A stretch of DNA of 64,000 nt, taken from assembly GCF_016406125.1 (NCBI RefSeq), contig NZ_CP066339.1, positions 310,001 to 374,000 on the forward strand, read 5' to 3'. Source of the stretch: Alicyclobacillus sp. SO9 (lineage in GTDB: Bacteria > Bacillota > Bacilli > Alicyclobacillales > Alicyclobacillaceae). A program made the translations under genes and the position numbers. Position 1 is the first letter of the stretch. The number at the start of each line of letters is the position of its first letter. This document shows, one piece after another, positions 1 through 64,000 of the stretch. The notes under the pieces were generated by a model that saw nothing but the letters and a program-made list of their open reading frames with translations, was not told where the DNA came from and made no database searches.

Positions 1-1
1 C

Positions 2-886
2 CCTGTGCAGGCGCAATATGACAAACTCATCATGAACGGAATGACCCCTGACCAAGCGATGTCAGCCGTTCGGGTCATGTACGGATTTATACCCCATCAG
101 CCGCTTTGGGAACAGTACGGTCATTACGTCGTTCAGATTCTTCACTTTAACCTTGGCAAGTCGATTTCTTATGAAGGAGTGTCTGTCAGACATATCATTT
201 TGGCCGCAGCACCTTGGACGATTGTTCTGGTTCTCACGGGGACCTTTGCCAGTTTTATCATTGGTATTCTCGGCGGGGTCATTGCAGCGGTTAGGCGGTC
301 GTCATCGGGCGGGGCCGCACTGACTGTGTCAGGCTCAGTACTGCACGCCGTTCCAAAGTTTGTCATGGCCTTATTGCTGGCTTATGTTTTCACAACCGTG
401 TGGGCGATCTTTCCGTTTGGAGCCCCATACAACGCAGAGTATTCGCCTGGTCTCAATTGGCCGTTTGTGACTTCCGTCATCGATCACGCTGTCCTTCCCG
501 TCGCGACGTATGCCCTTGGTGGCTACGGCGGCTGGTTACTGACGATGAAGTCAAGTGTGGTCACAACCCTGGGCGATGACTTCATCCTTGCCTCGGAGGT
601 CCGAGGTATCAAGCCTTCCATTCGGACAAGATATATTGCGCATAATGCCATTCTTCCCTTATTCACTACGTTGGCACTGACCCTCGGGTTTATGTTCGGC
701 GGCTCGCTGTTTATTGAGCAAATATTCGACTACCCTGGGCTTGGTAATCTCATGGTGAATTCGATTAATGTTCGAGATTACCCACTTATGAGTGGGACGT
801 TCCTATTGATTACAATCGCGGTCATTATCTCCAACATCGTGGCGGATCTTCTGTATTCCGTCGTTGACCCGCGGATTCGGAGGTGA
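2..886 (+). CDS. Oligopeptide/dipeptide ABC transporter permease, OppB/DppB-like (5' end outside window)
   Basis: Inner-membrane permease of a peptide-type ABC importer. The frame is open to the window edge. The first transmembrane helix expected at the start of OppB/DppB proteins is missing, so the gene begins upstream and about 295 codons are visible. Several hydrophobic segments follow. The cytoplasmic EAA loop expected to contact the ATPases is present (SEVRGIKPSIRTRYIAHNAI, near residues 198-217), and the family-typical ending PGLGNLMVNSI...DYPLMSG is seen. Its stop lies 5 bases before the next permease start, so the genes are co-transcribed. The substrate (peptide, muropeptide or another small solute) cannot be told from the permease. 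The murQ/nagZ genes downstream make cell-wall fragments a reasonable guess. Confidence 0.9.
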   Translation, partial: PVQAQYDKLIMNGMTPDQAMSAVRVMYGFIPHQPLWEQYGHYVVQILHFNLGKSISYEGVSVRHIILAAAPWTIVLVLTGTFASFIIGILGGVIAAVRRSSSGGAALTVSGSVLHAVPKFVMALLLAYVFTTVWAIFPFGAPYNAEYSPGLNWPFVTSVIDHAVLPVATYALGGYGGWLLTMKSSVVTTLGDDFILASEVRGIKPSIRTRYIAHNAILPLFTTLALTLGFMFGGSLFIEQIFDYPGLGNLMVNSINVRDYPLMSGTFLLITIAVIISNIVADLLYSVVDPRIRR

Positions 887-891
887 CTTAT

Positions 892-1809
892 ATGCAGACA
901 ACCACACTACCAAAGGCTCCAGCCGGACCAAAGAAAAAGCGCCCGACAGGTCGCATTTCCTTTTGGAAAAATGCCTGGCGTTCAATTACCAGAACACCTG
1001 GTCGTATGATTGGCTTTCTGCTTATTGTTATGTTTGTCTTGATGGCCGTTTTAGGGCCGGTGATTTATCCTCATAATCTGCCGATGAATCCCAATGCGAT
1101 TTACGCCCCTCCAAGCTGGCAACACCCGCTTGGCACGGATTTCGAGGGAACGGACAATCTGGCATTAGTCGTACAGGGGTCTCGTTACGTGTTATCAGCT
1201 GCTGCCTTTGGTGCTCTCTTTATGGTCGTCATTGGCACTTCGCTGGGATTGGCTTCAGGATACTTCCTCGGGAAAACAGGTGCCGTCATTATGCGGATTA
1301 CCGACTTGTTTCTCACGGTTCCAACATTTCCGTTGCTGGTCGTACTCTCCACGTTATGGGACTTTGGGAGTCCCCTTGCCATGGGACTTGTACTTGGTGT
1401 AACAGGTTGGGCCGGGCTGGCGAGGGCCGTTCGTTCTCAAACACTATCACTTCGCGAACGCGGTTTTATTGAGTCTGCACGAAGTCTGGGACTGTCTTGG
1501 CCGCACATTCTATTTATTGAGATTCTTCCTAATATCGGTTCCTACATCGCCATGAACCTGTTGATTGGGATTACAGGAAGCATCGAGGCGGAGGTTGGCT
1601 TATTCTTCCTTGGCGTCGTTCCTTTCCAAGTGAACAACTGGGGCGTGATGTTGAACTTGGCCGTATTTTCCGGCGGCGCCATGTCCAGTATGGCGGCGCT
1701 TCCGTATCTGCTGTCGCCGTTGATTGCGTTGCTCTTATTAGTGCTTGGCATCGTTTTATTCCTCGATGCTGTCGATGAAATGTTCAATCCGCGGTTAAAG
1801 GAGGCATAG
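892..1809 (+). CDS. Oligopeptide/dipeptide ABC transporter permease, OppC/DppC-like
   Basis: Second membrane subunit of the same importer, 305 residues. The ATG at 892 is preferred over the GTG at 883 because GGAGGTG at 879-885 sits 6 bases upstream of it. The protein has an N-terminal cytoplasmic stretch rich in Lys and Arg, a first helix near residues 35-58, the OppC-type segment HPLGTDFEGTDNL, and an EAA loop (ESARSLGLSWPHILFIEILP). About six helices fit the family. The gene is followed 4 bases later by the first ATPase gene. Family assignment is strong; the transported substrate is unknown. Confidence 0.92.
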   Translation: MQTTTLPKAPAGPKKKRPTGRISFWKNAWRSITRTPGRMIGFLLIVMFVLMAVLGPVIYPHNLPMNPNAIYAPPSWQHPLGTDFEGTDNLALVVQGSRYVLSAAAFGALFMVVIGTSLGLASGYFLGKTGAVIMRITDLFLTVPTFPLLVVLSTLWDFGSPLAMGLVLGVTGWAGLARAVRSQTLSLRERGFIESARSLGLSWPHILFIEILPNIGSYIAMNLLIGITGSIEAEVGLFFLGVVPFQVNNWGVMLNLAVFSGGAMSSMAALPYLLSPLIALLLLVLGIVLFLDAVDEMFNPRLKEA

Positions 1810-1813
1810 GTCT

Positions 1814-2818
1814 GTGAGTGTTCAAGCAGAAACCATCTCAACATCGGAGATTGCCATCTCCATCAGAGGCCTAAACGTTGTTTACTCCACAGGCGCGGGT
1901 GAGATCCCGGCTGTGAACAACGTAGACCTCGATATTCAGGAAGGCAAAATTACGGGGATTATTGGTGAGTCTGGGTCAGGTAAATCAACCCTGATGATGG
2001 CCGTCATGAATGCAGTAACCACACCCGGCAAAATTACGTCTGGAGCGGTCATGGTCAACGGTATCGGAAATATGTTGGAAATCGACAAGACACGTCAGCG
2101 CAAGGCTCGTGGAAAAGACCTTGGATTTGTATTTCAAGCCGCGCAAAACTCCTTGAACCCCCTGACGAAGATTGGGAACCAAGTGCTCGATATGGGCCGT
2201 TCACATGACATCAAGGATTTGCGTGGCTTACTGCGTCACGCCAAAGACCTATTGACTCGACTCGGCCTGGATGCTGACCGGGTCCTGTCTTCGTACCAGC
2301 ATGAACTTTCCGGCGGTATGAGGCAGCGCGTGAATATCATGTTTGCTCTGGTACTGGATGCGCGGATTGTCATCCTCGATGAGGCAACGACTGCGCTCGA
2401 TATGTTATCTCAGGCCTCCGTGCTGGAGATTGTTCGTAAACTGCACGAGGAACGCGGACTCACGACGATTCTTATCACACATGACATGGGTGTGGTGGCT
2501 GACTTAGCCAATCGCGTTGCCGTCATGTATGCGGGCCAAATTGCGGAAGAGGGGGAGACTGAGCCGTTGTTGAGAAACCCTCAACACCCCTACACGAAAG
2601 GACTCATCGGAGCGATTCCAAGAATTACAGGAGACTTAAGTCTAGCCGTGCCTTTGCGGGGTGCGCCGCCGGACGTCAATACCTATCTGAAAGCAGGCTG
2701 CCTGTTTGCGGACCGCTGTCCCCTTGTTGTGGATGCCTGCAGAACCGAGCGTCCCATCACTCGAACACTGAGGTCAGGGCGCAATGTCGCATGTCATCGG
2801 GTGAATGACGATGATTGA
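1814..2818 (+). CDS. Peptide-type ABC transporter ATP-binding protein, OppD/DppD-like
   Basis: ATPase subunit, 334 residues, starting at GTG 1814 behind AAAGGAGG. It carries Walker A GESGSGKST (about residues 53-61), Q-loop FVFQAAQNSLNP, ABC signature LSGGMRQRV and Walker B VILDEATTALD. The C-terminus has the oligopeptide-transporter extension with the Cys-containing segment CLFADRCPLVVDAC, which places it in the OppD/DppD group rather than among general ABC ATPases. Its end overlaps the start of the second ATPase gene. It works as a heterodimer with the next product on the cytoplasmic side of the permease. Confidence 0.93.
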   Translation: MSVQAETISTSEIAISIRGLNVVYSTGAGEIPAVNNVDLDIQEGKITGIIGESGSGKSTLMMAVMNAVTTPGKITSGAVMVNGIGNMLEIDKTRQRKARGKDLGFVFQAAQNSLNPLTKIGNQVLDMGRSHDIKDLRGLLRHAKDLLTRLGLDADRVLSSYQHELSGGMRQRVNIMFALVLDARIVILDEATTALDMLSQASVLEIVRKLHEERGLTTILITHDMGVVADLANRVAVMYAGQIAEEGETEPLLRNPQHPYTKGLIGAIPRITGDLSLAVPLRGAPPDVNTYLKAGCLFADRCPLVVDACRTERPITRTLRSGRNVACHRVNDDD

Positions 2819-3797
2819 AATTAAAGACTTGCAGAAAACGTACGTTGCCCGCGGTCAAGTTGATACTGTCGTTCATGCTCTTCGCGGTGTCAGCTTTGAG
2901 ATTCCGGAAGGCGGAGCCATCTCTTTTATCGGTGAATCCGGCTGTGGCAAGACCACGGTGGGGCGCATTCTGGCAGGGCTTGAAGAGCCGACAAGCGGGT
3001 CGATTGTTTGGAACGGGAAGAACGTCTACGAGCTGAAACGGAAGGAACGCAAAGAAGTTTTTCGTAAGATTCAGCTGATTCACCAAGACCCTTATCAGGC
3101 TCTGAATCCTGCGCGGTCGATTGAACAGACCTTGGCTGCTCCGCTGCGGGTCATGGCGAAAAAGAACCGTCGTGACAGTGATTGGATGAAAAGTCGTATG
3201 AGGGAACTGCTTGAGCTGGTGGGGCTGGACCCCGAGACAGTCATGTACAAATATCCACACATGCTGTCGGGAGGTCAACGACAGCGCGTAGTGATAGCTC
3301 GAGCATTAACGGTGGAACCGGAAATGCTTGTGGCAGACGAAGCGGTTTCGATGATTGATGTGTCTCTTCGGCTGGGTATTTTGAAACTCCTTCGGGACCT
3401 GCGCGAGACGCTCGGCATTTCACTGTTGTTTATTACGCATGACGTGGCTGCTGCGCGTTATGTTGGAACAGACGGACAAATCTATGTCATCTATAAGGGT
3501 CTGGTTGCTGAACATGCAATGACAGACGATATCATCATGAAACCTGTTCATCCATATACACAGGCACTGTTGAGTGCCGTACCGGTTTTGAAGGGTATTG
3601 AAGAGCCTGGTCCAGACCGCTTTATTCCGATGAAAGACATGGAGCAATCGGAGTCAAAGGGTTGCCTGTTTGCCCCGAGGTGTCCATTCGCTCAACCCCT
3701 GTGCCGCGATAACCGGCCAGAGTTAACGGGTAGCAGTCACGACCACGCGTGCCACTTTCCGCAGGAACGGCATGTGGTTGCCGTGGCTACAAAGTAA
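2811..3797 (+). CDS. Peptide-type ABC transporter ATP-binding protein, OppF/DppF-like
   Basis: Second ATPase subunit, about 328 residues. Two ATG codons are possible, at 2805 and 2811. The second is better spaced from CGGGTGA at 2798-2804. Walker A GESGCGKTT, signature LSGGQRQRV and a C-terminal CLFAPRCPFAQPLC segment are clear. The Walker B region reads MLVADEAVSMID, keeping the DE pair. This is the usual OppF partner of OppD. The start lies inside the end of the upstream gene, a sign of translational coupling. About 90 non-coding bases separate it from murQ, with no obvious terminator. Confidence 0.92.
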   Translation: MIEIKDLQKTYVARGQVDTVVHALRGVSFEIPEGGAISFIGESGCGKTTVGRILAGLEEPTSGSIVWNGKNVYELKRKERKEVFRKIQLIHQDPYQALNPARSIEQTLAAPLRVMAKKNRRDSDWMKSRMRELLELVGLDPETVMYKYPHMLSGGQRQRVVIARALTVEPEMLVADEAVSMIDVSLRLGILKLLRDLRETLGISLLFITHDVAAARYVGTDGQIYVIYKGLVAEHAMTDDIIMKPVHPYTQALLSAVPVLKGIEEPGPDRFIPMKDMEQSESKGCLFAPRCPFAQPLCRDNRPELTGSSHDHACHFPQERHVVAVATK

Positions 3798-3888
3798 CGC
3801 TGCCGTTGCTATACCCGCCTAGGCCGTCTATCACCGGGGTGCTCGATGTGAGCAACGACTAACAAGAACTTTTGGGGGAGTGATTGGT

Positions 3889-4815
3889 GTGCAATCCATA
3901 TGGCAGTTACAAACTGAGCAATCCGATCCGAAATACGCTGACTTGGACATCAGTACCACCCGTGAACTGTTGCAGATGATGAACCAAGCTGATCAAACAG
4001 TGCCTTTGGCGGTGGCCCAGCGACTGCCCGAAATTGAACAAGCAGTCGACCTCATTGTTGGGCGCTTGAAGCGCGGAGGGCGCTTACTCTATATCGGCGC
4101 AGGCACAAGCGGACGTTTAGGTGTATTGGATGCAGCGGAATGCCCGCCTACATTCAGCACATCGCCTGATGAGGTGATTGGTCTTATTGCCGGCGGTAAG
4201 AGTGCTATGTTTGAAGCTGTCGAAGAAGCGGAGGACAGGCGCAGTTCTGCTCGCCAAGACCTTGCTGACCTCCAGCTTACAGCTGACGATGCGGTCGTCG
4301 GAATCACTGCAAGCGGAAGAACACCCTACGTCATGGGCGGACTTCAGTACGCGCAGGAGCTTGGCTGCAGTACTATCGCTATTAGTTGTAATACGCGAGC
4401 AGAAGTGAGCCAGTACTCAGATGTAGCCATTGAAGTAGCGACTGGACCAGAGGTTCTGAGTGGATCAACCCGGTTGAAAGCAGGGACTGCACAGAAGCTT
4501 GTTCTAAACATGCTCAGTACTGCCAGCATGTTCCGGATGGGCAAGGTCTATCACAATTTAATGATAGATATGAAAGTCACGAATGAGAAGCTTATGGAAC
4601 GGTCCAGAAGAATCGTGATGGTGACTGCAGATGTGGATTACGAGACCGCCGAACGAGTGCTCGAGGCTGCCAACGGGCACGTGAAGTCAGCCATTCTCAT
4701 GGCGAGGACGGGAGTCGACAAGCCGACTGCGGATGCCCGGTTAGCGGCAGCAAACGGGTTTCTCCGGATTGCGCTTGGCGAGGACCACACAGCATACAAG
4801 ACACCGAAATCCTGA
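3889..4815 (+). CDS. murQ: N-acetylmuramic acid 6-phosphate etherase
   Basis: Cytoplasmic SIS-domain lyase that removes the D-lactyl ether from MurNAc-6-phosphate to give GlcNAc-6-phosphate and lactate, a step in peptidoglycan recycling. The protein is 308 residues from GTG 3889, chosen because GGGGGAG at 3874-3880 is 8 bases upstream; GTG 3880 overlaps that site. The sugar-phosphate binding signature GAGTSGRLGVLDAAECPP, the GIIAGG-like segment LIAGGKSAMFEAVEEAEDR and a C-terminal MARTG...ADARLAAANGFLR stretch are all family hallmarks, including the Glu of DAAECPP. No MurNAc kinase or MurP-type PTS gene is visible in the window, so the source of the phosphorylated substrate is open. Confidence 0.95.
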   Translation: MQSIWQLQTEQSDPKYADLDISTTRELLQMMNQADQTVPLAVAQRLPEIEQAVDLIVGRLKRGGRLLYIGAGTSGRLGVLDAAECPPTFSTSPDEVIGLIAGGKSAMFEAVEEAEDRRSSARQDLADLQLTADDAVVGITASGRTPYVMGGLQYAQELGCSTIAISCNTRAEVSQYSDVAIEVATGPEVLSGSTRLKAGTAQKLVLNMLSTASMFRMGKVYHNLMIDMKVTNEKLMERSRRIVMVTADVDYETAERVLEAANGHVKSAILMARTGVDKPTADARLAAANGFLRIALGEDHTAYKTPKS

Positions 4816-4830
4816 AGGAGGTCGTGTCAC

Positions 4831-5976
4831 ATGGCGGAGACTCAAGATTTTCAGGTTCAGCGGGCAACGCCGGCAGATGTGGAGAGGCTCGGTCAGATGC
4901 TGGACACGGTGTATCGCCCATGGCTCACACCGGGTGAAGGCATGCCAAAGGAGTTTCCTCACCTGTTTTGTGCAGAGAATGCCCATCACCTCTACTACGT
5001 AGAGGAGGATGGCAACCCTGTCAGCATGATTGCAACCCTGCCGCAAAAGGTCGTGATGCAGGGCATCGCAGTTGATGTGGTTTCCATCGGGTCGGTGGTT
5101 ACAATCCCCCAATACCAGGGGAGACAGATATCTTCCGCGATTCTGGACAGAGTCGTCACAGATTGGGCAGCGGCCGGGATTCCGCTCATGTTGGTTTCGG
5201 GAGATCGGGGTCTGTATCGCCGCATCCATTGCACATCTGTTGGAAGCAGGTTGGAAGTCATATGGAATGGTACAGGAGGAGAGCAACACCGTCTCCACGG
5301 ACAGTCCGCCGCAACCGATGTCATCAATAAAGGGCAGAGGATTGTGGAAATACAAGCAACAAGCCGGGCTGACTGGGCGCCGCGGTTGGCACCCCTCTAC
5401 CGGGCCGAAGCTTATCGCTACCGTCGTACAGACGCCCAAATGGCCACCCTCATGAATGCACTCTGGTTCGCTCGGGACGGGTACAGCCAGCGCTTGTTTG
5501 TCATCCTCCAGGGAGAAACAGTCAGCGCATATGTGATTGCCTATCAGGCGTTGAAGAGTCCAGAGACAGTAGAAGTCATGGAGTGGGCCGGCAGTCGCGT
5601 CGCAGTCATCGACGCGTTCAATGAGATTTTGTCCGCTTTTGATGCCAATCACATCAGGTTTTATGTACACCAGTCTGACCGGACGATGCAGTCGCTGGTG
5701 GAGGCCCGCGGATTGGATTATCACCGTATTCCGCTTCAAGGTACCATTCGGATACTCGATATACCCGCAGTGTTTCGCGTACTTGCACCTATCTTCGCTG
5801 AACGCTTTGGAAGTGAGGCAGTCGTCCAACAGGATGGATCATTATGGAAAGTGCAAGTTGGTGAGCATCTGTTTGCCACTGAAAGCCTCGGGGAACTCAC
5901 ATCCTTCGTTTTCGATTCGGGGAAAGGGAAGCTTGGCATTGAATTCGTCCACACAGATGATTTGAACTACATATAG
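4831..5976 (+). CDS. GNAT-family N-acetyltransferase, Eis-like multi-domain architecture
   Basis: A 381-residue protein with a strong AAGGAGG site 9 bases upstream. The N-terminal half is a GNAT fold: the RATPADVERLGQMLDTVY opening, then GSVVTIPQYQGRQISSAIL, in which the acetyl-CoA loop is recognisable, followed by MLVSGDRGLYRRIHC. The middle (about 180-290) looks like a second GNAT-like unit. The last 90 residues (IPLQGTIRILDIPAVFRVLAP...) resemble the C-terminal part of Eis-type proteins. It sits between murQ and nagZ with close spacing, so its acceptor may be an amino sugar, peptide or antibiotic tied to wall turnover. The specific substrate cannot be deduced. Confidence 0.75.
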   Translation: MAETQDFQVQRATPADVERLGQMLDTVYRPWLTPGEGMPKEFPHLFCAENAHHLYYVEEDGNPVSMIATLPQKVVMQGIAVDVVSIGSVVTIPQYQGRQISSAILDRVVTDWAAAGIPLMLVSGDRGLYRRIHCTSVGSRLEVIWNGTGGEQHRLHGQSAATDVINKGQRIVEIQATSRADWAPRLAPLYRAEAYRYRRTDAQMATLMNALWFARDGYSQRLFVILQGETVSAYVIAYQALKSPETVEVMEWAGSRVAVIDAFNEILSAFDANHIRFYVHQSDRTMQSLVEARGLDYHRIPLQGTIRILDIPAVFRVLAPIFAERFGSEAVVQQDGSLWKVQVGEHLFATESLGELTSFVFDSGKGKLGIEFVHTDDLNYI

Positions 5977-6056
5977 GCCATGGACAGGTGTGAACAAAGG
6001 TCCAAAGGTCCGCTGCAGGATGCCGCTGCAGGTTCAGGTTTTGGTCTCGAGGCCAA

Positions 6057-6074
6057 CTCCTGCTGAACAGGAGG
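6057..6074 (+). promoter_or_regulatory. Hairpin covering the nagZ ribosome binding site
   Basis: CTCCTG at 6057-6062 can pair with CAGGAG at 6068-6073 around a 5-base loop. The right arm is part of the AGGAGG ribosome binding site (6069-6074) used by nagZ. The short stem could lower translation of nagZ relative to its neighbours. Only the complementarity is seen; an effect is inferred. Confidence 0.35.
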
Positions 6075-6081
6075 AATGACG

Positions 6082-7662
6082 GTGACGGAAGCAGAGATTC
6101 GAGAACTTGTTGGGGAAATTATCATCGCAGGGTTTGAAGGTACAGAGGTAACACACCATGCACAACGCCTGATTAGACGCCACCAGGTAAAAAATATCAT
6201 TCTTTTTAAGCGGAATGTTGAGTCTGCAGGGCAGTTAGCGGGGCTCAACGCCGCCCTCCAGAGCATCGCAAAAGATTCGGGACACGTTGGGCCGCTGATT
6301 ATCTGTACAGACCAGGAAAATGGGATTGTCCGTCGTGTTGCTCCCGGCCTCCCGGGTCTTCCAGGGAACATGGCGATTGGTGCCACCGGGAATGTCCGGA
6401 ATGCCTATGAGACGGGGACTCTGACAGCGAAACAGCTTCTTTCAGTGGGAGTAAACATGGATTTGGCACCCGTCCTCGATGTGAACAACAACCCTGAGAA
6501 CCCGGTTATTGGAGTACGCTCGTACGGAGAGAATCCAGACTTGGTTGCGGACTTTGGCACAGCCATGATTCGGGGGCTTCAAGAATGGGGTGTGATTGCC
6601 TGTGGCAAGCACTTCCCAGGCCATGGGGACACCTCCGTAGATTCGCATCTTGCGCTGCCAGAAATCGCACACGACCGGAAGCGACTGCAGGAGGTCGAGC
6701 TGAAGCCATTTCTAAAGGCGATGGAGTTTGGTGTGGATGTTGTCATGACAGCGCATATTGTGTTCTCGTCGATTGAGCAAGAGAAGATTCCCGCTACATT
6801 GTCGAAGGCGGTACTCACAGACTTTTTGCGATCAGAACTGAAATATGAAGGGGTTATCACGACCGATTGTCTCGAAATGAATGCCATCTCCGAGACGGTG
6901 GGCGTTGCAGAGGGTGCCGTACAGGCACTGCTGGCTGGTGCTGATTGGTTGATGATCTCGCATCGCCTGGACCGTCAGGAAGCGGCTATTGAGGCCATTG
7001 TCAAATCGGTCCTGGATGGGCGAGTTCCTGAAACACGTCTAGCCGAAGCTGCAAATCGGGTCCGAAATCTGAGGCGAAATCGAGTTGCAGACGTACACCA
7101 TTCCGGTGTAGAAAACGGTCCGTCCGTTCCAGCAAAGGGCCTGCTCGACGAATCCAACGAACTACAGAGGAGACTATGTGCTGAAGCTGCCACTGTTGTG
7201 GTGAACAGTCGAGGGTTGGTCCCTCTAGACCACGGTGAGGTGAAGGTCATCGACCTGTTCATCGACAGCGGTGTAACTCGCATGTCCGCATCAGACAATA
7301 CTTCGTCGTCTCAATTTGTAGTCAGTGCATTACAAGAGACGTTTCCAAAGGCTTCTCTCAGAGTACACAACATTGCTGAAGGTGTGACACCTTCTTTGGC
7401 AAGGGAGCTTGCGAACACATCATTAATCGTGGCCGGTATCAGCGGAAGGCGCAACGAAGACTACCTGCAGTTTGTCAACGAGATTGGACGCAATGGGCAA
7501 CCCGTTGTAGCGTTGGCGCTTCAGAGTCCCTACGTTCTGAAGGACTTGTCCGACGTTCCAACCCAGGTGGCGATTTACGAATACACAGAATGGATGGTTC
7601 AAGCAGGCATCAATGCCCTTGTCGGCAGAGGTGGTACAGGGCAGTTGCCTATCACACTGTAG
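6082..7662 (+). CDS. nagZ: Beta-N-acetylhexosaminidase, GH3 family, NagZ-like
   Basis: Glycoside hydrolase family 3 enzyme that removes terminal GlcNAc from muropeptides or GlcNAc-MurNAc. GTG 6082 gives proper spacing (7) from AGGAGG at 6069-6074; the ATG at 6076 abuts it. The product is about 526 residues with no signal peptide, so it should be cytoplasmic, unlike the secreted B. subtilis enzyme. The GH3 domain shows DQENGIVRR, the NagZ loop KHFPGHGDTSVDSH with the His/Asp acid-base dyad (around 176-190), and the nucleophile Asp in TTDCLEM (near 262). A C-terminal alpha/beta domain (about 350-526) follows. It fits with murQ upstream: NagZ releases sugars that feed MurQ. Confidence 0.92.
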   Translation: MTEAEIRELVGEIIIAGFEGTEVTHHAQRLIRRHQVKNIILFKRNVESAGQLAGLNAALQSIAKDSGHVGPLIICTDQENGIVRRVAPGLPGLPGNMAIGATGNVRNAYETGTLTAKQLLSVGVNMDLAPVLDVNNNPENPVIGVRSYGENPDLVADFGTAMIRGLQEWGVIACGKHFPGHGDTSVDSHLALPEIAHDRKRLQEVELKPFLKAMEFGVDVVMTAHIVFSSIEQEKIPATLSKAVLTDFLRSELKYEGVITTDCLEMNAISETVGVAEGAVQALLAGADWLMISHRLDRQEAAIEAIVKSVLDGRVPETRLAEAANRVRNLRRNRVADVHHSGVENGPSVPAKGLLDESNELQRRLCAEAATVVVNSRGLVPLDHGEVKVIDLFIDSGVTRMSASDNTSSSQFVVSALQETFPKASLRVHNIAEGVTPSLARELANTSLIVAGISGRRNEDYLQFVNEIGRNGQPVVALALQSPYVLKDLSDVPTQVAIYEYTEWMVQAGINALVGRGGTGQLPITL

Positions 7663-7739
7663 TCAGTTCCATTGTTTCTCCAGATGCAGCCTTTCCAGCA
7701 GGCTTCCTCACTGAAATGGTTACAAGGAGTTGATTCATC

Positions 7740-7922
7740 ATGAACTCGATGATACGAATGTTGCTGTCTAGCAAAGGCCTGTACATTTCCGAAGAGGATG
7801 ACGAGGAACTCGCGAAGGAGTGGGCAGCACTCAACACGCTGCGGCGTGGATTCGAGAAGACCATTGCCGGAGAAGATGACATTGTACTGAAGTACGTCCC
7901 GGGGGTGAGCACGTTTGACTGA
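7740..7922 (+). CDS. Small GatC/AtzG-like protein preceding an amidase
   Basis: A 60-residue acidic protein with AAGGAG at 7724-7729. Its pattern (GLYISEEDDEELAKEWAALN, then LRRGFEKTIAG) resembles the short helical partner subunits of amidase-signature enzymes, GatC and AtzG, which wrap around the large subunit. The stop overlaps the amidase start by 8 bases, an arrangement typical of such pairs. The family link is by pattern only and is moderately sure. That it is a real gene is well supported by spacing and overlap. Confidence 0.65.
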   Translation: MNSMIRMLLSSKGLYISEEDDEELAKEWAALNTLRRGFEKTIAGEDDIVLKYVPGVSTFD

Positions 7923-9294
7923 GGAACTGGCAATGCTGTCTATCAACAGACTTGCTTTGTTGCTGCAATCGCGTCAAGTCTCACCTGTCGAAGTGACAAA
8001 CTCGGTTCTTAGGCGCATTGAAAAGTACAATGAGGAACTGCACGCATACATTCAGATTTACAGCACTGACGCACTCCAATCTGCGCAGAAGGCAGAACAC
8101 GAGATGATGCACGGTGGCTATCGCGGGAAACTGCATGGTGTACCTACCGCCATTAAAGACAACATTTATTTCAAAAATCATCTTACGACCATGGGATCAA
8201 AAATCCATGCTCACTACATACCGGATTATGACGCCACAGTTGTGACACGGCTTGCAAAGGCGGGGGCCGTCTTCGTCGGTAAGTTGAACATGGACGAATA
8301 CGCACTTGGCGGTAAGACCGATAATCCGTACTTTGGTACCTGCCGAAACCCTTGGGATAAGAGTCGAAGTCCAGGTGGTTCAAGCGGCGGCGCAGCAGTT
8401 GCAATGGCAGCCCATCTGGCCATTGCAACACTGGGAACGGATACATCTGGATCGATTCGGATTCCGGCATCGGCTTGTGGTATTGTCGGCCTGAAACCAA
8501 CCTTTGGACGCGTCAGCAAACGAGGCTGTTTTCCAGAAGCATGGAGCCTTGACACTGTTGGGCCGCTGACGAAAACCGTCCACGACGCTGCGGCACTACT
8601 GGAAGTGATTGCTGGCTTCGATGAGCAGGACCCCTCGTCCGTCAATGTTCCGTCCCAGCACTACACCAAGTTCTTATCAGAGGACATCGAGGGCATGGTG
8701 ATGGGTGTGAACGAAGCATTCTACTTCAAAGATGTGGATAGTACTGTCGCTGACCTCATCTGGCAACTCATCCGAACCCTCGAAAAAAGAGGCGCGAAAG
8801 TCGCTCCGGTGGAACTCCCCAGTTTGAAATTTGCTGAATTCGCGTTGACCATAACAGATATCTGCGAGACTAGTACGGTACATCACGAAAACCTGAAACG
8901 TCGTCCACAAGACTTTGCTCCAGAAATTCGTCAACTGCTCGAGTTGGGGGAGATTCCCTCAGCCGTCGATTACTTGCAGGCGCAACAACTGCGGCGGCGG
9001 ATTGAACAAGACTTTACAGATGCATTCCGTAAGGCGGATGTACTCATTGGACCGACTCTACCGGGGATTGCAAGCAAAATCGGGGAATCCTCCGGTGACT
9101 TAAGCCGACTCGTCGGGCCCGCCAACTTGGTTGGCCTGCCGTCGCTCACCGTACCCTGTGGGTTCAATCAGGGAATGCCCGTTGGCGCGCAAATTATAGG
9201 CCCTGCGTTCGGAGAAGGAAAGGTTCTAAAGATGGGATATGCAGTTGAGTCCACCAATCCTCTCGGCGGCAAACAGCCAGATTTACATAGATAG
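7915..9294 (+). CDS. Amidase-signature family hydrolase (GatA/AtzE-like)
   Basis: A 459-residue amidase-signature enzyme starting at TTG 7915, just behind GGGGGTGAG at 7901-7909. The Ser-cisSer-Lys catalytic triad is visible: Lys in GVPTAIKDNIYFK (about residue 82), the glycine-rich SPGGSSGGAAVAMAAH, and the nucleophile region GTDTSGSIRIPASACGIVGL. It hydrolyses an amide bond, but the substrate is not readable. It is not obviously the tRNA amidotransferase GatA, because no gatB is nearby. As the last gene of the murQ-nagZ run, it might act on a wall-derived or imported amide. Confidence 0.88.
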   Translation: MTEELAMLSINRLALLLQSRQVSPVEVTNSVLRRIEKYNEELHAYIQIYSTDALQSAQKAEHEMMHGGYRGKLHGVPTAIKDNIYFKNHLTTMGSKIHAHYIPDYDATVVTRLAKAGAVFVGKLNMDEYALGGKTDNPYFGTCRNPWDKSRSPGGSSGGAAVAMAAHLAIATLGTDTSGSIRIPASACGIVGLKPTFGRVSKRGCFPEAWSLDTVGPLTKTVHDAAALLEVIAGFDEQDPSSVNVPSQHYTKFLSEDIEGMVMGVNEAFYFKDVDSTVADLIWQLIRTLEKRGAKVAPVELPSLKFAEFALTITDICETSTVHHENLKRRPQDFAPEIRQLLELGEIPSAVDYLQAQQLRRRIEQDFTDAFRKADVLIGPTLPGIASKIGESSGDLSRLVGPANLVGLPSLTVPCGFNQGMPVGAQIIGPAFGEGKVLKMGYAVESTNPLGGKQPDLHR

Positions 9295-9524
9295 GAAGAG
9301 TTGTTCAGTCTGAAGTTGTTAAAGTCTGCGCAAAAATAGGTCCAATTTGTGCCGAAGATATATCCAGCACTCGTTTGATAGTTAGGTAAATGCTATTAGC
9401 GCTCTCTAAACAAAACATACAAATTGTTAATATGTCGTCTTCCCCGAGCCATCGCCCGCTAAGCAGCCATTTGTTGCATGGTTCCAGATTGGTCCCGAAA
9501 CTCCTCCGGTACTTGTATAAACCC

Positions 9525-9554
9525 TTGTCACACGCCAACAAGAAACGGTAGAAT
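9525..9554 (+). promoter_or_regulatory. Putative sigma-A promoter for the LCP gene
   Basis: TTGTCA at 9525-9530 and TAGAAT at 9549-9554 are separated by 18 bases, close to the housekeeping consensus and about 65 bases before the LCP start. The rest of the 9295-9620 gap shows no convincing gene; the open frames in it lack ribosome binding sites and similarity to anything recognised. Confidence 0.5.
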
Positions 9555-9620
9555 CAGCGAAAGGAACTAATATAAAAATAGCTTGCAGCAATACAAAGCC
9601 GCAATGGTAAGGGGAATCCT

Positions 9621-10655
9621 ATGGACAGGAAGAATAACAGAAACAAGTGGTGGAGCAAGAAACGCAATATTAACATATTTACTGTAATTGGACTCGTCCT
9701 CGTGGCTGGAATAGGCTTTGGCTATTATCAATATGGCCAATTGCAGCCACAACACGTCTTTAACAACGTACCGGCTATTGGCACTCCACAGCAGACAACG
9801 AATACCACCACAAGCTCAGCCAACGCTGTATCCACACCTCCGCCACGTACTACACCCGGAACCTTTAATATGCTCTTGATTGGCACTGATACGCGACCTG
9901 GCCATAAACTTGGCCACTCGGACTCCATGATTCTGGTCCACGTCGACCTTAACACCCATCAATACAACCTCTTGAGCATACCACGGGATGCGAGAGTGAA
10001 ATTCGCGCCTTACGGCTATACCAAACTGACCAGCGTGCAGTATATGGACGAAGCTAAATACGGCACCAAGAAAGGTATTATCGACACCGTCAAAGAAATC
10101 TCCCAATTGACAGGCGTCCCGATTAACTATTACGCAGAAACCGACTACTGGGGACTGCAGGACATGGTGAATGTAATTGGCGGTATCCAAATAAACCTGC
10201 CTTTTAAAGTCACGTTGACGCACGCATGGTATTCCCAGGATGAAGGAAAAACATTTTCCAAGGGGCCACATTTTCTCAACGGCCGATTGACCACGGAAAT
10301 TGTGCACGAGCGTTATTCCGTACCCGGTACGGACTACGGACGTCAGAGACTCCAGGAGTCCGCGTTGGTTGGTATCGCCAAGGAACTTGTGAAGCCCAAA
10401 AACATCTCCAAAGTACCCCAAGAACTCAAGACCCTCCCCAAATACCTCATTGCCACAAACCTGACAAAAGCGGATATGATGAGTATCTTTTTTGGCGCAA
10501 AAGGGGATTTTCACCCCAACTCTCAGATTCACTATCACCAGGTCAAAGGAAAAGGTGCTTTTGTCTACAACGGCGTTTTGCAAGCGAAAGATGACGAAAT
10601 CATTTTACAGCCAGGCCAGTTGAAGAACGCCGCGAAGAAGTATCTAGAGGGATAG
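9621..10655 (+). CDS. LytR-CpsA-Psr (LCP) family glycopolymer transferase
   Basis: Membrane-anchored ligase of the family that moves undecaprenyl-linked glycopolymers (teichoic acid, capsule) onto peptidoglycan. It is 344 residues: a basic N-terminus, one transmembrane helix (about 18-36), a Thr/Pro-rich linker, then the LCP domain from about 85 with FNMLLIGTDTRPG, HSDSMILVHVD, LLSIPRDARV and RYSVPGTDYGRQRLQ, which hold the Asp and Arg residues that bind pyrophosphate and metal. AAGGGG precedes the ATG. It is closely similar to the LCP protein at 46248-47285. Its position at the edge of the rhamnose/sulfate block suggests it attaches that polymer. Confidence 0.92.
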   Translation: MDRKNNRNKWWSKKRNINIFTVIGLVLVAGIGFGYYQYGQLQPQHVFNNVPAIGTPQQTTNTTTSSANAVSTPPPRTTPGTFNMLLIGTDTRPGHKLGHSDSMILVHVDLNTHQYNLLSIPRDARVKFAPYGYTKLTSVQYMDEAKYGTKKGIIDTVKEISQLTGVPINYYAETDYWGLQDMVNVIGGIQINLPFKVTLTHAWYSQDEGKTFSKGPHFLNGRLTTEIVHERYSVPGTDYGRQRLQESALVGIAKELVKPKNISKVPQELKTLPKYLIATNLTKADMMSIFFGAKGDFHPNSQIHYHQVKGKGAFVYNGVLQAKDDEIILQPGQLKNAAKKYLEG

Positions 10656-10728
10656 AGATAAGGGGAGGAGTTTCCTTAACCTAAAGAGCTACCATTTACT
10701 CCGATTGAAAAGGCCTCAAAGCAAGGCT

Positions 10729-11033
10729 GTCCTTGTCCTAGGCCATGAGCCATTCGGTACATCGGTCTTGAACAGAGTCTTGAACTTCATGGGTGTAGAC
10801 TTTGGCAGCTCTATTACAGTTGTGGAAAGTGATTCTCCGAGATGTAAATATTGAACCTCATTATGTCATTATTATGCACAATCCTATGGATGTCGTGGAT
10901 TCCAACGTGAGGGCATGGAATCTGGAAGGCCAATGACATGTACAAGGCCTATCTTCGGGACTATGGGCCTTTAATTCGGGAGCGAAGAAAGAGAAAGAAT
11001 CATACGTCGTCGCCCTTCCAAGATAAAGATTGA
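10729..11033 (+). pseudogene. Decayed sulfotransferase remnant
   Basis: No intact frame exists here, but translated pieces match the two PAPS-binding regions of bacterial sulfotransferases in the right order. Frame 1 from 10729 reads VLVLGHEPFGTSVLNRVLNF, resembling the 5'-phosphosulfate loop (family form GMHRSGTSALTRVLN, with the usual Arg-Ser lost). Frame 2 from about 10862 reads YVIIMHNPMDVVDSNVRAW, resembling the 3'-phosphate region. The stretch between them is far too short, and a third frame carries the tail. This is a gene with a large internal deletion and several frameshifts. It lies next to cysQ, which removes the PAP made by sulfotransferases. Confidence 0.6.
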
Positions 11034-11043
11034 ATCACAATTT

Positions 11044-11865
11044 CTAGACTTCAAACCCCTTCTGTTTGGCAATGAACCAAGGATTCAACAAATCAGACTT
11101 GTTGTATCTCAGTGTTTCATTCGATTCAGGATGACGGACGGTTCCCCCAGACTGCTCCACAATGGCATGTCCCGCGCAGGTATCCCACTCCATGGTCGGT
11201 GCAAATCGGGGATAGACTTCGGCCTGACCCTCGGCAACAAGACAGAGCTTCAAGGAACTTCCTGCCGAGTCCATCTCAACGTCCCCATATTTCTCCCTAA
11301 CTTTGGCCACATATTCTTCTGTCTCCGGAGACATGTGAGATCGACTCGCTACCACATTCATTTTCCCATCTTGTCTTTTATAAGGAAGTTTTACAGATTT
11401 CTTGTCAAGTACTGTAGCATCCGTGATAGCCTCTTTGGCATTCTCTAACTTGAAAGAGCCTACGTCTGCTTTGGCGTAATAAAGCACATCCAACACAGGC
11501 GCGTATATCACACCCAAAACCGGACGGCCCATATGAACCAAAGCAATGTTAACGGTGAACTCTCCGTTGCGCTTAATGAACTCTTTTGTCCCATCTAACG
11601 GATCGACAACCCACAGATACTCCCAGCCCTTTCTCTCGTCATAAGAAATTGATTTCCCCTCTTCACTCAAGACAGGGATGTCAACGTCTAAAGCTGCGAG
11701 CCCCCGAATAATGGTGTTGTGTGATTTCTTGTCTGCCAGCGTTAAAGGGGAGCTATCTTCCTTATGTTCCACTTGAAAATCATCTGAATGATATACAGAC
11801 AGAATCTCGTTCCCTGCTTCAACAGCCACGCGCAGGATGTCCATTATATTAATTTGATTGAGCAT
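11044..11865 (-). CDS. cysQ: 3'(2'),5'-bisphosphate nucleotidase
   Basis: Inositol-monophosphatase-fold enzyme, 273 residues, that hydrolyses 3'-phosphoadenosine 5'-phosphate (PAP) to AMP. PAP is the by-product of PAPS-dependent sulfotransfer or PAPS reduction. Metal and phosphate motifs are clear: LSEEGK, WVVDPLDGTKEF (about 87-98) and the C-terminal WDTCAGHAIVEQSGG. TAGGAGG precedes the ATG. It is the last gene of the minus-strand rml/cys block. No PAPS reductase (CysH) or sulfite reductase is seen here, so its partner is more likely a sulfotransferase than assimilatory reduction. Confidence 0.93.
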   Translation of the reverse strand: MLNQINIMDILRVAVEAGNEILSVYHSDDFQVEHKEDSSPLTLADKKSHNTIIRGLAALDVDIPVLSEEGKSISYDERKGWEYLWVVDPLDGTKEFIKRNGEFTVNIALVHMGRPVLGVIYAPVLDVLYYAKADVGSFKLENAKEAITDATVLDKKSVKLPYKRQDGKMNVVASRSHMSPETEEYVAKVREKYGDVEMDSAGSSLKLCLVAEGQAEVYPRFAPTMEWDTCAGHAIVEQSGGTVRHPESNETLRYNKSDLLNPWFIAKQKGFEV

Positions 11866-11884
11866 ACAGTTAGCCTCCTAGTGA

Positions 11885-12418
11885 CTAAATGTCTCTTAGT
11901 CTCTGGCTCCTCTTGTCCTTCTCCGACAGAATGACATTAGACGTGGGCCAATCAATGGAAAGGTCCGGGTCGTCCCAAGCAATTCCTCCATCGTGGGCAG
12001 CGGAGTAGAACTGGTCCACCTTATACATTACGTGGGTATTTGGTACGAGTGTGCAGAAACCGTGGGCGAACCCTTTCGGAATCAAGAGTTGTCGGTGGTT
12101 ATCTGCTGTCAGAATGACTCCGGTCCACTGTCCGAACGTGGGGGATTCCCCTCGTATATCCACGGCCACATCATAGATGGCCCCAATGGGCACCCTCACA
12201 AGTTTGGTCTGTGCCATCGGCTCCTCTTGATAATGAAGACCGCGCAGTGTGCCGCTGTCTGCCGAAAGTGAATGGTTGTCCTGTACAAAGTCATACTCAA
12301 TTCCATTTGCGGCAAAGGTGTTGCTATTGTAGCTTTCCGTGAAAAAACCGCGGTTGTCCCCGTGAACTGCAGGCTCAAGGATGAGTACCCCGTCTAACTT
12401 CGTGGTAATAACCTTCAT
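11885..12418 (-). CDS. rmlC: dTDP-4-dehydrorhamnose 3,5-epimerase
   Basis: Cupin-fold epimerase, third step of dTDP-L-rhamnose synthesis, 177 residues. The start is set at ATG 12418, which overlaps the rmlD stop (ATGA) and follows GGAGGG. Family motifs seen are GVLILEP at the start, NRGFFTESYN, the active-site LRGLHYQ, IYDVAVDIR, and IPKGFAHGFCTL. The length is normal. It is translationally coupled to rmlD. Confidence 0.95.
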   Translation of the reverse strand: MKVITTKLDGVLILEPAVHGDNRGFFTESYNSNTFAANGIEYDFVQDNHSLSADSGTLRGLHYQEEPMAQTKLVRVPIGAIYDVAVDIRGESPTFGQWTGVILTADNHRQLLIPKGFAHGFCTLVPNTHVMYKVDQFYSAAHDGGIAWDDPDLSIDWPTSNVILSEKDKRSQRLRDI

Positions 12419-13281
12419 TTGGTTCCCTCCAAATCTTCGTAGTGACTCCAATCGCCGAGAAAGTCGCGGAGTGCATCTTGCCATGGCTGCAGCAGATGAA
12501 ACCCATTTTCGCGAAGTGCATCATGCGCAAGTACAGAGTAAGCAGGCCGCGGAGCCGGTCTTGAAAACTCCTCTGTCGTGCAGGGTTCAACCTCCACTTG
12601 AATCCCAGCTTGCCGAAAAATCTCCCGGCTAAAGTCATACCAAGAGCAAACTCCTGTGTTGGAGGCGTGATAAGTGCCGAAGCGATTCGATGCTACAAGC
12701 TCTAACAACAGCTTAGCCAGATCCGCGGTGGAGGTGGGGCTTCCAAATTGATCGTTCACAACCTTAAGTGGTTTGCCTTGTTTACCAAGCTTCAACAGGG
12801 TCTTCACAAAGTTGTTTCCATGAACACCGAAAACCCACGAAGTACGCACGATAAAATGGCTGTCCGTTATTTCGCGAACATAGTCTTCACCAGCCAGCTT
12901 GCTTTGGCCGTAGACGCTCTGCGGGTTCACTTTCGAGTCCTCTGTATACGGCGTGGAGGCCTGTCCGTCAAAGACATAGTCCGTGCTTATTGCACAGAGT
13001 TTCGCCCCTACCTCAGCAGCGGCTGCCGCTACGTTTTGAGACCCCTGTGCATTGACTACAAAAGCTTGATGCTTATCCTCTTCAGCTCTATCCACGGCCG
13101 TATAGGCGGCGGTGTGGATAACGACATCGGGTTCCATCTCTCGTATGATTTTTCTCACGGTGTCTGCGTCTGTAATATCCAATTGGTCTCTTCCGAATCC
13201 AAACGTGTCGTGGTAATGAGAGAATAGAGACACAACATCCCGTCCGAGTTGGCCTCTCGCTCCTGTTACAAGCGCCTTCAC
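12415..13281 (-). CDS. rmlD: dTDP-4-dehydrorhamnose reductase
   Basis: NAD(P)H-dependent short-chain reductase, final step to dTDP-L-rhamnose, 288 residues. It shows the nucleotide-binding GARGQLGRDV (about 7-16), ISTDYVFDG, and the catalytic YGQSKLAGE (Tyr and Lys near 129-133), followed by RTSWVFG. It starts with GTG at 13281, overlapping the rmlB stop (GTGA), and its own stop overlaps the rmlC start. The tight overlaps show one polycistronic message. Confidence 0.95.
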   Translation of the reverse strand: MKALVTGARGQLGRDVVSLFSHYHDTFGFGRDQLDITDADTVRKIIREMEPDVVIHTAAYTAVDRAEEDKHQAFVVNAQGSQNVAAAAAEVGAKLCAISTDYVFDGQASTPYTEDSKVNPQSVYGQSKLAGEDYVREITDSHFIVRTSWVFGVHGNNFVKTLLKLGKQGKPLKVVNDQFGSPTSTADLAKLLLELVASNRFGTYHASNTGVCSWYDFSREIFRQAGIQVEVEPCTTEEFSRPAPRPAYSVLAHDALRENGFHLLQPWQDALRDFLGDWSHYEDLEGTK

Positions 13282-14300
13282 AACCTGTCACCCAACCTTG
13301 ACGAATACTGCTTCTCATAATACTCGCGATAATCTCCGCTGCGCACTCGTTCCCACCAGCTTCGATTGTCCAGATACCACTGTATGGTTTGAGCAATCCC
13401 CGTATCGAAACTATATTGTGGCTCCCATCCGAGCTCACTTCGGAGTTTGGTTGCATCAATCGCGTACCGTTTGTCATGGCCCAACCTATCCTCTACGAAG
13501 CGAATCAAGCTTTCCGGTTTATTGAGGTAGTTGAGTATGGTCTTCACAATCTCAATGTTTGTTCGCTCATTATTGCCGCCAATGTTATAGACTTCTCCGT
13601 CTCGTCCTTGGTGAAGAACCAAATCAATCCCGGCACAGTGGTCTTCAACATGGAGCCAGTCTCGAACATTGAGACCATCACCATAGACCGGGAGGGGCTG
13701 TCCTTCCAGCGCATTCAAAATCATCAGCGGAATCAATTTCTCGGGAAACTGATAGGGGCCATAGTTGTTAGAACACCGCGTAATGTTGACAGGCAGTCCG
13801 TACGTTTCATGATAGGCTCTCACCAACAAGTCAGAGCTCGCCTTACTCGCCGAGTATGGGCTGTTTGAGGCCAGCGGGGAGTTCTCGCTGAAAGTCCCAG
13901 TGTCTCCCAAGCTTCCGTACACCTCATCCGTGGAAACGTGCACAAATTTACCTACGCCGTGTTGACGGGCAGCTTCCAACAGAACCTGAGTACCCATGAC
14001 ATTCGTCTTCAGAAAGGCACCCGGGTCCAAAATACTTCTATCTACATGAGATTCAGCGGCAAAGTGAACTATCGCATCTACCCGCTGACTAAACAGTTGG
14101 CTCACTTGCTCTGAGTCAGTGATATCTACCTTTATAAAGCTGTAGTTGGCTAGGCTGTCAATGTCCTTAAAATTTTCTAAGTTGCCAGCATACGTCAATG
14201 AATCCACGTTGACCAATTCATAGTCTGGATACTTTCGACTCATATACTGAATAAAATTACTGCCAATAAATCCGGCACCGCCAGTTACAACAATCCTCAT
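13278..14300 (-). CDS. rmlB: dTDP-glucose 4,6-dehydratase
   Basis: Extended SDR enzyme converting dTDP-glucose to dTDP-4-keto-6-deoxyglucose, 340 residues. The start is ATG 14300 with GGAGTG 7-12 bases upstream; the frame extends a few codons further without support. Motifs: VTGGAGFIGSNF (NAD binding), VHVSTDEVYGSLG (catalytic Thr-Asp-Glu), YSASKASSD (catalytic Tyr/Lys) and NNYGPYQFPEKLIPL. The gene order rmlA, rmlB, rmlD, rmlC is one of the common arrangements. Confidence 0.96.
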   Translation of the reverse strand: MRIVVTGGAGFIGSNFIQYMSRKYPDYELVNVDSLTYAGNLENFKDIDSLANYSFIKVDITDSEQVSQLFSQRVDAIVHFAAESHVDRSILDPGAFLKTNVMGTQVLLEAARQHGVGKFVHVSTDEVYGSLGDTGTFSENSPLASNSPYSASKASSDLLVRAYHETYGLPVNITRCSNNYGPYQFPEKLIPLMILNALEGQPLPVYGDGLNVRDWLHVEDHCAGIDLVLHQGRDGEVYNIGGNNERTNIEIVKTILNYLNKPESLIRFVEDRLGHDKRYAIDATKLRSELGWEPQYSFDTGIAQTIQWYLDNRSWWERVRSGDYREYYEKQYSSRLGDRL

Positions 14301-14362
14301 TAGATTCACTCCATCAACCATGTGTTACACCATGGCATTAGTTCAAATACAGTAATTTTTAA

Positions 14363-15430
14363 TTATAGGATCTCTACACTGCTGTTGTCACCGAGGACGA
14401 AATTAAGCGCTTTGGGTTTCTGTTTGCCACGATTAAGGCGGACATTTTTCCCAATCAAACTACTGTCGATACGAGTCGAAATGTCCACTATCTGTGTCCC
14501 TTCAAGGATGATGCTATTCTCAACTTCACTGTTTTCAATCGTGACCTCTCTACTGACGGAAGTAAAGGGGCCAATGTAGGCGTTCTGTATTTTTGCACCT
14601 GACGCAATGATGACTGGACCCCGGATGACGCTCCGACTAATTTGAGCACTTTCCTCCACAACAACTCGACCTGAGATGGAAGACGACTCATCAACCGTTC
14701 CGTGAATGCTTCCCTCAACATACTCCAGCATCATGCGGTTCGCCTCTAGCACGTCCTCAGGCTTTCCCGTGTCTTTCCACCAGCCGTCAATAATGTGTGA
14801 ATCGACCTGATAATCATGCTCTATAAGATACTGTATTGCGTCGGTAATCTCCAATTCATTTCTCCAGGAGGGTTTAATCTGATTGACAGCGTGGAAAATG
14901 GAGGAGTCGAAAAGATAAACACCCACTAAAGCCAAATCACTTTGAGGCACCTTGGGTTTTTCAACCAACCGTAGAATCCGATCACCATCCAGCTCTGCGA
15001 CACCAAAACGTTGGGGATCTGGAACTCTACTGAGCAAAATTAGCGAGTTTGCTTTTGAAGACCGGAACTTACCCACAAATTCTGTTACACCATCTCGAAC
15101 CAGGTTGTCCCCAAGGTACATTAGAAAGGATTCATTCCCAATGAAATCCTGAGATATTTTTACGGCGTGGGCCAGTCCTCTGGGAGCGTCCTGCATAATA
15201 TAAACAAAAGTAAGGCCCCATTCAGCCCCATCACCCAAGGCCCTCTCAACATCGGGTCCAGTTTCAGGATTCACGATAATCCCGATCTCTTTTATTCCAG
15301 CGTCCCGAATCGCCTCAATCGCATAGAATAGAATAGGTTTGTTGGCCACTGGAATAAGTTGCTTAGCCCCTGTATATGTGAGAGGACGTAGTCTGGAGCC
15401 TGTACCTCCGCTCAAAATAAGTGCCTTCAT
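14363..15430 (-). CDS. rmlA: Glucose-1-phosphate thymidylyltransferase, long form with C-terminal beta-helix
   Basis: Nucleotidyltransferase making dTDP-glucose, 355 residues, with GGGAGG upstream. The N-terminal Rossmann-like domain shows LSGGTGSRLRPLTYTGAKQL and IPVANKPI, GDNLV and EKPKVP. Unlike the 290-residue RmlA of many bacteria, it has a C-terminal left-handed beta-helix of hexapeptide repeats (about 240-355: ISGRVVVEESAQISRSVIRG...), as in the StrD/GraD-like long group. Its place before rmlB supports the dTDP-rhamnose role. A 62-base gap separates it from rmlB. Confidence 0.9.
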   Translation of the reverse strand: MKALILSGGTGSRLRPLTYTGAKQLIPVANKPILFYAIEAIRDAGIKEIGIIVNPETGPDVERALGDGAEWGLTFVYIMQDAPRGLAHAVKISQDFIGNESFLMYLGDNLVRDGVTEFVGKFRSSKANSLILLSRVPDPQRFGVAELDGDRILRLVEKPKVPQSDLALVGVYLFDSSIFHAVNQIKPSWRNELEITDAIQYLIEHDYQVDSHIIDGWWKDTGKPEDVLEANRMMLEYVEGSIHGTVDESSSISGRVVVEESAQISRSVIRGPVIIASGAKIQNAYIGPFTSVSREVTIENSEVENSIILEGTQIVDISTRIDSSLIGKNVRLNRGKQKPKALNFVLGDNSSVEIL

Positions 15431-15482
15431 CGCTATACCTCCCGAGAAGTTAAATATGAATCTGAAATATCTAGCAAAGTGT

Positions 15483-16109
15483 TTAGTTGTACTCTAGTGA
15501 TGCGTATTCCTTCTTGATATAGCCGACATCCTCCAGATAGCTGATAACCTGCTGGACCGATTCATCCAACGTTTGTTTGTCCGTCTCCACAACCAATTCT
15601 GGCGCCACCGGTTCTTCATAGGGAGCGTCAATCCCGGTAAACTGCTTGATCTCACCGAGACGCGCTTTTTTGTAAAGACCTTTAGGATCCCGTTTCTCAC
15701 ACTCCGCAAGGGAACACTTCACGTAGATCTCGATGAACTCATCTTCGTCAACGAGTTCGCGGACCAGATTTCTGTCTGCCTGGTATGGAGAAATAAATGC
15801 CGACAAGACGACAACTCCCGCATCAACAAATAGCTTGGATACTTCTCCGATACGTCGGATGTTCTCTTTCCGATCTTCAGGGCTGAACCCAAGATTTTTG
15901 TTTAATCCGTGACGCATGTTATCACCGTCTAGAATATACGTATTAATGCGGCGCATGTGAAGTTGTCTCTCAACTTCCACCGACACGGTAGATTTACCCG
16001 CTCCAGACAAACCTGTGAACCAAAGGATTGCACTCTTGTGCCCTTTCAACCTCTGCCTGTCACCCTTGTTTACCTTCGAATTATGCCATGTTATATTTTT
16101 TCCGCCCAA
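15483..16109 (-). CDS. cysC: Adenylylsulfate (APS) kinase
   Basis: Makes PAPS from APS and ATP; 208 residues, from TTG 16109 with AAGGGGG upstream. The P-loop is GLSGAGKST (33-41), followed by [16 protein letters not shown] (APS binding), [13 protein letters not shown] and FISPYQADR, all typical of CysC. It lies 12 bases after the permease gene and just before rmlA, so PAPS supply and dTDP-rhamnose supply share a transcript. In many Bacilli PAPS feeds CysH for cysteine synthesis, but here the neighbours point to sulfation of a glycan. Confidence 0.95.
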
Positions 16110-16121
16110 AATAAGTCCCCC

Positions 16122-17906
16122 TTATTGCTGCAACCAGATGAATTTATCAACTAAAATTGTAATAAGCATTACAATCAAGTTTAACGGAATACCGACCTTA
16201 AGGTAATCCTTGAATTTGTATCCGCCAGGCCCGTAAACAATGAGGTTTGTCTGGTATCCAATAGGTGTCGAAAAGCTGGCAGATGCCGCAATCGCGACAA
16301 CTACTATAAATGCCATTGGATTCGCATGCATCTGGGCCGCAATTGCAAGGCCAATTGGCAGCATTATCACCGCAGCCGCATTGTTCGTGATAAATTCAGT
16401 GAACACATTTGTAATGAGGTATACAATAGCTAGAACCGCAAGCACTCCTATAGGTTTCCCTAAGTTCACGAGTCCATTGGCTACCCAAGCGGCTGCTCCA
16501 CTCCTAACAATGGCTGCGCCCACACCAAACGCACTAGATATTAGCAGTAAGACACTGAACTGCACCTTGTTTTTGGCTTCTTCGGGGGAAATGGCTTTCG
16601 TAGCCAGCAACACAACGACTCCCCCTAAAATTGCTTTAAATAAGGTCAACACATGAGTCGCTACAAATACAATCATGAGAACCAAAACCATAATAGAGAT
16701 CCAACCCTGTCTTTTATCTTCTGGCCAAGGCTGAACGCCGAGCGGTGTCGTAACGTAGAAGCTATTCGACTGCCGAACGCGATTGTAAAAATCCGGACCG
16801 GCTAGGAGAAGCAGCGTGTCTCCGGCGCGCAAGCGAATGTCACCAACCTTGGTCTCAATTCGCTCACCATTTCTATGCACAGCAATAACACCAGCATCAA
16901 ACTGACTCCGAAACTGCGCATCCCTTATTCTCCTGTGCAACAGATTCGAGGATTGATGTGATACCACTACCTCAACCACTTGAGAGGTGCCGTTTTTCAA
17001 ATCGTCCAGTGTCAATTCAGGGCCTGCTTCTATCCGCAGTCCCTTCATATGTTGAAGTTCGGCAATAGTCTCAATGAGTCCTGTGAAAATCAGCCGGTCT
17101 CCTGTTCTAATGAGAGTCGTTGAGCGAACTGGAGATATTTTTTCAGCGCCGCGGATGATTTCGATTAAAAATAGACCCTTTAAGTTGCGCAACCCTGCTT
17201 CGCGAATGGTTTTGTTATTGTGGGGAAAGGTATTTTCTACCACAATCTCCGATAGGTATTCCCGACTCTGCTCGGCTATCCGGTCTTCCATCACCTTGTG
17301 GTTCGGAAGCATCCTGGAGCCGAATACAATGAGATATATCAGTCCAACGATAAGTGCAGGAATCCCCACATATGCCAATTGAAAGAAGGTAAATTCTTTT
17401 AGCCCCAAGTTGTCAAGCATGCCATTAATGACTAAATTCGTTGAAGTCCCCATAAGCGTAATGGTTCCACCCAAAATAGTGGCATAGGACAGAGGAAGCA
17501 AAAATTTGGATGGAGATATGCCTCTATCTGCAGCCCACTTTTTTATGACTGGCGTCAATGTGACGACAATAGGTGTGTTATTTAAGAACCCCGATAGAAT
17601 TGAGGTAGGAACTAACACCTTTAAAAGGACCCGTCTGTCAGACGACTTTTTCCTGAGTAGCGCGGAAACCATCTTGTCGGCGACTCCACTCTTCTCGACA
17701 GCACCAGCAACAATGAACAATAGTGCGATTGTCAGCATTCCTTTGTTAGAAAAACCTTGTAAAGCTTCGTCAACAGGCAGGGTACCCGATAAAATAAAAA
17801 TAACCAATGTCATAAATACAATGATGTCCGGGCGTGCTATTTCCGTGACAATTGCCACCATCATCAAAGAGACAACCGTTAAAACAAAACCTATTTGCAG
17901 CGTCAA
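16122..17906 (-). CDS. SLC13/DASS-family permease with RCK_C domains, probable sulfate transporter
   Basis: A 594-residue membrane protein with about 11-12 helices in two halves. The paired Asn-rich motifs GFLNNTPIVVTLTPVI and FITNNAAAVIMLPIGL typify the divalent anion:Na+ symporter fold. Between the halves lie two soluble RCK_C (TrkA-C) domains (about 205-370), as in the cyanobacterial and algal sulfate transporters of this group. It starts at TTG 17906. Its position between sat and cysC makes sulfate the best substrate guess; dicarboxylates are the family alternative. Confidence 0.85.
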   Translation of the reverse strand: MTLQIGFVLTVVSLMMVAIVTEIARPDIIVFMTLVIFILSGTLPVDEALQGFSNKGMLTIALLFIVAGAVEKSGVADKMVSALLRKKSSDRRVLLKVLVPTSILSGFLNNTPIVVTLTPVIKKWAADRGISPSKFLLPLSYATILGGTITLMGTSTNLVINGMLDNLGLKEFTFFQLAYVGIPALIVGLIYLIVFGSRMLPNHKVMEDRIAEQSREYLSEIVVENTFPHNNKTIREAGLRNLKGLFLIEIIRGAEKISPVRSTTLIRTGDRLIFTGLIETIAELQHMKGLRIEAGPELTLDDLKNGTSQVVEVVVSHQSSNLLHRRIRDAQFRSQFDAGVIAVHRNGERIETKVGDIRLRAGDTLLLLAGPDFYNRVRQSNSFYVTTPLGVQPWPEDKRQGWISIMVLVLMIVFVATHVLTLFKAILGGVVVLLATKAISPEEAKNKVQFSVLLLISSAFGVGAAIVRSGAAAWVANGLVNLGKPIGVLAVLAIVYLITNVFTEFITNNAAAVIMLPIGLAIAAQMHANPMAFIVVVAIAASASFSTPIGYQTNLIVYGPGGYKFKDYLKVGIPLNLIVMLITILVDKFIWLQQ

Positions 17907-18030
17907 CTAATTCAGCCCTTTGTCTCCCGTTCGAATGCATATAGGAAGTGAGGAGAACGAATATATAATACCTTCAGGTGCTCTAGTAAAATTCTTTAAA
18001 ACGAACAAACTTCCTTCAACCGGACAAGTA

Positions 18031-18065
18031 AAAATTGAGACCTTTTGTTATCAGGTCTCAATTTT
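18031..18065. terminator. Strong bidirectional-type terminator after sat
   Basis: A perfect 12-bp stem (AAAATTGAGACC at 18031-18042 with GGTCTCAATTTT at 18054-18065) closes an 11-base loop, about 50 bases after the sat stop. It separates sat from the permease-cysC-rml-cysQ transcript. That transcript should therefore have its own promoter in 17907-18030, or depend on read-through. Confidence 0.75.
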
Positions 18066-18112
18066 GTCAAAATCCATATTTTAAGTACTACGATAGATAC
18101 TCGTCGATCCAG

Positions 18113-19264
18113 CTACACTTTCTGGACCTGAGTATAGTGCTCCATCAGCACCTCAACAACTTCTGGACGGCTAAACTCAGGCGGCGGTGCAACCCCATCG
18201 CTGAGCATTTGTCGCACCTTTGTACCAGACAGAATGACACGATATGCCTCACCATGCGGACATGTCTTTGTCGTGGCCATACCGAGACACTTCTTACAAT
18301 AGAATGCATGTTCAAAGAACAGCGGTGTAATCCCGAGTTCCTCCGGTGTGAATTCGTCAAAAATCTTCTGAGCGTCATACGTGCCGTAATAGTTTCCTAC
18401 ACCAGCGTGGTCACGTCCGACGATAAAATGGGTACACCCGTAGTTCCGTCTCACTAACGCATGCATGATTGCTTCCCTTGGACCAGCGTATCGCATCGCA
18501 GCTTTATAGACTCCAAAGAATACCTTGTCTTGCGGGTAGTAATTCTCAAGTATTGCCTGATATGCCTTCAAGCGGACGTCTGCCGGAACGTCATCACTTT
18601 TCGTTGGGCCCACTAAGGGGTTGAGAAATAACCCGTCTACTGTTTCAAGTGCAGTCTTCTGAATATATTCGTGCGCTCTATGAATTGGATTTCGGGTTTG
18701 AAAACCTACTACTGTGTTCCAACCGAGCTCTTTGAACCGCTGCCTCGTATATTCCGGCGTAAAGAAATAGTCTGAGAACACATCCGTACGTTCGTCGGGG
18801 AAGACCTGAATCGGACCGCCCAGATATACAGAGCCCCGGTTAAACAGACGATGGACCCCTGGGTGCTTCAGGTCTGTAGTTTTGTATACCATCTTTGCTT
18901 CATGCTCCAGGTCTGGGCTGTAGATGCTTTCAACACGCATGATGGCTGCAACAACACCATCTTGTCGAACGAGGGATATTTCATCATTGATTTGAATCTC
19001 TTCGGCGACTTCTTCAAAGACAGGTAAAGCGACAGGAATCGACCAAACCTCGCCGTTCACGAGTCGCATTGTTTCAAGAACTGAATCATAGTTTGCTTCA
19101 GACATAAATCCCTGTAGAGGAGAAAATGCACCGATTCCAATTTGAAACAGATCCGATTCCGTCACTTCATCGACCGTCACTTGCTTCAGCTGTTTCGCGT
19201 ACTGCGCTAATTCCCTTACATGACTTTCCTCTATCATCTTATTTACCAGACCTGCTTGTCCCAC
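18113..19264 (-). CDS. sat: Sulfate adenylyltransferase (ATP sulfurylase)
   Basis: Converts sulfate and ATP to APS, the first step of sulfate activation. It is the monomeric Sat/MET3 type, about 383 residues. GTG 19264 is chosen because AGAGGTG lies 5 bases upstream and the product then begins like other Sat proteins. Motifs: [11 protein letters not shown], active-site [15 protein letters not shown], and [13 protein letters not shown] probable zinc site ([18 protein letters not shown]) lies before the C-terminus, a feature of some Bacterial and archaeal Sat enzymes. A TATACT box on the minus strand at 19319-19324 may be its -10, but no good -35 is seen. Confidence 0.95.
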
Positions 19265-19558
19265 AACAACACCTCTTACCACAAGTTAAAATTGAGTACA
19301 GATTAAATGGTTGCCCCTAGTATAGCAATGAGTATCGCTAATCGTCGAATTTTATCGCATGTGAGAGATGTCTCGTGGAGACAAACCCTACATACTGGTT
19401 TACTGCTTCAAATGCACCCTGCTAGCGACGATTGTCAGATAAACTAGGAGCCATTCCTGTAATGAATTAATTTCGGGTTTGTAACAAAAAGAGCGCCTCC
19501 TGTATGCTGGGTTCCGAATGCAGACACATTCATTCCCTAATTGAGGAGGACGCTCAAC

Positions 19559-20857
19559 GTGAAGTATAAGATCCAACAGAAGCAAAATCAACGAATTCAA
19601 CAAATTACCGACACTACCATCATTGTGGGAGCCGACATTGCGAAGCAAACCCATGTGGCGAGAGCCATTGACTTCCGTGGAATTGAGCTCGGTAAAGAGT
19701 GTGTTTTTAACAATGACGATGAGGGCCTGACGAAACTCGTAACGTGGATGAAGGAGTTGCAACGGCTGCACGGCAAGACGGATGTCGTCTTTGGTGTTGA
19801 GCCGACCGGACACTACTGGTTTCCGTTAGGTGCCTTCATGCAAGACTTGAGTGTTCGATTCGTGCTAGTGAATCCGCACCACGTCAACAAGAGCAAAGAG
19901 TTGGAAGATAACTCGCCAACGAAGAACGACTACAAGGATGCCAAGGTTATTGCGAATCTCGTCAAGGACGGCAAGTACACCGAGCCTAAACTCCCAACAG
20001 GTATCTATGCGGATTTACGAATCCTCATGAACCTGAGAGAGAAGGTCGTGGTGAATCTGGGGCAAGTGCAAATGCGGATTCAGAACTGGCTCGACCGGTT
20101 CTTTCCGGAATACACCCAGGTGTTTAAGGACTGGGAAGGTAAGACGTCACTCATCACACTGCGTAAGTCTCCGTTTCCACAGGACCTCGTCTCACTCGGC
20201 GCCAGCGAGATTGTGGGTCAGTGGAAAAGGGGCGGTGTGAAGCGGGCTGTCGGTATGAAGCGAGCAACACGGCTTGTGAGTACCGCTAAAAAGTCTATTG
20301 GTCTGAAAGAGGGGCTTACGGCAGCTCGGTTGGAACTAATGGCTTTGCTAGAACAGTATGAGATGTTCACTCGGCAGCGTGATGAAATCATGGCTCAGGT
20401 GGAGCAACTGCTGAACCAGATTCCAGGCACTGAAGAGATGCTGAGCGTACCAGGGATGGGTGTCACCACACTTGCCGGATTCCTGGCTGAAGTGGGCGAC
20501 CTACGGGGATACGACCATGGACAGCAGATTATCCGGCTCGCTGGACTGAATCTGAAAGAGAACAGTTCTGGCAAGAGGAAAGGGAAAACAGGAATCTCGA
20601 AGCGGGGTCGCTCCCGGCTCAGGGCACTACTCTTTCGAGCCATATTGCCGATGGTTGCCAAGAACGCCGAGTTCAAGGCGTTGCACGATTATTACACGAC
20701 CCGAACGTGCAATCCCTTGAAGAAGAAACAGTCACTGATTGCGCTGTGTGGAAAACTCATTCGTGTTCTACACACATTGGGGACAAAGCAAGTTCAGTAC
20801 AACGCTGAGGATTTACTGGGGCCACTTCGGAGGTCCCAACTACAGGTGGCAGCTTAA
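19559..20857 (+). CDS. IS110-family transposase (DEDD recombinase)
   Basis: A 432-residue transposase from GTG 19559 with GAGGAGG at 19543-19549. The N-terminal RuvC-like DEDD domain begins IIVGADIAKQTHVARAID, continues with GVEPTGHYWFPLG and reaches KNDYKDAKVIANL. The C-terminal Transposase_20 region holds LSVPGMGVTTLAGFLAEVGD and GLNLKENSSGKRKGKTGISK with the conserved serine. It looks intact. IS110 elements lack conventional terminal repeats, so exact ends cannot be placed. The gap to sat (19283-19558) has no other gene. Confidence 0.93.
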   Translation: MKYKIQQKQNQRIQQITDTTIIVGADIAKQTHVARAIDFRGIELGKECVFNNDDEGLTKLVTWMKELQRLHGKTDVVFGVEPTGHYWFPLGAFMQDLSVRFVLVNPHHVNKSKELEDNSPTKNDYKDAKVIANLVKDGKYTEPKLPTGIYADLRILMNLREKVVVNLGQVQMRIQNWLDRFFPEYTQVFKDWEGKTSLITLRKSPFPQDLVSLGASEIVGQWKRGGVKRAVGMKRATRLVSTAKKSIGLKEGLTAARLELMALLEQYEMFTRQRDEIMAQVEQLLNQIPGTEEMLSVPGMGVTTLAGFLAEVGDLRGYDHGQQIIRLAGLNLKENSSGKRKGKTGISKRGRSRLRALLFRAILPMVAKNAEFKALHDYYTTRTCNPLKKKQSLIALCGKLIRVLHTLGTKQVQYNAEDLLGPLRRSQLQVAA

Positions 20858-21130
20858 CCGATTTGATTCAAACTCGTCAGTTCGATTTACTCGCTTGTAC
20901 ACGATGAATCGCCAAGACAAACAGAAGCACGGATAAGCCGTAGTATCTACACCATAAGGGCAACGACCCAGTAAAGGAGCAAGAAACGGCATCCACCCCT
21001 TGAGAGGTAGTACGAAGGAATGTGAGGGCATAGACCCAGTGTGACATGGGAGGGTAAACCGCAAGGGAACGTGTGGACATCCAAATGTGCGAACATAATT
21101 ATGTACCATGTATTGGTAAAATAGCACCAA
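20858..21130 (+). ncRNA. Non-coding end of the IS110 element, candidate bridge-RNA region
   Basis: About 270 bases after the transposase stop hold no credible gene. Two near-identical 16-base segments lie 68 bases apart: 20957-20972 (AGGGCAACGACCCAGT) and 21025-21040 (AGGGCATAGACCCAGT). Each can form a GGG/CCC hairpin. IS110-type elements are known to encode a structured guide (bridge) RNA in a non-coding end, with two internal loops that read donor and target. The paired motif fits that idea, but no boundary, loop match or expression is shown. Confidence 0.3.
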
Positions 21131-21401
21131 TCTCTGTTCCTGCTACGGACTACCCGTTTGAAAATTGGCACATCTAGCATTCTGGTAATCTCTCTCAAAT
21201 TGTCAAGGTGCGTAATCGTGAGAATAAGAGAGTAAATAGGAGAAAACATTAATTTATAGTGGGAGCGTGCCCAAGTAATCTTTGAAGCGTCTTCCAAGAA
21301 GGAATTCCCGGAGTTATACGAAATCCTCCTGTAGTGAGATCTACATTTCAGGCTTCGAATCCTTGGAGAGAAAGTTTAGTGACTTGGGCCCGCATCACCT
21401 C

Positions 21402-21557
21402 ATGTTACTGCCACCGAATTTGAAGGGGTGGATGCCTAAAGCTCACTTGGCGCACTCTGTGAGTAATGTAGTGATTCATATCGGTATTTCGGCCATCACC
21501 GATCAGTACGAGAAGGAGTTAGGGGGTTGCCCACCGTATCACCCGGTAATGTTTTGA
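21402..21557 (+). pseudogene. N-terminal fragment of an IS1182-family transposase
   Basis: About 50 codons from ATG 21402 read MLLPPNLKGWMPKAHLAH, then SVSNVVIHIGISAITDQYEK and ELGGCPPYHPVM. This is the well-known opening of IS1182-type transposases (LLPPSLQDWLPEGHLA...YPPYHPVMMVKVLLY). The match stops exactly at the Met of PVM, where a different element begins. The rest of the gene is gone. Confidence 0.65.
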
Positions 21558-21559
21558 AA

Positions 21560-21908
21560 CGGATTGACCCCTTTTATTTGGACATAGCTTCCGCTTTCAA
21601 GAGCTTTCTCAGACTTTCACATCCGACTTTGGCATTAAGCCTATTGGACGGTGACTTCCTGAAACTCAACAAATGACAAGAAATTCAGACTCGAGTGCAT
21701 TCGTGAATTGTTGTAGTAATCCATGAATTCCACAATGATGGACTGCGTTTGGCTTAAGGTCGTGCGTCCTGGCGACAAGGGCTATGTTCCCTGTCTCAGA
21801 ACACCCCTGAACGATCTGCTGCTTGAACTGTGCTGAAAGGTTCCATCGTACCAAAGTCCCAACGTCCTGCTGCTTCAAGTATGCTATTCAACAAGAAGCG
21901 GGTCCAAC
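21560..21908 (-). mobile_element. Internally deleted IS3-family element
   Basis: Read on the minus strand, 21878 downward gives an OrfA start with helix-turn-helix (LSAQFKQQIVQGCSETGN, then IALVARTHDLKPNAVH). This is joined, after a few residues, to the extreme C-terminus of OrfB (EFMDYYNNSRMHSSLNFLS). Nearly all of orfA's end and orfB's catalytic core are missing. Possible imperfect terminal repeats are TTGACCCCTTTTATTTGGAC near 21573 and a TTGGACCC-type sequence near 21898, but they are not secure. Coordinates are approximate. Confidence 0.6.
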
Positions 21909-22089
21909 CTCAATAGTAGGCTTGAGAGAACCCTACTACGTTGATTAAAACTTCGTCCAAGGACAGGTTGAATTAAGAGGCAAGGAATTAATGCAGTTAT
22001 AATGCAATTCTTGAACCGCCTCAACAGGTGTTGCACGTTGCGGTAGAGGCAGGGGAAATTGACTACTGGCCCAGCCCGCGAGGTCGAGT

Positions 22090-22672
22090 CCATGAAAGTA
22101 AAAAAGACATGATTCATGCATTTAGTGATGAGCAGGTTACAATCTATTGCCTCAACCTACTGAAGATAGTTTTACCGGATTCAGAGGTTATACGCTTATG
22201 ATGCTGATGTTAGATTGCGGAATGCGAGTTGGCGAGACATTGGCGTTGTAAATAGATCAAATTCATTGGAAAGATCGCTGCTTGGAACGGATGCAAGGGA
22301 AAAGCGGTCGTTGGAAAATAATTCCACTCAACAGATGATAAGAATACTACAAGTATAGGTAGGTGAGTTGCTCGTGGATGCGACTGTAGAGTACGTGTTT
22401 GTGTCTCTCGAGGGCTATCCTCTCGGCATACGTTCCGTAAAAGAATGATAAAAAAGCATTGAGAAATGGCACGGATTACAGGGGTACGGATAAGCCCACA
22501 CACATTTTGGTATACCTTTGCAAAGAAATTCTTAATGGGTGCAGCGACCCGTTTTCCTTTGCAGCGATACGCCACAGCAGTCTTAAGCAGGACATACATA
22601 AATTTGTATAGTCGTGAAGTTCACGAACATCTGGACAAGTACTCTCCAGTGAAAAGCATCTGCAGTCTCCGA
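22090..22672 (+). pseudogene. Decayed tyrosine recombinase/integrase
   Basis: The catalytic domain of a phage-integrase-family recombinase is readable across several frames. KKDMIHAFSDEQV is in one frame. GYTLMMLMLDCGMRVGETLAL, the region of the first catalytic Arg, is in another and ends in a stop. WKDRCLERMQGKSGRWKIIPLN follows. Last comes GVRISPHTFWYTFAKKFLMG, in which the HxxR Arg is replaced by Trp, leading to YINLYSREVHEHLDKYSPVK with the Tyr region. Multiple stops, frameshifts and loss of the HxxR Arg show it is inactive. Confidence 0.7.
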
Positions 22673-22741
22673 AGAGCAGGTACGTTGGCCCCGTTCGAAC
22701 TGGCTTCCGTCACCGTAAAAGGTACCAACATACGTCAGGGC

Positions 22742-22765
22742 GCCTAGTGTTAGGCTCTTTTTATT
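22742..22765 (+). terminator. Weak intrinsic terminator
   Basis: GCCTA (22742-22746) pairs with TAGGC (22751-22755) around GTGT and is followed by TCTTTTTATT. The 5-bp stem is short, but the T-run is good. It would isolate the mobile-element remnants from the polysaccharide genes that start at 22997. The AT-rich gap 22766-22996 probably carries their promoter; no single box stands out. Confidence 0.45.
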
Positions 22766-22996
22766 ATAGTATAGCTTTGATTTTGTATGTTAAAATTTCA
22801 AACTTTAATTATTCCTTTTTAATACAAACGTAGTTATGATAGGAGTAGACGATGCAGAAACTACCGTGACGATTATAGCCGTTTGAGATTAACAGAGTTT
22901 CACAACAAGTGATATTTGTAATTTTGGGGGTATTTCGGATATGCATTACTCCCAGTTCTACTTAGTACACCTTATTTTGTTGGAGGTATAGCTTAC

Positions 22997-24040
22997 GTGC
23001 GTATCACCTTCGTTCTTCCTGGATGGTCGAGAAAGCCTAATGGTGGATATAAAGTTGTATATGAATACTGTAATGAACTCGCGAAGAGAGGTAACCAAGT
23101 TACCGTCGTTCACACCGCTGAATTCGTTAGTCCAGTGACAGTAAATTACATTAAAACGGCGGTCAAGAAGTTATGGGGACTGTCGTGGCTGGACATGCAC
23201 GGGGAGGTGAGTCTGACGGTCGTACCACGACTAGATAATTCGACAGTTCCAGACTCCGATATCATCGTTGCCACAGCATATAACACAGCTTTCCCCGTAT
23301 ATAGATTAAGCAAGGCGAAGGGAGAGAAGTATTATTTCATCCAACACTATGAGATATGGAGCGGGGATAAATATACAGTGGACCAGACATGGTTATTACC
23401 TCTTCGCAAGATCGTAATAGCAAAGTGGTTGGAACAGAAGGCCAGTGAGTTAGGGACGGCCGTCTACGGATATGTACCAAACGGAATCGACCATAATAAG
23501 TTTCAAGTAAGGGTCTCTCCATCCAAAAGATATTCTCACTCGGTCGCTATGATGTGGCATGAGTCGGAGTGGAAGGGAAGCCGGGACGGTATAGAAATAT
23601 TGAAAAATGTGAAGGAGACATTTTCTGACCTACAGGTGACTTTTTTTAGTGTCTATGAGCCCCCTTTAGACTTGCCATCTTGGATTGAATTTGTAAAGGA
23701 CCCATCTCTAGAAGAACTTGTTGACATTTACAACAGTCACGCAGTATTTTTGTGGACAAGTTATTCTGAGGGATGGGGGCTACCGCCCGTCGAAGCAATG
23801 GCCTGTGGTGCATGTCTTGTATCTACCGCAAATAATGGAGTACAGGAATATGCTATAGACATGGAGAACTCTCGACTTGCGCCTGTGTATGACGTGAATC
23901 AGTTACAGTCGTCGTTGGAGGCGGTTCTGAATGATTCGCGTCTGCGAATTCGTCTTGCCCTACAAGGTATCAAGGACACGACTCGATTCTCAAATGCCAG
24001 TTCAACAGAAAAATTGTTGGGTTATTTTCAATGCAAATGA
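22997..24040 (+). CDS. Glycosyltransferase, GT4-like (GT-B fold)
   Basis: A 347-residue retaining-type glycosyltransferase from GTG 22997 (GGAGG upstream). The N-terminus MRITFVLPGWSRKPNGGYKV, with the GG nucleotide-sugar loop, and the C-terminal SYSEGWGLPPVEAMACGA, holding the Glu-x7-Glu motif of the donor site, fit the GT-B fold. It has no membrane segment and is likely a cytoplasmic enzyme adding one sugar to an undecaprenyl-linked repeat unit. The sugar is unknown. It is followed 9 bases later by the sulfotransferase. Confidence 0.85.
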   Translation: MRITFVLPGWSRKPNGGYKVVYEYCNELAKRGNQVTVVHTAEFVSPVTVNYIKTAVKKLWGLSWLDMHGEVSLTVVPRLDNSTVPDSDIIVATAYNTAFPVYRLSKAKGEKYYFIQHYEIWSGDKYTVDQTWLLPLRKIVIAKWLEQKASELGTAVYGYVPNGIDHNKFQVRVSPSKRYSHSVAMMWHESEWKGSRDGIEILKNVKETFSDLQVTFFSVYEPPLDLPSWIEFVKDPSLEELVDIYNSHAVFLWTSYSEGWGLPPVEAMACGACLVSTANNGVQEYAIDMENSRLAPVYDVNQLQSSLEAVLNDSRLRIRLALQGIKDTTRFSNASSTEKLLGYFQCK

Positions 24041-24727
24041 GGTGGGAATTTGATTCCTGATTTTTTTATTGTTGGAGCCGCTAAGGCGGGAACGTCAGCT
24101 TTAGACTATTTTTTGAGCCTTCATCCGGATATATATATGTCACGGCTTAAGGAAAGTCACTACTTTGCTCGCACCGAGATGCCTTTGGCGTTTACAGGGC
24201 CCGGAGATGATGTGATTATCCGTTATATGACGAAAACTTTGGAAGAATATGAGGCCTTATTTTTGGATACAAATCCTGGACAGGTCGTAGGTGAGTCTTC
24301 GGTCTATTACCTTAATTACGAACTTGTACCTGCATTGATACGGAAATCGGTACCAAACGCAAAGATTATTATTATGTTGCGAAATCCTATGGATAGAGCA
24401 TATAGCGCATACATGCACTTGGTTAGAGACGGTAGAGAAAGGAATTCCTTTGAAGAGGGCTTAAGGTTAGAAACAAAGAGAAAGGGGGACGGATACGAGC
24501 CAATTTGGTGGTACCGCGAACTAGGGGTTTATTCTGAACCAATAAGGCGCTACTATAATATATTTGGAGAGTCCAATGTGAAAGTGATCTTTTATGATGA
24601 TTTCAAGAGCAATAGTCAAAATGTCCTTCTCGAGGTTTTTGAGTTTTTAGACGTTAATCCAGATATTTCTATAGATACCAGCACTACCCTTAACGTATCT
24701 GGTGTTCCCTCTTCGCGAGCGCTATAT

Positions 24728-24735
24728 GATTTAGC
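24728..24735 (+). repeat. Target-site duplication, left copy
   Basis: GATTTAGC directly precedes the left terminal repeat of the IS1634-type element. The identical octamer follows the right end at 26832-26839. Confidence 0.85.
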
Positions 24736-26831
24736 TCATCCTTGACAGCACCCTAGACCCCGCAAGGGATTGTAGGGGGGATTTTGCCCTACAGCACAAA
24801 TAGCCCCAAACGGATTGGGGCCGTAAGGATGGGATTCTCGTTAAACGAGTGTGCCTGAAGACGTGTTGCGTAGTTGGATTGCCTTGGCAGGAAGCGGGAT
24901 ACCCAGTGCCTTGAGGACCTCGCTTAGGTTCTGTGGTGGCGGTGGAACGCTGAGGAATTCTTTCCCGAGAAACTCGGCTTTCATCACGTGCCAACGCGAG
25001 AGGTCTTTCATGATTCGCTCGCCTGTGTACCAACGGTCATTCAGTTCCTCCAGCCGTTGCTCGCGCTCGTCTGCGTTGGTCATCTGCTCTGCTTCTTGCT
25101 CTTGCTGCGCCCACCCACGTCGGTACATCACTTGGATCTCTTGCTCGAACAGATAGGCAAGTACGCAGACGAAGATGTGCCCGCGCACACGTTTTTCATT
25201 CCAGTGGTACACCGGCCCTACATCCAGGAAGTTCTTGATCTCTCGAAAAGCCCGCTCTACGTTCATCAACGTTTTGTAGGAAGTAACCACCTGTTCGGCA
25301 GGGAGCAACGTGTTGGTCTTAATCACAAACTTTCCGTCGCGTAAGGCTTCTTTGGCGAGGGCCGCCTCATTCCATGTGTAGGAGAGCTTCTGTTCACTGA
25401 ACTCCACCTCAAGGAACCCCTGTACACCTTTTTTGGTGAGGATGTCACTGACTTTGAGCATGATGGACTGTGTACTTGCTTTTCGCCCGCGATGGGGCTT
25501 GTCCAACCACGTCTGGTAGTCCACCAATGCCTGTTCCGCTTCCTCCAATGCCGATGTGCGGAAGGCTTCATCCGCCTTCGCCTTCAGCGGATTGTAGCAG
25601 AGAATATAGCGCGCATCTTGCCCTTTCTCATCGTCTTCCACTGCAGATGCGGGCACTTCGAGATAGCTGAGATTTCCGCGCAGCTCAGTGTAGAGAGAGA
25701 GGTCACCGTACTGTGCCAATAAGGTGTCGCTAACCACGCGGCCACGTTTGTGGTAGCCCACAATATAGGGATACTCAAGCGCCGCCAACAACTCCGTGTT
25801 CTTTTTCGTGACCATACCGCGGTCTCCGACGAACACACATTGTTCAACGGAGAAGTCTTTCTTCAAACGCTCCAGAACTTCCTTGACGGTCTTTTTGTCC
25901 GGCGTGTTTCCCGCAAAGACTTCATGGGTAATTGGCAACCCATCCGGAGTCACAAGCAGACCCAGCTCGACCTGTTCCAGGTCCGGCCTGTGGGTTCGTG
26001 AATATCCATGCTTGCCAATTGGGCAGTGGTGGCCACTGAGGTGCGTACTGGTCAGGTCATAGAGTACAAGCGATAAACGAAAGTTCAAGAGGTCCGTGAG
26101 TCGTTGATAGATAAATGTCTCCAGTTCGGGCTTCATATCCATCAGGTGATCCAGCGCACGATAGAAATGTTGCAACTGCCAGGATTCACCTTCCTCCTCC
26201 GGAAGATACATGTCCTCAATCGTATGAAACAAATCCAACTTACTAGACGGATTCATCAAACGGTTACAGACCATGGCCTTTACATAGCGAGCTACGTCAA
26301 AGGTGACCTGACGGTCTTTGAGTCCGGTCTCTATCGCCTTGGTCAACCCAAGCTGATCCCACAAAAATTGAACCACGTAGGGAACGCCAAAAGAGAGGGT
26401 CGACTTGGGGTCAAAGTCCTCAATCGAACCAGAGGTACGGTTCTGTAGGAGCGATTCAAGGGTACGAATAAACTGCTCAATCTCTTGCTCAGAGTAGTTA
26501 TCGATGTTACCAAGACTGGCAATCCGACGCTTTTTAACGGTTTTTCCCTCGCGATAGGACTCAACAATATGCATATACCTGTAGGTACGACCATCGGGGC
26601 GTTTTGTGGATACAACTTGTGCGAACACTGGGCTCACCACCGCTCATAATATTACCTACAATTATACAATATAAATACTTTTATAACAAGGAAAAAGTTA
26701 TCCACTGTCCAAACACATTTTGACCTACATTTTTGAGCTCAAAACACAACTTATCAACAGAAAAACCGCGCAACGGCGCGGCTTCGGGATACTGATAACC
26801 TACTTTTCCACAGCTAAACTGTCAAAGATGA
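24736..26831 (-). mobile_element. IS1634-type insertion sequence, 2096 bp
   Basis: Ends are set by near-perfect inverted repeats, TCATCCTTGACAG at 24736-24748 and the complement of TCATCTTTGACAG at 26819-26831 (12 of 13 identical). They are flanked by an 8-bp direct repeat, GATTTAGC. One transposase gene fills most of the element on the minus strand. The intact ends, duplication and transposase all indicate a recent insertion. It sits inside the sulfotransferase gene. Confidence 0.9.
24841..26640 (-). CDS. IS1634-family transposase (IS4-type DDE)
   Basis: A 599-residue transposase. The N-terminal region starts VVSTKRPDGRTYRYMHIVES and YREGKTVKKRRIASLGNID, the usual opening of IS1634 proteins. 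The DDE catalytic core shows LVLYDLTSTHLSG (first Asp), CVFVGDRGMVTKKN (second Asp) and YKTLMNVERAFREIKNFLD (Glu in the Y-(2)-R-(3)-E-(6)-K type motif). It looks full length and probably active. Confidence 0.92.
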   Translation of the reverse strand: MVSPVFAQVVSTKRPDGRTYRYMHIVESYREGKTVKKRRIASLGNIDNYSEQEIEQFIRTLESLLQNRTSGSIEDFDPKSTLSFGVPYVVQFLWDQLGLTKAIETGLKDRQVTFDVARYVKAMVCNRLMNPSSKLDLFHTIEDMYLPEEEGESWQLQHFYRALDHLMDMKPELETFIYQRLTDLLNFRLSLVLYDLTSTHLSGHHCPIGKHGYSRTHRPDLEQVELGLLVTPDGLPITHEVFAGNTPDKKTVKEVLERLKKDFSVEQCVFVGDRGMVTKKNTELLAALEYPYIVGYHKRGRVVSDTLLAQYGDLSLYTELRGNLSYLEVPASAVEDDEKGQDARYILCYNPLKAKADEAFRTSALEEAEQALVDYQTWLDKPHRGRKASTQSIMLKVSDILTKKGVQGFLEVEFSEQKLSYTWNEAALAKEALRDGKFVIKTNTLLPAEQVVTSYKTLMNVERAFREIKNFLDVGPVYHWNEKRVRGHIFVCVLAYLFEQEIQVMYRRGWAQQEQEAEQMTNADEREQRLEELNDRWYTGERIMKDLSRWHVMKAEFLGKEFLSVPPPPQNLSEVLKALGIPLPAKAIQLRNTSSGTLV

Positions 26832-26839
26832 GATTTAGC
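26832..26839 (+). repeat. Target-site duplication, right copy
   Basis: GATTTAGC immediately after the right inverted repeat (ending 26831). The sulfotransferase reading frame resumes at 26840. Confidence 0.85.
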
Positions 26840-27164
26840 GATAAAGCCCAATCTCCTCAAGAAATTTTTCAAACCTTTTTTACCATCCGGCCTTCGTGTA
26901 AAACTTGTATCATCGCTTAAAGATTCGATTCCCTTACGGAAAATCCCCATACAACCTGAAACTTATCAGATGTTGGCTGGGATTTACCAACCTGAAATTT
27001 CAACTTTACAAGATATGTTTGGCCGGGATCTTTCGGGATGGAGTACAAGATATCTTTAGTCAACGTTATTTTGAAAACTCAGAAGGACTTGTAGTGTTGC
27101 CATTAATTTCCCATTTTTCAGTGTTTACATAAGACCTACTGAGACGGTATCGGGAGGGACTGCA

Positions 27165-27986
27165 TTGTCGTTTTCTGCTGTAATTGTTACCTACAACTCA
27201 CAAGAGATTATTGAAGACTGTCTTATTTCATTGAGAGACGCAATGACAGTTTATACGGGACAAACAGAAATAATAATAGTAGATAATAGTTCTTCTGATG
27301 ACGTATTCAATTTACTACAACAACTTCAAACTGCCTTCACGTTTCTTTTAATTCAGAGCGAAAACAAGGGATTTGGCAATGGGGTGAACTTGGGAACTAA
27401 ACACGCGCATGGGGACTACATCGTAGTATTGAACCCAGATGTGCGAGTGACCCGCAGCTTTTTTGTTGACCTTGAAAGTACTATTAGTGACTCTCCGAGA
27501 GCTGCTATTATAGGACCGAAGTTGCTAAATAGGGATGGGAGTGTTCAGCTCTCTTGCCGGCGTTTTCCATCTTTACTATCAGTATTGGGGAATCGAATCC
27601 CGTTTGCAACGAGAATGTCCATTGTTGATTTGCATGTGAATAGATATCTAATGAACGATTTTGAACATGATTCTGCCAAGACTGTACCATTCATTTTGGG
27701 TGCTTGTATGGTAATACGAAAGGCAGTTTTCGACGAAATAGGGGGATTCGACCAGAGCTACTTTCTCTACTACGAGGACGTTCAGTTATGTAAAGATGTC
27801 TGGTCTGCTGGGTGGGAGATATGGTATACACCGAAAGTGATGGCAGTGCATGATCACGCGCGCTCGAGTATTAGAATTTTCTCCAAAGCTTTTTGGCACC
27901 ATGTGAGAAGTTCAATGATATTTTACCGTAAAAATCCATTGGTGTTATTTACTTTGCCATCTGATGTGGACAGTATGAAGATGTAG
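27165..27986 (+). CDS. Glycosyltransferase family 2, rhamnosyltransferase-like
   Basis: A 273-residue GT-A fold enzyme from TTG 27165 with GGGAGGGAC upstream. It shows the nucleotide-binding FSAVIVTYNSQEIIEDCL, IIVDNSSSDD, the metal-binding-type segment GDYIVVLNPDVRV, and the acceptor-side GGFDQSYFLYYEDVQLCKDV. This last pattern is typical of WbbL-like rhamnosyltransferases that use dTDP-rhamnose, which the rml genes upstream would supply. Donor choice is inferred from similarity of pattern and context only. Confidence 0.85.
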   Translation: MSFSAVIVTYNSQEIIEDCLISLRDAMTVYTGQTEIIIVDNSSSDDVFNLLQQLQTAFTFLLIQSENKGFGNGVNLGTKHAHGDYIVVLNPDVRVTRSFFVDLESTISDSPRAAIIGPKLLNRDGSVQLSCRRFPSLLSVLGNRIPFATRMSIVDLHVNRYLMNDFEHDSAKTVPFILGACMVIRKAVFDEIGGFDQSYFLYYEDVQLCKDVWSAGWEIWYTPKVMAVHDHARSSIRIFSKAFWHHVRSSMIFYRKNPLVLFTLPSDVDSMKM

Positions 27987-28013
27987 TTCGTAAATAAGAA
28001 TTGGGAGATTACT

Positions 28014-28985
28014 ATGACACAATTGAAAGTGGAACAACGCGACATCGATGTGGATATATTGCTATCAACGTTCAATGGGGCCAACTATCTTAAAGAGCAG
28101 TTAGAATCAATCTTGTCTCAGACTTACCCGTATTGGCGTCTCATAATTAGAGATGATGGATCCACCGACGATACCCTTGAAATCATCAATGGGTTTATCG
28201 AACAAGAACGAGAGCGAGTCCTTCTCATTACGGACGATTTTCGGCGCTTGGGGCCATCCCTTAGTTTTAGTACGCTACTCAGCCGTGCCAATGCTCCATA
28301 CGTTATGCTTTGTGACCAAGATGATGTCTGGTTACCAGATAAAATTGAAATTTCTAGAGCAAAAATGAAAAACTTGGAGAAGGAAAATCCAGAATATCCG
28401 ATACTGATCCATACAGACCTGCAAGTAGTAGATGCAGCATTGAACAAAATCAATGATTCATTCTGGAAATTTCAAAATATAGATCCGAGAGTTTCAGAAT
28501 TGGGAACTTTACTTGTCCAGAACAATGTTACTGGGTGCACGGTCATGATCAATCATCAATTGAAAAAACTTGCCTATCCAATACCTCGCGGAGCGATTAT
28601 GCATGACTGGTGGTTGGCTCTTGTCGCCTCAGCGTTCGGTCACATTGAACCGGTAAAATCACCTAGTCTCAAATACCGGCAACATGCTTCCAACCAAGTT
28701 GGTGCTAGTGCATATGGGTTCAAACTGTTCTTAGGTAGGATAGCGGCATTTAAGACTCTCAAAAGGTCTGTTGATGATTGTAGAAACCAAGCAGGGGAAT
28801 TCTTAGATAAATTTCACGACTTACTCTCAAAAAATCAGGTGTGTACGCTAGAGGCATTTCAGGGGCTCAGTAGGGGTTCCTTTGTCAGTAAACTGTATCG
28901 TATTAATAAGTATAAGTTACACAAGCAGGGCCTTATTCGAAGACTTGCCTTCGTGGTTGTCGTAGCGCTAACCTATGAATCCTAA
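28014..28985 (+). CDS. Glycosyltransferase family 2
   Basis: A 323-residue GT2 enzyme. Motifs: VDILLSTFNGANYLKEQLES, IIRDDGSTDDT, YVMLCDQDDVWLPDKI with the DxD-type metal site, TGCTVMINHQLK, and MHDWWLALVASAFG, the usual acceptor/catalytic region of the family. The order of motifs matches capsule and O-antigen rhamnosyl- or glucosyltransferases. It starts 27 bases after the previous gene and is probably in the same transcript. Confidence 0.87.
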   Translation: MTQLKVEQRDIDVDILLSTFNGANYLKEQLESILSQTYPYWRLIIRDDGSTDDTLEIINGFIEQERERVLLITDDFRRLGPSLSFSTLLSRANAPYVMLCDQDDVWLPDKIEISRAKMKNLEKENPEYPILIHTDLQVVDAALNKINDSFWKFQNIDPRVSELGTLLVQNNVTGCTVMINHQLKKLAYPIPRGAIMHDWWLALVASAFGHIEPVKSPSLKYRQHASNQVGASAYGFKLFLGRIAAFKTLKRSVDDCRNQAGEFLDKFHDLLSKNQVCTLEAFQGLSRGSFVSKLYRINKYKLHKQGLIRRLAFVVVVALTYES

Positions 28986-29042
28986 AGCGAACCAATTAAG
29001 GGTGTTTTTCGTTCATTCTATTAATTTATCGGGGGGATTAAT

Positions 29043-30371
29043 TTGAGGAAGCAACGCGTAACACCACTTGGGCTGTTATCTTACGGCGTCTGGTTGCTTT
29101 TAATAGATGGAGCACTGCTTCCTCAATTTCAACTTTGGGTATTTCATAGAATCCTGATTACCTCGTATGTACTTAAACTTTCGGCTTTTGTGCTCGTCTT
29201 TGTTGGAGCATTTAGAGCAAAAAGCTTTAGAATCCCGAAGAAATTTATCTTTCTGTATTCTATATTTCTGTCCTACCTCTTGATCGAGTTGTTTTTGTAT
29301 AGCAGCTTCACCTCTTCGCATCTAACCTTGGCATATTGGATCTTTGGGTATGATTTGTACTATTTCGGGATCATTTTAATGCCCGTCGTTTTCAATTTGA
29401 AAAATGTCTTTAGTGAAAGAGCCGTCGTGGTACTGACGTTGCTGATTTCAATACCACTTATTGTGATCGGTATTCTCCAGTATATATATAATCAGCCACT
29501 CGTGCCCACGTCATCCCCTAGTGGCACGTTTCAGATACCTTCGTATATCTTCTTTGGTCAGATACGAGTCTTTTCTCTTTTTGGCTCCGGTCTGTCTTTT
29601 GGGAGTTTCATGGTATTTGTTATGGTGTTGTCTTTATCACAGTTAGGTAACATAAGGAATATATGGGGTAAAATAACTATTACAGGTATTTTGTCCGCAT
29701 CTACTTTTGAGATATATACAACATTTACAAGAAATGACTATGTTGAAGCGTTGGCAGTACTTATTTGTTGGGTACTCCTGAAAAAATCTCGGAAAAAATC
29801 TTGGCTGATACCATTACCAGTTTTGTTTGGATTAGTAGGGATATATCTTTTGTATTTTTATCAAGGTACAGGGTCGGGCGCGTCGCACATCTCTTCCACT
29901 TTGTCCTTAATGATCCGTCGTCAGGAGTGGGCGTATTGGGGTAGTCAGTGGTGGGGGAAAAGTATTTTCACTTTCCTGTTCGGAACAGGATATATACAAT
30001 CAAATAATTTTGTGTCACTTCGTGATATTACCATTGATAATTCATTCTTAGCCGTTGGATTACAAATAGGGCTTTGTGGTTTACTGTTATGGTTTGGTCT
30101 GATGTGGAAAATGTGGACTTTTGCGCTAGATGCGGCATTTAAAAATAAGACTGCGCTTTCTCTTTCGATTGCTGCCTTTATTTCAACTTGGATGCTTACT
30201 AATATGTTTAATCTCAGTACCGAACAGTACACCCTTGTATTTGTGCTTTTAGCTATAACTGGACTACACGAAAAACCAAACAGTTATGCAAGCGTTGCAA
30301 GCCTTAAAGAGCCTCTAGACCGAGGTTCCTCCACAGTTAAAGTTAATAGTCGTCCTGGCGAGGTGATGTAG
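29043..30371 (+). CDS. O-antigen polymerase/ligase-like membrane protein (Wzy-like)
   Basis: A 442-residue protein from TTG 29043 (GGGGG upstream) with about 10-11 hydrophobic helices. A long outside loop (FYQGTGSGASHISSTLSLMI to FGTGYIQSNNF) and the Wzy_C-type segment STFEIYTTFTRNDYVEALAV are visible. Wzy proteins join undecaprenyl-linked repeat units on the outer face of the membrane. Sequence conservation in this family is weak, so the call rests on topology and on the GT genes, flippase and initiating transferase around it. Confidence 0.75.
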   Translation: MRKQRVTPLGLLSYGVWLLLIDGALLPQFQLWVFHRILITSYVLKLSAFVLVFVGAFRAKSFRIPKKFIFLYSIFLSYLLIELFLYSSFTSSHLTLAYWIFGYDLYYFGIILMPVVFNLKNVFSERAVVVLTLLISIPLIVIGILQYIYNQPLVPTSSPSGTFQIPSYIFFGQIRVFSLFGSGLSFGSFMVFVMVLSLSQLGNIRNIWGKITITGILSASTFEIYTTFTRNDYVEALAVLICWVLLKKSRKKSWLIPLPVLFGLVGIYLLYFYQGTGSGASHISSTLSLMIRRQEWAYWGSQWWGKSIFTFLFGTGYIQSNNFVSLRDITIDNSFLAVGLQIGLCGLLLWFGLMWKMWTFALDAAFKNKTALSLSIAAFISTWMLTNMFNLSTEQYTLVFVLLAITGLHEKPNSYASVASLKEPLDRGSSTVKVNSRPGEVM

Positions 30372-30647
30372 ATCTGAGTGTAGCCATTTATTTATGCCGG
30401 TTTCTTATGAAGAACTCATTTTAGCGGGAGTAAGTGCTGGCCATGACGAGGTGCGAGTTAGCCATCACGGCCAAGTTAGCGTCTTCCACGAGCCACAGCA
30501 AGAAACAATATAGACTCCTGCTTTGGCGGTTTTGGTGCGAGATAAGTAGAGACTACGAGCCCATCGCATTTCAAGTGCATGTGAATGGGCACGATAGAAT
30601 CGTCTTAAGTGACCGCGTCGATACAAGGAGCATTTGTCGTAGTGCCC

Positions 30648-31967
30648 TTATAAATTCTTCCCACTCCTCAGCGTACCATAAAGGACCCCAAATATTGACG
30701 GCCACACCCTTAACCTTCTTACAACTGAAACATGCATCCACACGTTCCACAGAACCATGGAGAGCGTGCTAGCTACGGCAACTGCGTTTACTGAACCAAC
30801 GGTCTTTGCCGTAATGTAACAACCTAGTACGTTAACCAGTGCGGCCACACCAAAGATCCGAGTACTCACTCTGTGTTGGCCCGTAAGATTCAGAACATAG
30901 GCTACGGGGCCTGCAGCAGCATTTACAATCTGACCTATAAGAAGAATGTGTAAGACAACTTCTGCGTTAGAATACGCCGGTCCAAATATTCTAAGAACCG
31001 GACCAGTTAAGACATAAATTGTAGTTGCAATAAGTAATGTGGGAAAAAATGTTAAAAGTGCTGCTTTCGTTAGCTCTCGTTGAAGTTGCATGCGGTCTCT
31101 GCTAGCGTGAAGTGAGGCTATGTTTGGTGCAAATACTTGATTTACAGCCTGCAAAACAAAGCTTGCCAGCGCTGCAATTTTCGTTCCAATATTATAAAAT
31201 CCCGTGGCGGAAGGTTCCAACACGGATCCAATGACAATAACGTCTGCCTGTGCAAGAATGGTCTGAAATCCCACCATCAAGATCATGCTCGCAGAGACCG
31301 TTGTCCACTTCTTTACCAGATAAGTGTGAGTTGCAGACATCCATTCCCGGCCTCCCGCCTTCAAAAGAAATGGATAACATAGGAGGGCCAGACCATAGGA
31401 CACACACACGCTTAGAGCGACTAACGTTACGTTACTATTGCCTTCCAGCCAGAATATGAGTCCTACAATTGACAGTAGTAGTGCGGGTTGCAGCACGTTG
31501 TTCGGGAAAACGGACCCAGAGACAGAGCCCAGCCCCCTGGCCAACTGTGAGTAATATTGCGTTAAAGAGGTTAACGGTATGACTAATCCAAAAAGGACCG
31601 CGGCTTCAAGGCTTAACCCATGGGAGATGCTCCGGAAAAAAACAAAGGCACCCGTGCCCAGAATGCTCCCACCGACCAAGGTTGTAATAAAAGCGGTCTT
31701 TAGAAAACCACGTAGTTCAGCATACTTCTTCAGCCGAAGGTATTCTGGCACGAAGCGAATGACGGAGTTATTAAACCCCAGGGATGCAAACACGGCAAGA
31801 GTTGTCGTTACACTGATGGCGTATGAGTAAAGCCCGTAATCCTCAGGGGTATTGAGCCTCGTAAGAACAATCTGTAAAGCATAGGAAATTAGTTTTCCTG
31901 ATGACATTAGTAGAAAGGCCAATCCCGCCCGGCGAAATAGACTCAAAATAGACACATCCCCTAGCAT
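30648..31967 (-). CDS. Polysaccharide flippase, Wzx-like (MOP superfamily)
   Basis: A 439-residue membrane protein with about 12 predicted helices. It opens SILSLFRRAGLAFLLMSSGK and LISYALQIVLTRLNTPEDYG, the standard start of oligosaccharide flippases (one charged helix followed by LTRxLxPEDYGLYS). It would move the lipid-linked repeat unit across the membrane for Wzy. It is on the minus strand, convergent with the polymerase gene. The 275 bases between the two genes show no clear gene or strong terminator. Confidence 0.87.
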   Translation of the reverse strand: MLGDVSILSLFRRAGLAFLLMSSGKLISYALQIVLTRLNTPEDYGLYSYAISVTTTLAVFASLGFNNSVIRFVPEYLRLKKYAELRGFLKTAFITTLVGGSILGTGAFVFFRSISHGLSLEAAVLFGLVIPLTSLTQYYSQLARGLGSVSGSVFPNNVLQPALLLSIVGLIFWLEGNSNVTLVALSVCVSYGLALLCYPFLLKAGGREWMSATHTYLVKKWTTVSASMILMVGFQTILAQADVIVIGSVLEPSATGFYNIGTKIAALASFVLQAVNQVFAPNIASLHASRDRMQLQRELTKAALLTFFPTLLIATTIYVLTGPVLRIFGPAYSNAEVVLHILLIGQIVNAAAGPVAYVLNLTGQHRVSTRIFGVAALVNVLGCYITAKTVGSVNAVAVASTLSMVLWNVWMHVSVVRRLRVWPSIFGVLYGTLRSGKNL

Positions 31968-33588
31968 CTCTTCCCTAGATAATTCTACGGGTTAAACTGT
32001 GAAAGCCACGACTATTATACACGTTCCATCTCGTTAATTCAGATAATCGTCGGAAAAGGGGCTTCGTAGCGATCTATCGAAATCCTTTAACAATGACGCG
32101 TATATAAGTTTTGGGAGATGCTGATAATGCAATATACAGTGCTGGTAACACTCACGAAGAAGCTACCATGTGAAAACGAACCAACCTACTGCACCACCGC
32201 ACCGTTCCAAAGCGTTCATAGTAATCGTCCGGTGACTGCATTCCGTCCCAACAAGTATTAGTGCAATTGTAGCCGACAGAGAGTCGGTAGGTAGTATGCC
32301 CACTTTCCCTTCAAGCAAAGGTGACGTAGCCACGTCTGGACCCTCTGAATTTTGGGGCTGCGGAAACGGTGAAAAAGGATTCTCTTAAAGCGATTCCTCA
32401 ACGTATCCGAGATAGCTAAACATGTTCCGTTTTTTTACTTTTTAGGAAATTAGGTCCGGAAGCCGAGATCGGCAGCCGCGGCGCGGATTCATAGTTCAGA
32501 ACACGACCACGGAGGTCAAGACAACTGAACGACTAACTCAGGGCTGTCGGCAAGACATGGTAGGCCGACTCGGGTAGCGCCGCCAAATTAACTAAAAATT
32601 ATATAAATTGGCATAATAAAGCATGCCTGTAGTAACTCGCCTAGCTGAGCTATTATATCACCAGTGCGTCGAAAGAATTTACAGAAATTATACGGACTCA
32701 ACTTCAAATTCTCTGTACAACCATAAGGTCAACTAACTCTCTACGTTGTCAGCGTCTCATAGCTGAATTATATCGGGGGATGCATGTGTTGCCATAAAAA
32801 TCCTGATTCGACAGCACCGTCGCGTTCGAATTTGAGCCGACACTTCCTAGTCCAGCCACTGCTCTACTAGCTAAACTACGGATGCTGTTCGTCAAAATTT
32901 AGTCCCGGATAAGTCTACGCCAAACCGCACCATATCGAAAGGATTGTGGCTGAATATCCGCTGCATCTGAATGCGTTCACCAGCCAAGATATAGGACTTT
33001 ACCATGGTACGGCGAAACGTGTGTAGCGAACAGCGGACACCCGAAATGCGAGTGTTCTGGGTTTACCGCTAAGTGAACAAAACACTCTATCCGTTTCTAT
33101 TGGGCAGATGTCGAATGTTCGCGAAGAACACTCCTCAACTTTCTTTGAAACGATGCCCCCATCGCTGCTTCGCTTCCTTCGATGAAGCAGGATTCGTACT
33201 CCCTTCATACGGACGTCATCAAGTCCAACTTGACTCTGGCACTCGAGTACCAGTCTCCAGGGACAAGTGCATAATGGATGTGTGAATTTGCACACCAGTC
33301 TGCAGAAGGGAGCGATCTGTAAATTCTCGGAAATCGACTTTAAAAGCTCTATTTCGAAGGCGTTTTAGCCGCTTTAGTTCACCCTCCCACCGCCCCAGAA
33401 TCTTACCCACTCCTCAATTGGGCGATCCCAAGCCCCGTGGATTAACCACCGAAGTAAAATTTTAACACAACAAAGACTTCAAAGAAATCTCTGTCTTCCT
33501 TGTCAATCTTGGGGGGAAAGCCGGTAAACATGTCGAATACGAATTAGAGAAACGTATACTTTTACATACAGTCGGGTGATATACACAT
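31968..33588. other. 1.6 kb without a recognisable gene
   Basis: Open frames here are short (under about 100 codons), lack good ribosome binding sites and match nothing I recognise. Stops are frequent in all six frames. The composition is mixed, with no obvious inverted repeats at the edges. It probably holds decayed genes, plus the promoter of the sugar transferase at its right end (a TATACT box at about 33556-33561 without a convincing -35). Confidence 0.5.
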
Positions 33589-34983
33589 ATGGAATACCTT
33601 ACGATGCCTCGAAAGCGGCTCTATCTGTTAGTGGACGCTGCTGTCGTACTGTCGTCTTTTCCGCTCAGCTATTTTGTTGGTCAGTGGATCATGGGAAGGG
33701 TTTTATTTGCTTGGGGAGGGACAATCTTCTTTCAAACCTACCTCTTAATTGTCGTGTCTTGGCTTGTCGCTTTGTTATTATTTAGCGAGTACCCTGTAAA
33801 GAGGCTGACTGCACCGTGGCGCGAGTGGTGGGTCGCAATTCGTGTGAGCGTTGTTGCCATGCTTTTGTTTGGGACTCTTACGTTTGTTATGAAACTGCAC
33901 TATTTTAGCCGCGCCTTCATTGCAACGGACTTCCTTGTGACTTTATTTGGCTTACTCCTTATCCGCGTTATGAGTCGTCTCATTATTGGATTTTTCCGAC
34001 GTTCAGGACTAGACTATCGGTCAAAATTATTAATTGGAAACGGTCGCTTTGCTCAAAAGTATATTGATGCGGTTGAACAGAGCCCTCGTCTGGGACTGCG
34101 TATTCTAGGATTTCTAGCGGACTCTGGGGGCGGCTTAGACGCTCCGTATCTTGGTAGTCTCTCGGAGTTACGGAGTACCTTACACCACTTTACAGTGGAT
34201 GGAGTGGTGGTCGCGTTACCAGTTTCTGATCCAAGGACAGAAGCCGTTATTCAGGAATGTGAATTGCAGGGGATCCAGGTGGAACTAATGTTAGACTCGA
34301 TGTCCTCACGTTTGACTAACAGCGAGATGGTCTACGGGATGGGACTTCCACGTGTGATTTTGTCGAATATTCCCCACACTTCTGATGGACTGGCAGTGAA
34401 GCGCGTGACGGACTTTATCTTAAGCTCTTTGGCTCTTGTTTTGCTGTCTCCGCTGTTTGCAGTCATTGCCTTAGCCATTAAAGCCACAGACAAGGGACCC
34501 GTCTTCTTTGTTCAGGAACGCACTGGCCTTCGCGGACGGACCTTTAAAATGTACAAATTCCGAAGCATGCGTGTTGACGCTGAACAAATGAAGGAAAAGT
34601 TGCTGCACATGAATGAAATGTCAGGGCCCGTCTTCAAATTAAAGAATGACCCCCGGGTAACTCGAGTCGGTCGCTGGCTCAGGAGCACAAGCCTAGATGA
34701 GTTACCACAGCTTATTAATGTCCTTTTAGGAGAAATGAGCTTGGTCGGGCCAAGGCCGCCAATCCCCTCGGAGGTCAACCAGTACGATGCCGCATACCGC
34801 CGCCGCCTTAGTGTCAAACCTGGACTGACATGTCTTTGGCAAATCAGTGGACGCAACGAGATAGACTTCGATGATTGGATGAGGCTGGACCTGAGGTACA
34901 TCGACACCTGGTCCTATTGGCGTGACTGGAGCATACTACTGAAAACAATTCCAGCTGTCTTCAAACGTCACGGTGCCAGTTAG
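33589..34983 (+). CDS. Undecaprenyl-phosphate sugar phosphotransferase (WbaP/WcaJ type), initiating enzyme
   Basis: A 464-residue polyprenyl glycosylphosphotransferase that puts the first sugar phosphate on undecaprenyl phosphate. About four N-terminal helices (1-125) precede a nucleotide-binding-like domain (about 140-260), another hydrophobic segment (SLALVLLSPLFAVIALAIK) and the catalytic domain. The latter shows KGPVFFVQERTGLRGRTFKM, YKFRSM, TSLDELPQLINVL and MSLVGPRPP, all hallmarks. It belongs with the GT/Wzx/Wzy set though separated by the 1.6 kb empty stretch. A second possible start is ATG 33604. Confidence 0.93.
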   Translation: MEYLTMPRKRLYLLVDAAVVLSSFPLSYFVGQWIMGRVLFAWGGTIFFQTYLLIVVSWLVALLLFSEYPVKRLTAPWREWWVAIRVSVVAMLLFGTLTFVMKLHYFSRAFIATDFLVTLFGLLLIRVMSRLIIGFFRRSGLDYRSKLLIGNGRFAQKYIDAVEQSPRLGLRILGFLADSGGGLDAPYLGSLSELRSTLHHFTVDGVVVALPVSDPRTEAVIQECELQGIQVELMLDSMSSRLTNSEMVYGMGLPRVILSNIPHTSDGLAVKRVTDFILSSLALVLLSPLFAVIALAIKATDKGPVFFVQERTGLRGRTFKMYKFRSMRVDAEQMKEKLLHMNEMSGPVFKLKNDPRVTRVGRWLRSTSLDELPQLINVLLGEMSLVGPRPPIPSEVNQYDAAYRRRLSVKPGLTCLWQISGRNEIDFDDWMRLDLRYIDTWSYWRDWSILLKTIPAVFKRHGAS

Positions 34984-34996
34984 GCACCGTTCTCTT
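34970..34996 (+). terminator. Terminator overlapping the sugar transferase stop codon
   Basis: ACGGTGCC (34970-34977) pairs perfectly with GGCACCGT (34983-34990) around a 5-base loop, followed by TCTCTT. The stop codon TAG (34981-34983) lies in the loop and stem, so the last sense codons form part of the hairpin. Confidence 0.6.
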
Positions 34997-35274
34997 CTGG
35001 CCATGAGGCTGTCTGGTGAAATCTGGAGCTATAGCAAGAAGCACTGTAGGTCTTTAGCACCAAGGCCTTGCCCTCCCTTTCTCGTTGTGCTCATTCCCCC
35101 TTCACGAGCACTAGGCCATTTCTAGTACGTCATGGAGATGGCACGAATGGGAATCTCCATTTGTGCCTGAGTTACCAGAAACCAGATTGTATTTTACGAA
35201 TGAGATGATTGTACATTGCGTTGCATTGTGGAGAGTGAGGGCCAATTGGTGCGCCTTGGCTCAACACAAAAATG

Positions 35275-35333
35275 AACCTATGGGACAATTTATCCCCTAG
35301 CCGAAAGGTAGGAGGCTCCTTGTAACATAGGTT
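35275..35333. other. Candidate structured RNA or complex stem element
   Basis: AACCTATG (35275-35282) and CATAGGTT (35326-35333) form a perfect 8-bp closing helix. Inside are a GGGA/TCCC hairpin, a CCTA-CC/GG-TAGG hairpin capped by a GAAA tetraloop at 35303-35306, and a short GGA/TCC hairpin. This is a three- or four-way junction layout. It is about 100 bases downstream of the XRE gene stop on the minus strand, where it is followed by ATTTTTG, so it could be an elaborate terminator. I do not recognise a known riboswitch. The remaining 34991-35436 holds no gene. Confidence 0.35.
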
Positions 35334-35436
35334 AGACCTATTCTATTTCCGTGCATTATAAACCGACGTTGACAAGTTGCTGGTCAATTGCTTACTGTTC
35401 TCCGCCTCAACCAAACCGTAGTTGGAAGTTCAGACC

Positions 35437-35866
35437 TCAAGCTGTTAAATCAATTTGCGTAATGGTTCTCATCCCCATCGCTTCCATAACGTCAGTGATC
35501 CTTTCTTTCGCAGCACCATAGTATTCATTTCTTTCGTCCCCGGACACCTGTGACTGTGGAACGCCGAGTCTCTTAGCAAGCTCATGTTGGCTCATACCTT
35601 TATAGATCCGGTATGCAATGAGGGTTCGACCAATGGTCATGAAATTTACAATTGAGTCAAACTCGCCGCGTTTGATTCTCTCGTAGTATGTGACTTCTTC
35701 TTCTAGCTGCTCATGAAAGGATATGAGAGGTTCTACGGCCTTCTCAACCCGACCGGGTGTCAGTCCTTAATTTTTTGAATCGGGTCTTCTCCGAACTGAT
35801 GAATTCTAGGTCTTCTTCTATTTTCTCGAGAGCCTTCTGATATGCCGCTTCAGTTTTAATCACCAC
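35437..35866 (-). pseudogene. XRE-family helix-turn-helix regulator, frameshifted
   Basis: The C-terminal 67 codons (35437-35640) encode an HTH_XRE domain (AYRIYKGMSQHELAKRLGVP, then QSQVSGDERNEYYG). Upstream, the same frame reads without stops through GLTPGRVEKAVEPLISFHEQ and LEEEVTYYERIKRGEFDSIV. The true N-terminus (VIKTEAAYQKALEKIEEDLE) is in another frame that stops at TGA. Deleting one base near the AAAAAATTA run (about 35768) restores a roughly 140-residue protein resembling HigA-type antitoxins. No toxin gene is beside it. The internal GTG/ATG starts could still yield a short HTH protein. Confidence 0.6.
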
Positions 35867-35932
35867 ATCCTCACCCCTATACGATTTAATTACAACGTAT
35901 TCGTTAATTTAACTCTAACGTTATAGTATCTA

Positions 35933-35949
35933 GTGTTGCGTTCCAACAC
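35933..35949. promoter_or_regulatory. Putative operator of the XRE regulator
   Basis: GTGTTG-CGTTC-CAACAC is a perfect 6-bp inverted repeat with a 5-base centre. It lies about 70 bases upstream of the regulator start, beside a TATAAC-like -10 on the minus strand. This spacing fits an autoregulatory XRE site. Confidence 0.35.
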
Positions 35950-36090
35950 ACGCTTATGCGATCTCGGTAAAATTTACTTTGCTGCAGCCCTACAAAGATG
36001 TAGACTCTGCTTCTATAGCATTTTATCTCTTCTCTTTCGTTGGCGTATGCTAGTCCTGACGTCAAAACTAGCAAACGGCGGCGATCCATC

Positions 36091-36660
36091 TTGGGATATG
36101 TTCAACCGATTCGAGATAAAGAGAAAATCGAGGTTATGAAACAGATTTTGAAAGCAGGCAATCCGCGTGATTACTGCCTATTTGTATTGGGCATCAACAG
36201 CGGTTTGCGAATCAGCGATTTGCTCAGTCTTCACGTTCGGGATGTGCTGGATGATGAAGGGGAGGTCAAGTCCCGGATTCAACTGCGGGAAAGAAAAACA
36301 GGGAAGAGAAAAGACTTCCCTGTTAGTATGAACGCCAAGCGGGCGATTGTGGAGTACCTTCGTGAGAGGCCAGAGTGTCAGCCGCAGGAACCGCTGTTTC
36401 TGAGCCGAAAGCTTGGCGGGTCCATTTGCCGGCAGCACGCTTGGACCATCTTAAATCAGGCTGCTAAGAGTGCGGGCATCGATGAACAGATTGGCACGCA
36501 TACCTTGCGAAAGACGTTTGGCCATCAGGCTTACAAAGCGGGTGTGGATATCACTCGCATTCAGAAACTGCTCAACCATTCGTCGCCTTTCGTGACTCTT
36601 GCCTACATCGGTATTACCCAGGATGAACTGGACAACATCTACATGAACTTAAACCTATAG
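36091..36660 (+). CDS. Small tyrosine recombinase/integrase
   Basis: A catalytic-domain-only site-specific recombinase, about 190 residues from TTG 36091; the frame stays open back to 36040 and the start is uncertain. All catalytic elements are present: Arg in INSGLRISDLLSLHVRDV, Lys in ERKTGKRKDFPV, HTLRKTFGH (HxxR), LLNHSSPFVTLAYIGI with the His/Trp-position and nucleophile Tyr. It lacks the N-terminal SAM-like arm-binding domain of larger integrases, as do many short Bacilli recombinases. No att sites or phage genes are seen next to it. Confidence 0.85.
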   Translation: MGYVQPIRDKEKIEVMKQILKAGNPRDYCLFVLGINSGLRISDLLSLHVRDVLDDEGEVKSRIQLRERKTGKRKDFPVSMNAKRAIVEYLRERPECQPQEPLFLSRKLGGSICRQHAWTILNQAAKSAGIDEQIGTHTLRKTFGHQAYKAGVDITRIQKLLNHSSPFVTLAYIGITQDELDNIYMNLNL

Positions 36661-36699
36661 TGCACGTCCAGTAGACGGTCATGATGTATCTGAAACAAA

Positions 36700-36904
36700 C
36701 TATATCGGTTTTACAGGTATGCAAATTTCGCAATACTCGTTTTGAGTCATGTCTCCAGTGTATCTCTCAAACATGGCTCTATTGTCTGGTTGGTACCCGC
36801 GCTCCCGAATAATTGGAAGAATTTTTGACCATGCCTGTTGAATGGCCAACTTGCCTCACATACGCGACGCGACACTGTTCCATCATCGAAATTTCAATAT
36901 CCAT
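36700..36904 (-). pseudogene. GyrI-like/AraC effector-binding domain remnant
   Basis: From ATG 36904 the minus strand reads MDIEISMMEQCRVAYVRQVG, the usual first strand of GyrI-like small-molecule binding domains. A frameshift at about GGCATGG leads into AWSKILPIIRERGYQPDNRA and MFERYTGDMTQNEYCEICIP, stop at 36700. The central half of the domain is missing, so this is a deleted, shifted copy. Confidence 0.5.
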
Positions 36905-37024
36905 CTGCGCTTATCCCCTTTCGTGTTAGCAGGATAACACACTATAAAATGTAATTATTAGAAATTTTAAAATGGACACTAAACCTTTATTCAGTCACAA
37001 CTCATGGTTTTTATTGCTGTATTG

Positions 37025-37068
37025 TTGCAAGTGGAACTATGTTCCGTATATAATCGGAACGTAGTTCC
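37025..37068 (+). promoter_or_regulatory. Promoter flanked by paired operators before the alpha/beta hydrolase gene
   Basis: TTGCAA (37025-37030) and TATAAT (37049-37054) are 18 bases apart. Two 13-bp palindromes, GGAAC-TAT-GTTCC (37033-37045) and GGAAC-GTA-GTTCC (37056-37068), sit in the spacer and just after the -10. Together they form a larger imperfect inverted repeat centred on the -10. Binding of a dimeric repressor would block polymerase directly. The TetR gene downstream of the hydrolase is the nearest candidate. Confidence 0.6.
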
Positions 37069-37180
37069 ACTTAATGTTGTGTGCACCCAACAACAAATCG
37101 TAAAGCACAGGTCAAGTTTAGTTGATCGCTTTCCGCAGACGGTGTTGGGCAAATCTCTCGCAAAGAAAGGAATATGTGTT

Positions 37181-38101
37181 ATGAAAATCGGGATTAATAC
37201 GCCAACTCCGGTTATCTCAGTGAAACCGGTCGTGTTACCAGCTCCAAATCGTGGTGATGACCTGCAAGTCCGTGTCTGTGCGCCCGCTGTTGGGCATGAA
37301 CTACCAATCGTTGTTTTTTCGCACGGCTTTGGTTTGTCGTCGAATAGCTACGATCCTTTGGTTGATTTCTGGGCAGCTCACGGCTTCGTGGTCATTCAAC
37401 CTACCCATCTTGACTCGATGACGCTGAACTTGCCGCCTGAAGACCCTCGTACGCCAACGATTTGGCGTTTTCGAGTGGAGGATGTGAAGCGTATTCTCGA
37501 TGAGCTTGATTTCCTTGAAGCTGCTGTTCCTGGTCTACATGGACGTCTCAACCGTGACCGTATTGCAGTAGCTGGTCACTCATGGGGGGGCCAGACGGTG
37601 AGTATGCTGCTTGGCGCGCGAGTTCTCAATGAACGCGATGAGCCGGGAGAGGATATGTCCGATTCACGAATCAAGGCTGGCGTACTCCTTGCCACACCTG
37701 GGAAGGGGGGAGCTGATTTGACTCCATTTGCCACCGAGTATTTTCCGTTTATGAACCCGAGCTTTTCGGATATGAGAACACCTGCCTTGGTCATAGCAGG
37801 CGATCACGATAAGTCTGAACTGTCCACTCGGGGACCGGATTGGTTTACCGACCCGTACTTCTGCAGTCCGGGCAGCAAGAGCCTGCTGACACTCTTTGGG
37901 GCGGAGCACTCGCTTGGCGGAATCATCGGTTATAACGACACTCGGACGACAGATGAGAATCCCAAACACGTCTCCGTGATCCAACGGTTCACGTGGGGTT
38001 ACCTTCGCCAAGCACTCAATCTCGATGATTCAAGTCTCTTGGAAGCATGTGCAGCCCTGGAAGAAGGCCAAGATGCACTGGGACGGTTTGAGTCCAAGTA
38101 A
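37181..38101 (+). CDS. Alpha/beta hydrolase, chlorophyllase/dienelactone-hydrolase-like
   Basis: A 306-residue esterase-like enzyme from ATG 37181 (AAAGG upstream); the frame extends further up over the promoter, which argues against an earlier start. The oxyanion motif VVFSHGFG, nucleophile elbow AGHSWGG (Ser near residue 132), Asp in VIAGDHDKS and His in FGAEHSLGG make a full catalytic triad. No signal peptide is visible. The substrate is unknown. The operator-flanked promoter and the nearby TetR gene suggest induction by a small molecule, perhaps an ester or xenobiotic. Confidence 0.85.
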   Translation: MKIGINTPTPVISVKPVVLPAPNRGDDLQVRVCAPAVGHELPIVVFSHGFGLSSNSYDPLVDFWAAHGFVVIQPTHLDSMTLNLPPEDPRTPTIWRFRVEDVKRILDELDFLEAAVPGLHGRLNRDRIAVAGHSWGGQTVSMLLGARVLNERDEPGEDMSDSRIKAGVLLATPGKGGADLTPFATEYFPFMNPSFSDMRTPALVIAGDHDKSELSTRGPDWFTDPYFCSPGSKSLLTLFGAEHSLGGIIGYNDTRTTDENPKHVSVIQRFTWGYLRQALNLDDSSLLEACAALEEGQDALGRFESK

Positions 38102-38116
38102 AGGGCGTATCCAACA

Positions 38117-38156
38117 CGGCAGTAGGAATCTGTACTGATGCTACTGCCGATTTTTC
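38117..38156. terminator. Terminator between hydrolase and tetR (convergent)
   Basis: CGGCAGTAG (38117-38125) pairs perfectly with CTACTGCCG (38141-38149), followed by ATTTTTCT. It ends the hydrolase transcript 16 bases after its stop. Confidence 0.8.
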
Positions 38157-38215
38157 TATTGGAACATTATAGAAATATGGCCCTTATAATCGGGGCCGGT
38201 AGTGGAGAAATAGGC

Positions 38216-38824
38216 TTAGGAGGGCGTACTGGCGCGGTAGCGTAACCCGTCTACGAGTAGCGAGACCATCATGCGTGCATGCTCTGCATCTGCGTTACAG
38301 AGACTAGCAGCCGCTCTGAGTAAATCGTATGGTTCAACGTCGACGCGTACCTCGCCGGCAACGGCAGCCGATTGAAGCAGGGAGTTCAAGGCAGGATTGA
38401 GTCGCTTTTCGAAGTAGGCAGGTAACGATGCATAGGCAGGGTCGCCTGAACTTAGAGCCGCTGAGAGTCCGCGTTTCGCACCTATGAAATCCACGTAACG
38501 GAGCATCCATCGCGACAGGGCCTCGCCCGGCCCGCATGTGGCAGACAGTTCCTCCATGGCATCAGCGCAATCATCAACCTCTCGACGAAACACCGCTACT
38601 ATCAGGTCTGAGCGCTGAGGAAAATGGCGATATACGGTGCCAATACCGACGCCAGCTTTCTCTGCGATTTCTCTCACTGGAGCATCCACTCCCGAGTTTG
38701 CAAATACAGTCATAGCCGATTGGAGTAACGCATTGATGTTGCGCTGTGCATCGGCTCGCACGCGTCGATCCTCTCTGTCAAGAGGTTTCAAATCATCCAT
38801 TGCGTTTGTTCTTTTGTCGTTCAT
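38216..38824 (-). CDS. TetR-family transcriptional regulator
   Basis: About 202 residues. ATG 38824 is preferred because GAAGGTG lies 9 bases upstream; earlier GTG/ATG codons overlap that site. The N-terminal helix-turn-helix is clear (AMTVFANSGVDAPVREIAEK, then AGVGIGTVYRHFPQRSDLIV). The rest is the variable helical ligand domain. It is convergent with the alpha/beta hydrolase gene, whose promoter holds two palindromic operators. No matching GGAAC palindrome is seen in front of tetR itself, so autoregulation is not evident. Confidence 0.9.
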   Translation of the reverse strand: MNDKRTNAMDDLKPLDREDRRVRADAQRNINALLQSAMTVFANSGVDAPVREIAEKAGVGIGTVYRHFPQRSDLIVAVFRREVDDCADAMEELSATCGPGEALSRWMLRYVDFIGAKRGLSAALSSGDPAYASLPAYFEKRLNPALNSLLQSAAVAGEVRVDVEPYDLLRAAASLCNADAEHARMMVSLLVDGLRYRASTPS

Positions 38825-39044
38825 GGAGTGCATCACCTTCTTTTCATGCCGTGATTACTCCTTATCTTACCACTACAAGGACAGGTACAATCACAACCAA
38901 TTTGCGCTCCGGTGAGGCGCTTGATAACGCACTGGCGCGTCATGGCAGCCTCATTAATGACCTCGAACAAGGTCGCTATTTCAGTAGCTAAATATCGTTC
39001 GATACTAAAACTTGAGGAGTTTCACAGGCAACACTACTACAGGT

Positions 39045-39076
39045 AGCGGGATGCGGTGTCGTAACCGCATCCCGCT
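39045..39076. terminator. Stem-loop near the end of the DUF2892 gene
   Basis: AGCGGGATGCGG (39045-39056) pairs perfectly with CCGCATCCCGCT (39065-39076), a 12-bp GC-rich stem with an 8-base loop. T-rich tails are weak on both strands. It lies 38 bases past the DUF2892 stop. The gap 38837-39044 holds no convincing gene. Confidence 0.5.
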
Positions 39077-39113
39077 TTGCCTGGGAGAGTAAGATGGCGT
39101 GGGTTCCCTAGGA

Positions 39114-39299
39114 CTACCGCCTTAATGTGCGGATACCAAACAGACGATACAGTGGACAGAATCCGATAATGGCTGTGACAAGTGGAATCAAACCTATCAA
39201 GCCCCAGTAGCGGACGGGACCATGGAGCAGGAATAAAGCCAGTAGGGCGATGCCTAGGATGATTCGAATAACGCGATCGACCGGTCCAATATTTTGCAC
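39114..39299 (-). CDS. DUF2892 family small membrane protein (YgaP-type)
   Basis: A 61-residue protein starting at GTG 39299, with GGGGGTG 6 bases upstream. The sequence QNIGPVDRVIRIILGIALLA, followed by a second hydrophobic helix and FCPLYRLFGIRT, is the standard DUF2892 pattern of two helices with a CPLY motif. These proteins are often linked to rhodanese or thiol chemistry, but no such neighbour is seen here. The function is not known. Confidence 0.85.
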   Translation of the reverse strand: MQNIGPVDRVIRIILGIALLALFLLHGPVRYWGLIGLIPLVTAIIGFCPLYRLFGIRTLRR

Positions 39300-39442
39300 A
39301 ATGTACACCCCCGAAAGAATGAAAGTATCGTTGATGTCTACAGTATTGCAGGGGTGCCGCTATGCTTCCGTGACAAAGTCACGTATAGGGTATCAGGAAC
39401 ATTGCTGATGCCGATATCGAACGAGAACGAAGACTCGGACAG

Positions 39443-39970
39443 TTACCAGCCCATACGTTCTCGCAGCGACGTGATGTGGGCAACGTGGTGTCTGCCATGC
39501 CAGGCATACAGTCCAACCGCTGTTTCGAGAGACACCGCCTCACTTGATTCCGGATTGGTGAAAGTGAGCAAAAACTGAGCATCTTGCAGATTGGAAAGGA
39601 GTGTAGTCCACCGTTGATGAAGTGAGTCAAGCAGTGCTAGGGACACTTCGACGGGTGTTTCACGGTAATCGTCCAATTGCGCCCACCGGTCTTCCAAGTA
39701 AGGCTTGATAACTGGATTTTCCTCTGTTAGCGCTAGTTTAAAACGGACATAACCGTTCATATGGCTGTCGGGTACATGATGAACCACCTGACGGACGGTC
39801 CATCCCCCAAGGCGGTAGGGTGTATCCATCTGTTCAACAGAAAGCCCTTCAATAGCGGACCTCAGTTCTCTTGGCGTCTCGGCTATCTGCTGTATCCATT
39901 GGTTCCGTTGTTCAATCGAAATCTTCTCATTGTGCTCAAATTTCCCGATAGGATACTGGAAGTTTTCCAT
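39443..39970 (-). CDS. DinB-superfamily protein, YfiT/BstA-like thiol transferase
   Basis: A 175-residue four-helix-bundle protein opening MENFQYPIGKFEHNEKISIE, the typical start of Bacillus YfiT. The metal-binding histidines are visible in TVRQVVHHVPDSH (about 60-72) and WHGRHHVAHI (about 155-164). In Bacilli this family includes bacillithiol S-transferases and putative metal-dependent hydrolases. Which activity applies here is not decided. A good AGAGGCGGAG site precedes the ATG. Confidence 0.87.
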   Translation of the reverse strand: MENFQYPIGKFEHNEKISIEQRNQWIQQIAETPRELRSAIEGLSVEQMDTPYRLGGWTVRQVVHHVPDSHMNGYVRFKLALTEENPVIKPYLEDRWAQLDDYRETPVEVSLALLDSLHQRWTTLLSNLQDAQFLLTFTNPESSEAVSLETAVGLYAWHGRHHVAHITSLRERMGW

Positions 39971-40231
39971 TCTGCTCCGCCTCTTTTCATTCAGGTGTGT
40001 TCAGCTAATACTAGCAAAATTCTTAACCTAATGTATATTGAACCTCCTAGTCATTCTCCTGGTTGAGAAGCCAACAGCCGGAGCTCGACATGTGTGGATA
40101 TGGATGACGATTTGGTAGAACGGTCTTTAGAGTCGGTGGGGATGAAGATGCGGGATGATGGACTCAGTCGACTACCGTTCTTCTCAACATGACTTTCAAA
40201 TATGCTACACTCTGCACAAGGAGTGATAGTT

Positions 40232-40417
40232 GTGGACGAAATGCACGAGCTGCTCAAATCGATTTTGCATCAACTTGAACTGTTGAATGCAAGACAAGAG
40301 AGAATGGAAATTGACATTTCCATCATGAAGGATCAACTGGTGGGACAAAACAAGCGAATTACTGATAACAATCACCGCATTGCCGATATAGAACAAGAAT
40401 TAAGACTTGGAGAGTAG
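40232..40417 (+). CDS. Small coiled-coil protein of unknown function
   Basis: A 61-residue protein from GTG 40232 with AAGGAG at 40218-40223. Nearly the whole sequence is a predicted heptad coiled coil (ELLKSILHQLELLNARQERM...RIADIEQEL), with no transmembrane segment or enzyme motif. Short proteins of this kind are common in Bacilli and unassigned. The good ribosome binding site and codon pattern support a real gene. Confidence 0.6.
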   Translation: MDEMHELLKSILHQLELLNARQERMEIDISIMKDQLVGQNKRITDNNHRIADIEQELRLGE

Positions 40418-40459
40418 TAAGGACCGTTCCCAATGAAGCACTCCTTATCTCCGACAGCC

Positions 40460-41413
40460 TTACTCATAAAGTCGAAATGAGTCCATCAGCGCAGCAACGA
40501 CGTCTTGTTTCAATTCAACTGGTTCGACAATCTTCATATTTGGACTGTTTTCGAGTACACACTTTTTCGCATCAACATGACTTTCAAAAAACATGGAAAC
40601 GTTGTACCATCCGGTTTCATCTGGTTCTCCAATTTCGTCTATCCGCGACCAGTGTCCTAAACGCGATAACTTGGGGACTAACTCTGGTGCACAAAGCAGT
40701 AGTACTGGATATCTTGGAACGTGGGTTGATATGGAAGCTACCGACTGCTTCCAGAAATCATCTAATCTAAAATCTATTGGCCTAGACACAGAATCCCTCA
40801 AAACCTCAGCATTCTCTATTCGTGACACTCGATAAGAGCGGAGCTTTCCATCTACTTCAGCAACCATATACCAGATGGTGCCTTTAGAAACGAGTCCAAG
40901 TGCCGCTGCAGTCCTCTCTGACACTTCATCGGATTTCCTATATTGGAAGCGTATATACTTATCGTTAAACACTGCCTCCTGGACAGTTTTCAAGCAGGGA
41001 ACGGGCTCATCTTTTCGATTCCAGCCTGCATTGCCGATATAGACACGCTCGGTTACAGATTGCATCTGGGGACGTAATCCCATGGGGATGGCATTCAATA
41101 GCTTCAGTATGGCAGATCTAAATGCAGTGCTTAATCCCAATTGGGTTAATAGTTGATTCGGAGATATGAACAATGATTGTATTTCTTGTTCAGTGAGTTT
41201 GCCAGTAATCCCTGTTTTGTACTCTTCAGATAAGAAGACGCCCCCTCCGGATCCCCTTTCCATGTATACGGGAACTCCCGCTGTGGACAGTGCCTCAATA
41301 TCTCTATAAATTGTCCGGTCAGAAACCTCCAGCTTATCAGCGAGCGTCGATGCAGTCACGCGGCCCTGACTTTGCAGCAAAAGCAAAATAGAAAGCAGCC
41401 GATCAGCGCGCAT
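40460..41413 (-). CDS. WYL-domain transcriptional regulator (YafY/DeoR-like)
   Basis: A 317-residue regulator with an N-terminal winged helix (RLLSILLLLQSQGRVTASTL, then ADKLEVSDRTIYRDIEALS) and a central WYL domain (about 140-210: FQYRKSDEVSERTAAALGLV...IWYMVAEVDGKLRSYRVSRI). A WCX-type C-terminus completes it. It is divergent from an SDR gene, with a perfect inverted repeat between them. WYL regulators bind ligands or nucleic acid; the signal here is unknown. Confidence 0.9.
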   Translation of the reverse strand: MRADRLLSILLLLQSQGRVTASTLADKLEVSDRTIYRDIEALSTAGVPVYMERGSGGGVFLSEEYKTGITGKLTEQEIQSLFISPNQLLTQLGLSTAFRSAILKLLNAIPMGLRPQMQSVTERVYIGNAGWNRKDEPVPCLKTVQEAVFNDKYIRFQYRKSDEVSERTAAALGLVSKGTIWYMVAEVDGKLRSYRVSRIENAEVLRDSVSRPIDFRLDDFWKQSVASISTHVPRYPVLLLCAPELVPKLSRLGHWSRIDEIGEPDETGWYNVSMFFESHVDAKKCVLENSPNMKIVEPVELKQDVVAALMDSFRLYE

Positions 41414-41465
41414 ATAGGTTCTCCCCTCCCAAACGGAAGATCAGTTCACGCCAAACTCACCTAAT

Positions 41466-41482
41466 ATGACAATTGGTGTCAT
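41466..41482. promoter_or_regulatory. Putative operator between the WYL regulator and SDR gene
   Basis: ATGACA-ATTGG-TGTCAT is a perfect 6-bp inverted repeat with a 5-base centre, in the 136-base divergent gap. It lies just upstream of a TATACT box (41494-41499) pointing to the SDR gene. It is the likely WYL-regulator site. Confidence 0.4.
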
Positions 41483-41549
41483 GAATTCAATTATATACTG
41501 TCACCATCGCTTGAGGCGAAATTCTATAACACTGGAGGGTACGAATGAC

Positions 41550-42464
41550 ATGACAGCACTGAAAGGCAAGATAGCATTAGTAGCGGGGGCAACACGTGGC
41601 GCAGGCAGGGCGATTGCGGTTGAGTTGGCCCGAGCAGGGGCCTTTGTCTATGTGACGGGACGCAGCAGCAGTGCCACGGGTCCGTCTGAAATAGGACGCC
41701 CGGAGACTATCGAAGAAACGGAGGCATTATTACATGCGGCAGGTGGTCAGGGGAAGTCTATTCGTGTAAATCACGTTGACCCTGACCAGGTGGAATCACT
41801 TCTACAAACAATCCAGGAGGAACAAGGGCGGCTCGATATACTTGTCAACGACATGTTTGGCGGAGATAGGTATGCCGAGTGGAATAAGCCGCTGTGGGAA
41901 CACAACCTTGAGGGTGGACTCCGAATGCTGCGGATGGGAGTGGATACACATCTCATCACCCTCTCCAAGGCGATACCGCTCATGCTTCGCACGACAAATG
42001 GAATTATTATTGAAATGACAGACGGCACTGAAGAATATAATTCCAACTTCCGTCAGAACGTCGGTGCCTATTATGATTTGGTCAAAGCGAGCGTTGGACG
42101 AATCATCAAAGCCCTCACGTTTGAACTCGCTAATGAACCGATGACTGCCTTGGGCGTGACTCCAGGGTGGTTGCGGTCTGAAATGATGCTCGAAAATTTT
42201 GGAGTGACCGAACAGAACTGGCGAGACGCCTGCATCTCCACGCCTGACTTCGGGATCTCAGAATCCCCGACCTATGTGGCCCGGGGTATCGCTGCCCTGG
42301 TTGCCGACTCTCACGTGGCAAGGTTTGCGGGAAGGACCCTGACTTCGAAACAACTAGCAGATTTGTACGACGTAACCGACGTCGATGGCTCGCGACCTGA
42401 CTGTTGGGGAATGCTCGAGCAATATGGTGACATTGACGAGAGCCATATCGAGGCATTTCGTTGA
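41550..42464 (+). CDS. Short-chain dehydrogenase/reductase
   Basis: A 304-residue SDR from ATG 41550 (GGAGGG upstream). It shows the NAD(P)-binding ALVAGATRGAGRAIAVELAR with the TGxxxGxG-like motif (Ala for Thr at the first place), the LVNDMFGG region, and the catalytic AYYDLVKAS (Tyr-x3-Lys). The length is about 50 residues over the classical form. The substrate is not recognisable. The gene is divergent from the WYL regulator and probably controlled by it. Confidence 0.88.
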   Translation: MTALKGKIALVAGATRGAGRAIAVELARAGAFVYVTGRSSSATGPSEIGRPETIEETEALLHAAGGQGKSIRVNHVDPDQVESLLQTIQEEQGRLDILVNDMFGGDRYAEWNKPLWEHNLEGGLRMLRMGVDTHLITLSKAIPLMLRTTNGIIIEMTDGTEEYNSNFRQNVGAYYDLVKASVGRIIKALTFELANEPMTALGVTPGWLRSEMMLENFGVTEQNWRDACISTPDFGISESPTYVARGIAALVADSHVARFAGRTLTSKQLADLYDVTDVDGSRPDCWGMLEQYGDIDESHIEAFR

Positions 42465-42474
42465 TTCACGTCTT

Positions 42475-42625
42475 CAGAGTCCGATGCGACACTGTTAAGA
42501 ACGTAATGTAGCCACCCAAATGGTTTCCTAGCCCGTTGGGTGGCTACTCTCAAGTCTGTCGGACTCTGAGATAACTGTCGCCCGACTTGTGCGAGAAGGT
42601 CGGGAGTGTAGAGCTTCCGACCTTC
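42475..42625. other. Nested stem-loops after the SDR gene
   Basis: Three perfect inverted repeats fill the gap. CAGAGTCCGA (42475-42484) pairs with TCGGACTCTG (42559-42568), and nested inside it GTAGCCACCCAA (42508-42519) pairs with TTGGGTGGCTAC (42536-42547). A separate hairpin follows: GAAGGTCGG (42595-42603) with CCGACCTTC (42617-42625), then GTTATTATTG. The last may be a terminator. The nested pair has no T-run and could be a structured RNA. No gene lies between 42465 and 42770. Confidence 0.5.
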
Positions 42626-42770
42626 GTTATTATTGTGTTCAAACAAAGTAGAACATACTCATGTTATACGAAGTACTTGAACTTGAAGTTGGGGTTGTTT
42701 GCGTTTTAGAGATAGACAAGGCAAGACCAAGTTCGCAGACTTTCTTCATAAAATCCTGGAAATCGCAGCA

Positions 42771-43436
42771 TCACGCATCTTCGCACCGCTTTGCCAATGC
42801 GGATCGGTTGGTCACTGTAATTCTGCCTTTGCCGGTTGCAATGAGACTGTCTCGCTCCAAGGTGTGCAGGATTCTGGTCACTACTTCTCTGGCTGTACCT
42901 AATTCCAGTGCAATGTCTTCGTGTCTGACGGTCAGCTCGATGTTTTCTGCTGAGGTATGCTCCAGCAAGTAGCAGGCGATTCGCACGTCCATTTTACCGA
43001 AGGTCACCTCGTGCACGAGCACCATGACATTGGTTAACCGGTGGTACAGCGTGTCGTAGACAAACCGCTGAACCCCGGTACTCTTTTGCATCCACTCTCG
43101 AAACATAGCGACGGGCACGGTCACAGCTGTGACATCCGTCTCGGCAGCCGCTACGGCAGGATAGCTTTGTTCAGCCAGTACACTGGACAGCATAAGGACA
43201 CAGGATTCACCAGGTCCGACGCGATAGAGTGTCAGTTCTCGTCCGGAATTGGACACTTGATAGACTCGAATCTGCCCGCGCAGCACCAGTACCACTGATT
43301 CGCAGATGTCACCAGTCACAAGCAGCAAACGGCCTTTCGGAAAAGCCGCGTTCCAGTTCGGGTCGGCCCTGGTTTGTGCATCTTCCAGAAAAGGAAAGTG
43401 GTCTTTGGGGCTGAGAATTGACTCTCTATCAGGCAT
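42771..43436 (-). CDS. Crp/Fnr-family transcriptional regulator
   Basis: A 221-residue regulator with an N-terminal cyclic-nucleotide-binding-like beta barrel (about 30-120: LLLVTGDICESVVLVLRGQI...RVGPGESCVL), a long dimer helix, and a C-terminal winged helix (TVRHEDIALELGTAREVVTR, then ILHTLERDSLI). No Fe-S cysteine cluster is seen at the N-terminus, so it is not a classical Fnr. Effector and targets are unknown. A lipoprotein gene lies just upstream on the same strand. Confidence 0.9.
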   Translation of the reverse strand: MPDRESILSPKDHFPFLEDAQTRADPNWNAAFPKGRLLLVTGDICESVVLVLRGQIRVYQVSNSGRELTLYRVGPGESCVLMLSSVLAEQSYPAVAAAETDVTAVTVPVAMFREWMQKSTGVQRFVYDTLYHRLTNVMVLVHEVTFGKMDVRIACYLLEHTSAENIELTVRHEDIALELGTAREVVTRILHTLERDSLIATGKGRITVTNRSALAKRCEDA

Positions 43437-43468
43437 ACGGTCATCTCCATGTCTTGATGCTGTAACTG

Positions 43469-44527
43469 TTAGGGTGTGAGTGTATAAGATTGAATAACAC
43501 TTTGAGCAATCCCCTTATAATAGCCAGAGTTGCTTGGAATAATGACAGTCAGAGTATTGAAGTAATTCTTATTGAAAAGCTGGATTGTATACCACAAGCC
43601 ATTGCCTTTTTTCTGTGTTTCTTGAATTTCGTATCCGTTCGACACCTTGCTAACCTTGTAAGAAACAATCCCTTGTCCACTTGGGCGGTTTTTGACGCTG
43701 GCATAGGTAACGTTCGTTGGATTGTGTGTGCCGACTACCTGTATCACGGCGTCGTGTGCAGGTAACCCCAAAGAAGACGCCATATTCGAGAAACTGCTGT
43801 GATTGGTGCTAACATAAAATAAACGGCCGGATCCGTTCGCCGGTGTAGGACCCTGGGTCCACTTGGAAGGATATTTCAAGGAAAAGTGGTATGCCTGATT
43901 GGTGTAAGTCGAGTAACTGTCTGCAGGCTGAATGGGTCCCGGCTGAAAGGAGTTCGCTACTGCAGTCACAAGACTGGCATCCTGACTCTTTTGTGATTTT
44001 GGATACAGGATTTTTAAAACGTATTCTTTCGATTTACCGATATACATTTTTGTGTAATAGATCTGGTTGGACTGATTAATGCCAGAGACAACCAACCAAT
44101 CCTTACCTTCTATCTTATAGCTGGGATGATTCTTTGTAACCAATTTGCTAAAAGCTGATGCAACCGTATCATTCTGCACATTGTACTGACCATATGCTGT
44201 GATTTTGACTGCATTGCTGGAAGTCCATGATGCGCCATCGCCGTCTTGGGGCGGCGGGGATTTCTTATACGTGGTTGGAATGCGAACGGTAAAGCCAAAT
44301 CGTTTGTTTTTGTACACTGTATAAGGAGTAGGAGAATTGCTTTTGGTCGTGTTCTGAGTTTGTTGTGTCTTGGCATTTTTCTGGTTTGTCGTTGTACCGT
44401 TGGCGTTTCCCTGCTTGTTGGTCGTGCCATTGCCTGCTGCTGCGTTTGTCTTTGAGCTGCAACCAACGAGAACAACTGTGGACAGTGAGATGACACCAGC
44501 GAATACCCATAAATTTCTTTTCGTCAT
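43469..44527 (-). CDS. Secreted lipoprotein with two PsbP-like repeats
   Basis: A 352-residue protein from ATG 44527 (GGAGGG upstream). The signal peptide ends in a lipobox, VVLVGCSS, so Cys would be lipidated and the protein held on the outer membrane face. A low-complexity Asn/Thr/Gln/Lys linker (about 25-70) follows. Two related domains come next, each opening with a YTxYxNxxFxFxxxxP pattern (YTVYKNKRFGFTVRIPTTY and YSTYTNQAYHFSLKYPSKW), as in PsbP-like lipoproteins. The function is unknown. Confidence 0.8.
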   Translation of the reverse strand: MTKRNLWVFAGVISLSTVVLVGCSSKTNAAAGNGTTNKQGNANGTTTNQKNAKTQQTQNTTKSNSPTPYTVYKNKRFGFTVRIPTTYKKSPPPQDGDGASWTSSNAVKITAYGQYNVQNDTVASAFSKLVTKNHPSYKIEGKDWLVVSGINQSNQIYYTKMYIGKSKEYVLKILYPKSQKSQDASLVTAVANSFQPGPIQPADSYSTYTNQAYHFSLKYPSKWTQGPTPANGSGRLFYVSTNHSSFSNMASSLGLPAHDAVIQVVGTHNPTNVTYASVKNRPSGQGIVSYKVSKVSNGYEIQETQKKGNGLWYTIQLFNKNYFNTLTVIIPSNSGYYKGIAQSVIQSYTLTP

Positions 44528-44891
44528 TGGTTGTGCCCTCCTTCTGCTTTGATTGGTTTTACCATCCAAGGATGTTCCTGTGTTTATACTACCTCGTAGG
44601 CATCGTCTGTGTCATTCATTGTCGTAATTTGCAGTTGGTACGGAAGAGTGTCACATGCGTCACGACTTTGTTCCAGCGGCATCGTCATGGCAGCTTTTAC
44701 AGCCCTGATCATCCTGACAACTCTTGTCCAAACAAGGATTATTGCAGTTTTTGTCGAATTTCCGTATGAAAAATTATCAAAACTTAGAAAAGACGAAATG
44801 GCCTCGTTGCATCGTCTTGCAGTTAAGCCTGAGTATGTCTGCAGTATGGGGAACAGGGATTTTCCAACTCAGGATTGGAGTACGAAGACCT
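44528..44891. other. Divergent intergenic region
   Basis: These 364 bases between the lipoprotein (minus) and the glycosyltransferase (plus) hold a TATAAA-type -10 for the lipoprotein near 44590 on the minus strand, without a good -35. No gene is convincing. The glycosyltransferase frame is open upstream to 44724, but that part does not resemble the family. Confidence 0.4.
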
Positions 44892-45962
44892 ATGCTTACG
44901 ATATGGACGCAAACATACAACGACGAAAAATATATCGGGCAGTGTATCGAAAGTGTGTTGAAACAGAGTTATCCGGATTTTGAGTATATTATTGTGGACG
45001 ACGGCAGCACAGACGACACCTGGGCTGTCATCGAAGACTATGCCCGTAAAGACCCGCGCATCCGGGCTTTTCACCATACGAGCAGGGCTGGAGGAATTCG
45101 ATACAACCTGATGCTTGATACCATCCATGGTGAGTATTTTGCCGTGCTGGATAGTGACGATTGGTTGGAACGCGATTTTCTCGCTCACCTCGTTGGTTTT
45201 TGTAAGACGGATAACCTGGACATGTGTGTCTGTGGCACGCAGTCCTTTGACGAAGCTACTGGAGAGAGGAATATCCTTCGTAATTCCGATGCCAAACTCT
45301 CTTTTACCTTTGCCGAAACGCCGTACTACTTTCGACTGATTCACAGTTTTTTGCGCCCTGTCTGGGGCAAACTCATTCGGACAGAGGTTCTTCGCAAGGC
45401 AGACCTGAGCGTGTTTCAAAGGTTCATGGAACAGAAGTACAAAGGCTTTGACACGGCGTTTACCATCGGACTGTTTGAAAGTTCTCAGAGGATTGGAGTG
45501 TTGAATCAGTGCCTCCACAATTACAGAGTGAGGGAGAATTCATCCTTCTCTGCTTTTTCAGAGACTCGATATGATGCCTACGAAGAACTGCATGAGCAAT
45601 CCATCAAGCTGCTGTCAAGGTTTGGGCCAATTAGTTCCGAGAATCAAGAGTTCATGTCCATGGTCTTCTTTAATGCTGTCAAAGATGCCTTGGATATCTG
45701 TATCCGTTCTCCCTTACCTGAACCTGAAAAACTGACGTATGTGGCTAGTATTCTTGGCAAGCCCAAGGTACTGGAACTGAGAAAAGAAGATACGGGTGAG
45801 GGACTCGAACTCCTTGTTCCATATGTAGCCTGGTTTATTCTTCGAGCAAACACTATAGAAGTTCACAGAAAAGAATTTAGCAATCTGCTGAAGTTCATTC
45901 AGCCCAAGCTTTTGAACCCTATTTCAGACAGTGAGTGGGACGCACTCCTCGATGCATACTAG
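44892..45962 (+). CDS. Glycosyltransferase family 2
   Basis: A 356-residue GT-A enzyme. The start is set at ATG 44892 because the family N-terminus begins there (MLTIWTQTYNDEKYIGQCIE). Motifs: YIIVDDGSTDDTWAVIEDYA, YFAVLDSDDWLERDFL (DxD metal site), then VWGKLIRTEVLRK typical of EpsJ/CpsIV-like enzymes. It is the first gene before a terminator and the second LCP gene, so it may decorate or build the polymer that LCP attaches. The acceptor and sugar are not known. Confidence 0.85.
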   Translation: MLTIWTQTYNDEKYIGQCIESVLKQSYPDFEYIIVDDGSTDDTWAVIEDYARKDPRIRAFHHTSRAGGIRYNLMLDTIHGEYFAVLDSDDWLERDFLAHLVGFCKTDNLDMCVCGTQSFDEATGERNILRNSDAKLSFTFAETPYYFRLIHSFLRPVWGKLIRTEVLRKADLSVFQRFMEQKYKGFDTAFTIGLFESSQRIGVLNQCLHNYRVRENSSFSAFSETRYDAYEELHEQSIKLLSRFGPISSENQEFMSMVFFNAVKDALDICIRSPLPEPEKLTYVASILGKPKVLELRKEDTGEGLELLVPYVAWFILRANTIEVHRKEFSNLLKFIQPKLLNPISDSEWDALLDAY

Positions 45963-46096
45963 GGGAGTAAAACAGCCACAACAAAAGAATCACATCATCT
46001 CCACTGAATCACAACATTCTGTGTGTATACTTCAATTCATCGAGTAAGCGCCCTTTACTCACATTGACCCCCCTATGAGTACTACGTCATATGAGG

Positions 46097-46122
46097 CTGC
46101 CGTCGGTCGGCAGTCTTTTTTT
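46097..46122 (+). terminator. Intrinsic terminator before the second LCP gene
   Basis: CTGCCG (46097-46102) pairs with CGGCAG (46108-46113) around TCGGT and is followed by TCTTTTTTTG. It ends the glycosyltransferase transcript, so the LCP gene should have its own promoter in 46123-46247. Confidence 0.75.
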
Positions 46123-46247
46123 GTGCGTCCGGGATGGGCGTTTTCTTGACGGCCCAATCATCCGACAAATTATAGCAAACTTTGAGATTTGTGTTGCACA
46201 ATAGTCGTAATCTAGATTCAATCATGCCAAAATTAAGGGAGCTAGAT

Positions 46248-47285
46248 ATGAATAATAAGAAGAATTCAACGCCCAAACCACTGAAGAAACGCAGCCGTAC
46301 GAAACGTGTTTTAGCATATACTGGGGTGGGTGTTGCTCTCATCCTTGGTGGTGGCGGTGGATTTTTAGCATATGAGTATCATCACTTACAGCCTAAGAAC
46401 TATATCACGACGAAGACGCGTCCGGTGCTTGCCGGGGGTTCGAAAAAAACGAATGTAGGCCAAGCGAATGGTACCTTCAATATGCTGCTGATAGGGTCCG
46501 ATGCACGTGCAGCCGGCAGTAAAACGGATTTAACCAACGCTGCCAGCCATTCAGATTCGATGATTCTCGTCCACGCAGACCTAAACAAGCATCGGTTCAA
46601 TCTGGTGAGTATTCCTCGTGATACACGCGTGTACATGGCTGGCTACGGATATACGAAACTGACCAGTGTTCAATATATGGATCAGGTCAATCACGGAGAA
46701 AAACAAGGCATCATTGATGCGGTCAAAGCCATTAGCCAATTGACTGGCGTACCGATCAATTATTATGCAGAAACCAACTACTCTGGGCTGCAGAATATGG
46801 TGAATGCCGTGGGCGGTATTACAATCAAACTGCCGTTCCCGGTGACGATTAACCATGCCTGGTACCCGCAAGACAACGGTAAGTTCTTTTCGAAAGGTTC
46901 TCACTTCGTGAAAGGAAGGATGGCTTTCGAAATTGTCCACACGAGATACGGGGTGCCTGGTACCGACTTCGGCCGGCAGCGTTTGCAGAAGGCCGCACTT
47001 GTAGGCATCGCCAAGAAAGTCATGAGTCCAGGCGAAGTGACCAGAATTCCGGCGTTGCTAAAGAGTCTGCACAGCTACCTTGTAGCGACGAATATGTCCA
47101 AACAATTGATGCTCAGTATCGGGCTTGGTATGAAGGGACACTTTAGCGCAAGTAAGGACATTCACTACGACCAACTCAAAGGCCCATCCAAGACTGTGTA
47201 TAACAGTGTGTTGCAAGCCTATGACGATGAGGTTATTTTGCCAAAAGCAGAGATTCAAAAGCTGATAAAGAAGGATTTTTCGTAA
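46248..47285 (+). CDS. LytR-CpsA-Psr (LCP) family glycopolymer transferase, second copy
   Basis: A 345-residue paralogue of the protein at 9621. ATG 46248 follows AAGGGAG. There is a short basic N-terminus, one helix (about 20-40, VLAYTGVGVALILGGGGGFL), a linker, then the LCP domain with FNMLLIGSDARAAG, HSDSMILVHADLN, NLVSIPRDTRVY and RYGVPGTDFGRQRLQ. Long stretches are almost identical to the first copy (YTKLTSVQYMD, ISQLTGVPINYYAET). Bacilli often keep several LCP enzymes with overlapping roles in attaching wall polymers. Confidence 0.93.
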   Translation: MNNKKNSTPKPLKKRSRTKRVLAYTGVGVALILGGGGGFLAYEYHHLQPKNYITTKTRPVLAGGSKKTNVGQANGTFNMLLIGSDARAAGSKTDLTNAASHSDSMILVHADLNKHRFNLVSIPRDTRVYMAGYGYTKLTSVQYMDQVNHGEKQGIIDAVKAISQLTGVPINYYAETNYSGLQNMVNAVGGITIKLPFPVTINHAWYPQDNGKFFSKGSHFVKGRMAFEIVHTRYGVPGTDFGRQRLQKAALVGIAKKVMSPGEVTRIPALLKSLHSYLVATNMSKQLMLSIGLGMKGHFSASKDIHYDQLKGPSKTVYNSVLQAYDDEVILPKAEIQKLIKKDFS

Positions 47286-47292
47286 GAGTGAT

Positions 47293-48065
47293 TTACGCGA
47301 TTTTTCGTTTGTAAGTCCACATTGCAAAGACATAAGCAACAACAAGGATGCCGAAACACCACGCGAGGGCAACCCATGGGCTGTTACCGACAGGCTGTCC
47401 GGTCAAAAGCAGCCGGATTGTGGTGATAATTGAGTTAACAGGCTGGTTGTTGGCAAAGACACGAACAACAACAGGCATATTTGTTGTCGGCACGAACGCT
47501 GAGCTAATGAACGGCAGAAAGAGAAGCGGATAGGAAAAGGCGCTGGCACCGTCTACCGATTTTGCTGATAGACCGGCAATGACCGCGATCCAAGTTAAAG
47601 CCAGTGTGAATAACATGAGGATACCGGCCACGGCAAGCCATGACCATATGCCTCCTGAGGAACGAAAGCCCATCATCAATGCGACAAGCAGGATGACGGC
47701 AACTGAGATGGCGTTTGCTGCCAGTGAGGTCAAAACGTGCCCCCACAAAATGGTGGAGCGTGCGATTGACATCGAATGGAGCCGCTCAAAGAAACCCTGC
47801 TGCAAGTCGATAAACAGGCGGTAAGCGGTATAGGATATTCCACTTGCAATCGCCATCAACAAGATACCTGGCAGTAAGTAGTTCACGTAGTTTTGCGTAC
47901 CCGACTGAATGGCGCCCCCAAACACATAAACAAACAACAGCATCATAGCGATTGGCATGATGGTGACTGTGATGATATGGTGTCCATGCTGCGAAAGATG
48001 TGGCGCATGGAACGTCCAAACATCACGCCCATGTCACTGAAAAAGTGGTTCTGTGTGGCTTCCAT
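47293..48065 (-). pseudogene. ABC-2 type permease with a frameshift near its N-terminus
   Basis: From ATG 48065, just after the ATPase stop, the minus strand reads MEATQNHFFSDMGVMFGRSM and RHIFRSMDTI, the normal start of DrrB-like permeases. The rest (ITVTIMPIAMMLLFVYVFGG..., about six helices, ending at 47293) is in another frame. The whole span is 773 bases, one short of 258 codons. The missing base is near 47975-47978 in GATGATAT. The long part is open from ATG 47958 (221 codons) but lacks the N-terminal cytoplasmic helix. It could be a real mutation or a read error. Confidence 0.75.
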
Positions 48066-48824
48066 TTAATTTGCCTCCTTGGTACCGACAATCGCAAGAA
48101 AAACCTCTTCCAATGTCGGCTGTTTTTGCACATACTCCACTTTCGCCGGAGGGAACAGCTTTCTGAGTTCAGCCAGCGTCCCGTTGGCAATAATTCTGCC
48201 GTCATGCAGAATGGCAATTCGATGGGCAAGCTGCTCTGCTTCCTCCAGATACTGAGTGGTCAAAAATACGGTTGTGCCGGAGTCGGCAAGCTCTTTGACC
48301 ATCTTCCAAACCTCAATGCGGGCCTCTGGGTCAAGTCCTGTGGTTGGTTCGTCCAAGAAAATGAGTTTTGGTGTTCCGACGAGGCTCATGGCGATATCGA
48401 GCTTGCGGCGCATACCGCCGGAATAGGTCGCCACCCGGCGGTTGGCAGCTTCCGTCAAACCGAAGCGATGGAGTAAGGTGTCAGCGGCTTGTCGCGGATT
48501 CTTGAGGTGTCGCAGTCTGCTCATCATGACGAGATTTTCTCTTCCCGTTAACACCTCGTCCACGGCCGTAAATTGTCCCGTCAGGCTGATTGACTGCCGC
48601 ACGTGTTTCGGTTGTGACGTGACATCGAATCCGTTAACCACAGCGGTTCCGCTGTCTGGCTGAAGCAACGTGCTGAGAATCTTCACAATCGTTGTCTTTC
48701 CCGCGCCGTTGGCTCCGAGCAAGGCGAAAATACTGCCGTGTTGTACTTCGAACTCTACGCCTTTCAAAACATCAAGTTGCTTGTATGACTTCTGCAGTCC
48801 TTTCACCTGAATGCCTGTTTGCAT
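48066..48824 (-). CDS. ABC transporter ATP-binding protein, DrrA-like
   Basis: A 252-residue ATPase with AGAGGAGGGG upstream. Walker A GANGAGKTT (about 36-44), Q-loop ISLTGQFTAVDEVLTGRENL, signature YSGGMRRKLDIAMSLVG and Walker B LIFLDEPTTGLD. The TGQFTAVDE block is typical of the daunorubicin-resistance (DrrA) group of exporters. It pairs with the ABC-2 permease immediately downstream. Likely exports a drug or lipid; the specific substrate is unknown. Confidence 0.93.
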   Translation of the reverse strand: MQTGIQVKGLQKSYKQLDVLKGVEFEVQHGSIFALLGANGAGKTTIVKILSTLLQPDSGTAVVNGFDVTSQPKHVRQSISLTGQFTAVDEVLTGRENLVMMSRLRHLKNPRQAADTLLHRFGLTEAANRRVATYSGGMRRKLDIAMSLVGTPKLIFLDEPTTGLDPEARIEVWKMVKELADSGTTVFLTTQYLEEAEQLAHRIAILHDGRIIANGTLAELRKLFPPAKVEYVQKQPTLEEVFLAIVGTKEAN

Positions 48825-48838
48825 TTCAGCCCCTCCTC

Positions 48839-49189
48839 TTACTCTGCCTTATTCGAAGCTTTCTTCACGGACTTTTGCACTTTTTTACTCACAGCTTCCT
48901 GATACATGTCAGCGTAGGTTTTGGAATCCTTGATGAGATCGTCGCAGAAAGCAGCTACGTCACTACCCGTTACTTCCAACACGTCTTTGCCTAAGGCTGC
49001 ACCTTCTTCAAAGAAATTGACGATGCCTGAGAGCAACCCCGTCTCTTCAGTCAAGTCGACGGGCCCCACCTTGAAGAGGTATTTTTGCATTTCCTGATAA
49101 ACAATCTGATAGTCTTGCGGAAGTGCTTTAACACGCGCCATGTGTGCCCGCCACTGTTTTTTGCCTTGGATAATATCCTGGATTGTCAT
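48839..49189 (-). CDS. DUF1048 family protein
   Basis: A 116-residue helical protein with GGAGGAG before the ATG. The segments LPQDYQIVYQEMQKYLFKVG and DVLEVTGSDVAAFCDDLIKD are typical of DUF1048, a Bacillota family found between padR regulators and ABC exporters. The Lys-rich tail is variable. It is homologous to the next gene upstream. The molecular function is not known; a role in the PadR/ABC module is inferred from constant neighbourhood. Confidence 0.85.
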   Translation of the reverse strand: MTIQDIIQGKKQWRAHMARVKALPQDYQIVYQEMQKYLFKVGPVDLTEETGLLSGIVNFFEEGAALGKDVLEVTGSDVAAFCDDLIKDSKTYADMYQEAVSKKVQKSVKKASNKAE

Positions 49190-49201
49190 TTTCTTCTCCT
49201 C

Positions 49202-49549
49202 CTATTTACCTAGCTTTTTTGCGACATTGTGGTTGAGCTGCTGACGCCACTTATCCCGGTAGGACTTCGCTCCTTCTTCTCCGACCAACGCTCTGCAAAA
49301 CCCCTTGATATCGTCGCCTAGAACCTCTGTTGCACTGTGCCCGTCTGCTGCCGTTTCTTCGAGCAATCCAAGCACACCATCTAGAATTGGCATGAGGTTG
49401 CGACCTGTAAAATCTGAGTACGGCCAGAGATTGGAAGTAATCGTTCCCCACGCCTCTTGGAAATCAGCCGGCAACTTTTTCGATCTCGATTCAAAAGACT
49501 GCATTTCCTTCGTCATGTCACTGCCTGTTATCTTCTCCCAGAAATTCAT
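49202..49549 (-). CDS. DUF1048 family protein
   Basis: A 115-residue helical protein, paralogous to the one downstream (shared LPxDFQxxWxxIxxxLW pattern and EVLGDDIKGFCRALVGEEG matching EVTGSDVAAFCDDLIKD). Its ATG overlaps the padR stop by 4 bases (ATGA), which couples its translation to the regulator. The function is unknown. Confidence 0.85.
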   Translation of the reverse strand: MNFWEKITGSDMTKEMQSFESRSKKLPADFQEAWGTITSNLWPYSDFTGRNLMPILDGVLGLLEETAADGHSATEVLGDDIKGFCRALVGEEGAKSYRDKWRQQLNHNVAKKLGK

Positions 49550-49872
49550 TGTTTCTTCTCCTTCAACTCGTCAATTTTGGAGGATACAAACTCCCACTTT
49601 GTCCAGAATTCCTGCAGTTGCCGGCGTCCGGCATCGTTCAGCACGAAAAACTTTCTTGGCGGCCCCACGTCGGAGGGCTTTTTGGTGACCTCCACGAGTT
49701 TGTTCTTTTCCAACCGGACCAGAATGGTGTACACCGTTCCATCCACAACATCAGTGAAACCGAGGGCATTCAGCCGCCGTGTGATTTCGTAGCCGTAGGT
49801 TTCTTTGCGGCTGATAATTTCAAGCACGCAACCTTCAAGTACACCTTTGAGCATTTCTGTTAGATGTTCCAA
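49546..49872 (-). CDS. PadR-family transcriptional regulator
   Basis: A 108-residue regulator with start set at TTG 49872, where the usual family opening begins (EHLTEMLKGVLEGCVLEIIS). The winged helix is clear (ETYGYEITRRLNALGFTDVV, then DGTVYTILVRLEKNKLVEVT), with PRKFFVLNDAGRRQLQEFW following. It heads the operon padR, DUF1048, DUF1048, ATPase, permease. A large palindrome upstream at 49939-49960 is the probable operator, giving drug-induced derepression as in other PadR/ABC pairs. Confidence 0.9.
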   Translation of the reverse strand: MEHLTEMLKGVLEGCVLEIISRKETYGYEITRRLNALGFTDVVDGTVYTILVRLEKNKLVEVTKKPSDVGPPRKFFVLNDAGRRQLQEFWTKWEFVSSKIDELKEKKQ

Positions 49873-49938
49873 GTCTCTCGCCTCATTCGCGTGTAGTACT
49901 CTGTAACACATCTATGCTGTGATACAGATAATAAGTGT

Positions 49939-49960
49939 TACTTAGTACCGGTACATAGTA
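49939..49960. promoter_or_regulatory. Palindromic PadR operator
   Basis: TACTTAGTACC followed directly by GGTACATAGTA forms a 22-bp palindrome with one mismatched pair. It lies 67 bases before the padR start, in the gap shared with the S41 protease gene. TACT...AGTA ends are usual for PadR sites. Confidence 0.6.
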
Positions 49961-50113
49961 ATACAGAATAGCTAACGTGTCAACAGTGTAAATTGAACCA
50001 AAATGCAAAAAAATATGTGGTCCTGGCACAGCGCGTTGTACTGACTCAAATTGCATATAAATAGTATAATTATCCTTGATGAGGAAGGTATTCCCGCGAA
50101 GGGGTGGAAATCT

Positions 50114-51562
50114 GTGAACAGAAATCGGTTGAAACCCGCGGTAATAGGGACACTCTTTGCGCTTCTGCTAGGCGGTATTGTATTCGGCATCGGTCAGCAT
50201 AGTGCTTTGGGCGGCGAGAAAGTGGATGCTCAATCGCTGACACCGAAAGGTACACCAACAGCTGCAGAAAAGAGAGCTGTCTTCAGCCGCGTCTGGTCGC
50301 TTTTCAATGAAAACTACCCGGATTTTCAGGAGAAAGTGATTAATTGGAAGCAAGAAAAAATTGCTTACGAACCAAAAGCCATGGCTGCACAGACGTGGCC
50401 CGACTTTTTTCAAGTTGTTCAAAACATGATTTCGACACTTCATGACTCGCATAGCGGATTGATGGGTGCACCGTTGCCGCAACGCTACTGGCCATTTCTG
50501 TTTACGCAGGTATTTGCAAATCAAGTGGTGGTCATGGCGGCCCCTGGTAACAGCGCCGTGCACCCGGGAATGATTGTGCTGGGTATGAACGGGAAGCCGT
50601 TGACAGACGTATTACAATCCTCCTATTCAGACTGGTTTCGACCCCTTGGTCCGCAAGTACAGACTCTATTCGAGACACCGAAGGATGTGCCAGAAAAGAT
50701 TACATTTCAAAATCCCCAAACTCACGTCGTACAAACGGTAAGCATGCCAGTTTTCTCGGCGCAAAAATTGAGTCAGCTTTGGTCTGGTTTCAGTTCTCAA
50801 CACCCAAAATACACCTACGATCCAGCCTTCCAATTGTTGTTCTTCGAGATGAAAACCTTTTCTGCTAAGGTCCGCTCGTTGACATCATCAAGTCAAGTTG
50901 TGTTTCGTCAGTTTGGGAAAGGGATTTTGTATATTCACATTCCGCTTATGACGGACACCTTGGAAGCACAGTTAAAATCCCACATGAATGAGATTTTAAA
51001 AGCGAAGGGACTCATCCTTGACTTACGGGATAATCCTGGCGGAAGGAGTGAACCAGGAGTATGGTTCACGGATCACTTGTACACGCACTCAGAGGTGCCG
51101 TTGCTTAGCAGAACGTATCACCACGGTTCATTCTCCGTATGGGATCACGCGGTCTTATTGCCGCTGAAGCCGCATATTTCAGCACCGACTGCAGTGCTCA
51201 TCAACAGCAGCGACGCGTCTTCCGCAGAGATGTTTGTTGCCCAACTAGGAGATGCGCCTAATGTGAAGACTTTTGGCAGTCGAACCATGGGAGCGGATGG
51301 GAACCCCAGGCTATATCCGGTTATGAAGGGCGTTCAAGTGAGGATCTCCGGTTGGCAGGAAACAGTGACGGCTACGGGACAACCCATCGAACAAGTCGGA
51401 ATAGCTCCCGATGAAACCATCTCATGGTCTATGCCACAAGTAAAGAAGTACATAGATTCCCTTGAAGGAAATGCGGATCCTCTCACGCTCGATCCCGTTG
51501 TTCAAGCAGGCAAAAACTGGATTCTATCAAGACAACCACGAACAGCGAGTTTGAATGGTTGA
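50114..51562 (+). CDS. S41-family (C-terminal processing type) peptidase, membrane-anchored
   Basis: A 482-residue protein from GTG 50114, with GGGGTGG upstream. An N-terminal helix (about 8-28) acts as signal or anchor. The helical region (about 45-110) is followed by a mixed domain with HPGMIVLGMNGKPLTDVL, which may be a degenerate PDZ-like unit. The S41 core shows LILDLRDNPGGRSEPGVWF, then LINSSDASSAEMFVAQLG with the candidate nucleophile Ser, and GSRTMGADGNP. It acts outside the membrane on unfolded or C-terminal substrates. The catalytic Lys is not certain by eye. Confidence 0.8.
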   Translation: MNRNRLKPAVIGTLFALLLGGIVFGIGQHSALGGEKVDAQSLTPKGTPTAAEKRAVFSRVWSLFNENYPDFQEKVINWKQEKIAYEPKAMAAQTWPDFFQVVQNMISTLHDSHSGLMGAPLPQRYWPFLFTQVFANQVVVMAAPGNSAVHPGMIVLGMNGKPLTDVLQSSYSDWFRPLGPQVQTLFETPKDVPEKITFQNPQTHVVQTVSMPVFSAQKLSQLWSGFSSQHPKYTYDPAFQLLFFEMKTFSAKVRSLTSSSQVVFRQFGKGILYIHIPLMTDTLEAQLKSHMNEILKAKGLILDLRDNPGGRSEPGVWFTDHLYTHSEVPLLSRTYHHGSFSVWDHAVLLPLKPHISAPTAVLINSSDASSAEMFVAQLGDAPNVKTFGSRTMGADGNPRLYPVMKGVQVRISGWQETVTATGQPIEQVGIAPDETISWSMPQVKKYIDSLEGNADPLTLDPVVQAGKNWILSRQPRTASLNG

Positions 51563-51604
51563 TTCGTCGAACCACAATGACATATTTGCGGTCAGGAGGC
51601 TGTG

Positions 51605-52030
51605 ATGCGTTACAAAACAAATGCCATTGCAATGATGTCGCCGTTTGCAAGTTTCTTCGTGATATTTTTCGCTGTAGCTGATATTGTCTCTGCTCCATAC
51701 AAGTCCATCTTCTGGGCAACTGGGTTAGCGTACATCACTGGGTGGACCATACTAACGCTGCGACTTTTTTATAAGTACAGAACGCTCAGCGTGGAAGAAG
51801 ATGCACTCATTTTCCCAAAACGCCGGATTCAAGCATCGGAGTTGCGGAAAGTAAGATTCTCTGAACAAAGCCATTCTTGTTTGTTGTACTTTAAAGGGCG
51901 CAAGTACCCGCTTACGATAGAATTTGGAACCAAGGATAAGGACTCCGTGGTAACTCAGCTTCGCGGCTGGTGTTGGAGAAACAGAGTTACCGTGGAGACA
52001 AGTGGGAAGCGAGGTGCTTCACATCAATGA
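51605..52030 (+). CDS. Small membrane protein with PH-like tail
   Basis: A 141-residue protein with AGGAGG at 51595-51600. Two hydrophobic helices (about 10-50) are followed by a soluble region of beta strands (RTLSVEEDALIFPKRRIQAS ELRKVRF...), similar in shape to bacterial PH (bPH/DUF304) domains. It lies about 40 bases after the protease gene and may be co-expressed. The function is unknown. Confidence 0.6.
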   Translation: MRYKTNAIAMMSPFASFFVIFFAVADIVSAPYKSIFWATGLAYITGWTILTLRLFYKYRTLSVEEDALIFPKRRIQASELRKVRFSEQSHSCLLYFKGRKYPLTIEFGTKDKDSVVTQLRGWCWRNRVTVETSGKRGASHQ

Positions 52031-52080
52031 GTCTATCCAAATCGGGCACATGACGAGAATTTGGTGTTGGTGGACTGAAT

Positions 52081-53265
52081 TCAAGTGGTATAGTAGTCAA
52101 CAATTTTGCAGGCAGCTCCACGCGCAATCTCGTCAAATTGTGACTTTGGCGTGGCAAAGATAATTTCGTTTTTTGTATGCTGTTGTATTTTTCTTTGTGC
52201 CACTTCCTTCGCTTTGTTGTAGAAGATCGGGGTCTTCCCTAACCACCCTCCGATAATGATTACGCTAGGTTGATGAACCAAAATCATGTTTGCAAGTCCG
52301 AGGCCAAAGTAGGAAGCGGCCTCTTTAATCACGTCCTCGTATACGGCATCTCCTTTCTCTAATCCAGCAAGAATCTGTTTCCTAACCGCCTGGTTGTCAG
52401 GATGGTAATGGTCAGTATGAAAAAGGTCCATTTGCTGACTGGGCCCCAGTTTCTGCATGAGATTATGCCGTATGATGTCTAAACCGACATAGCTTTCAAG
52501 ACATCCTCTGGCACCACAATTACATTCTGGGCCGTTCTCATTGATACAGATATGGCCGAATGCGTCTTCTTTAATGTGATTGTCTTTGGCCAACTGGCCG
52601 TCTTGAATCACTGCAGCACGCAGGTCATCGCCGACGAGTGTATAGATGAGATTTTCTTTGTTTTTACAGTATTCGGTTCTGTATTCCCCCAAAGCAATCA
52701 GTTTGGTTCCGCCGTCCACTTGAACTGGCGTTTTGACGTTGTGTTCGAGATGCTTTGCGATAGCTGCATAGTCAAATCCAAAGGTTGAATTTCTACTACT
52801 ATCAATGGGTTGCAGGGTACCAATACCAATGCCCAGCATTTTATCTTTTATGGGGAATCGCAAGAAAAGATTGTCTAATTGCGATTCAATCATATTTGCG
52901 ATTGTATCCGACGGTTCTTTGCCAGTAAGTTCTGTTTCAATTGTATGAATGATATCGAGATGAATGTTCAGCAAGGCAGTACTAAGACATTGCTTTGAAA
53001 GATGAACTCCAATTACGTATCTGGCATTTCTATTAATCGCATAGAGTTTAGGTTTTCTGCCGCCCGTAGATTCCGCCAGCCCTAAAGGCGCAATCAACTC
53101 GCTTTCCTCTAGGTCCTCAATAATTCGATTAGATGTGTTTAACTTGTAGCCGCTTAAATGCATCAGGTCTGTGCGACTAACGGGTCCGTATTTCCGGATG
53201 AGGCCATAGATCAATTTGAGTTTTTTCACCTTTGGAGATAACTGACCCACAAATTGCTCAATCAT
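52081..53265 (-). CDS. ROK-family transcriptional regulator (NagC/XylR-like)
   Basis: A 394-residue protein with an N-terminal winged helix (LIYGLIRKYGPVSRTDLMHL, then SGYKLNTSNRIIEDLEESEL) and a ROK sugar-kinase-like domain (about 85-390). The zinc motif CNCGARGCLESYVG (about 245-260) is intact. The kinase-type glycine loop and catalytic Asp are not clearly conserved (VIGVHLSKQC in place of the usual GxDxGGT), so it is a sensor, not a kinase. It is divergent from the large surface protein gene and may control it in response to a sugar. Confidence 0.9.
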   Translation of the reverse strand: MIEQFVGQLSPKVKKLKLIYGLIRKYGPVSRTDLMHLSGYKLNTSNRIIEDLEESELIAPLGLAESTGGRKPKLYAINRNARYVIGVHLSKQCLSTALLNIHLDIIHTIETELTGKEPSDTIANMIESQLDNLFLRFPIKDKMLGIGIGTLQPIDSSRNSTFGFDYAAIAKHLEHNVKTPVQVDGGTKLIALGEYRTEYCKNKENLIYTLVGDDLRAAVIQDGQLAKDNHIKEDAFGHICINENGPECNCGARGCLESYVGLDIIRHNLMQKLGPSQQMDLFHTDHYHPDNQAVRKQILAGLEKGDAVYEDVIKEAASYFGLGLANMILVHQPSVIIIGGWLGKTPIFYNKAKEVAQRKIQQHTKNEIIFATPKSQFDEIARGAACKIVDYYTT

Positions 53266-53322
53266 GCACTTTAGCTCCTAGACCAAGATTTCGTCCCTTA
53301 TAAGGAATAATATGTAACTTAA

Positions 53323-53353
53323 TTTCAAAAATAAACTTAAATAAATTTTGAAA
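53323..53353. promoter_or_regulatory. Inverted repeat in the ROK/surface-protein divergent region
   Basis: TTTCAAAA (53323-53330) and TTTTGAAA (53346-53353) are perfect inverted repeats with a 15-base AT-rich centre, a size common for ROK/XylR operators. The 250-base gap is very AT-rich overall, so chance is a real alternative. Confidence 0.35.
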
Positions 53354-53514
53354 TAAAGATTTCTTTATGTTATAAAGTTTATTGTAACAAAATTTTAACA
53401 AACATTAATTCTCTAGTTACTAGCAAACTGTGAGGTAATCCATTGTCGAAAGGAGAATGCCAATACATCTAGAGTTAGCAATCTAGTCAAGGGCTATACA
53501 TAGAGAAAAGTATT

Positions 53515-56500
53515 GTGACTGTTGTGAATATTATGCAGAAATCATGTCGACTCATGTCGGGAAATGTAAAAATGGAATGGTGGGCTGTAAGGGTGAAAAG
53601 AATATTTAGCCGATTGTTTAAGGCTTTGGCTGCTGGGGTACTGCTTCTAATGCTGGTACCGCCAGGCATGGCTTTAGCAGCTACAACGACTGCAAAATAT
53701 GCAAATGTATTGGTTAGTGATGCTGGGCAAACTGGAAACTCTATTACAAATAGTAATACTTCAACAAGTATCGCTGTAGGTCCAAATGGGTACATATATG
53801 TTGTGTACCATGGATCCAATGGAATTCGAGTAGCTCGCAGTACAAATGATGGACAGAGTTTCGATTCGAGTGTCAAGATTCTGGGTACAGACTACGAGCC
53901 TTCGATTGCTGTTTCATCCACAGGTACTATTTATGTGAGCTGGGCAGATGCAAACGGGAATATTTGGATTGCTAAGAGTACCGATAACGCGAGTACCTTC
54001 TCTTCACCTGTTGAAGTCGGCTCAGAGGCTGCCGATGAATTTGCAGTCACAGGACCACGAGTTCATATGGCTGCTGACGGGACTCATGTGTACTTAATTG
54101 GTCCAGCAGGTGAAACAATTTACGTAAGTAGTGACAATGGAGACACTTTTAGCGCAGTCCATCTGTCTTCAACGGCGTACGTATTTTCAGATGTGCACGT
54201 CGATCCCGTAAATCACGATGTCATTGTCAATGAAGATAATCCATCCATTCGTTATTATGTCAGTACGAATTACGGAGAGTCTTTTGGCTCTGCTGTGGCT
54301 CCCACTGGAGATACCGTCAATTACTCCGTGGGAAGTGTATCTGCTAGTTCGAGCGGACACAACTTGTTTATCGCCGGGGTTGGGTCGACTGGATACAAAA
54401 TCGACCCGATTGCTCAAACGAATGCTACAGTCACGCTACCCAACGATTCTACAAATCAAGGCCGCTCAATTCAAGCAGACGGCTACGGGAATGTGGTCAC
54501 CGGTTATTCCGATGGCGCCCATGTATACTTCGCCGTAAGTCACGATTTTGGCAGTTCTTTCGGTTCACCGGTTCTGGTGACCGCAGGCACATCCGCCAAG
54601 GCTGCGATTAACTTGACCAACGGCGATGTCATGTTCCTCTATACAGACTCACAGGGTCATGTGTATCTGAATACCTATGCGAACCAATTGGTTGGGTACA
54701 ACTTGAACGTCTCTCTAAGCAGCCTTTCATTTAACGGCTTCTCAGGTTCATCGAGTTCTCCTCAGACGATTACGGTGACCAACAAGGGCACTAGTCCGAT
54801 GACCATTACAGGAGTGACTACAACCGGTCCTTTCAGTGCAACGAATACTATTTCAAACCCTATTCCCGTTGGCGGCACAGGACAAATTAGCGTGACCTTT
54901 CACCCAACAACAACGGGAACACAGACCGGACAACTCAGCATTGGTATTCAAGGAGCCACGAATCCACGTGTGATTCAACTGTCCGGAACTGCTGCGCCTC
55001 CTGCAGCTTTGTCTGTTACCAGTACCAGCTTGCCACAAGCGACAGCAGGCGCATCTTACTCGGGCAAACTGAGTTCTAATGGTGGGACTTCCCCAATCAC
55101 TTGGAGCGTAACAAAAGGTGCGTTGCCTACGGGACTGTCACTGTCTTCCGATGGTGCGCTCAGTGGAACACCGAAAAATTCAGGTTCCAGTACATTTACC
55201 GTACAAGCTAAAGACTCCAAAGGAACAACGGTTTCGCAGCAACTCACATTGACGGTCAATCCTTCACCGAGTATTACCACCTCGACACTTTCTGGCGCTA
55301 CCGTGGGCAGTAAGTACAATGAGGCACTTTCCATGACAGGCGGAACGGGGAACGATACCTGGTCGATAGCAAAGGGTTCGCTTCCATCCGGGCTGTCTCT
55401 GTCGGGTGCCGGTGTCATATCAGGGACTCCTGCGACTGCGTCCACTCAACAATTTACGGTTCAAGTGAAAGACCAAAACGGGGCTGTGGCCACGAAGCAA
55501 GTTTCCTTGACCGTTAACCCGGTTCCGAGCATTTCTGCGACGAATCTTCCTGGTGCAACGCTAGGCACTAAATATACACAGTCTATTTCAATTTCCGGGG
55601 GAACGGGGCCTTACACATGGAGTCTCGCCAACGGGAATTTGCCGAGCGGACTGTCTCTTGCGGCTGACGGCCAAATTACAGGTACACCTACCACAACCGG
55701 GACAACGCAATTCGAGGTAAAAGTGAAGGACGGCAATGGATCGGTGACAACCAAGCAGGTATCTCTTGCTGTCAATGCCGACCCAAAGGTTGCGACCCAA
55801 AGTCTGAAAGGCGCAACAGTAGGGGCAAAGTATCAAACACCCTTGTCCGTTACAGGTGGTACGGGTCCACTTACTTGGAGCATCACGAAGGGAAGTCTTC
55901 CGACTGGAATGAGTTTGGTGGGTTCAACCATTCAGGGAACACCGAGTGGGGCGGGTACAGCCCAGTTTACTTTACAAGTACAAGATGCAAACGGTGTTGT
56001 ATCTACCCAAGCTCTGTCCTTGACTGTAAATGGTGCTCCCAGTATTTCAACAACGACCTTGCCTGATGGAACTGTGGGTGCGAATTATCAGACAACACTG
56101 ACAGAAGCTAACGGTACTGGCTCATTCACCTGGACACTCGCAAAGGGCACCCTGCCAAACGGGCTAAGCCTCTCTCAAGGCGGGGAACTTACTGGAAAGC
56201 CATCGACTTCAGGAAGCAGTACCTTTACTGTGCAAGTCACGGACAGCAACGGCGTAACATCAACGAAGCAGCTCACACTGAAGATCAACCCTGTTCCATC
56301 CATCACCACTTCTTCTCTCCCAGTTGATACAGCGGGGATTCAATACCAACAGGCCTTAACTCTGACCGGAGGAACCAGTCCTGACACTTGGACCGTCGCT
56401 AAAGGAAGTCTACCGACTGGACTTAGCTTGTCTAAGAGCGGGATGATTACCGGTACCCCGACAAGTTCGTCGAATGGTCAGTTTACGGTACAAGTCACGG

Positions 56501-58137
56501 ATGCCAACGGAGCTTCAGCGACAAAGACCCTCTCATTAGCCGTTAATGGGAAGCCGAGCATCTCAACCTCCGTGTTATCTGATGCTACACAAGGAACGAC
56601 TTATCAGAAACAACTGAACATCACTGGCGGTACGGGTCCCTTTACTTGGTCGCTGCCATCCGGAAGCCTGCCAAGTGGTATGACGCTGAGCAACAACGGA
56701 GCGTTAAGCGGTGTGCCGACTGCAACTGGCAGTTACAAATTTACGGTGCAAGTGAAGGATAGTACGGGTGCAGTGGCAACGCAGCAGTTGTCGTTAACAG
56801 TGGACGCAACGCCCGCCATTACAATGTCAACACTACCTGGGGCGACAGTGGGCGCTCCGTATAAACAAACTCTCTCGATGTCCGGGGGGCTTCAACCCCT
56901 TGTTTGGAAGTTGGTACAAGGGAGTCTTCCGCAAGGATTGACGTTGTCGCAGAATGGCACGTTAAGCGGGACGCCCGCATCTGTTGGGGTTTCGCAATTT
57001 ACAATTGTGGTTACGGATGCCAATGGAGCGACAGGTACACACGAGTTCAAGTTCACTACCCATGCAGTCCCAAGTATTTCGATAAAGAACGTACCTGGCG
57101 CCACGATGGGTGGCACATACCATGGCGTATTACCCGTGAATAACGGGACAGGCCCTTTCACATGGATTTTGAGCCACGGTCAATTACCAAGTGGTTTGAC
57201 CCTTCATCATGACGGTACTATCACCGGTTCACCTGTCAACATAGGGTTGAGTCAGTTTTTAATTCAAGTTACGGATGCCAACGGAGTACAGGCCAATAAA
57301 CAAGTCTCGATGCAAGTGAATCCTACACTGTTGATTACGACGAAAACCTTACCGATGGTTCTTCAAGGCAAAACATATCAAGAGTCGATACAAACCACGG
57401 GAGGAACAGACCCGATTCACTTCACTGTAGCGTCTGGGTCTTTGCCTGGAGGACTAACACTCAACCCTGATGGAAGTATCACAGGCACCGCTGCTTCAAC
57501 CGGTATGTCGCAGTTTACGATAACTGCAACGGACGCAAATGGTGTAACCGCTGCGCAGGCATATACCCTATATGTCATCCCGGCAGCACCTACGGAGACG
57601 CTGAAAAAGATTGATGGTCAAAATATTGTGGGCTCTCAAGGAACGACTTTGAAAGCTGTTCAAGGACAGAGCACAGCAGTTCTACAGGTTCCAAACGGCG
57701 CTTACACCATGCCGATTCAAATGAACTTGACGACTGGTAGTGTGCCTTCAAACTTATTGGGAAGCAGCAGCAATTTCGTAGCTGCATTCGGCGTCAACTT
57801 CAATAGAAATTACGTGCCGAAGAAGCCCGTAGTGCTGACTATTTACAATCCGAACATTACTACGAATTCAACAATCTACAAGATTTCAAACGGGAAGCTT
57901 GTTCCAGTACACGCAGTCCTGTCGCCGGGAAAAGCAGTGATTAGCTTCACTTCCGATCCCGATTTCGTAGTCGCAAATCAGACCACCCCCAATGCAGTCA
58001 CAGCTCATACAGTTGTGCCGAAAGCCACATCACCGGTTACAGGAAAACCGTTTCTGTGGAACTACATTTTTGGCTCAGCCCTGTTAGCTGCTGGAGGCGG
58101 AATGCTCGTCATTTATAGAAAGAAAAAGAAGTATTAA
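53515..58137 (+). CDS. Large surface protein: sialidase-like BNR region, ten Ig-like (He_PIG) repeats, C-terminal anchor
   Basis: Up to 1540 residues; GTG 53515, ATG 53572 and GTG 53593 are possible starts, the last two best for the signal peptide (KRIFSRLFKALAAGVLLLML...MALA). Residues about 60-390 carry BNR/Asp-box-like repeats (ARSTNDGQSF, AKSTDNASTF, VSSDNGDTF). An immunoglobulin-like ASH/choice-of-anchor type domain follows (about 395-495). Ten repeats of about 86 residues then run to 1355. A last beta domain (1360-1510) precedes SPVTGKP, a hydrophobic helix and the tail RKKKKY, like a variant sortase signal. It is probably an adhesin or glycan-binding wall protein; catalytic sialidase residues are not evident. 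Confidence 0.85.
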   Translation: MTVVNIMQKSCRLMSGNVKMEWWAVRVKRIFSRLFKALAAGVLLLMLVPPGMALAATTTAKYANVLVSDAGQTGNSITNSNTSTSIAVGPNGYIYVVYHGSNGIRVARSTNDGQSFDSSVKILGTDYEPSIAVSSTGTIYVSWADANGNIWIAKSTDNASTFSSPVEVGSEAADEFAVTGPRVHMAADGTHVYLIGPAGETIYVSSDNGDTFSAVHLSSTAYVFSDVHVDPVNHDVIVNEDNPSIRYYVSTNYGESFGSAVAPTGDTVNYSVGSVSASSSGHNLFIAGVGSTGYKIDPIAQTNATVTLPNDSTNQGRSIQADGYGNVVTGYSDGAHVYFAVSHDFGSSFGSPVLVTAGTSAKAAINLTNGDVMFLYTDSQGHVYLNTYANQLVGYNLNVSLSSLSFNGFSGSSSSPQTITVTNKGTSPMTITGVTTTGPFSATNTISNPIPVGGTGQISVTFHPTTTGTQTGQLSIGIQGATNPRVIQLSGTAAPPAALSVTSTSLPQATAGASYSGKLSSNGGTSPITWSVTKGALPTGLSLSSDGALSGTPKNSGSSTFTVQAKDSKGTTVSQQLTLTVNPSPSITTSTLSGATVGSKYNEALSMTGGTGNDTWSIAKGSLPSGLSLSGAGVISGTPATASTQQFTVQVKDQNGAVATKQVSLTVNPVPSISATNLPGATLGTKYTQSISISGGTGPYTWSLANGNLPSGLSLAADGQITGTPTTTGTTQFEVKVKDGNGSVTTKQVSLAVNADPKVATQSLKGATVGAKYQTPLSVTGGTGPLTWSITKGSLPTGMSLVGSTIQGTPSGAGTAQFTLQVQDANGVVSTQALSLTVNGAPSISTTTLPDGTVGANYQTTLTEANGTGSFTWTLAKGTLPNGLSLSQGGELTGKPSTSGSSTFTVQVTDSNGVTSTKQLTLKINPVPSITTSSLPVDTAGIQYQQALTLTGGTSPDTWTVAKGSLPTGLSLSKSGMITGTPTSSSNGQFTVQVTDANGASATKTLSLAVNGKPSISTSVLSDATQGTTYQKQLNITGGTGPFTWSLPSGSLPSGMTLSNNGALSGVPTATGSYKFTVQVKDSTGAVATQQLSLTVDATPAITMSTLPGATVGAPYKQTLSMSGGLQPLVWKLVQGSLPQGLTLSQNGTLSGTPASVGVSQFTIVVTDANGATGTHEFKFTTHAVPSISIKNVPGATMGGTYHGVLPVNNGTGPFTWILSHGQLPSGLTLHHDGTITGSPVNIGLSQFLIQVTDANGVQANKQVSMQVNPTLLITTKTLPMVLQGKTYQESIQTTGGTDPIHFTVASGSLPGGLTLNPDGSITGTAASTGMSQFTITATDANGVTAAQAYTLYVIPAAPTETLKKIDGQNIVGSQGTTLKAVQGQSTAVLQVPNGAYTMPIQMNLTTGSVPSNLLGSSSNFVAAFGVNFNRNYVPKKPVVLTIYNPNITTNSTIYKISNGKLVPVHAVLSPGKAVISFTSDPDFVVANQTTPNAVTAHTVVPKATSPVTGKPFLWNYIFGSALLAAGGGMLVIYRKKKKY
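55006..57579 (+). repeat. Ten tandem 258-bp He_PIG (putative Ig) repeats
   Basis: Ten in-frame units average 85.8 residues. Each contains a G-x-Y segment, GGTGPxTWSxxxGSLPxGLSL, GxxxGTPxxxG, and FTVQVxDxNG. The DNA copies have diverged, so these are old protein-level repeats rather than a recent tandem expansion. Confidence 0.85.
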
Positions 58138-58172
58138 TAAGTAACGTGATGTTGCTGTTTCCAGTGTTTGTA

Positions 58173-58206
58173 AGCCTCCCTCCTTGCTGAGGGGGGCTTT
58201 TTATTG
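58173..58206 (+). terminator. Terminator after the surface protein gene
   Basis: AGCC-CCCTC near 58173-58182 pairs with GAGGGGGGCT (58189-58198) around a short loop and is followed by TTTTTATT. It lies about 35 bases after the stop. Confidence 0.8.
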
Positions 58207-58336
58207 CAATCTCAGGTGGATGATAACGTCTAATTGGATACACTCTTCAGTGCAAATGAGGGGAATGGAATCGACTGGAGACGTTTTGTTCTGATAGACT
58301 CACATTATACTTAATTCAGCAGTGGAGGAAAGTATC

Positions 58337-59053
58337 ATGTCGAACACACTATTACTTATAGAGGACGATATCCAGATTGTCGAGATGGTGCAGAACTACT
58401 TGCTGAAAGAAGGATATACTATCGTCACCGCATTGGACGGTTTGGATGGAATCAATCAGTTTCAACGTCAACAGTTTGACGTGGTAGTTGTCGATGTGAT
58501 GATGCCGAAGTTGGACGGCATCGAGGTAATTAAGCGAATCCGAGAAACAAGTTCCGTGCCCATCATTATTATGTCGGCGAAGGATAGTGACATGGACAAG
58601 GTGACGGGACTAGGATTTGGTGCCGATGACTATATTGTGAAACCTTTCTCACTCATCGAAATATCGGCCCGAATAAAAGCTGCCATTCGCCGCGCCACGA
58701 CGTACTCCAGTGACAGCACCTCCATAGCTTCAGATGGGCTGTCAACTTCGGGCAGTCTCTTGAAGTTCGATAGATTGAGCATTGACCTGACTAATTTTAC
58801 GGCATGGAAAGATGGCGCAGACCTAAAGCTTACGGCAAAAGAATTCGAGATTTTGCGTCTTTTTGCCGAGCACCCCAACCGTGTTTTTACAAAGGCACAG
58901 CTTTATGGGCTGGTGTGGAAAGAGGACTATTATAACGACGAGAACGTTATTAATGTACATATTCGTCGTTTGCGGGAAAAAATTGAAGACCAACCATCTA
59001 CTCCTCGCTACATCAAAACTCTGTGGGGAATTGGATATCGTTGGGAAGGATAA
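58337..59053 (+). CDS. OmpR/PhoB-family response regulator
   Basis: A 238-residue DNA-binding regulator from ATG 58337 (GGAGGAAAG upstream). The receiver domain shows LLLIEDD (acidic pocket), the phospho-acceptor Asp in VVVDVMMPKLDG, IIMSAKD and YIVKPFS with the conserved Lys. The C-terminal winged helix (LTAKEFEILRLFAEHPNRVF, then NVINVHIRRLREKIE) is typical. Its stop is followed within 5 bases by the partner kinase. It likely controls the ABC transporter genes downstream. Confidence 0.94.
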   Translation: MSNTLLLIEDDIQIVEMVQNYLLKEGYTIVTALDGLDGINQFQRQQFDVVVVDVMMPKLDGIEVIKRIRETSSVPIIIMSAKDSDMDKVTGLGFGADDYIVKPFSLIEISARIKAAIRRATTYSSDSTSIASDGLSTSGSLLKFDRLSIDLTNFTAWKDGADLKLTAKEFEILRLFAEHPNRVFTKAQLYGLVWKEDYYNDENVINVHIRRLREKIEDQPSTPRYIKTLWGIGYRWEG

Positions 59054-59057
59054 CATC

Positions 59058-59999
59058 ATGCTTATCGTGCTGACTTTACTGGTAATCGCTTTGTCTGTCG
59101 TCGTGGGCATCCAATACTCTGCATATCGGGCAAGAAGTGCAACGCTCGGACAAATTCATGACCGATTAAATGAAATCATTTCGGGTGATACCGAAGACCA
59201 ACTCCTCGTTTTTACGTCAGATACCGCATTAGTACCGATTTTAGTGGACATCAATCATTTGCTGCATCGCCAGCGGCAAGACGCAGCAAATTTCGCAAAA
59301 ACGGAACAGTCTATGAGAAAGATGGTAGCTAATATATCCCACGACTTAAAAACTCCTCTTACAGTAGTGCTTGGTTATCTCGAGACGATTCATTTGGATA
59401 AGGATATGGACGAGGAAGAAAGAAAGGCTCTGTCGTCTAAAGTATACGCAAAAGCAAAGGAAGTACTGAGTCTCCTCCGTCAGTTTTTTGATTTGGCCAG
59501 AATTGAATCCGGGGACCAAGCAATTCCACTTTCGTTGATTCACATGAATGACATTTGCGAAAGAAACCTGCTGAACTTCTATGACACGCTTACAAATCAA
59601 GGATTTTGCGTCACCATTGAAATCCCGGACACGCCTTTATTTGCGTGGGGGAACGAAGAAGCAATGCATCGCATTTTAACAAACCTGATTGCAAATGCAA
59701 TTCAACACGGTGCTGACGGACGAGTCGTCGGGTTCACGCTGCGAAGTGACAAGGAATTCTTGTTTCTAGAGGTGTGGGACAGGGGGAAAGGGATTGATGA
59801 GCGACATCAAGAGCGTGTGTTTGAGCGAATGTATACACTGGAGGACTCTCGTAACAAATCGTATCAGGGCAGTGGACTAGGGTTGACCATCACGAAGCGC
59901 CTGGTAGAAGCCCAAGGAGGAACCATCCGCATCGACAGTAAGCCATATGAAAAAACAGTGTTCACCGTTCAACTGCATCGGGTACCTTTTGCAAAGTAA
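59058..59999 (+). CDS. Sensor histidine kinase with a minimal input region
   Basis: A 313-residue kinase from ATG 59058. One short N-terminal hydrophobic segment (about 2-18) and no sizeable extracellular domain are seen. HisKA follows with the phospho-acceptor in NISHDLKTPLTVVLGYLE (His95), then the HATPase domain with ILTNLIANAIQHGADG (N box), WDRGKGID (G1) and GSGLGLTITKRLVEAQGG (G2). The small input region suggests sensing in the membrane or through the adjacent ABC transporter, as in peptide-antibiotic detoxification modules. Confidence 0.92.
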   Translation: MLIVLTLLVIALSVVVGIQYSAYRARSATLGQIHDRLNEIISGDTEDQLLVFTSDTALVPILVDINHLLHRQRQDAANFAKTEQSMRKMVANISHDLKTPLTVVLGYLETIHLDKDMDEEERKALSSKVYAKAKEVLSLLRQFFDLARIESGDQAIPLSLIHMNDICERNLLNFYDTLTNQGFCVTIEIPDTPLFAWGNEEAMHRILTNLIANAIQHGADGRVVGFTLRSDKEFLFLEVWDRGKGIDERHQERVFERMYTLEDSRNKSYQGSGLGLTITKRLVEAQGGTIRIDSKPYEKTVFTVQLHRVPFAK

Positions 60000-60080
60000 G
60001 AAATTTTTATGAATTGGATAAGAAAAAAGATAAGTTTGCTCTGTAGAATACAATTTGAAAGTAAAAAGGAGGGAAGGAAC

Positions 60081-61004
60081 ATGGACTATGCCGTAAGAAC
60101 CAGACAACTAACCCTGACCTACAGCGGTAAAGAGGTTGTTTCTAATGTGAACTTAAATGTCCGAAAAGGAGAAATCTACGGATTACTAGGTCCAAATGGA
60201 GCTGGGAAAACCACAGTCATGAAAATGTTGACTCATCTGGTAGAGCCGACAGCAGGCGAAATTGAAGTCTTTGGGCAGTTACTGACTGACGCGTCATACC
60301 GCCTGTTGGGAAGGATGGGCACCATCATAGAGTACCCTATCTTCTACGAGAAGCTGACCGCTCGCGAAAACTTGGATTTGCACTGCGAATACATGGGATA
60401 CCATGACAAGCAATCCATTTCGGAAGTGCTTGAGCTTGTGAAATTGCATGGAGTCGAGGAAAAGGCGGTCAAGGAGTTTTCACTCGGGATGAGGCAACGA
60501 CTTGGAATCGCTCGCGCAATTCTGACCAAACCAGAGTTACTACTGTTAGACGAACCCATGAATGGTCTCGATCCGTTAGGTATCAAAGACCTCCGCGACT
60601 TGCTGAAGATGCTGTCTAAAGAGTATCGGACTACGATTCTCGTCTCAAGCCATATCCTTGGAGAAATTGAACTCATAGCCGACACCATATCTGTCATGAA
60701 AAACGGAGAGCTAGTTCAGGAGGTTTCAATGGATCAAGTCACAAACCAGACAACCGACTATATAGAAATTACAACGGAAGAGATGAATAAGGCTGTCTAT
60801 GTGCTTGATAACTATTTGAGCTTATCAAACATACGCGTGATGGACGAAGGTCAATTGCGCATTTATGACCTCAGTACACCGCAAAACGAACTCATGAAGG
60901 TACTGATAACGCATGGTGTACCCATTCAATCGGTTCATAAAAAGCGGGGGTCATTAGAAGACTACTTCTTGTCTATCCTGAATGGGGGTGGTATCAATGC
61001 TTAA
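60081..61004 (+). CDS. ABC transporter ATP-binding protein, BcrA-like
   Basis: A 307-residue ATPase from ATG 60081 with GGAGGGAAGG upstream. Walker A GPNGAGKTT, signature FSLGMRQRLGIARAIL and Walker B LLLLDEPMNGLDPLG. The sequence GTIIEYPIFYEKLTARENLD and the C-terminal extension (about 220-307) match bacitracin/lantibiotic-resistance ATPases of the BcrA/SpaF group. It follows a two-component system and precedes its permease, a common immunity layout. The drug is not known. Confidence 0.92.
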   Translation: MDYAVRTRQLTLTYSGKEVVSNVNLNVRKGEIYGLLGPNGAGKTTVMKMLTHLVEPTAGEIEVFGQLLTDASYRLLGRMGTIIEYPIFYEKLTARENLDLHCEYMGYHDKQSISEVLELVKLHGVEEKAVKEFSLGMRQRLGIARAILTKPELLLLDEPMNGLDPLGIKDLRDLLKMLSKEYRTTILVSSHILGEIELIADTISVMKNGELVQEVSMDQVTNQTTDYIEITTEEMNKAVYVLDNYLSLSNIRVMDEGQLRIYDLSTPQNELMKVLITHGVPIQSVHKKRGSLEDYFLSILNGGGINA

Positions 61005-61692
61005 GCTTATGAGACTTGAACTGCGCAAGTTTGGCCTCAAACCCTACGTTCGCTCAGCGGTGATTGGAACCATCTTGATTTTCATCTTAGTAAGTTGCTT
61101 GACTATGAATGCGCAGATGAGAGCATCGTTGCCCTTGTCAAGCTATCCTATGACATTTTCTATCATTGACACCCTTGTTCGTGGGATGTACATCGTTTTT
61201 GCGGCCGTCATCCTCTCACGGCTTATCATTGGCGAGTTCCAGAATAAGACCATGGCACTCATGTTCACGTATCCTATAAACCGTAAAAAGATGATGGCAG
61301 CAAAGTTGCTGTTTGTACTCTTGTTCACCTTTATTGCGAATATTATAAGCTGTCTGTTGATAGGTGCTGGATTTGCAGTGTTGAACCACATGGAAGGTGT
61401 GATTCCGGGTCTTCTGACCTGGCCCGTCACAGAACGGTTCTTACTAGTGGTTTTCATGAACGCGTTAGCAACCAGTTTTTTGAGTCTAATACCGTTGTAC
61501 TTTGGCATGCGCAAACACTCAGTGGCGACAACCATCACTTCATCAGTTATCGTAGCGGCCCTTGTCTGCCAGAACATCGACGGCAAAACCTTGTATTCTA
61601 TCATTGCGGTACCCATAGCCTTGGCGCTCCTCGGTGCAGTTATAGCGTACATGTCCATCCGCAACATTGAAAATGTAGGACTTGTCAACTAG
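60997..61692 (+). CDS. ABC-2 type permease, BcrB-like
   Basis: A 231-residue membrane protein with about six helices, from ATG 60997. The start overlaps the ATPase gene by 8 bases, showing coupling. The pattern LELRKFGLKPYVRSAVIGTI, then ALMFTYPINRKKMMAAKLLF is typical of permeases that pair with BcrA-like ATPases. It would export or displace a membrane-active compound. Confidence 0.85.
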   Translation: MLKLMRLELRKFGLKPYVRSAVIGTILIFILVSCLTMNAQMRASLPLSSYPMTFSIIDTLVRGMYIVFAAVILSRLIIGEFQNKTMALMFTYPINRKKMMAAKLLFVLLFTFIANIISCLLIGAGFAVLNHMEGVIPGLLTWPVTERFLLVVFMNALATSFLSLIPLYFGMRKHSVATTITSSVIVAALVCQNIDGKTLYSIIAVPIALALLGAVIAYMSIRNIENVGLVN

Positions 61693-61774
61693 TGTGACAA
61701 GTCTATTGCTCAACTCGTTATTTGAAATGTATAATACAAGCTAGACTTTGACAGTTGGGGAGGGCAGATTCGAC

Positions 61775-62029
61775 ATGATAGATTTGCAGTGGTTTTACTT
61801 GCTCCCTCTGTTATCTGTCTTTGTCGGTCTCGCCTTGTATGTATGGCACAATCATGTAAACTCTCCGTTTTCTTCTTCGCGCCATCGCGTGGTGAGTGTA
61901 CTCCGTCTTCGGCGCCCGGCCAATTCCGGATTAATGGTGCAGCCGATTCTCCTTATTATCCGCACTGTGCGTCGTAAGTTGTTACAAGTAGATGATGATA
62001 AGGCGCCTTCCTTTGTTCTGCTTTCATAG
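61775..62029 (+). CDS. Small single-helix membrane protein, unknown
   Basis: An 84-residue protein from ATG 61775 behind GGGGAGGG. One N-terminal hydrophobic helix (about 5-25) is followed by a basic region (SSSRHRVVSVLRLRRP...RTVRRKLL). I do not recognise a family. It lies between the ABC permease and the YidC-like gene with no terminator in between. Confidence 0.5.
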   Translation: MIDLQWFYLLPLLSVFVGLALYVWHNHVNSPFSSSRHRVVSVLRLRRPANSGLMVQPILLIIRTVRRKLLQVDDDKAPSFVLLS

Positions 62030-62067
62030 CGTTAAGATTTGAAGCAAACAAAAGGAGGACATGTCTG

Positions 62068-62712
62068 ATGTATAGTATTATCAATCAGTTCTTTCACGCA
62101 CTCTTATCCAATTTGGATGGATTTACTCATGATTGGGGTCTTGCAATCGTTATGTTTACGATTGGGATACGACTGCTGTTACTGCCACTCTCTTTTAAAG
62201 TCGCCAGAAGCAGCATCGCGCAGGCATCCCTAGCGCCGGAACTCGCGCAGTTGCAGAAATCATGGACTTCATCGAAATCGGAATTGATGCAGGCACAACA
62301 GAAGCTCATGAGGGAAAAAGGTGTAAAGCCGCTGGCATCTGTGAGTCTGTTAGTTCTGCAATCGCCGGTGTTCTTCCTGCTGTATAGACTATTTAGGCAC
62401 TTGAACCACCCAGCAGCAACCATTCTGGTACCCTGGGTTCCGTACTTGACCGCTGCCGATCCGTTTCATATTGTCCCCATCGCAGCCGGTATTCTAATGG
62501 TTGTTGGTACATTCGTCACATACAGCCAGTCACACGTGGGCGGTGCACAAATACTCAGCGGGATTGTCAGCTCTTCAGTTATGATGGTTGTTTTATGGGG
62601 GGCACCCGTAGCGGTTGCACTTTACTATATTACTTCTGGAGCTTGGGGAACCTTGGAACGGCTTGTTTTCAAGAAATTGCTCCTTCCAAAGAACAAGATA
62701 ATTTCAGCCTGA
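62068..62712 (+). CDS. YidC/Oxa1-family membrane insertase, short form
   Basis: A 214-residue protein with AAAGGAGG upstream. The conserved core is clear: DWGLAIVMFTIGIRLLLLPL, with the Arg in the hydrophilic groove helix, then ARSSIAQASLAPELAQLQKS, KGVKPLASVSLLVLQSPVFF and two further helices. It lacks the lipoprotein signal and long tail of housekeeping SpoIIIJ/YidC1, so it may be a specialised copy. It inserts proteins in the cell membrane. A strong terminator follows. Confidence 0.88.
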   Translation: MYSIINQFFHALLSNLDGFTHDWGLAIVMFTIGIRLLLLPLSFKVARSSIAQASLAPELAQLQKSWTSSKSELMQAQQKLMREKGVKPLASVSLLVLQSPVFFLLYRLFRHLNHPAATILVPWVPYLTAADPFHIVPIAAGILMVVGTFVTYSQSHVGGAQILSGIVSSSVMMVVLWGAPVAVALYYITSGAWGTLERLVFKKLLLPKNKIISA

Positions 62713-62729
62713 AGCTTGTTTAAAGCTCA

Positions 62730-62769
62730 AAACAGTACATGCCCGTTACCATCAGGGCATGTACTGTTT
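62730..62769. terminator. Bidirectional terminator between yidC-like and DUF1648 genes
   Basis: AAACAGTACATGCCC (62730-62744) and GGGCATGTACTGTTT (62755-62769) form a perfect 15-bp stem with a 10-base loop between convergent genes, giving a U-rich end on either strand. Confidence 0.85.
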
Positions 62770-62776
62770 GTGTTCT

Positions 62777-63895
62777 CTAAAAGAGCGTTTTTCCAGTGAT
62801 AATACCCAGTAATAGTAGGGCGGCGATGATAATTACAATCGTGATGAATACACTTGGTCGTCCAAAATTCACTGTGAAACCAATTCCAAATCGCTTTGGT
62901 ACAAATAACGATGGGTCAGAAGGGTTGAAGTAGAACACTCCGCCTTTCCAGTACTTGTCGTCATCGATTTGTACTCTTGTAGAGTGAAGTGCCTCCGGTG
63001 AGACTTTTCGTCCAGTTTGGGCTGCCCGAAAAATCCAGGCGATACAAATCACCGTGCCCGCAAACGTCATCAGGAACGAGATTGCGGTTAACGCAACTAC
63101 ATGATTTCTTCCAATTCCCCAGATGGGAAGCAGACCCACTGTTAGGCCGACATTTGTCATGCTTAACATCACCCAAAGAGATTTCATAATTGCTTGACGC
63201 AGTGTCCGATAACGTCCGCGAGAAGCGTCTAGGCTCGCAGGGTCTAACCGCATTGGGAGTCGGTTAATGTTTGCGTGCGTTAGGAAGAAAACCAGCCACA
63301 TGAAAAGTTCAATTCCGAGCATACCAAATACGCTCCAAACAGACTTATGTGCATATCCGTTGGCGACGCCGTTGGAAGCAAAGTGAATGGCGAAATGCGT
63401 TGGCAGGGAAGCATATCGAATGGATCCAATGCCAATACCGGCCACTATCCCAATCAGCCCGGGAAGTGACCAGACCAGTGAGACAGTATGTTGTTTGAGG
63501 TGGGCCCGCGTGTCGGCCGCAACGGTCTGCTGAAGTCCCTGATACCAAGATTCTGCAGTTTTCACCGATAGTAGACGCCCTCTGGCAATGTAGAAATTGG
63601 CTGCGTTCAGCACCAAGACACTCAATATAAAGATGATAGGTGCTGCCGGGCGCTCTGCCAGACCAGGGGCCGCGAAGGTTATAATACTTCCGCCAGCCAA
63701 TGTCAGTGCCAGGATAACGACCCAGAGAACATAGTACAGCCTTTTGGCCTTCGCAATGACAGGTGACTTCGTGTGTACAGGCGGGATCCGGACACTAAAC
63801 TGCGTCGTTTCAGGCGTCATCATAGGTACCAAAATAGATGCTAAATCAATGAGGACTGCACTGAATAGAATCTCTAACGAAATGATTGAGACCAT
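62777..63895 (-). CDS. DUF1648/DUF5808 multi-helix membrane protein
   Basis: A 372-residue protein with about 9 hydrophobic helices and GGAGGAG upstream. The DUF1648 block (SLPTHFAIHFASNGVANGYA, about 165-190) and the C-terminal DUF5808 block (DDDKYWKGGVFYFNPSDPSL, then FVPKRFGIGFTVNFGRP) are both recognisable. Family members sit beside GntR-type regulators and are linked to cell-envelope stress or immunity (SdpI-like group), but the exact function is unknown. Confidence 0.87.
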   Translation of the reverse strand: MVSIISLEILFSAVLIDLASILVPMMTPETTQFSVRIPPVHTKSPVIAKAKRLYYVLWVVILALTLAGGSIITFAAPGLAERPAAPIIFILSVLVLNAANFYIARGRLLSVKTAESWYQGLQQTVAADTRAHLKQHTVSLVWSLPGLIGIVAGIGIGSIRYASLPTHFAIHFASNGVANGYAHKSVWSVFGMLGIELFMWLVFFLTHANINRLPMRLDPASLDASRGRYRTLRQAIMKSLWVMLSMTNVGLTVGLLPIWGIGRNHVVALTAISFLMTFAGTVICIAWIFRAAQTGRKVSPEALHSTRVQIDDDKYWKGGVFYFNPSDPSLFVPKRFGIGFTVNFGRPSVFITIVIIIAALLLLGIITGKTLF

Positions 63896-63902
63896 GATAT
63901 TT

Positions 63903-64000
63903 TCACTCCTCCGACTCGGACAAGTGAGTATTTCTCACTCGCTCCACTATGGCTTTACACTGCGCGACGACCTCCTGTGGACTCATACCTTTAACGAGCG
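63903..64000 (-). CDS. C-terminal end of an upstream protein (partial), possibly a GntR/YtrA-type regulator
   Basis: The minus-strand frame open to the window edge encodes LVKGMSPQEVVAQCKAIVER, then VRNTHLSESEE and a stop at 63903. Its end overlaps the ribosome binding site of the DUF1648 gene. A regulator in this position is common for this family, and the short helical tail is compatible, but too little is visible to be certain. Confidence 0.4.
   Translation of the reverse strand, partial: LVKGMSPQEVVAQCKAIVERVRNTHLSESEE

Follow-up and report, generated by a model that had tools for sequence, protein, structure and literature searches.

In most known sortase signals, position 1 is Leu; the protein encoded at 53515..58137 (+) of the DNA studied here ends in SPVTG, a hydrophobic segment, and a basic tail. 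That DNA, hereafter the window, comprises 64,000 nucleotides of Alicyclobacillus sp. SO9 (assembly GCF_016406125.1, contig NZ_CP066339.1, positions 310,001 to 374,000). How such a protein would be kept at the cell surface is the question that this locus raises, and a sequence-only reading of it had named two options, a special sortase and simple membrane anchoring. We put the probability at roughly three in four that a dedicated sortase branch, nearest to class D, cuts at SPVTG and attaches the protein to the wall.

Architecture of the protein

The 1540-aa open frame begins with GTG at 53515, which is merely the longest option, and alternative starts at 53572 (ATG) or 53593 (GTG) appear equally plausible by eye. 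From N to C terminus, the protein consists of a probable signal peptide (53593..53679, +; assigned by eye and ending ...GMALAA before residue ∼56), an Asp-box head, an ASH domain, ten He_PIG repeats, a pre-anchor domain, SPVTG, a hydrophobic segment, and RKKKKY. The sequence-only reading had described a 1540-residue frame with an ASH-like domain, ten He_PIG repeats, and SPVTG followed by a helix and RKKKKY, all of which the open frame, the Pfam matches, and the C-terminal residues bear out; the pre-anchor domain was missing from it. The ASH/HYDIN-type Ig domain occupies residues 410-493 (54742..54993, +; PF22544, 35.2 bits, cut-off 25.5), and the Ig-like He_PIG repeats follow at 55015..57570 (+) with a period of ∼86 residues. 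PF05345 (He_PIG) matches ten stretches in tandem with 348.3 bits against a cut-off of 24 (E 3.6e-106), and ten LP.GLSL-type cores are spaced 85-86 residues apart.

A possible intrinsic terminator (58172..58199, +), with an 11-pair stem and a T run, lies ∼35 nt past the stop codon; five terminator-like sites were observed against a mean of 4.9 in shuffles, and this stem was the longest. Among the neighbouring genes examined, one for a ROK regulator lies divergently on the upstream side, and a response regulator, a kinase, and ABC-type genes come downstream. No sortase was found among them, and the anchor is therefore unexplained by anything nearby.

Propeller head

The beta-propeller head (approximately residues 83-388; 53761..54678, +) carries five Asp boxes at residues 109, 155, 205, 250, and 342 (starting at 53839, 53977, 54127, 54262, and 54538). 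In 2000 composition shuffles the mean count was 0.0145 and the maximum was one, although the shuffles were scanned with a slightly narrower pattern than that behind the count of five. An AlphaFold2 model of the head and ASH domain, computed from three sequences, is composed of nearly all strands (mean pLDDT 67, pTM 0.64) and supports a propeller fold with moderate confidence, as would be expected if the earlier description of a BNR region was correct. That description also called the region sialidase-like, which fits the five Asp boxes in the modelled propeller and does not extend to Pfam: nothing in this part exceeded a cut-off (Sortilin-Vps10 reached 21.1 bits against 33), and no sialidase or BNR family did so.

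The top Foldseek match was a Micromonospora sialidase, and Photorhabdus PLL/PHL lectins were among the best (TM 0.68-0.74 by target). VIA-align matched many propellers, including those of WD40 proteins and lyases, at Z 25-28, so that the folds nearest to the head span WD40 and lyase propellers as well as sialidases and fucose lectins. Sialidases were absent among the 50 VIA-align matches listed, which we do not count as evidence. Because the VIA-align matches show the propeller fold to be generic, they support the fold rather than a function and do not discriminate a sialidase from other propellers.

An active sialidase (GH33) would account for the Asp boxes and the top Foldseek match, but we consider this very improbable. 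A FRIP/YRIP-type motif is part of the Arg triad of GH33 sialidases, and in residues 56-395 the pattern [FYW]R[ILV][PA] is absent and there are only five Arg, for which reason sialidase activity is unlikely; the lack of a sialidase or BNR family over its cut-off argues in the same direction. Judged as a member of GH33, the head thus has Asp boxes in a propeller, albeit in a moderate-confidence model, and lacks the FRIP/YRIP-type motif. A carbohydrate-binding lectin tying the cell to polysaccharide or to its neighbours is a more plausible, if still tentative, assignment in view of the PLL/PHL matches. Against it stand the generic nature of the fold and the finding that none of 58 other genomes of the order holds the head at E≤1e-5, so that the order offers no homologues in which to compare a binding site.

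Head homologues were not found in phage or plasmid records, and in IMG/VR they were found on three contigs. The IMG/VR contigs bearing L229:1-1515 and L230:3-1166 are classed as viral and carry, next to these loci, genes that by eye are WhiB-like and ribonucleotide-reductase-like; they may be host DNA.

Sorting signal and sister tails

The motif SPVTG occupies residues 1506-1510 (58030..58044, +), and the hydrophobic segment and basic tail RKKKKY follow at 58051..58134 (+). The tail of the window protein scores 18.3 bits against the TIGR01167 (LPxTG) cut-off of 15.9 and has the hydrophobic segment and basic tail of such signals, with SPVTG in place of the literal Leu-Pro-x-Thr-Gly pentapeptide.

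Other proteins with this signal were sought with a tail profile that favours PVTG, as it was built from five of this genome's own tails. At E≤10 it matched 17 places in the genome, twelve of which, including the window protein, had E≤1.2e-6. These twelve tails have the form [K/S/T]P[V/M]TG, with Lys in eight, Ser in three, and Thr in one at position 1, and Val in eleven and Met in one at position 3. The remaining five places (E≥0.149) are without xP[VM]TG; in one of them (E 3.84), a 74-aa frame contains CPETG. The sequence-only reading had proposed a search for other SPxTG proteins, and eleven sister xP[VM]TG tails are what the genome holds. A bare DNA pattern for SPVTG gave 51 matches against 44 in a reversed control and was dropped in favour of the profile; because that pattern was little above its control, the claim of sister tails rests on the profile. 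The LPxTG model reached 27 places in the genome at E≤10, covering 10 of the 12 tails, and in none of these 27 loci did a scripted check detect [LIMV]PxT[GA] with a hydrophobic segment and basic tail behind it.

Sortases and exosortases of the genome

PF04203 identified two sortases in the genome (88.1 and 86 bits, cut-off 26.6), which disposes of the objection to a sortase-based anchor that there might be none. Both also exceed the TIGR01076 cut-off, and the catalytic His, Cys, and Arg are invariant in all 11 sortases aligned. In NCBIfam they are nearest to class D and below every class cut-off: one scored 86.5 bits with NF033746 (cut-off 165) and 95.4 with NF058671 (cut-off 140), and the other 80.6 and 89.7, respectively. 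Their best sequence match in the PDB is 4d70, listed as a "sortase family protein", which we take to be C. perfringens SrtD.

One of the sortases directly follows, in an overlapping frame, a 214-aa protein ending SPVTGLP. In three genomes including this one (L051:7354-10487, L190:5118-7918, L191:2901-4185), a small SPVTG protein and a short sortase were seen by eye to lie ahead of genes for a sigma factor and an anti-sigma-like protein. No tail neighbour was found for the second sortase, which groups in the tree described below with three sortases that have them. By eye, this second sortase (L002, L187:7299-8468) is extended at its C terminus by ∼190 residues, and its surroundings include LytR- and CpsD-like genes.

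The gene of the window protein lies far from both sortases: along the contig, the nearer one is 1.09 Mb away, and on a circular contig the distance to the other would be ∼0.63 Mb. In similarity to the tail of the window protein, the genome's own small SPVTG protein scored 72 and the other ten own tails 35-50.5; among relatives, the small type of sortase partner reached 74 at best and some tails of the larger type 65-69. Because its small SPVTG neighbour has the most similar tail in the genome, the sortase at C1:1457260 is the likelier enzyme of the two, and this resemblance points weakly to its acting on the window protein.

The genome also has two matches to the exosortase family PF09721 (C1:478652-481154), and the signal might in principle be processed by these enzymes instead of a sortase. 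This is the least probable of the readings considered, as the tail that accompanies exosortases is of another type and no link between these enzymes and xPVTG tails was seen (Fisher p 0.74). That second C-terminal signal, approximately [MLV]PE[VT]P[YFL]A with a helix and basic tail, accompanies exosortases over the PF09721 cut-off in these Gram-positive genomes: a PExPYA-type tail was present in 13 of 14 genomes with an exosortase vs. 3 of 27 without (p 4e-7; loci L234-L273), and in five genomes enzyme and tail are within 250 bp of each other. In this genome such tails are at C1:497033, C1:500745, and C1:5092692. Half of the exosortase genomes (7 of 14) lack a PF04203 sortase match. When one of this genome's own exosortases was tested, it passed no NCBIfam subfamily cut-off and matched only the TIGR04178 signature.

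Pairing of the signal with one sortase branch in relatives

This genome and those of 40 relatives, 41 in all, yielded 44 sortase matches and 45 tail matches. Among 28 sortases with A[AG]H[ND]xT[WYF], 22 were preceded, on their own strand, by a tail with its end 249-552 bp ahead of the sortase domain, compared with none of the other 16 (Fisher p 3.6e-7). These 16 were 11 with AGHRDTV, four with LITC, and one cut off at a contig end; four of the AGHRDTV sortases had less than 450 bp of contig upstream, and without these four the p value was 3.3e-6. No tail was found near any AGHRDTV or LITC sortase in the 41 genomes, the same four of 11 being short of upstream sequence. Tails also occurred downstream of a sortase, two at ∼2 kb and one at 4.1 kb, and the profile overlooked one more adjacent tail, in A. 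montanus (L213). Most sortases of the branch have frames of 370-450 aa.

The A[AG]H[ND]xT[WYF] group was named only after we had seen which sortases had tail neighbours. However, a tree made without neighbour data placed all 28, together with 20 added rows from named genomes (of 39) and the cut-off sortase, on a single branch (SH-aLRT 95, length 1.22) that excludes 10 AGHRDTV and four LITC rows. It was made by a quick method with long-branch warnings, and the eleventh AGHRDTV sortase (106 aa) was left out as too short. Of two AGHRDTV sortases scored on the SrtD model (cut-off 140), one passes with 173.8 bits and one just misses with 134.1; the one LITC sortase tested is nearest to class F, below the cut-off.

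Counted by genome, a tail at E≤2.1e-4 was present in 20 of 20 genomes with a branch sortase and 0 of 21 without. This limit was picked after reading the matches and drops five weak ones; with these kept (E≤0.01), the figures are 20 of 20 vs. 5 of 21. Counting in the cut-off sortase of genome G040, which the tree places on the branch and whose genome is without a tail, gives 20 of 21 vs. 0 of 20. In every form of the table, p is 2e-7 or less. The five weak matches, all in genomes without a branch sortase (E 3e-4 to 5.4e-3), were rejected: PxTG is missing from three, a fourth has SPVSG ahead of a helix in a longer frame, and the fifth has SPVTG in a 47-aa frame lacking a hydrophobic segment.

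A first scan of named genomes with the pre-anchor domain as the query found nothing, and the remainder of that scan therefore used sortases. An adjacent same-strand xPxTG tail was present at 21 of 39 branch-sortase loci in named genomes; 17 of the 39 belong to assemblies already in the 41-genome set and are not fresh evidence. Among the 22 fresh loci, eight had an adjacent tail, all within the 13 loci of Bacillota. Alicyclobacillus macrosporangiidus and Tumebacillus avium are among these; in Sulfobacillus thermotolerans the tail is on a neighbouring divergent gene, and two other Sulfobacillus loci had none. None of nine Actinomycetota loci had an adjacent tail, the nearest exceptions being a TPVTGKP almost 5 kb away and an LPFTG tail on the other strand.

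A scripted selection of P[VIDEM]TG with position 1 left free yielded 47 tails, 12 from this genome and 35 from relatives; one MPVTG row (L158) was dropped, and L108 shows that the selection overlooked at least one true tail. At position 1, Ser occurs in 19, Lys in 16, Thr in 4, Ala in 4, Gln in 2, Asn in 1, and Asp in 1, and Leu in none of the 47. Position 3 is Val in 39 of 47, position 7 is Pro in 40 of 47, and all 35 tails from relatives have Thr before the motif, for a consensus of T-[S/K]-P-V-T-G-x-P.

These results bear on the alternative that the SPVTG tail is left uncleaved and the protein stays in the membrane by its C-terminal helix. A position 1 other than Leu is consistent with this alternative, the hydrophobic segment and RKKKKY would retain the protein in the membrane, and the gene is far from both sortases. 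However, the same type of tail stands beside one branch of sortases in relatives and coincides with it by genome, and the class B sortase SrtB of C. difficile is reported to cleave SPKTG (PMC4371152), so that a non-Leu residue at position 1 is compatible with sorting. We thus regard membrane retention as unlikely. The special sortase of the sequence-only reading is well supported, as a branch that pairs with the signal by neighbourhood and co-occurrence has two members in this genome, along with the eleven sister tails; of that interpretation as a whole, the special sortase and, with moderate confidence, the propeller fold stand, simple membrane anchoring is now the weaker option, and glycan binding is a tentative possibility.

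Pre-anchor domain

Between the last He_PIG repeat and the anchor is a domain of ∼130 residues with a ZU5 fold (about residues 1358-1492; 57586..57990, +), which is common to 9 of the 12 own tail proteins. With the anchor removed, hhalign matched it to the corresponding region in the larger type of sortase partner with a probability of 99.8% (E 1.8e-29) and to the small type with 91.6% (E 8.2e-7, 10 proteins). The larger-partner set comprised 12 of 26 proteins chosen by eye as holding the domain, and 10 of the 12 are immediate sortase neighbours. Apart from the motif, the shared domain is therefore a second tie of the window protein to the sortase neighbourhood. By eye, two larger partners beside long sortases (L218:4357-5730, L201:4210-5628) start with GDSITFGYN, like SGNH hydrolases.

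The AlphaFold2 model of the domain had a pLDDT of 84.8. Foldseek matched it to the ZU5 fold (E 1.4e-5), with ankyrin chains in the first seven rows and four of these at E≤0.001, and VIA gave Z 11.8 over 122 residues (rmsd 3.3). In Pfam, no family matched the window protein's domain at E≤1, and ZU5 matched 3 of 11 rows of the domain (best E 0.015).

Discussion

The anatomy of the window protein, its sister tails, the pairing of sortase and signal, and the shared pre-anchor domain were all established by computation. With two sortases and twelve [K/S/T]P[V/M]TG proteins in the genome, the SPVTG anchor is no stray variant. In the mechanism that we propose, the signal peptide would direct export, and the hydrophobic segment and basic tail at the C terminus would keep the protein in the membrane. 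A sortase of the lineage-specific branch, itself in the membrane and with its His in A[AG]H[ND]xT[WYF], its Cys in LE[TAS]CYP, and a downstream Arg, would then cleave inside SPVTG, by analogy at the T-G bond, and link the cleaved protein to the cell wall. The ZU5-fold domain may present the motif, the ASH domain together with the ten He_PIG repeats would form a stalk, and the propeller would be held outward as a putative binding head. A broader proposal is that the Alicyclobacillus line of Bacillota, along with relatives including Sulfobacillus and Tumebacillus, has a distinct class of sortase that reads T-[S/K]-P-V-T-G-x-P together with an adjacent ZU5-fold presenting domain, anchoring a dozen surface proteins of this genome instead of LPxTG sorting; on this the balance is even.

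A lineage with a polar or basic position 1 and an enzyme branch of its own gives a natural opportunity to test how that position is recognized by sortases, and the branch could supply an orthogonal enzyme for ligation. The surface proteins of these bacteria also become predictable; all twelve here escape a search for the literal LPxTG motif. In the open-access literature, with subscription journals mostly outside its scope, we found no paper on a sortase with SPVTG or KPVTG, and no title or abstract on sortases with Alicyclobacillus or Sulfobacillus that dealt with an xPVTG system; the available part of PMC5817068 held nothing on one.

Compared with known systems, the signal described here shares with the LPxTG signal (TIGR01167, PF00746) a C-terminal xPxTG, hydrophobic helix, and basic tail, but position 1 is S, K, T, A, Q, N, or D and never Leu in the 47 tails. 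C. difficile SrtB shares SPxTG with this system but is of class B, whereas ours is nearest to class D, with x mostly Val and xP after the motif. Class D (NF033746, NF058671) is the best-scoring class, and SrtD of C. perfringens is reported to prefer LPQTGS and to form one operon with a likely anchor-bearing substrate (PMC4498605), an arrangement also seen here; the own sortases nevertheless reach only 80.6-95.4 bits against cut-offs of 165 and 140, with AAH[ND]xT and LE[TAS]C where the class D-like sortases of relatives have AGHRDTV and L.TC. The class E SrtE of Actinoplanes, which appears to read LPVTG and has three substrates (PMC13251363), has xPVTG in common with this system but differs in its Leu at position 1 and in its enzyme class. 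The IMG/VR propeller-ASH-LPVTG protein (L229, L230) is 42-44% identical over the part of the head and ASH domain that the contigs cover and has a C-terminal PVTG anchor, but it ends in LPVTG and, by eye, has an Fn3-like part instead of He_PIG. The pre-anchor domain has the same fold as ZU5 of ankyrin, UNC5, and ZO-1, but in the window protein it is without a Pfam match and is placed just before a sorting motif. The mechanism would thus match that of known sortases, and the novelty is the branch and its code.
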